In this document: piece after piece, positions 1-21,706 of the stretch
Layout of the letters: every line of letters begins with the position of its first letter
Position numbering within the stretch: position 1 is the stretch's first letter
IMG/VR virus record: IMGVR_UViG_3300048837_000395
Coordinates: 1-21,706 of that record
From: a virus
Reading direction: 5' to 3' (one strand)
DNA length: 21,706 nucleotides
The notes under the pieces: generated by a model
Told to the model about the DNA's origin: nothing
Database searches by the model: none
The model's input: the letters and a program-made list of their open reading frames with translations, nothing else
Position numbers and translations under genes: made by a program

Positions 1-8
1 CGATACAT
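1..8 (-). CDS. Start of a further downstream gene, cut by the window edge
   Basis: On the minus strand an ATG at 8-6 follows the stop of the previous gene (20-22) by a few bases. It is preceded by AGGGGG with a six-base spacer, the same layout as other starts in this window. Only ATG TAT and two further bases are inside the window, so the product is unknown. By position after the tail-tip genes it could be another tail-fibre or lysis gene; that is inference only. Confidence 0.35.
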
Positions 9-19
9 GCCCTGCCCCC

Positions 20-940
20 TTACGTGGCCTGCGTCATCGCCACATACCACCAGTTTGTACCGTCTGAAGCCACCAGCCACACGTTCGCCCCTGCCCCGGC
101 GTCATCCAACACGCCCACGAAGCCCGCACCCACAGTGGCCGGTGTGCCGAAGGCCGTGTCAAGCTCCGCGTCCGTTGGCGTCGTCACGTTGTCGTCGCTG
201 TAGTTATGGCCGCGTCCGTGCAGCAGCACGCGGCTAAACGCAAAGTCCGTCTCCACTGGCGCGGCGGTTTGCCCGTTGCGCAGGATCACCGCGTCAACCG
301 GGATACCGTCGCCAATGTCTATGGCCGCGCGTTCTGCCGCCGTCAGCAGCGACTTAAGCGCGTATTCCGTGCCGGTTTCCGCAGCCAGCGCATTGGTGGT
401 CGGGTCAACGTAAATCTGTACCCACGCATATTGGCCGCTGGTGCTGGGCCGGTTGCTGGCAAGGTCAAGCGTGCCGCCCGTGTAGGCCACGCGCGCGCTC
501 TGATACCAATAATCGAACGCCTCTACGCGCACGGTCAGGTTATCCGTGCCGGATAGCTTGACGCGCCCCGGTTTGTAGCTGCGCGCGCCTACCGTTTCCT
601 GCACGCCTTCGCCATTCGACGGCGGACGGTTCATCGCTGGCGCGGCATTGCCCAGCGCAGCGCTGGTTTCCTGCGGGTACACGTCAATCACTTCCCATGT
701 GCCCGCCTCATTGCGCCGGACGCGCACGGGCATGTCAGGCCGCGATTGTGTTTTGAGGTTTAGCGCCTCCTGGACGTTCTGCGTTTCACCGTTGAGCCGG
801 ACGTAAATAAAGTTTGTTCGGTTGGGTACAGGCAGCGTAAACGTGCCGTCGGTGTTCAACTTTCCTATGCGCGCGTATACCCCTTCGGCTTTGGCACGGA
901 TGGCGTTTTGGATTGCTGGCACAAGCGGATCGAATACCAT
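20..940 (-). CDS. Putative tail fibre / tail-tip virion protein (306 aa)
   Basis: The gene follows the large tail-tip gene by one base (TAACATG). I chose the ATG at 940 because GGAGG lies five bases upstream; the frame is open further upstream, but only inside the neighbouring gene. The first 60 residues are mixed helix and strand, followed by a Ser/Thr/Gly-rich beta-like middle. The C-terminus (about 260-306) has an alternating small/aromatic pattern ending in DGTNWWYVAMTQA, of a kind common at the ends of phage fibre proteins. No enzyme motif is visible. Position after tape measure and hub genes suggests a structural or receptor-contact role outside the cell, which is inference. It could equally be a baseplate accessory protein. 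Confidence 0.6.
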   Translation of the reverse strand: MVFDPLVPAIQNAIRAKAEGVYARIGKLNTDGTFTLPVPNRTNFIYVRLNGETQNVQEALNLKTQSRPDMPVRVRRNEAGTWEVIDVYPQETSAALGNAAPAMNRPPSNGEGVQETVGARSYKPGRVKLSGTDNLTVRVEAFDYWYQSARVAYTGGTLDLASNRPSTSGQYAWVQIYVDPTTNALAAETGTEYALKSLLTAAERAAIDIGDGIPVDAVILRNGQTAAPVETDFAFSRVLLHGRGHNYSDDNVTTPTDAELDTAFGTPATVGAGFVGVLDDAGAGANVWLVASDGTNWWYVAMTQAT

Positions 941-941
941 G

Positions 942-3941
942 TTAGCCTCCGCACAGTCCGACGAAATAAATCGCCGCTGCAATGTTGCCGATCCGGTTAT
1001 CCCATGTGCCGCCGAAATCGCCCGAATACAGCATTTTACTCGTATTGGTGACATACATGGCGCTGGCGTTAATGGCTAACGGCGCGCCCGCTGCATCAGC
1101 GGTTACGTCGCTGTACGTGGGCGTCGGATAACCCAGTTCTGCCGTCGTGAACATATTGCTTGCGCCGCCGTATGAACTAAACAGCGCGTTGTTGGCGTTG
1201 GCGTCGTCAATCACCATCTCAACGATATTGCCGCCGGTTGCCGGGGTTATGGCCGTGTTCGTGCTGCCTGATACCCGATACATGCTGTACACGTCATTAA
1301 TGCCGCTGCGCAACACGTCACCCCGATACATGATATTGGCCGTGCCGATGCTGTACGGCATGAAAATGCGCGGCAGCACATACTGTGACGTGAAGGCCAG
1401 ATTGCCCGACGATACCGCCCACGTTGCGCCGTAGTCGGCGCTCTTGTGCAGTTCCACGACAGACGAATTAAACGAACTGGTGTTCGTGTAGGCGGGCACA
1501 TAGACAACGCCCGTTTCCCGTTCGCTGATGTGCACCCAGGGCACGTCACTGCGCGGCTGCGTGTTGTAGTGTGCCGTGACTTCCACCTCGGTATAGGTGC
1601 TGTCGTCTGTCGTGTACGTGACATACACGCCGGGATATGTGCCGTCGTTGACATAGTTCCCGCTGGCGACAACGTGGTTCTGCATGCCGCGCGTGGCGCT
1701 GATATGCCGCGCGCTGCTGACAACGGCAAACGTGTGGCGCAAGGCCAGCGCGGGCGTGCCGAAAATGTCCGTTATCCTCAGAATGCTCGTGGTCGTCAGT
1801 ATCCAGCCGTTTACGGCGGTTCCGCCGCCCACATAGCCGGGGCTGTAGGCGTCCACCACAAACCGAATTATCGTGCCGTCCCAATTGGCAAGCCCGGTCA
1901 GGTCTGTGCCCGTCCAGGTGGGGCCGCCGGAACCGGACGGCGTGCCGAAATCGCCCGTTGTGTACAGGTAGCCGTTTGTTCCGAAGATCGCCAGCGTGCC
2001 GCTAACGAATGTCCCCCGGCTCGTGTCGTAGTCAATCGCAAAGCCGGGAAGCTCATAACTGAAGTCAAACGACGGAATGCTCAGCCCAATATCCGCCGCC
2101 ACCGGCGGTACGTACGTTACACCCACCGGCCCCGTCGTTTCGTGGTCAAGCGTTACCCTCACCGCCTTCGCGCCCCGGTCAGCGTCGTGGCTGATGCTCA
2201 CACGCGGGATTGTCCAGCGCGTGCCCGTGCCGAACGACACGCCGCGCTTGTTGGTAGCCGCCGCCAGCGTTAGCGTAACGGCCTCCCCGTAAGCCGGATC
2301 GAACACGTCATAGCCGTCAGGCAGGTTGATTTGCACACCACGCGGTACGAACTGGCCGTTATACAGGCTGTTGACGCGCGCGAAGTGCAGCCCGGCGCGT
2401 GTGTTCAAGTCAGCCTGCCCGCTAACGATCTGGCGGCTGAATGTCTCGGACGCTGTGCCCATCGGTGACGGCGCATTGCCCGGCGCATTGGAAAACACCG
2501 GCGCGCCCGCCGTCGTGATGCCCTCGCCGCGCACGAATTTCGTCGTGCCCCGGTGTTCGCGCGTCAGTTCCACGCTCAGCGCGTCCGCCGTCGTCAGGTC
2601 ATACGTTTTCGTGCGCGCCGTACGGTCGGTGCTGTCGAGGTAGTCGAACTCCCGTACGAACGTTAAGCGCCCTAACCTATCGGCGGATACCATGAGGTTC
2701 GTGGCGCTGGCAACATCGCGCAACTGCCCCGCCGCGCTGCTTACGTCAGTGACGGCAATACGCAGCAGGGACAAATTGCCCAGGCTGCCGCCGTTAATCG
2801 CCAGCGTATCAAATAGCGTCCCTACCGTCGCCTGCCAGTGCCACAGATACCACAGCGCGCGCTGTACCGTCAGCGTCTTGACTTCCTGCCAGTTGGCGGG
2901 CGTGGCATCGCTAATCATCAGCTGCGTCAGCGCGGGCGTGCGCTCCAGGATGCCCAGCGGCCCTTCCGCGTCAAAGCGCACGGTGTTGTTGTCCGGCTCA
3001 ATGCTGATCGTATCGCGCGTCAGGTAACCGATAAACTTAATGTTGCTACGCGCGGCGGCGTTGCTGCCGTAGGACGCCTCAGAACCGGCGTAGGTTTCGC
3101 GCTCCACATACACCACCAGCGCGCCGTCAGGCAGCGTGCTCACGGCGGCGTTTGTGTCCACCAGTTCGAAGGACGCGCGCCAGCCGGTGCGGACGTCACC
3201 TTCCAGTGAGGACATAATCACAGGCACGGGCGACAGCGTGCTGTTGTCGTATACCCACACGGGGACAAACTTTTCCGTTGTGGTACTGTTGTCGGCGTCC
3301 GTCACCGTCAGCTTAACCCAACGGAAGCCCGCCGGGAATGATACCGTCTCGGTCGCGGTGGCGCTGGTGGACGGCGTGCCGTCACCGAAGTCCCAGGCGT
3401 ATGTCAGGCCGCCGGTGTTGTCGGGGTCGACAGCGTAAGAGGTGGAGGCGTCAAACGCAATATTCGCCGTTGCGCCCCACCCTACCGCCGCGCCGCCCGC
3501 GTTGGCAACCGGCGGCGGGTCGGCAAGCTGGTCGGTGTAGGCGAGGCGACTGTCTTTGTTCAGCGCCGCCGTCGCGGATACGAGTTTATCCCAAATGCGC
3601 CACTCACTGACGATCTTCAGCACGTCCGTACCTGCGATATTGACGGTTCCCGCTGCCACCTCATTTATGGGCAGCGTGGTCGCGTTGAGCGTGCCGGTAG
3701 ACGCCACGCGCAGCAGGCCCTTGAACGCACCGGCGGCGCTTTCCACGCGCACGGTCATGCCGCGCTCCACGTCGGCAATATCGCCCGCCGTCACTGTGAT
3801 GGTGAGCGACATGGCCGGAAACGTCGGCGTGCTGTCTACGGTTGCCGCGCATACCACCGTCTGCGGAATGATCGCCAGATAGCCGGTGTAAGCGTATTTC
3901 CCGGCGCGGAAGGTTGCCGCTTGTCCGGTCAGGTCAGGCAT
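942..3941 (-). CDS. Large tail-tip/hub protein with PKD domain and Asp-box repeats (999 aa)
   Basis: This is the longest protein of the window. Residues about 143-235 form a PKD domain (YAWDFGDG core, then a KLTVTDAD strand), a fold usually found in secreted carbohydrate- or protein-binding proteins. Residues about 240-610 look like the beta-rich, hub-type part of a siphovirus tail-tip protein. From about 640 the sequence becomes propeller-like, with Asp-box motifs (S-x-D-x-G-x-x-W): SADYGATW near 832 and SGDFGGTW near 970, plus a weaker TTGDFG near 660. Asp boxes are typical of sialidase-like beta-propellers, but no catalytic set is recognisable. The gene follows the 225-aa tail protein by two bases. 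The likely role is a virion tip that binds host surface glycans; domain order is seen, function is inferred. Confidence 0.75.
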   Translation of the reverse strand: MPDLTGQAATFRAGKYAYTGYLAIIPQTVVCAATVDSTPTFPAMSLTITVTAGDIADVERGMTVRVESAAGAFKGLLRVASTGTLNATTLPINEVAAGTVNIAGTDVLKIVSEWRIWDKLVSATAALNKDSRLAYTDQLADPPPVANAGGAAVGWGATANIAFDASTSYAVDPDNTGGLTYAWDFGDGTPSTSATATETVSFPAGFRWVKLTVTDADNSTTTEKFVPVWVYDNSTLSPVPVIMSSLEGDVRTGWRASFELVDTNAAVSTLPDGALVVYVERETYAGSEASYGSNAAARSNIKFIGYLTRDTISIEPDNNTVRFDAEGPLGILERTPALTQLMISDATPANWQEVKTLTVQRALWYLWHWQATVGTLFDTLAINGGSLGNLSLLRIAVTDVSSAAGQLRDVASATNLMVSADRLGRLTFVREFDYLDSTDRTARTKTYDLTTADALSVELTREHRGTTKFVRGEGITTAGAPVFSNAPGNAPSPMGTASETFSRQIVSGQADLNTRAGLHFARVNSLYNGQFVPRGVQINLPDGYDVFDPAYGEAVTLTLAAATNKRGVSFGTGTRWTIPRVSISHDADRGAKAVRVTLDHETTGPVGVTYVPPVAADIGLSIPSFDFSYELPGFAIDYDTSRGTFVSGTLAIFGTNGYLYTTGDFGTPSGSGGPTWTGTDLTGLANWDGTIIRFVVDAYSPGYVGGGTAVNGWILTTTSILRITDIFGTPALALRHTFAVVSSARHISATRGMQNHVVASGNYVNDGTYPGVYVTYTTDDSTYTEVEVTAHYNTQPRSDVPWVHISERETGVVYVPAYTNTSSFNSSVVELHKSADYGATWAVSSGNLAFTSQYVLPRIFMPYSIGTANIMYRGDVLRSGINDVYSMYRVSGSTNTAITPATGGNIVEMVIDDANANNALFSSYGGASNMFTTAELGYPTPTYSDVTADAAGAPLAINASAMYVTNTSKMLYSGDFGGTWDNRIGNIAAAIYFVGLCGG

Positions 3942-3943
3942 GG

Positions 3944-4621
3944 TTAGATCGTCACCCAGGCACTTACGCCGTTGCTGATGAGGTCAATACGCGCATTCAG
4001 CGCGGTTGCGGTCGTGTTCGTGCCGCCGTTGACGGTATCGGCCCCGGCGCGCTGCACGGTGAGCGTGTTCCCCGCCGCCGTCTTAGCGGCTGAAAACACG
4101 GTGTTCGCGTTGACGGCATTCGCTGCCGGTAACGTCAGCACGATATTGCCGCCCGCTGTGTTGGCGTATACAAGCCGGTCGCTGGTCGTCACGGTGTAAT
4201 CGCCCGTCTTGGTTACGCTTTGTAGCGTCCAATTGTAGGCCGTCAGGCTAATCTGTTTGGCCCAGGTCTGGTCATTGATCTGGTAATCGTCACCGGGGTA
4301 AGGCCGCGAGACGGTCACAGCGAACGGGCTGTAGTGCCCCGTCTCATCAAGCCACGAAGCGTACAGGCTGGCGCTTGCCGTCGTGTAGCTCCAATAGGTT
4401 GTCAGCAGCGAACGCAGGGCGCTTAGCTTCATGATGTCCCATTGCATGGGCATGACAACCGCGCCATTACGCGCCACCGCGCCAGACAAAACACGCCGCG
4501 CGACCGGCCCTTGCAGCGGTATCGTCTGCGACGGCAGGACGTGCGGCGCATATTCGGTAATCGTCTCCACATTGGCAAGCGCGGCCAGGGTTGTGCCGAG
4601 GGCGAAATAAGCATCTGGCAT
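3944..4621 (-). CDS. Minor tail / distal-tail-like protein (225 aa)
   Basis: The start ATG shares a base with the tape-measure stop (TAATG), so it is probably translated by coupling. The N-terminal 130 residues are compatible with a distal-tail-type beta domain that joins the tail tube to the tip. The C-terminal ~85 residues (VYANTAGGNIVLTLPAA, then TVQRAGADTVNG, then LISNGVSAW) match a small beta repeat seen at the ends of many phage tail and fibre proteins. No catalytic residues are visible. Being directly after the tape measure, it is the best candidate for the distal tail protein; the identification rests on position rather than on a diagnostic motif. Confidence 0.6.
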   Translation of the reverse strand: MPDAYFALGTTLAALANVETITEYAPHVLPSQTIPLQGPVARRVLSGAVARNGAVVMPMQWDIMKLSALRSLLTTYWSYTTASASLYASWLDETGHYSPFAVTVSRPYPGDDYQINDQTWAKQISLTAYNWTLQSVTKTGDYTVTTSDRLVYANTAGGNIVLTLPAANAVNANTVFSAAKTAAGNTLTVQRAGADTVNGGTNTTATALNARIDLISNGVSAWVTI

Positions 4622-6858
4622 TACATCATCCCCCGTTCAAGCTGGCCCACAAAACGATCCACTTCCTGCATTAGCACCGCGCGTATCTGTTCCGCCCCGC
4701 CCTGCCCCGACATGTTAACCGTCGGTGCGAAATTGACCGGATACTGGCCCCGGCGCGGGTTCATGATGTACTCGCCCTCGTGCACCATCGCCGCGCCCGT
4801 GCGCGTAATGTAGCCGCCGGTGTCGAAGGACACCATACCGCGCCCCGTGCCGCGTGCCAGCGCTTGCGTTGAGCGTGTCAGGATTTGCGTGTTACCCCGG
4901 AACTCTGTGCCCTGCGCTTGTGTGGCGCGAATGGTGCTGAGCGCATTGGACGCCAGTTGCAGCGCCGCGCTCCAATACTGCTGCTGCACACCTAACAGCG
5001 CCGCCGCGCCTTGGGCGCTGATCCCGACTTCCTGCTGCACAAACCGCGCCAGCGTTGCAAGGCGCTGCTGGTAGCTGGTAATCTCCGCTTGCCGGGCGGC
5101 GTTGGCGGCGGCATAGATGCTTTGCACCTGCTCCATATAGCGCGCGTTAACAGCCTGCGTCTGTTCGGCCAGACGCGCGTTGATGGTGGCCGTCTGTTCG
5201 GCGTAGCGCATACTGATGGTGCGCGTTTGTTCCTGGAGGTTGCGATCAACTTCGGCGCGCTGTTCGGCGTAGCTGTCGGTTTCCGACTGCACGGCCTCGT
5301 CACGGGTACGGCGCGCCGTGTCCAGCGCCACCGAATCCCTATCCTGAATGGCCGTCGCCTCGTCTAGCTGGAAACGGCGGTTGATTTCCGTCAGGCGCTT
5401 GAGGTGTTCACGCTCCTGCTTTTCGCGGTCAATCCCGGCCTTGCGCGCGACTTCTGCGATAGACGTTTCGCGGTCGCGGCTGGCTTCCGCGCGTGCCTTC
5501 TGCGCGTCAATTTCCGCATCCACCAGCGCCTTTTCGCGGTCGCGGGCGGCGTCGGCTAACTTGTTACGCGCGTCAGTGGCGATCTTTTCGAGGCTGGCAT
5601 TAAAGCTCTCGGTGGCTTTCGCCGCGTCGTCCTGAGCCTTCGCCAGCGCCTCCTGCTGCGCTACGTTCCGTTCGCGCGCTTTTGTGGCCGCTTCAATCGC
5701 GTGCCGTTCGCGCTCGCGTTGTTCGACTTCGTAGCGCGTAATGGTATTCAGCGCTTCAATCGCGCCGATAATCTGGTATATGCGCTGCTGATACTTTTCC
5801 GACTGTTCGTCGCTGACGGTGCCTAACTTAATCTGTGTTTCAAGGATGTCCTGTTCGTTCCGCAGCGCCTCAATACGTTCGTCAAGCGCTTTCGTGCTGT
5901 CTAGTGTAGACGCCGCCAGGCGCGCTTGCACACCCGCGTCTATCGTCAAGTCCATGATGGACTGTAGCTGTTTTGTCATTGCTTCTTGTGCGGCGGTTGC
6001 ATCACGAGTAGCAATTTCGGTATCGCCCAGCGCGTTATTCAGCCGTGATAATGCGAATTCCTCATCGCGCAGCTTGGCCTCTAAGCCTTCCAATTCCGTC
6101 CGCAGCGTTTGCACGTTGCCGATATTCAGCGCATCCGCAATGGCGCGCCCTACGCCGCCCGCCTCTGCCTCGAACTGCGAAAACAGGCGCTGGTACTCAT
6201 CCACGCGCGCACGCAGAATGTCCACTTCAATCCGTTTGGTGTCAATCGCTGCCTGAATGCTTTCAGACGTGCCAGTTTTCAGTGCGCGAAAGTATTCTTC
6301 CTGTGAATTGATAATGGACTGAATGGCCTTGCCACCCTCTGCCGCCAGACGGTTTAAACCGACAATCAGACCGCCCAGCGTCACAATGACACCCAGCACA
6401 ACCGGGTTTAAGCCGCCCATAATGGCAATCAGCTTACCGAACACGTCCGTTGACAGATTGCCACTAATGGGCACGGCGGGCAAGGCGCGGATTTCCCGGC
6501 CAATGGTGGTAATAGCGTTGCTCTTTTTGCCACCCCTACCTGTGTTGTTCGCCGCCGCTGCCGCTTTTTCTGCGCTGTCTCGCAGTCGGTCAAATTCCCG
6601 TGCCACCTGTCGCACCTCGGCGGCGTTGGCGTCCAGCTTGGTCATTTCGGCATTCAGGCGCGCAACCGCCACGCGCGCGTTGCCACCCTCTGCCGCAAAC
6701 TTAGCCGTGTCCGCTGCCACCTGCGACATTGCTCGCTGGCGGTCAAGCTTGGATAGTTCCTGTTGCAACGCTTGCGTATTCGCCCGAACATTGGCAAACG
6801 CGGCCTTATCGGTTTCGAAGCGCAGCTTGACGCTGGCTACCCGTTGTTCGTTTGCCAT
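4621..6858 (-). CDS. Tape measure protein (745 aa)
   Basis: The protein sets tail length and is threaded through the tail tube. Residues about 1-110 and 190-620 are long, charged coiled coils. A hydrophobic segment at about 139-172 (LIAIMGGLNPVVLGVIVTLG) is the membrane-active stretch usual for this family. At about 541-586 there are three consecutive 11-residue repeats (RYAEQTATINA, RLAEQTQAVNA, RYMEQVQSIYA). The C-terminus carries the family-typical pattern GGYITRTGAAMVHEGEYIMN. At 1.5 A per residue the length predicts a tail of about 110 nm. The start ATG overlaps the stop of the chaperone extension (TAATG) and the end overlaps the next gene the same way. No endopeptidase or lysozyme domain is seen. 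Confidence 0.93.
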   Translation of the reverse strand: MANEQRVASVKLRFETDKAAFANVRANTQALQQELSKLDRQRAMSQVAADTAKFAAEGGNARVAVARLNAEMTKLDANAAEVRQVAREFDRLRDSAEKAAAAANNTGRGGKKSNAITTIGREIRALPAVPISGNLSTDVFGKLIAIMGGLNPVVLGVIVTLGGLIVGLNRLAAEGGKAIQSIINSQEEYFRALKTGTSESIQAAIDTKRIEVDILRARVDEYQRLFSQFEAEAGGVGRAIADALNIGNVQTLRTELEGLEAKLRDEEFALSRLNNALGDTEIATRDATAAQEAMTKQLQSIMDLTIDAGVQARLAASTLDSTKALDERIEALRNEQDILETQIKLGTVSDEQSEKYQQRIYQIIGAIEALNTITRYEVEQRERERHAIEAATKARERNVAQQEALAKAQDDAAKATESFNASLEKIATDARNKLADAARDREKALVDAEIDAQKARAEASRDRETSIAEVARKAGIDREKQEREHLKRLTEINRRFQLDEATAIQDRDSVALDTARRTRDEAVQSETDSYAEQRAEVDRNLQEQTRTISMRYAEQTATINARLAEQTQAVNARYMEQVQSIYAAANAARQAEITSYQQRLATLARFVQQEVGISAQGAAALLGVQQQYWSAALQLASNALSTIRATQAQGTEFRGNTQILTRSTQALARGTGRGMVSFDTGGYITRTGAAMVHEGEYIMNPRRGQYPVNFAPTVNMSGQGGAEQIRAVLMQEVDRFVGQLERGMM

Positions 6859-7181
6859 TATCGAAGCTCCGCCGGTCGCCGGTCTTTATCGCGCTCATAC
6901 TGCAACATCTGCCGGTAGCGGTGGAAATCCTCAATCCATTCGCTATCGGCGTCCATCAGGGACGTGTTGTAAATGTCACGCGGATTGATAACGTAAATCT
7001 GCGCTGCCTCGAACAGTCGGTTAGCCAGGTTCAATAGCTGCCAGTGATAGGCCCCCGGCGGCGGCGGCGCTTCCAGCACAAGGCGGTCAGGGTTGTTCGT
7101 GCGCTCTGCCCGTACCAGCCGTTTGACGTGATCGTAATACCCGGCAAGGTAAGCGCCGCCTTGCCGGGTTACACTTCCGGG
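6858..7181 (-). CDS. Tail assembly chaperone C-terminal extension, reached by predicted -1 frameshift (GT-like)
   Basis: This frame is open from just after a TGA at 7182-7184 down to the TAA at 6858-6860. It has no convincing start of its own: there is no ATG, and the GTG at 7079 lacks a ribosome binding site. Translation gives about 107 residues with good protein character (QGGAYLAGYYDHVKRLVRAE near its beginning, then LLNLANRLFEAAQIYVINP). It sits between the chaperone and the tape measure, where lambda and many other siphophages place the GT extension. A fusion at CCG (7180-7178) would give about 228 residues. Such proteins bind the tape measure and recruit tail-tube subunits and are absent from the virion. 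The reading frame is seen; the frameshift is inferred. Confidence 0.7.
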   Translation of the reverse strand, partial: PGSVTRQGGAYLAGYYDHVKRLVRAERTNNPDRLVLEAPPPPGAYHWQLLNLANRLFEAAQIYVINPRDIYNTSLMDADSEWIEDFHRYRQMLQYERDKDRRPAELR

Positions 7182-7183
7182 TC
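7139..7183 (-). promoter_or_regulatory. Predicted -1 programmed ribosomal frameshift signal with 11-bp stem-loop
   Basis: On the mRNA (minus strand) the sequence C CCG GAA (7181-7175) is followed by a five-base spacer. A perfect 11-bp stem comes next: ACCCGGCAAGG (7169-7159), a nine-base loop (7158-7150) and CCTTGCCGGGT (7149-7139). The stem begins in the stop codon of the upstream frame. The slip must occur between the TGA of the -1 frame at 7182-7184 and the zero-frame TAA at 7169-7171, which leaves only these codons. The heptamer is not a classic X XXY YYZ site, so the exact slip codon is uncertain. Confidence 0.6.
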
Positions 7184-7543
7184 AACGCGCCCTGCCCCGT
7201 CGCGAGTGGCTTCATAAGCCGCCCACCATTCGTTGACAATATCCGAATCCAACATCTGCACGAACAGTTGCCAACGATCCAGCACGGCTGCGGGCCGTTC
7301 CTGCCAGTACATCTCGAACGCCCGCAAGCCCGCCGGGGCATCCTCCGCCAGCGCGAAGTCAACCGCCACCGTCAGCGCATCACACAGCGCGAATGACGCC
7401 TGAATGCCGGTCACTTCCCGCCCCGGCGCAAGCGTATCAAGGGTCACGTCAACCGCCAGCGTGCGATAGGGCATCATGTGAAAGGTGATCTGGCCGTCAA
7501 AGGCCGGGTGCGCTTTCGTCAGCGCCTTCAGATTCATGTTCAT
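7169..7543 (-). CDS. Tail assembly chaperone, unshifted product (G-like, 124 aa)
   Basis: The gene lies between the major tail protein region and the tape measure, where the lambda G-type chaperone is always found. It is a mixed alpha/beta protein with an N-terminal strand-rich half (FDGQITFHMMPYRTLAVDV) and a C-terminal helical half (RWQLFVQMLDSDIVNEWWAA), in line with the family's size. It ends at TAA (7169-7171) and is followed at once by a strong hairpin and a -1 frame that continues without its own start. The ATG at 7543 overlaps the end of the preceding small gene by 47 bases; an ATG two codons later (7537) is an alternative. Neither has a strong ribosome binding site. The family call rests on position and the two-frame layout. 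Confidence 0.72.
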   Translation of the reverse strand: MNMNLKALTKAHPAFDGQITFHMMPYRTLAVDVTLDTLAPGREVTGIQASFALCDALTVAVDFALAEDAPAGLRAFEMYWQERPAAVLDRWQLFVQMLDSDIVNEWWAAYEATRDGAGRVDPEV

Positions 7544-7763
7544 CGCGTGGTTTCCGTTTCGGCTGTTTGGGTGTCACAAAGGCAATGGCCGCCGCCATCA
7601 GCGCAGCGGTATCAGCGGGCGGAAACGGGTCATAGACGATGAACGCCCCGTGTCCAATGTCGCGTGTGTGCGCGGGCCGGGTGTACGTCTGGCCGGACAG
7701 TGTATGCTCCGGCCAAACGCGCGTACCGTCCGCATGGATTACGCCAATGCGGTCATGCATCAT
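7497..7763 (-). CDS. Small tail-region protein of unknown function (88 aa)
   Basis: The ATG at 7763 overlaps the stop of the major tail protein gene (TGATG), which favours it over the longer frame that begins inside that gene. The first half is strand-like (HDRIGVIHADGTRVWPEH). The middle is a helix of small hydrophobics (TAALMAAAIAFVT), and the C-terminus is highly charged (PKQPKRKPRDEHESEGADES). I do not recognise the family. Genes in this slot are often tail-assembly accessories. The long overlap with the chaperone gene (47 bases) suggests coupled translation. Confidence 0.55.
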   Translation of the reverse strand: MMHDRIGVIHADGTRVWPEHTLSGQTYTRPAHTRDIGHGAFIVYDPFPPADTAALMAAAIAFVTPKQPKRKPRDEHESEGADESAPGL

Positions 7764-8635
7764 CAGATTGCCGTGAAGCTTGTCGGATACAGCGCCACCC
7801 ACTTATCCAGCGCGGTTGCTGCGGTAATCGTCACCGCGCCAGTCGTGCCGTCCACGCCGCTGACGTTCGAATGGCTGGTCACGCCATTGGTGGTAAAGCT
7901 GTTGATGGCCCCGGCGTGTTCGGTGCTGGCCGGGCGATAGCCCAGCGTGAACGTGGTCGCTGCGGTTTCCTGAATGTAGGTCGTCACCGACACCGGGTAA
8001 TCGTAGCGAATGGCGTATACGATCTCTTTGTTGTCAGTGACGGTCATGCCCATAGCGCTAAACAGATGGCCGGATGCCGCGCGCGTGCTGGCGCTCGGTG
8101 TCACGGTATACGTCACCGCGCCGGGGTTCTCGCCGCCGTCCTGCGTCGCGCCCGTAACTGCCGGGCTGATCTGCACGTTCGGGTACACATACGTCACGTA
8201 CTTGTTTGTGCCGGACGTGTCCTGAAAACCCATTGTCAGCAGCAGAAAGAACTGCGGCAGCGCCGGGTTCAAGCTGTTGGGCGCATACTGTGCCAGATCG
8301 GTGACAGTGGTCACGTCCACAGTGGAGCCGCCCACATAGGCGTTAAAGGTTTCGTCAAAGGCGCTGAGCGTCATGTCGAACGTGCCGAAGTCCGACACGC
8401 CCATTGCCCGCTGCCCCAGGATCACCTGCCCGCCGCGAAACGTGGCGATCTCGCGCGTCACCTGCGGCGCGGTGACTTCAACCGGCCCGGTCAGTTTGTA
8501 GGCGTGTTTGGTGTCACCTGCTGCAACCGTGTTCGGTGTGCTGTCCGCGCCCATCGGATAGCCCGCGCTGTCACGGAAACAGATTTGTGCATGATAGAAC
8601 CCGGCTATATGCCCGGCGGTTGCTACTGCTGCCAT
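7763..8635 (-). CDS. Major tail (tube) protein (290 aa)
   Basis: The start ATG at 8635 has AGGAG eight bases upstream, overlapping the TAG of the gene before. The sequence is rich in Thr, Ser, Val, Ala and Gly with predicted alternating strands and few long helices. It contains VTREIATFRGGQVILGQ and FGTFDMTLSAFDETFNAYVGG, in line with a tail-tube subunit that polymerises into stacked hexameric rings. A C-terminal Ser/Thr/Gly-rich stretch (about 235-290) could be an Ig-like or surface-exposed addition. It follows the tail terminator-like gene and precedes the chaperone and tape measure, which is the standard location. There is no sequence-unique motif, so the call combines size, composition and position. 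Confidence 0.75.
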   Translation of the reverse strand: MAAVATAGHIAGFYHAQICFRDSAGYPMGADSTPNTVAAGDTKHAYKLTGPVEVTAPQVTREIATFRGGQVILGQRAMGVSDFGTFDMTLSAFDETFNAYVGGSTVDVTTVTDLAQYAPNSLNPALPQFFLLLTMGFQDTSGTNKYVTYVYPNVQISPAVTGATQDGGENPGAVTYTVTPSASTRAASGHLFSAMGMTVTDNKEIVYAIRYDYPVSVTTYIQETAATTFTLGYRPASTEHAGAINSFTTNGVTSHSNVSGVDGTTGAVTITAATALDKWVALYPTSFTAI

Positions 8636-8646
8636 AGCATCATCTC

Positions 8647-9111
8647 CTAGATGTTATGCCGGGTTGTCACCGGCAGTCGAAAGAACAGGCGCGCATAGCT
8701 CACGCTGCTGCGCACGCTGCGCGAGCTTGCCACCAACTGCGCTAATCCGCAGTCGAAGGCCAGCCCGCTATCACTCATTTCCAGGCGGCGGCGCGCGCCA
8801 AAGAACGTCGGGATTGTGATAATCCAGGGTTCCATTGCTTCGAGCGCCGCTTCATCCAGCAGCGCGGTTGTGCTGCTGGATAGCGCTACATCCACTTCCA
8901 AGATGTACGGCATGGTCATGATATAGCCGCTGGCCGATTCACGTGTGTTCGTGGCCTGCCACGAGACACGCACGATAATCGCCGGTAGTTCCGCTGCGGT
9001 GAACGGGCGCTCGTCATCGGGGTAAGCGTCCAATACCGTCACAATGCCCGGTATGGTTTTCGCTAAGTCCGATATGCGCTTTTTGATCTGTGCAACGGTA
9101 GGCTGTGCCAT
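8647..9111 (-). CDS. Tail terminator / tail completion-like protein (154 aa)
   Basis: The start ATG shares a base with the stop of the preceding gene (TAATG). The protein begins with a helix (VAQIKKRISDLAKTIPGI), followed by strands and a Leu/Ala-rich helix (TTALLDEAALEAMEPWI), a layout seen in tail terminators that cap the tail tube and join it to the head. The C-terminal third (residues 112-150) is strand-rich and basic. Its place between the HK97 gp10-like gene and the major tail protein supports the role. No diagnostic residue is known to me, so a different head-tail joining protein is possible. Confidence 0.6.
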   Translation of the reverse strand: MAQPTVAQIKKRISDLAKTIPGIVTVLDAYPDDERPFTAAELPAIIVRVSWQATNTRESASGYIMTMPYILEVDVALSSSTTALLDEAALEAMEPWIITIPTFFGARRRLEMSDSGLAFDCGLAQLVASSRSVRSSVSYARLFFRLPVTTRHNI

Positions 9112-9596
9112 TATGCGAACGTGCCGTCCATGATTTGGAAGTACAGATCGATTACATCGTCGGTTAATTCGCCCGTGAGCGCGGTCGCTTCATCGTCAAT
9201 ACGCGGCCAGCCCGTGTTACGGTGAAAGGGCTGCTGATCCGCGCCAATGACATAGCGCGCGGCGTCTGCCGTGTTGCCGATGCTGATTTCCGCGCCGCCG
9301 GGATAGTCCTGGATAGCGAACACCCACGACTGCTGCAACTTGCCCGTGCGCCGGTAGGGAATGCCGCCGCCAAAGCCGTTCGTGGCAAAGAACGCGCGCC
9401 GCTGCTTGTCGCTGGCCCACTGAATGGGATAGCGAACCGCGCCGGGGTATGGCGTCCACTGCTGCTGAATGCGTTTCAGGTATTGCGGCAACAGCGAACG
9501 GTTGAGGAACGTTTTGATCGTGCGCGGGGACTTTTGGTACGCTTCTGCCAACGTATCCAGCACATCCGTATCGACCGTTACCTTCACTTGGTACAT
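9111..9596 (-). CDS. HK97 gp10-like head-tail joining / minor tail protein (161 aa)
   Basis: The ATG at 9596 overlaps the stop of the previous gene (TGATG); a TTG one codon earlier is a less likely start. The first 50 residues form a helix-rich N-terminus (LDTLAEAYQKSPRTIKTFLN). The central part contains PIQWASDKQRRAFFAT, then GIPYRRTGKLQQSW, a pattern I associate with gp10-type tail completion proteins. These act in the neck, where the tail is attached to the filled head. Its neighbours are a connector protein upstream and a terminator-like protein downstream. The motif and order agree, so the call is fairly good. Confidence 0.7.
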   Translation of the reverse strand: MYQVKVTVDTDVLDTLAEAYQKSPRTIKTFLNRSLLPQYLKRIQQQWTPYPGAVRYPIQWASDKQRRAFFATNGFGGGIPYRRTGKLQQSWVFAIQDYPGGAEISIGNTADAARYVIGADQQPFHRNTGWPRIDDEATALTGELTDDVIDLYFQIMDGTFA

Positions 9597-9955
9597 CAAT
9601 CGCTATCCACATCGTCATAGTCGGTGTCAATATCCAGATCAAGCGTCGCCACCGACAGCGTACCACCCGCTAACCCCGTGCGCGCCTCCCACAACGCCAG
9701 CAGGTCTTTCAGGTGCCGGTGGCGCTGTGACAGGTTTTCGCTGGTTTGTTCGCTGTTGTAGCTGCGGTCTGTCCAGCGTACTGACATGCCGACGCGCAGG
9801 CGCAGCACATAGACAATCGTCGTGTCAAAGTCCTCATTGGCTTCAGTGTACTCGGCTTGAAGCTGGGTATCCGTCAGATAGTCCGCTTCAGACGTTTCCA
9901 CCACGCCTCCCGTCAAGTGGCGTAAGCGCGTTAACTGTGTTGCGCTAAGCGCCAT
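9596..9955 (-). CDS. Head-tail connector-like protein (119 aa)
   Basis: The ATG at 9955 has GAGGT six bases upstream. The protein is mostly helical: an N-terminal helix (ALSATQLTRLRHLTGG), then YLTDTQLQAEYTEANEDFDTTIVYVLRLRVG, then a helix ending in HLKDLLALWEART; the last ~20 residues are very acidic. This small helical layout resembles the gp6/gp15-type adaptors that bind below the portal. It sits between a beta-rich virion protein and the gp10-like gene, fitting a connector. The family name is inferred from shape and position. Confidence 0.6.
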   Translation of the reverse strand: MALSATQLTRLRHLTGGVVETSEADYLTDTQLQAEYTEANEDFDTTIVYVLRLRVGMSVRWTDRSYNSEQTSENLSQRHRHLKDLLALWEARTGLAGGTLSVATLDLDIDTDYDDVDSD

Positions 9956-9959
9956 GTCG

Positions 9960-10352
9960 TCACCTCAGAATGTACAGCCACACTTCAAAGACCTGGGCGT
10001 CATTGGCTTGTGTCAGCGACACGGTGATTTGCCCACCGCCCAGCGCAACCGGGGTATAGCCGCCGGTCGCTGCGCCGGTGCTGCCCACTTCGGCCACCCG
10101 CACGGGATAGGACGCCGCCGCGTTGCTTTTGTCAGTCAGGGTCAGGATGTTACGCGAGGCAGTACCCGCGCCACTTTCGGTAACGGTAATGTCGGTTGTG
10201 GCGGCCCAGCCGGACGCTGTAGGCTTGGCATAGACACTGTACAGAAAGCCGCGAATACCGCCAGATACGGCAGTGGTCGCTGTGCCGGTTGCGCTGCCCG
10301 CGCTGCCCGCACACGTAACTTTCAGATACACCGCGTTAATCGTCTGATCCAT
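9960..10352 (-). CDS. Beta-rich virion-associated protein, function unknown (130 aa)
   Basis: The ATG at 10352 follows AGGGGG with about seven bases spacing, inside the end of the preceding gene (17-base overlap). The sequence is dominated by Gly, Ala, Ser, Thr and Val with alternating polar and hydrophobic residues (TASGWAATTDITVTESG, ITVSLTQANDAQVFEVWLY), indicating a beta sandwich. There is no Cys-based or catalytic motif apart from one Cys at position 14. Location between capsid and connector genes suggests a virion component, perhaps head decoration or neck. I do not recognise the family. Confidence 0.5.
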   Translation of the reverse strand: MDQTINAVYLKVTCAGSAGSATGTATTAVSGGIRGFLYSVYAKPTASGWAATTDITVTESGAGTASRNILTLTDKSNAAASYPVRVAEVGSTGAATGGYTPVALGGGQITVSLTQANDAQVFEVWLYILR

Positions 10353-10518
10353 CGTCGGCCCCCTTGCGCCGCTGCGCTTTTAGGCTTTTCAACAGTGACA
10401 GCACCGCGTCAAGTTTTGCTTCTATACGGTCAAGCTGTTCCTGCTGCGCCTCGCTGATCTGCTGCACGGTTTCGAGTGCGCGCGCGTGCCGTGCCGCTGC
10501 CCTGTGCGGTGCTGTCAT
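10336..10518 (-). CDS. Small coiled-coil protein (60 aa)
   Basis: The ATG at 10518 has AGGAG nine bases upstream, formed across the stop of the previous gene. Residues about 15-48 make one amphipathic helix with leucines and isoleucines in heptad spacing (QEQLDRIEAKLDAVLSLLKS), flanked by a basic start and a basic-then-acidic tail (QRRKGADDGSDD). It is probably a small oligomeric helper or spacer protein of the virion; its role is unknown. The strong ribosome binding site and tight packing argue it is real despite its length. Confidence 0.55.
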   Translation of the reverse strand: MTAPHRAAARHARALETVQQISEAQQEQLDRIEAKLDAVLSLLKSLKAQRRKGADDGSDD

Positions 10519-10530
10519 TGGCTATTGCTC

Positions 10531-11205
10531 CTATGCCCACGTCACATTGGTGTTGCTACCTGGAACTTGATACCAAACGCCCTGATAGGCTTCAATGGTT
10601 ACGCCATCACCCAGCGCCCCGCCAAACGTTCCCACGTCTGCCGCGCTGCCATTCACGCCGGTCACAATGTCCAGCGTATGAGCGTTCGCAGTCGCCGCAA
10701 TAAACGTCAGGCGCAGCCCGTCATGTGTGGTGGCCGTTGGATCAACCAGCGTCATGCCCGCTACCCCCGCCTTTGTGATGTAGTAGGTGGTGTTGCCATT
10801 GGGGACGCTCACTGCACCGTCTGCCGTCACCGCGATCACCGGGTTACGTGCCGTTACCGCACCGTCTTTCACCAGCGCGCTATCAATCGTCACCCCACTG
10901 CCCGCCGTTGTTTCAGCGATGGTGTTGGTGGCAATTGTGCTGCCTGACAGCGCCGTGAAGGTGTTGGCGGTAAAGCGAAAATCATCCGCGCCAGCGATTT
11001 CAACGTCAATCTGATCGTCTGTTGGCGCGCTGATCGTGGTATCGTTATCCGCGTCCAGCACCAGCGCGTCGGCCTCCCCCTGGAGATCAACCAACTGGCC
11101 CGAACCCAGCACAACGCCGCCAGTTACGGCTGCGCCGTCCACATACAGCTTCTTGACGCGGATCATCTTTTCGTTGACGATACCGCTTGCATTTTTGCTG
11201 CCCAT
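10531..11205 (-). CDS. Beta-rich virion protein, head-fibre or tail-fibre-like (224 aa)
   Basis: The ATG at 11205 is preceded by GAGGAG with five bases spacing, an excellent ribosome binding site. After a short N-terminus come repeated aspartate-rich turns (DALVLDADNDTTISAPTDDQ) and the stretch IDVEIAGADDFRFTANTF, a phrase I recall from many environmental phage structural proteins. The C-terminal half (about 120-224) is strand-rich (PNGNTTYYITKAGVAG, then GVTIEAYQGVWYQV), resembling the small beta domain in the C-terminus of the 225-aa tail protein of this window. Its place directly after the major capsid gene suggests a capsid-attached fibre or decoration. This is inference; it is not a recognised enzyme. 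Confidence 0.55.
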   Translation of the reverse strand: MGSKNASGIVNEKMIRVKKLYVDGAAVTGGVVLGSGQLVDLQGEADALVLDADNDTTISAPTDDQIDVEIAGADDFRFTANTFTALSGSTIATNTIAETTAGSGVTIDSALVKDGAVTARNPVIAVTADGAVSVPNGNTTYYITKAGVAGMTLVDPTATTHDGLRLTFIAATANAHTLDIVTGVNGSAADVGTFGGALGDGVTIEAYQGVWYQVPGSNTNVTWA

Positions 11206-11222
11206 GTCTGCTCCTCATCAGA

Positions 11223-11246
11223 CAGGGGCGGTGTCACCCGCCCCTG
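11223..11246 (-). terminator. Strong hairpin after the major capsid gene (terminator or processing site)
   Basis: A perfect 9-bp GC-rich stem (CAGGGGCGG / CCGCCCCTG) with a six-base loop lies in the 54-base gap after the capsid stop. No run of U follows on the minus strand, so it is not a standard intrinsic terminator. It may partly attenuate transcription or protect the 3' end of the capsid message. Confidence 0.45.
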
Positions 11247-11259
11247 CCATTATGTGCGC

Positions 11260-12342
11260 TTAGTCGTAAGCGGTCGGCACCGTGTAGGTTCCGCCGGTGC
11301 CAAGTTCCAGCACCGCGCCATTCAGCCGATTACCGCAGCCGAAACCGAAATAGGCGCCCCACTCTGCGCTTTCGATCGGCGCGGCGTCATCGGAGTACTG
11401 AAGATGCAGCCCGCGCGCAAGGCCGGTAGCCGCCGGGTGAACACGCTCTTTTAGCGGCGGGGCCGCCTCAAGATGCAGCGCCAGCAAGTAGTTGTCCGGC
11501 ACCCAGCGCCACTCCACAACCCACACGCCATTTGCGCGCCCGCGAATGGTGCCGGGCACGTTGGGCAGGTTGAACGGCACATCCACGTTAGAACCACTGC
11601 GGATGAACCGATCCTCAACCGGCGTGAAGTCGGTCAGGTCTTCCAGATAAGGCATGTCAGCATTGTTGACGAAGGCAACGATGTTATCGCCGCCGGTCAT
11701 ACTGCCGAAGTGCTCCACCAACTCATCACGCAGGGTAATCAGCGGGTTGTTGCTGTCGCTGATGCTGCTGTCCGCGTAACCGCTTTCGCTATAGTGGTCT
11801 TCCGTCGCCTCGGTCGTACTGCCCATGACCGGCGGGTAAACCACGCTGTCACCATTCGCCAGCGGCTGCACAGACAGCGTGCCCGCGCGCTTGTCGTCGA
11901 AACTGAAGGCGCTGCCGCCACCATCGTCCATCATGTGATGCAGCATCTGCCAGCGGCGCTCATTCACGTAGCGGGTGATGATGGTGTTGACGTGCCGCTC
12001 GTATTCCTGCGGCGTCAGGTAAGCCATATCCACTTTCGTTGCGGCAATCTGCTCACCGTAATCGTAAATGGGATAGGCCACGTTCCAGCCGTTGTAGGCG
12101 CGCACCGCTGCACCGCGAACACCGTCCGCGCGCTGGGTCATACGCCCGCTGCCGGGCAGTTGGTAGCGCTCCTGTACAAGCTCGGTCTGTTCCTGAATGA
12201 ACACCGCTTCAGCGCGGCTTACGTCGGTAAGCTGCATGTTGACATACTGAAGCGTGGCGTCATAGATCAGGCGCTGGTCAGCACGCACCACATAGGGATA
12301 TTCCGTCGCGTCTAAACGCGCAAGGCCAAAGATAGCGCTCAT
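11260..12342 (-). CDS. Major capsid protein (360 aa)
   Basis: The ATG at 12342 follows GGGGAG with seven bases spacing. The size is typical for an HK97-fold capsid subunit. The N-terminal ~60 residues are helical (RAEAVFIQEQTELVQERYQ). A mid-region helix (PQEYERHVNTIITRYVNERRWQ) fits the spine helix, and strand-rich segments follow (GVWVVEWRWVPDNYLLALHL). No long N-terminal scaffold (delta) domain is fused, in agreement with a separate scaffold gene two genes upstream. It comes after a decoration-like gene, as in many siphophages. A hairpin follows the stop. No fold-specific signature is visible by eye, so the call rests on size, secondary structure and synteny. Confidence 0.82.
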   Translation of the reverse strand: MSAIFGLARLDATEYPYVVRADQRLIYDATLQYVNMQLTDVSRAEAVFIQEQTELVQERYQLPGSGRMTQRADGVRGAAVRAYNGWNVAYPIYDYGEQIAATKVDMAYLTPQEYERHVNTIITRYVNERRWQMLHHMMDDGGGSAFSFDDKRAGTLSVQPLANGDSVVYPPVMGSTTEATEDHYSESGYADSSISDSNNPLITLRDELVEHFGSMTGGDNIVAFVNNADMPYLEDLTDFTPVEDRFIRSGSNVDVPFNLPNVPGTIRGRANGVWVVEWRWVPDNYLLALHLEAAPPLKERVHPAATGLARGLHLQYSDDAAPIESAEWGAYFGFGCGNRLNGAVLELGTGGTYTVPTAYD

Positions 12343-12354
12343 CGTTGTTCTCCC

Positions 12355-12768
12355 CTATGCCCAAATCTGCGCCCACTGAGCATCAATGTACGCCACTTTC
12401 GTGCCGTCCATTGTGCCAATGACGCGCCCTGCAATCACAGTCATCGTACCGGCGGCATCAGCCAGCGCGCCAGCGGTATCACTCAGGTATAGAACCGCAT
12501 CGCCGTTAAGACCCGACACGGTGAAGCCGTACAGCGCGCCGCGTTTCAGCATCGGCACGACCTGCCCCGCCGCGCCACCTTCCAGAAAAATACCACGAAA
12601 CTGCTGTGCGCCAGCGGCGTTGGCATCAGCCAGCCCGAAGGTGGTCGCAGTCGTCTGATAGGCCGCTTGCCCGCGCGTAACAGTCGCCGCCAGCTTGACG
12701 CTCACAACCTCGTCATTTTGCGGGTACACGCGCGCAACCTCTGCGGCAGTCACTACAATGTCAGCCAT
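12355..12768 (-). CDS. Capsid decoration / stabilising protein-like (137 aa)
   Basis: The ATG at 12768 has AGGAG nine bases upstream, overlapping the scaffold stop. The protein is small, Ala/Gly/Val-rich and strand-dominated, with VKLAATVTRGQAAYQ near 25-40, LKRGALYGFTVSGLNGDAV in the middle, and GRVIGTMDGTKVAYIDAQW at the end. This pattern resembles the capsid-cement or DUF2190-type proteins that bind capsid three-fold sites. The location directly before the major capsid gene fits. The exact family is inferred. Confidence 0.65.
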   Translation of the reverse strand: MADIVVTAAEVARVYPQNDEVVSVKLAATVTRGQAAYQTTATTFGLADANAAGAQQFRGIFLEGGAAGQVVPMLKRGALYGFTVSGLNGDAVLYLSDTAGALADAAGTMTVIAGRVIGTMDGTKVAYIDAQWAQIWA

Positions 12769-12780
12769 TTCAATTTGCTC

Positions 12781-13389
12781 CTAGAGCTTAGGGCGGAATG
12801 TGATTTGCTTGCGGATAGTTTCCACGTCCGGTTTCGGTGGCTTACCGCCCGCAAGTGACGGGCTGCCCATACCCGCCGATTTGAAAAACCCAGGGCGCTC
12901 CTGCTTCACTTTCGCAATCAGCTTTGCAACGGCTTTATCATCAACTGTACCGTCGTCACTCATCACCGCCTGGAGATCATCCGGGTAATTAGCGTCAAGC
13001 CACACCAGAACATCTTTCGGGTGTTCTGCGTCTTTTAACGCGGTCATGATTTCGCCGTTGCGCTTATCAAGCAAGCGCGCCCGTTCCGACACGCTGGCGC
13101 GTTCGGCAGCAGCCTGCGCCGCCTTTTCCGTCTCCGCCAGTTTTGCTTGCAGCTTTTCCAATTCGGACATTTCCGCATCGGCGCGTTTCTTCGCTTCTGT
13201 CACCGCCGCTTTTGCCGCATCGGGCGTGTCAAAGCCAAGCTGCTCGAGCAAACGTTTCACCGCTGCTTCCTCAGCCCGTTTCGCGCGCTCCCCGACAATG
13301 CGATCAATATCGGCCTGCGTGAATGTCCGCTCCCCCTCCGTTACCGCCGGGGTCTGCGTGACTTCCTGCTGCTGTTCGTTGTCATTCAC
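12781..13389 (-). CDS. Capsid scaffolding protein (202 aa)
   Basis: I chose the GTG at 13389 because GGGGAG lies eight bases upstream and the longer in-frame start would overlap the minor head gene. The N-terminus is polar and Gln-rich. Residues about 22-115 form a long charged coiled coil (QADIDRIVGERAKRAEEAAV, then AEMSELEKLQAKLAETEKAA). The end carries a flexible SPSLAGGKPPKP linker and a basic tail (RKQITFRPKL), the layout of scaffold proteins whose C-terminus docks onto the capsid shell. It would shape procapsid assembly and leave before or during packaging. No protease domain is present. Confidence 0.8.
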   Translation of the reverse strand: MNDNEQQQEVTQTPAVTEGERTFTQADIDRIVGERAKRAEEAAVKRLLEQLGFDTPDAAKAAVTEAKKRADAEMSELEKLQAKLAETEKAAQAAAERASVSERARLLDKRNGEIMTALKDAEHPKDVLVWLDANYPDDLQAVMSDDGTVDDKAVAKLIAKVKQERPGFFKSAGMGSPSLAGGKPPKPDVETIRKQITFRPKL

Positions 13390-13426
13390 TGCTGTTTCTC
13401 CCCCATGCTTAACCGCGCATGTAACG

Positions 13427-14047
13427 TCAATTCCCAACCCACATATCCTCACACGGGATACGATCAGGACGAACCTCTACCCACTCGTGCGGGCAGTTAA
13501 TATGGCGCGGGCATGGGTGACGGTCAATATACCGCTGTGTCACCACGCCCCGCGCAAACTCGCTCACGCATACCTTGCACACCGGCGGCGGCCCGGCAAA
13601 GACATACCGCGCCTGCACACCGTTCAATTGGCGAAAGCGCTGTTGGGCATACCAGCGCGTCGTTTGCGCCGTCTGTATGGCGATCTGCGGGTTTTTCCAA
13701 CGCGCGCGCGCCGCTGCCCAGCGCTCCATGTTGCTGTAGTAGTAATAGCGGTTGCCGCGCGGGTTATCCCCGTACAGCACGCGCAGTTGACTGATTACGT
13801 CCTTATTCCACGTTTTTGCAATCTGCCGCGCGTCCTCCAGCGACATGCGCCGTAGTTCGTCTAAGTCGCCCAGTCGCGGTGGTTCCCCGCTGCGCTGGTT
13901 GCACCCGTAGCGCCGTGCCATTTCTGTTAGCGCCGTGCGCCACTCCGCCTTGCGCCGTTCCAACAGTTCCGCCGCCAGCGCGCGTATGTCTGCCTCTTGC
14001 ATCTGGTACAGCAGCGCAATGATGGTTAGCAGGCCGCTATCCGCCAT
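13427..14047 (-). CDS. MuF-like minor head protein (206 aa)
   Basis: The ATG at 14047 is preferred over one four codons upstream because GAGG lies six bases before it. The first 130 residues are helical (IRALAAELLERRKAEWRTAL). The C-terminal part holds the Cys/His cluster of the MuF family: C157-x2-C160 and H177-P-C179-x2-H182-x2-C185-x-H187, which likely binds a metal. Such proteins sit inside the head near the portal and may be ejected with DNA. At 206 residues it is shorter than classical MuF proteins, so it looks like a compact version. It overlaps the previous gene by 11 bases. Confidence 0.72.
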   Translation of the reverse strand: MADSGLLTIIALLYQMQEADIRALAAELLERRKAEWRTALTEMARRYGCNQRSGEPPRLGDLDELRRMSLEDARQIAKTWNKDVISQLRVLYGDNPRGNRYYYYSNMERWAAARARWKNPQIAIQTAQTTRWYAQQRFRQLNGVQARYVFAGPPPVCKVCVSEFARGVVTQRYIDRHPCPRHINCPHEWVEVRPDRIPCEDMWVGN

Positions 14048-14375
14048 TGTTCGCCTCATCTACCAGCGCGTTAAAATCCTCATCTGACATATCCAGCAGG
14101 CGCGCCTTGCCGCGTGCCGCCATGCTGCCGGTGAAATGGTTCAAGACGTTGACTGTCTCTAGAATGTTGTCACGGCGCTCAGTCTCTAGCGACTGTATGA
14201 CGACTTCCGGCGCTTCCGCATTCGGGTTCGCTGCCGCTTCCAACATGGCGATAATCTGACGTTTGGCCTCCGGGTGCAGCGCCGCGCTGTTGATCTGTTC
14301 AATAACCGCTTTGCGTTGTGCGTCAGGCAGCGATGGCAGGTGCTTCCGCTTCCGCTTCGGGCTGTTCGTCGCCAT
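14037..14375 (-). CDS. Small protein of unknown function between portal and minor head genes (112 aa)
   Basis: The ATG at 14375 lies inside the portal gene's 3' end (53-base overlap) with AGGAGG nine bases upstream. A longer open frame exists, but its extra N-terminus is Arg-rich and overlaps the portal. The protein starts basic (SPKRKRKHLPSLPD) and continues as helices (DAQRKAVIEQINSAAL, HPEAKRQIIAMLEAAANP). An acidic end follows (LLDMSDEDFNALVDEAN). It could be a portal-associated or assembly factor. I do not recognise its family. Confidence 0.5.
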   Translation of the reverse strand: MATNSPKRKRKHLPSLPDAQRKAVIEQINSAALHPEAKRQIIAMLEAAANPNAEAPEVVIQSLETERRDNILETVNVLNHFTGSMAARGKARLLDMSDEDFNALVDEANNGG

Positions 14376-15891
14376 TGTCCTCGCCCTCCTGCGGGCCAAA
14401 CCACGCTTCTGCCATACCGCGTACTGCCGCGCGCGTCTGCTGTTCAAGTGCCGCTTCCAGTTCGGCAACGATTTCGTCAATCCGTTCTGGCGTGTATTCG
14501 AGTTCCTCAAGCACCAAGCGCGCCTGTGCCGGTTTCTCCGGCAACCCCATGAGCGCAGATAGGCGTTCTTGTTTTGTCAGGGTATCATCAATGACAGGAC
14601 GCTCTGCAATCCAATGATCCAATTCGCCGCCCGCGAAACTAGTCAGCGTGTAGCCGCGCATGTTATCGTACCCACGCAGGCCACCGATGGTAACGGCCAT
14701 TTTCTGTGCGCGGATCAGGCCATCGTCGTAATTGCCGCGCGCTTCAATAATCTTGTCAATCGCGTCCGAATACGCGGCACGCACGCCAGGCGCTGTTAAC
14801 TGTCCACCCTCGCGCAGACGGTGCAGCGACAATTCCGGCATATCGCGTTCAATTTCCATCAGGATTGCGTTGATGTTCGTGAGCGCGCTGGCAATATCCA
14901 CATTTGGCACCATTGCAATCGGCGCGCTGTCCGGCTTGCTGCTGTAGATCATGGGTAACTTGTCACGCTGCGCGCTGGGATCACTGGTTGACGTATCATC
15001 GTCAAGCTGCCCCGACGGTTTTAAGTCCGACGCCTGCGCGCCCGCAATGTACCAAATGGGCGTAACGTTTTTACGCACACTGTCGTTCACCAGTGAGGCC
15101 GCATCGTTTAATTCGTCAATCTTGCCAATAGATGCATGAAAGACCGAACCGCCCCACACCTGCCCCACATCCTTATGCTGCACAAGCACCAGCGGTACAA
15201 AGCCATAATCGTTCGTCCATTCAGGAACCGCTTCATCCGTACCCGCCGCGTCAAAACCGAATGGCTGGCCGTTCATGAAGGTGGCAAAATGTGCCTGATC
15301 CACGTCCATTGCAAACGTGAATTCCTGGCCGTTGTTAACATCCGGGCGTGTCATGTTGAATTCAAAACGCACACGCTTGACGTTTCCTACCGCGTCAAAA
15401 TCGCAGAACTTAATCTTGCCGGGATGCAGCACCTCAATGCGTACTTTCTGCGCTTCACGATCATCTACAACCCACAGGCCCACATCACCCAGTTGCGCGC
15501 CGGTACGCACATACAGCGATTTGACATTGCCCCAATTCGACCACAGCCACACCTGACGAATGGCGTCTTTGAGACGATCATCCACGCCTGTCAGCGGTAT
15601 TGCACCGCCTTCGAGTGTGTCATAGTCCAATGAGCCGCCGTAGGTTTTGGCAACATACATATCAACCAGGCGGGCAACCGGGTTATAAATACCGCGAATG
15701 TGCTTATACAGCTTGAAGCTGCGCTTGTACGTGTTGGCAAATTGGCTGATGTCACGGTAGGCCATGTTGTTGTAGTAGCTGCTGTAGAAGTGATAGCGGA
15801 AAATGCGCGATTGATAATCGTCCCAATCGTAGCGGTCATCTGGAATAAGCGCCGCCTCACGGTAGGTGGTCACTGCGGCATTTAGTGCCAT
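14323..15891 (-). CDS. Portal protein (522 aa)
   Basis: The portal forms the dodecameric DNA entry ring at one capsid vertex and is the docking site of the terminase. The ATG at 15891 has GGGAG nine bases upstream; longer frames would overlap the terminase gene. The length fits SPP1 gp6-type portals. The N-terminus contains RSFKLYKHIRGIYNPVARLV, a typical wing/clip-region helix. The middle carries IGKIDELNDAASLVND and the basic segment RKNVTPIWYIAG. Later come LHRLREGGQLTAPGVRAA and RAQKMAVTIGG. A long C-terminal helix (about 450-500) ends in a Glu/Ala-rich tail. It follows the large terminase and precedes head genes, as expected. Confidence 0.88.
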   Translation of the reverse strand: MALNAAVTTYREAALIPDDRYDWDDYQSRIFRYHFYSSYYNNMAYRDISQFANTYKRSFKLYKHIRGIYNPVARLVDMYVAKTYGGSLDYDTLEGGAIPLTGVDDRLKDAIRQVWLWSNWGNVKSLYVRTGAQLGDVGLWVVDDREAQKVRIEVLHPGKIKFCDFDAVGNVKRVRFEFNMTRPDVNNGQEFTFAMDVDQAHFATFMNGQPFGFDAAGTDEAVPEWTNDYGFVPLVLVQHKDVGQVWGGSVFHASIGKIDELNDAASLVNDSVRKNVTPIWYIAGAQASDLKPSGQLDDDTSTSDPSAQRDKLPMIYSSKPDSAPIAMVPNVDIASALTNINAILMEIERDMPELSLHRLREGGQLTAPGVRAAYSDAIDKIIEARGNYDDGLIRAQKMAVTIGGLRGYDNMRGYTLTSFAGGELDHWIAERPVIDDTLTKQERLSALMGLPEKPAQARLVLEELEYTPERIDEIVAELEAALEQQTRAAVRGMAEAWFGPQEGEDNGDEQPEAEAEAPAIAA

Positions 15892-15917
15892 TTTGACACG
15901 CTCCCAAATATCCACAT

Positions 15918-17150
15918 TCAGCCTCGCCAATCCGCTAACCAGTCCGGCGCAGTTGTTATCTCCAAGCGATCGCAGCCCACCACGCCGTGCCATGCCAGCG
16001 CCAGCGCCATCACGCAGTCGTCGTGTAACCCTTCCGGCGCGCTGTACTGACTGCGCCCGGTTGCCGTCACCGTGCGCTCATACGCCATGAGTTCGCCCTT
16101 CATCACCGGGTCATCTAACACCGTGATTTCACCCCGGTCGAAGGCCAGCACGAGACTCTCGATCAGCGGCGGCTTGCTAGTACCCGTCGTCTCGAAGGCG
16201 CGCACCGGCAAGCCCTCACGCTGCAAGGCTTCGATGTTCGGGCCGCCAATGCTGTTGCTTTCTGCGACGATCTCGGACAATTGCCACTTGTCGAACATGG
16301 CCCGCACGCGCCCCCGCTGCAACGCCCAATCAATCCCGTTGAAACGATCCATGTCGACAACGGTGCTGGTCTGCATATCCAGGACGATCATCGCTGTGAA
16401 GTCTTTTGCCTGCGCCCAATCCAGCCCCATGACGAAACGCCCCGGATACGGCGCGCGCCGGTCTGCTGTGCAGCGTTCATCCACATACCGGAAAACGCTG
16501 CCTTGCCCCTCGAGGAACCGCGCTTCGATCTCCTGCTGATAATCGTCCTGCGTCATGTCCGCAATCAGCGCATCAAGCGCCGTCTGTGGCAGGTAGGGGT
16601 TGGCGTGCGTGGTAAAGTGCCAGGCCGCCCAACGCCCCGTATCGTCTGCGACGGCGGTGTTATACAGCTCGAAAAACCAATTGCGGCGCGAGGGCGTCGA
16701 AATGAAGACGGCTGTCCCGTCGTTATCCGCCAGCATCGGCGCGCCCACCTTGCGCCATGCGTCAGGGTCAAGGTACGCACACTCATCAAGCACCAGTAGA
16801 TCAGCCATGCCGCCGCGCAAAGCGTCCGGGTGACGTCCGGTCTTAACCTGGACTTGCCCCGCCCCAAGACGCACAATGCGCTTGACTTCGTTCTTGTACA
16901 GGTGGCCGGAAACAAGCAGCGGACTGAGCCAATCCGTAATGTATTCCCAGAACACGTCCGCCTGATCCTGCGACGTGCTGGATAACAACACGCGCCGCCC
17001 TTGCATCAGCGCGTCGACGGCCATGTATGCCGCCAGCACCGTCTTGCCCCCACGCCGCCCGGCACACACCACCTTGCGCTTGGCCGGACTATCGATAATT
17101 TCGCGCTGCAAAGCGTATGGGCGCGGTAGCGTTAGCTCAACTGTCGGCAT
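15918..17150 (-). CDS. terL: Terminase large subunit, ATPase and nuclease (410 aa)
   Basis: The protein powers DNA packaging and cuts the concatemer. The N-terminal ATPase shows a Walker A at residues 30-37 (AGRRGGKT), a Walker B at 118-123 (LLVLDE) and the coupling motif STPS at 151-154. The C-terminal nuclease (RNase H-like) shows D244 in GLDWAQ, E297 in AESN and D377/D378 in HDDCVMALAL, as expected for metal binding. At 410 residues it is at the short end of the family. The gene overlaps the small subunit by 14 bases and leads into the portal, so the three are surely co-transcribed. Confidence 0.96.
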   Translation of the reverse strand: MPTVELTLPRPYALQREIIDSPAKRKVVCAGRRGGKTVLAAYMAVDALMQGRRVLLSSTSQDQADVFWEYITDWLSPLLVSGHLYKNEVKRIVRLGAGQVQVKTGRHPDALRGGMADLLVLDECAYLDPDAWRKVGAPMLADNDGTAVFISTPSRRNWFFELYNTAVADDTGRWAAWHFTTHANPYLPQTALDALIADMTQDDYQQEIEARFLEGQGSVFRYVDERCTADRRAPYPGRFVMGLDWAQAKDFTAMIVLDMQTSTVVDMDRFNGIDWALQRGRVRAMFDKWQLSEIVAESNSIGGPNIEALQREGLPVRAFETTGTSKPPLIESLVLAFDRGEITVLDDPVMKGELMAYERTVTATGRSQYSAPEGLHDDCVMALALAWHGVVGCDRLEITTAPDWLADWRG

Positions 17151-17538
17151 GGCGAATAATGATTTCCAGCGCCCCGCCGTCCGCGCCGGTGACTTCCTGG
17201 CGCACGGGCGCGTCCAGGCCCAGCAGCTTCGCGCGGCGTTCCATCACCTTGAGGTACGAATTGACTGCGCCGGGATTGCCCACGCTTGCCATTGGCTCAA
17301 GCCCTTTAAGCAGCATGTCGAGGCGCTCCAGTTCAAGCTGGCGCAGTTCGTCGGCGCTGTCTCGCTGCTGCTCAGCAAGGCGCTGCAATTCGTGCTGAAT
17401 GTCCTTGTAAACGGTGGTGTGATCAACGCCTAATTTGTCGCCAATTGCGCGGTATGTAAACCCAGCTTTGCGTAGCTCAAGCGCCTGTAATTGGCGCTCT
17501 AATATCTTGCCCCTCTCAGCCGGTTTACCGCGTGCCAT
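17137..17538 (-). CDS. terS: Terminase small subunit (133 aa)
   Basis: The protein recognises the packaging site and loads the large subunit. Residues about 26-48 (GFTYRAIGDKLGVDHTTVYK) form a helix-turn-helix, followed by a coiled-coil oligomerisation region (QHELQRLAEQQRDSADELRQ, then LELERLDMLLKGLE). The end includes MERRAKLLGLDAP, a phrase common in small terminases. It overlaps the large subunit gene by 14 bases. The ribosome binding site is weak (TAGGT), and no clear promoter is seen directly upstream, so transcription may begin within or beyond the upstream gap. Confidence 0.85.
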   Translation of the reverse strand: MARGKPAERGKILERQLQALELRKAGFTYRAIGDKLGVDHTTVYKDIQHELQRLAEQQRDSADELRQLELERLDMLLKGLEPMASVGNPGAVNSYLKVMERRAKLLGLDAPVRQEVTGADGGALEIIIRHADS

Positions 17539-17712
17539 GTTGGATTACCTATTAAGTTGACGTGAATTGAAAAAAAGATTGTGCCCGTCGCTCCTGGCCT
17601 TGCTCCTGGCTTGCGTGCTGCCCCACCCGACACGCCCTGGCTCCATACCGAGGCCAGCCCCCTGGTAATCCGCAGCGGCCTAAGCCTACGCCTGCGGCTG
17701 TACCCACGTGTG

Positions 17713-17780
17713 TGCTGCCGCCGGAATTGAACCGGCCCGCCGCCAGAGGCGCTTGCGACCCCGCGACTGCGCCCGCAGCA
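17713..17780 (-). ncRNA. tRNA-like element (T arm and acceptor stem) of uncertain function
   Basis: On the minus strand GCCGG-TTCAATT-CCGGC (17736-17720) is a perfect T arm with a canonical loop. It is followed by GGCAGCA, which pairs with TGCTGCG 68 bases earlier with one mismatch. A D-arm-like stem GGCGC/GCGCC is present, but the space for a normal anticodon arm is too short. It is therefore a degenerate tRNA or a tRNA mimic rather than a working tRNA. Confidence 0.35.
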
Positions 17781-17787
17781 GCCTAAC

Positions 17788-17816
17788 AAAAAGACGTGCC
17801 TCGTCGCGCACGTCTT
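17788..17816 (-). terminator. Intrinsic terminator of the methyltransferase operon
   Basis: A perfect 9-bp stem AAGACGTGC/GCACGTCTT with an eight-base loop is followed on the minus strand by a run of five U (CUUUUUG). It lies 36 bases past the methyltransferase stop, separating that operon from the packaging genes. On the plus strand no U run follows the hairpin. Confidence 0.8.
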
Positions 17817-17851
17817 ATCTCTAATTCAATTGTAACATACCCGTCAATAGG

Positions 17852-18901
17852 CTAGGCTGCACTAAACATAGGCAGCGTGTAAGGCTGCGCTAAACGTGCG
17901 CGGGCGGTCATTACCCAATGGGGATCACGGTCACAGCCGATGTAATCGCGTCCAAGCTGGCGCGCAACGTCAAGCGTTACGCCTGAGCCGGTGAAGCAGT
18001 CCAGCAGCAGCAAGCCGGGCGCGCTGGTGCTGGCGTTGATAATCTGGCGCATAAGGTCGGCAGGCTTTTCGCACTCGTGCTTACCGGCATAGGCTTGCAC
18101 GGTGCGGAACGTCCACACGTCCGTATATTGCGTGTGGTTGGTGACGTTGAACGGGCGGCGCAGGTCTTCGTACTCGCGGCGCAGGTCTTCGTACTCGCGG
18201 CGCAGGTCTATGTAATCCCGGTCAAATGCGTTAGGAAATGCAGATTGCATTTGCTGGTATCGTTCTGGTGTCGGTATCTGAAACTCAACTTTATCCCCAA
18301 AGTATCCAGATGCAAGGCCGCCGCCATTGGTGGCCGCGCCGAGCGCTGCATTTAACTGTGACAGCCCAATGCCGTGCAATCGCACACGCTCTCTAAACCA
18401 GTTTTTTAACGGGGCAAACACCGCGCCATTAATCTCATATTCGATGGTGGCATAGGCGCGGTCTGATACGTGCTGCTCAGCAAGGATCACCGCTTCCCAG
18501 GGTTCGAGATAAGCGCGCAAATCTTCCTTTCGTGTTTTCTGATGCCACCCTTCACGCTTCACCCACCGGATATTATTCAGCACATTAAAATAGTCGCTGA
18601 CGGCCACCTCCACGCGCGCGGCCATGCGCGGGCTTGCGAACAGGTACAGGCTGCCGTTGGGCTTCAGGACGCGCCGCATCTGCGCCAGGTGGTCGCGCAG
18701 CCACGCGATATAATGCGCGTCCGTTGCCCATTGGTTATCCCACGCCGCATCCTTCACGCCATTATAGGGCGGGTCGGTGGCGATTAAGTCTACGGACGCA
18801 TCCGGCAGCAGCGCCAGCAATTCGAGCGCGTCCATGCAATGCACCTGATCTACCAGGGCGCTCAGCGGTGGCAAGGCGGGCCAATCGTTCGTTGCGTACA
18901 T
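17852..18901 (-). CDS. Beta-class DNA N6-adenine/N4-cytosine methyltransferase (349 aa)
   Basis: The enzyme transfers a methyl group from S-adenosylmethionine to an exocyclic base nitrogen. The catalytic motif DPPY is at residues 43-46 and the cofactor motif FTGSG at 303-307, preceded by HECEKP at 275-280. This order (catalytic first, cofactor near the C-terminus) defines the beta class. Residues about 145-255 are the target recognition region and include the 7-residue repeats of LRREYEDLRREYEDLRR. The ATG at 18901 overlaps the stop of the gene before it (TGATG). No restriction endonuclease is nearby, so it is probably an orphan protecting phage DNA from host restriction; that role is inference. 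A near-identical C-terminus recurs at the right edge. Confidence 0.93.
   Translation of the reverse strand: MYATNDWPALPPLSALVDQVHCMDALELLALLPDASVDLIATDPPYNGVKDAAWDNQWATDAHYIAWLRDHLAQMRRVLKPNGSLYLFASPRMAARVEVAVSDYFNVLNNIRWVKREGWHQKTRKEDLRAYLEPWEAVILAEQHVSDRAYATIEYEINGAVFAPLKNWFRERVRLHGIGLSQLNAALGAATNGGGLASGYFGDKVEFQIPTPERYQQMQSAFPNAFDRDYIDLRREYEDLRREYEDLRRPFNVTNHTQYTDVWTFRTVQAYAGKHECEKPADLMRQIINASTSAPGLLLLDCFTGSGVTLDVARQLGRDYIGCDRDPHWVMTARARLAQPYTLPMFSAA
17895..18021. repeat. 127-base exact repeat, copy 1 (methyltransferase C-terminal region)
   Basis: These 127 bases are identical to 21580-21706. They encode the region from just before FTGSG to near the C-terminus of the methyltransferase. 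Just outside, toward the gene end, the two copies differ at four positions in about 30 bases, all synonymous. Confidence 0.95.
18156..18218. repeat. Three 21-bp tandem repeats inside the methyltransferase gene
   Basis: The unit CGGCGCAGGTCTTCGTACTC(G) occurs at 18156-18176 and 18177-18197 exactly. A third, diverged copy lies at 18198-18218. It encodes a heptad (DLRREYE) in the recognition region, so copy-number changes would keep the frame. Confidence 0.9.
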
Positions 18902-19296
18902 CACGCCGCAGCCTTGCGCCGGTGTAACGGGACAATTACCGCATCCACTCGCCCGCGCGTCGTGGGATATGCCGTCAAGCGCTGCATATGCTCATCCCAC
19001 CACAGCACGGTTTCCTGACGCTGCTCCAGCAGCGCGCGCAGGTTGTCGATGGCGTCAGCGCGCCGCACGATTTCCAGCGCGGCCACGAATGAACGGTTGC
19101 GCTGGAATGTCTGCGCGAATAAGCCGTGAAAGGTGGCGATTTCCACCGGGCGATAGACGGCGCTTTCTTCTTCGTCGCGCCAGTCAAAATCCCGCCATGC
19201 TTGCGGGCTGTCGTTATACGCTGCGCGCTTGCGGGCCTTCGCCTCATCTGCGAGACGGTTGGCCCGTTGGAAAGACGTTTCAATTATCTCAGTCAA
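18901..19296 (-). CDS. Protein of unknown function in the methyltransferase operon (131 aa)
   Basis: I favour the TTG at 19296, which has AGGGGG five bases upstream, over a GTG at 19302 that touches the same purine run. The protein is helical and charged, with several Trp residues (DSPQAWRDFDWRDEEES), a long central helix (AALEIVRRADAIDNLRALLEQRQ) and a basic end (VPLHRRKAAA). I do not recognise the family. It overlaps the methyltransferase start (TGATG), so the two are translationally coupled. It could assist the methyltransferase or be an unrelated early gene. A promoter lies just upstream. Confidence 0.6.
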   Translation of the reverse strand: MTEIIETSFQRANRLADEAKARKRAAYNDSPQAWRDFDWRDEEESAVYRPVEIATFHGLFAQTFQRNRSFVAALEIVRRADAIDNLRALLEQRQETVLWWDEHMQRLTAYPTTRGRVDAVIVPLHRRKAAA

Positions 19297-19321
19297 AATC
19301 ACCCCCTATCCAAATAACTCC

Positions 19322-19350
19322 ACACTAGCACGAACGTTCGTACACGTCAA
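19322..19350 (-). promoter_or_regulatory. Promoter of the methyltransferase operon with a palindrome in its spacer
   Basis: On the minus strand TTGACG (19350-19345), a 17-base spacer and TAGTGT (19327-19322) form a sigma-70-type promoter. The -35 box is good and the -10 box moderate. The perfect palindrome ACGAACGTTCGT (19330-19341) fills most of the spacer, a position where a bound repressor would block the polymerase. Confidence 0.5.
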
Positions 19351-19374
19351 TCAGCCTGCGCCTCATAGTGTCCG

Positions 19375-19578
19375 TTACCATTTGTCGAGACTGTCCGCAT
19401 ATCGCGCAGCGCTTCCGCCGCCGTGCCACCGCTGCCACAACCGGAAGGCGATCACGAGCACGAGCGTTAGCTGCGCCAGCAGCAGTTCGCCGCGCATGTC
19501 CGCCATGCGATAGATCAGCACGCCGAGCACGAATACCCCTATGCGGTAGCTCCACAGTTCAACGCGCCACGCTGTCAT
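19375..19578 (-). CDS. Small membrane protein, two predicted transmembrane helices (67 aa)
   Basis: The ATG at 19578 has AGGGGG five bases upstream, one of the best starts in the window. The sequence has two hydrophobic helices, about 12-24 (RIGVFVLGVLIYR) and 33-46 (LLAQLTLVLVIAFR), with charged ends and a Gly-rich polar C-terminus. Size and two-helix layout resemble a holin, but the gene stands apart from any lysis gene and next to regulators. A membrane-anchored accessory or superinfection-exclusion role is equally possible. No function can be assigned. Confidence 0.55.
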   Translation of the reverse strand: MTAWRVELWSYRIGVFVLGVLIYRMADMRGELLLAQLTLVLVIAFRLWQRWHGGGSAARYADSLDKW

Positions 19579-19587
19579 GTTATCCCC

Positions 19588-20085
19588 CTACTGTTTCCGC
19601 ACGTCGCCCTGTAAGGCGTTCATGCTGCGAATGAAATTCTGCGCGACCTGCTTGCCGTCCACTTTCGCCCGGCGCACCGTCAGCAACGCCGTGTCGTCGT
19701 CGTCGTCCTCAGCGGGCGGCACAACCGGGCGCAGCACCGGCGCAGCGGGCGTGGGCGCTGCCGTTGCCAGCGCGTCCACCCTGCCCCGCAGGTATGCAAG
19801 CTCTTGCCGCAAGTCGTTCGTGTCGTCAGCCTGCACGGGCGGCGGCGCGGTACGTTCCTCGATCCACGCGGCAAACCAGGGCGCGACTTCCGACAGCACG
19901 TCAAACACGCGCGCCGTATCGCCTGAGCGCAGCGCCGCCATAAGCAGCAAGCCGTCGCGTACCGTCTGCGTGAACGTCCGCTGTCCCTTTAACACGTCAA
20001 TGTGTAACGCCAGTTCGCGTTCATCGTCGCGCCTTACGTCAATCCAGAAGGAATACCGCAACCGCCAGCGCTTGCTTTTGCCCAT
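19588..20085 (-). CDS. Ribbon-helix-helix-like DNA-binding protein (165 aa)
   Basis: The ATG at 20085 has GGAG four to five bases upstream. Residues about 8-55 have the ribbon-helix-helix layout: a strand (LRYSFWIDV), a helix (DDERELALHIDVLKGQ), then a second helix (TFTQTVRDGLLLMAALR). This fold makes dimers that bind DNA through the strand. A central coiled coil (DLRQELAYLRGRVDAL) and an Ala/Pro-rich linker with an acidic DDDDD patch follow. It is divergent from a MerR-like regulator and shares a control region with it. Likely roles are a transcription switch component or a partition-type protein; no ParA-like ATPase is in the window. Confidence 0.55.
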   Translation of the reverse strand: MGKSKRWRLRYSFWIDVRRDDERELALHIDVLKGQRTFTQTVRDGLLLMAALRSGDTARVFDVLSEVAPWFAAWIEERTAPPPVQADDTNDLRQELAYLRGRVDALATAAPTPAAPVLRPVVPPAEDDDDDTALLTVRRAKVDGKQVAQNFIRSMNALQGDVRKQ

Positions 20086-20101
20086 TTTACTCCACCCTTG
20101 T

Positions 20102-20153
20102 CACTAGTGCCAAGTCACTAGTGCCACCGTCGCTATCTTGGCACATAGTGCCA
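20102..20153. promoter_or_regulatory. Three copies of a TTGGCAC-type operator motif
   Basis: CACTAGTGCCA occurs at 20102-20112 and 20116-20126, a 14-base period. On the opposite orientation TTGGCACATAGTGCCA (20138-20153) contains the perfect dyad TGGCAC-ATA-GTGCCA. A fourth, weaker TTGGCGCTAACTGG lies near 20219. They lie between the divergent regulator genes and are likely binding sites for one of them. Confidence 0.55.
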
Positions 20154-20154
20154 C

Positions 20155-20196
20155 GCTTGCGTAAAAGCATACGCCATGATAGACTTTTAAGCAAGC
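20155..20196. promoter_or_regulatory. Symmetrical overlapping divergent promoters on a 13-bp inverted repeat
   Basis: The arms GCTTGCGTAAAAG (20155-20167) and CTTTTAAGCAAGC (20184-20196) are inverted with one mismatch, separated by 16 bases. Each arm carries a -35 box: TTGCGT (20157-20162) with TAGACT (20180-20185) on the plus strand, and TTGCTT (20194-20189) with TATGCT (20171-20166) on the minus strand. Both have 17-base spacers, so one polymerase would exclude the other. Confidence 0.5.
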
Positions 20197-20252
20197 AGGG
20201 CAGGGGCGCGCCCGTCAAGTTGGCGCTAACTGGACGATAGGAGCGACGACGC

Positions 20253-20693
20253 TTGTACACGACAACGGAAGTAAGGCAGATATTCAGCACATCCCGCCAG
20301 ACCGTCAGCAATTGGTGCAGAGACTTCGGCGCATACCTATCCCCCACCGCCACGCCCGAAGAAGGCTCACACCGGAAGTTCACCGATACCGACATGACGG
20401 TGTTCGCGTTGGTGGCCGATATGCGCGCCCAAGGCGGCACGTCGGAAATGATCCATGCCGCGTTACGCATGGGGCAGCGGGGCAGCGTCAACACCGACCT
20501 GGCGCTCGTGCCGATTGCGCAGCAGTCCCTTGCATTACAGGCCCGCGTGCGCCAGTTGGAAGGCGACGTTACCGCGCTGCGCCTGGAGGCCGCGCGCACC
20601 GAAGGCGAAGTCCGTATCCTGCGCGCCATGCTGGACGACAAAGAGGCGATCATCCGCGCGCTGTACCGGGAAATCGCCAAGCTGGAAGGGTAG
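20253..20693 (+). CDS. MerR-like transcription regulator (146 aa)
   Basis: This is the only plus-strand gene I call. The TTG at 20253 is the start, with AGGAG nine bases upstream (20239-20243). Residues about 1-25 form a winged helix-turn-helix (YTTTEVRQIFSTSRQTVSNW). The wing region follows (SHRKFTDTDMTVFALVADM), the layout of MerR-type regulators. The C-terminus (about 90-146) is a long coiled coil (ALQARVRQLEGDVTALRLEA) suited to dimerisation. No Cys-based metal site is present, so it is not a classical metal sensor. It faces the ribbon-helix-helix gene across the symmetrical promoters. It ends three bases before the next, convergent gene. Confidence 0.7.
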   Translation: MYTTTEVRQIFSTSRQTVSNWCRDFGAYLSPTATPEEGSHRKFTDTDMTVFALVADMRAQGGTSEMIHAALRMGQRGSVNTDLALVPIAQQSLALQARVRQLEGDVTALRLEAARTEGEVRILRAMLDDKEAIIRALYREIAKLEG

Positions 20694-20696
20694 CTA

Positions 20697-20918
20697 CTAT
20701 TCACGCGCCCGTGCCAATATATCGAGCGCGAACCGGCATTCTTCGCTTTCGTTAAATTGCCGTTCCACAGACACCACCGCCAGCGCGTTCTCAAACGTCC
20801 GTGAAGCATCCTCCTCAATGGCTTTTGCCATTTCCCATTTGCGCTGAATGGCGACACGTTCCTCACGCGCAGCCTGAACCGCGCGCGCCATTGCGATCAA
20901 TTCCTTATTCGTAATCAT
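20697..20918 (-). CDS. Small helical protein of unknown function (73 aa)
   Basis: The ATG at 20918 has GGAGG ten bases upstream; the longer frame adds a Cys/Arg-rich stretch that looks artificial. The protein is nearly all helix with alternating charges (NKELIAMARAVQAAREERVA, then AIEEDASRTFENALAVVSVE) and ends AR-ARE. It resembles small phage accessory proteins with a single long helix. It overlaps no gene and is convergent with the MerR-like gene, three bases away. Confidence 0.5.
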   Translation of the reverse strand: MITNKELIAMARAVQAAREERVAIQRKWEMAKAIEEDASRTFENALAVVSVERQFNESEECRFALDILARARE

Positions 20919-20937
20919 TGCGCTTTTTCCTCCATAG

Positions 20938-21537
20938 CTAAGCCGCCTGCACCCGCACCCGCACGCGCACGCCCGGCACACGCCGCAGCGTCACCACGCC
21001 GTCGTAAACGTCACACTCGACCTCGAACGGCAGCACGCGCGGGCCGATGGCCTCATCCTGCCGCAGCCGCGCCTCCCGATCCTCCAACGCCAGCGCCGCA
21101 TCCAGCGCCGCCGGGTGTTCGCCGTCGGCGTCCACATGGCCCGTCGTCACGGCCTGCGTGAGCACGTCGCCCACGCGGGTGAGGCGGCTTTCCGTCAGCT
21201 TGCCGTAGCGCGCCGCCGTCGCCTGGGCAATCGGCGCTTGCAGTTCGACCGGGTAGCGCGCCAGCGCGTTGGCCTGCGACGTGTTGAGCGTGTAACCCAT
21301 CGGTGACAGGCGCTCCACAACCGGGGCGGCGCGCATCAACTCATACAGGTGCTTCCGGCTGAACGCAAATTCGCGCGCTAAGAAGTCGCTCCAGGTGGCA
21401 TAGCCCAACGCGCGCCAGCCGTCGCGTGATTTGAGTTCGAGTAACAGGCGGCCCATTTCGGCGGCGTGGGCGTTGACGCTGGCGACCAGCGCGCGGGCTT
21501 CGGCTTCCGTCATGGTGACGGGGAGTATGGTTATCAT
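20938..21537 (-). CDS. ParB/HTH-like DNA-binding phage protein (199 aa)
   Basis: The ATG at 21537 is preceded by GGAGG with a short spacer and overlaps the stop of the upstream methyltransferase (ATGA). Residues about 30-70 contain LLELKSRDGWRALGYATW and EFAFSRKHLYELMRAA, which I read as a helix-turn-helix of the ParB-like kind found in phage and plasmid proteins. The remaining part has further helices (SQANALARYPVELQAP) and a C-terminal strand-rich end (FEVECDVYDGVVTLRRV). It may regulate phage genes or aid replication or partition. The assignment is by resemblance and not certain. Confidence 0.55.
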   Translation of the reverse strand: MITILPVTMTEAEARALVASVNAHAAEMGRLLLELKSRDGWRALGYATWSDFLAREFAFSRKHLYELMRAAPVVERLSPMGYTLNTSQANALARYPVELQAPIAQATAARYGKLTESRLTRVGDVLTQAVTTGHVDADGEHPAALDAALALEDREARLRQDEAIGPRVLPFEVECDVYDGVVTLRRVPGVRVRVRVQAA

Positions 21538-21706
21538 GATGCCTCCTGGAACATGGGCAGCGTGTAGGGCTGCGCCAATCGTGCGCGGGCGGTCATTACC
21601 CAATGGGGATCACGGTCACAGCCGATGTAATCGCGTCCAAGCTGGCGCGCAACGTCAAGCGTTACGCCTGAGCCGGTGAAGCAGTCCAGCAGCAGCAAGC
21701 CGGGCG
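21534..21706 (-). CDS. C-terminal end of a second methyltransferase, cut by the window edge
   Basis: The last 57 codons encode LLLLDCFTGSGVTLDVARQL and on through AQPYTLPMFQEAS to a TGA at 21534-21536. The peptide matches the complete methyltransferase at 17852-18901 except for the final residues (QEAS against SAA). Four nucleotide differences near the end are all synonymous, which indicates selection on protein function. The stop overlaps the start of the next gene (ATGA). The rest of this gene lies beyond the window. Confidence 0.85.
   Translation of the reverse strand, partial: PGLLLLDCFTGSGVTLDVARQLGRDYIGCDRDPHWVMTARARLAQPYTLPMFQEAS
21580..21706. repeat. 127-base exact repeat, copy 2, ending at the window edge
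   Basis: Identical to 17895-18021 over 127 bases and ending exactly at the last base of the window. That length is a common assembler word size, so the edge probably marks an assembly break at a repeated word rather than a natural end. Confidence 0.92.

Follow-up and report, generated by a model that had tools for sequence, protein, structure and literature searches.

Production of G/GT chaperones by frameshifting is common across long-tailed phages, although the proteins themselves show low sequence similarity (PMC5009743). In the lambda gpG/gpGT system, G lies between the genes for the major tail and tape measure proteins, and a shift into the -1 frame close to its end fuses T to it (PMC5009743); the locus described here appears to share this organization. 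It differs from lambda in that G and T are unlike known families, the candidate slip heptamer, CCCGGAA, is noncanonical, and a strong, simple hairpin follows directly. The heptamer itself has been described with PRFect: among annotated chaperone frameshifts of actinophages it is the form most often taken by a hypothetical "threetwotwo" motif, for which re-pairing of tRNA-Glu on GGA through a G:U pair was given as the explanation. The companion "fivetwo" motif is GGGGGAA, also from annotated actinophage chaperones (PMC10885494). CCCGGAA as a chaperone slip heptamer is, in other words, already known and not new; no experimental test of it was found in the literature searched, where the proposals derive from annotations only.

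With the "threetwotwo" cases the present locus has in common the heptamer, the kind of gene, the -1 direction, and the predicted change from GAA to GGA through a G:U pair, but those cases come from high-GC SEA-PHAGES actinophages, whereas this phage belongs to an uncultivated group without a close match in the phage collection (PMC10885494). A further difference is the hairpin found in all three CCCGGAA members here. The "fivetwo" heptamer GGGGGAA, present in the relative L005, would involve the same A-site change from GAA to GGA and differs in its P-site codon, GGG instead of CCG (PMC10885494).

Gene organization of the tail module

The window, which is the whole 21.7-kb stretch analyzed, is an IMG/VR virus record with matches to terminase, portal, major head protein (PHROG 3990), and tape measure, and the order of its head and tail modules is of the long-tailed phage type. 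Two overlapping frames, G and T, are located between the tape measure gene and a gene whose product had no match among the families searched and is labeled major tail protein solely by its position (Table 1). As in lambda-type G/GT pairs, the downstream frame is at -1 and has no good start of its own; it ends at 6858, exactly where the tape measure gene begins. Downstream of the tape measure module, positions 942-3941 of the minus strand encode a 999-aa protein with a PKD domain, which is 91% identical in the relative L008.

Table 1. Coordinates of features in and around the candidate G/GT locus
Feature	Positions	Strand	Basis or remarks
Tape measure protein, 745 aa	4621..6858	minus	PHROG 339 tape measure, E 6.4e-5; directly after T
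T, -1 frame, 107 codons plus stop, C-terminal part of the predicted GT	6858..7181	minus	Open frame; resembles T in L003 and L008
Putative stimulatory hairpin, perfect 11-bp stem ACCCGGCAAGG/CCTTGCCGGGT, 9-nt loop	7139..7169	minus	
G, 124 aa, zero frame, ATG 7543 to TAA 7171-7169	7169..7543	minus	Open reading frame; position between major tail protein and tape measure protein
Candidate slip heptamer C_CCG_GAA	7175..7181	minus	Only workable heptamer between the two stops; also in L008 and L004
TGA immediately 5' of the slip site, closing the -1 frame	7182..7184	minus	
Small protein between major tail protein and G, 101 aa	7497..7802	minus	61% identity in L008
Probable major tail protein, 290 aa	7763..8635	minus	Gene order; 84% identity to L008, 28% to L003

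Neither G nor T matched a family in Pfam or PHROG, known chaperone families included. G and T gave no match in the phage collection, nor did G in a scan of viral contigs or the tape measure protein in a scan of genomes, and comparing the two G groups by their profiles gave no significant result; the sole T match in the viral-contig scan, L002, was rejected as a 21-residue chance match. AlphaFold models were poor (pLDDT of 45 for G and 53 for T, too low for structure searching) because there are few relatives. The chaperone identity of G and T therefore rests on position and architecture; since known tail chaperones show low sequence similarity to one another, a family match is not strictly defining for a G/GT pair (PMC5009743).

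Codon preference in the first 34 codons of T, ahead of its earliest possible start, is weak (0.05 per codon, at the low end of true genes). Past the TAA of G, the zero frame is coding-like in its codon usage down to about 7080 (positions 7080-7168, minus strand; 0.23 per codon, above the value for T), which puts it in the top 0.5% of wrong-frame segments (16 of 3194 score as high). This may be due to chance, and no homology supporting this extension was found. Readthrough of the G stop was rejected, as a zero-frame TGA at 7033-7031 is met before the tape measure gene and homology is lacking; a +1 shift was likewise rejected, the +1 frame ending at 7087 and having poor codon usage.

Candidate slip site and hairpin

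A -1 slip is possible only between the TGA closing the -1 frame and the zero-frame TAA, an interval of 13 nt, and C_CCG_GAA is therefore the only site where re-pairing is available. Of the 6774 in-phase heptamers in called genes, a single one is CCCGGAA; it stands at the end of G, and its location ahead of the zero-frame stop agrees with the PRFect definition of "threetwotwo". Compared with the canonical X_XXY_YYZ pattern, the heptamer has the XXX run and lacks the YYY run.

The spacer between heptamer and stem, GTGTA (7174-7170), is 5 nt long, which is the usual distance from a heptamer to its stimulator. The hairpin is the longest perfect stem with a 3- to 12-nt loop in the 21.7 kb and the only one of at least 11 bp, whereas 0.15 such stems of at least 11 bp are expected per shuffled window. 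Its folding z score is -2.9, with 1 of 200 shuffles folding equally well, and the energy of the segment is in the best 1.3% among all 45-nt minus-strand stretches.

Most of this was anticipated by a sequence-only reading of the locus. Its 124-aa frame ending at 7169, its -1 frame running from 7181 to 6858 without a good start, and its perfect 11-bp stem five bases past C CCG GAA were all recovered at the same positions on the minus strand; the slip was rightly placed between the two stops, and its fusion of about 228 residues agrees with the 123 + 105 = 228 residues calculated for a tandem slip. The description of the slip site as unusual stands insofar as the heptamer is not X_XXY_YYZ, but does not hold for its occurrence, since CCCGGAA has been reported as recurrent in phage tail chaperones (PMC10885494).

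Conservation of the frame relation among relatives

Relatives were compared by taking the two frames immediately upstream of the tape measure gene, leaving out the near-duplicate L006 and L023, in which the relation is +1. T is at -1 in 13 of 13 pairs, this phage included, so the G/GT arrangement is kept. ATGA-type overlaps, as in L005 and L007, also give -1, and part of the pattern could therefore stem from them. Nine pairs have canonical heptamers, namely A_AAA_AAA (L003, L013, L028, and L027), A_AAA_AAC (L029 and L007), G_GGA_AAA (L031), and C_CCC_CCG (L021 and L022); one has G_GGG_GAA (L005), and three have CCCGGAA (L008, L004, and the window). The comparison of frames and hairpins across related phages that the sequence-only reading had proposed thus favors its lambda-type slippage, as relatives share the frame relation and most of them carry classic slip sites.

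The relative L008 is 96% identical to the window in the tape measure protein, 43% in G, and about 23% in T. The decamer GACCCGGAAG is nevertheless identical despite the diverged G and the differing 3' sequence, and the heptamer is followed after 7 nt by a hairpin of different sequence (z = -3.6). Conservation of CCCGGAA in L008 may in part reflect a conserved DPE peptide and codon preference: GAC, CCG, and GAA are the favored codons for D, P, and E, and the codon fractions predict identical DNA in about 21% of cases if the peptide is conserved. In L004, whose capsid is 46% identical and whose G has no detectable similarity, the sequence is GAC CCG GAA TAA, and the heptamer is followed after 6 nt by a strong hairpin (z = -1.8). 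The -1 peptides directly past the slip site are also alike between L003 (KKKRRQSLLND) and L008 (SRKRRADRLND).

The G/T cassette as a whole (6858-7543 in the window, 6310-6998 in L008) is far more diverged than its neighbors (84% and 96% identity), which suggests cassette exchange or fast evolution.

Alternative explanations

A lambda-type G/GT -1 programmed frameshift at C_CCG_GAA with a 3' hairpin, predicted to yield a 228-aa fusion, is the best explanation of the locus and very probably correct. The chief competitor is a separate T gene, translated by coupled re-initiation after the G stop from the GTG at 7079 or from a nonstandard start. Some relatives offer such starts: in L004 an ATG follows the G stop by two bases, ATGA overlaps occur in L005 and L007, and in L008 the T frame contains an ATG at 6735 with a Shine-Dalgarno energy of -4.2 kcal/mol. 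In the window, however, the GTG is the earliest ATG, GTG, or TTG of T, lies 34 codons in, and lacks a Shine-Dalgarno sequence (-0.6 kcal/mol); the earliest start in L003 is 36 codons in and not usable, and the first possible start is also well inside the frame in L021 and L022. T-like sequence, moreover, precedes both the window GTG (RTNNPDRL) and the L008 ATG, and we consider independent initiation improbable. Less probable still is a bypass as in T4 gene 60, in which ribosomes would hop over the TAA and the hairpin and land 3' in the T frame, so that the GT peptide would not span DPESVTRQGGAYL. The stop does adjoin the hairpin, and -1 codon preference across the hairpin is weak, but no clear matched pair was found by eye, and with the hairpin read at -1 the slip site lies at a similar distance from the NN..L segment in the window (28 codons), L008 (30), and L003 (23), which makes a hop unneeded; the colinearity of T from the slip site on is therefore evidence against it.

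An assembly indel or gene decay, by which G and T would truly be one frame or a pseudogene, has a very slight chance of being correct; the window is a single metagenomic contig, yet the -1 relation is repeated in 12 other pairs on other contigs with differing hairpin sequences, and a sequencing error, which the earlier reading had listed as refuting the predicted frameshift, is thereby excluded. Equally slight is the chance that the hairpin has no part in decoding and serves instead to terminate transcription or as a processing site, as its strong G+C-rich stem at a gene end might suggest: no T run follows the stem, no terminator-like site was found, the hairpin is inside the T frame, and relatives have unrelated stems at a similar distance from the heptamer.

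Proposed mechanism and slip class

From the frames, the slip interval, the hairpin, and the conserved arrangement, we infer the slippage, its efficiency, and the protein roles as follows. Most ribosomes would stop at the TAA and release the 124-aa G, whereas a minority would be paused by the 11-bp hairpin while tRNA-Pro occupies CCG in the P site and tRNA-Glu occupies GAA in the A site. A tandem slip back by one base would move tRNA-Pro from CCG to CCC and tRNA-Glu from GAA to GGA, with a G:U pair at the middle base, and translation would continue in the T frame to give the GT fusion. By analogy with lambda, G may bind the tape measure protein, and the T part may recruit the major tail protein.

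Whether X_XXG_GAA (CCCGGAA and GGGGGAA) is a genuine second -1 slip class, with tRNA-Glu on GGA through a middle G:U pair and interchangeable with classic heptamers within one phage group given a strong hairpin 5 to 7 nt downstream, is in our judgment evenly balanced. The locus adds an uncultivated phage group to the predicted users of G/GT frameshifting, and the relatives form a natural set in which one gene carries a classic heptamer, CCCGGAA, or GGGGGAA, depending on the member. Such a set is suited to testing whether -1 slippage can be efficient when it relies on G:U re-pairing at the middle base.

Three relatives merit separate mention. In L005, GGGGGAA (13089-13095) is at the same gene position and overlaps a possible ATGA start of T, so that both a fusion and a separate T may be made. 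The frame pair preceding the tape measure gene in L023 (14608-15334) may represent either two separate genes or a +1 frameshift. L031, a contig filed under a Thorarchaeota metagenome-assembled genome, combines a capsid gene related at 44% with a G/T pair in which G_GGA_AAA is accompanied by a strong hairpin; it is either misbinned or an archaeal virus.
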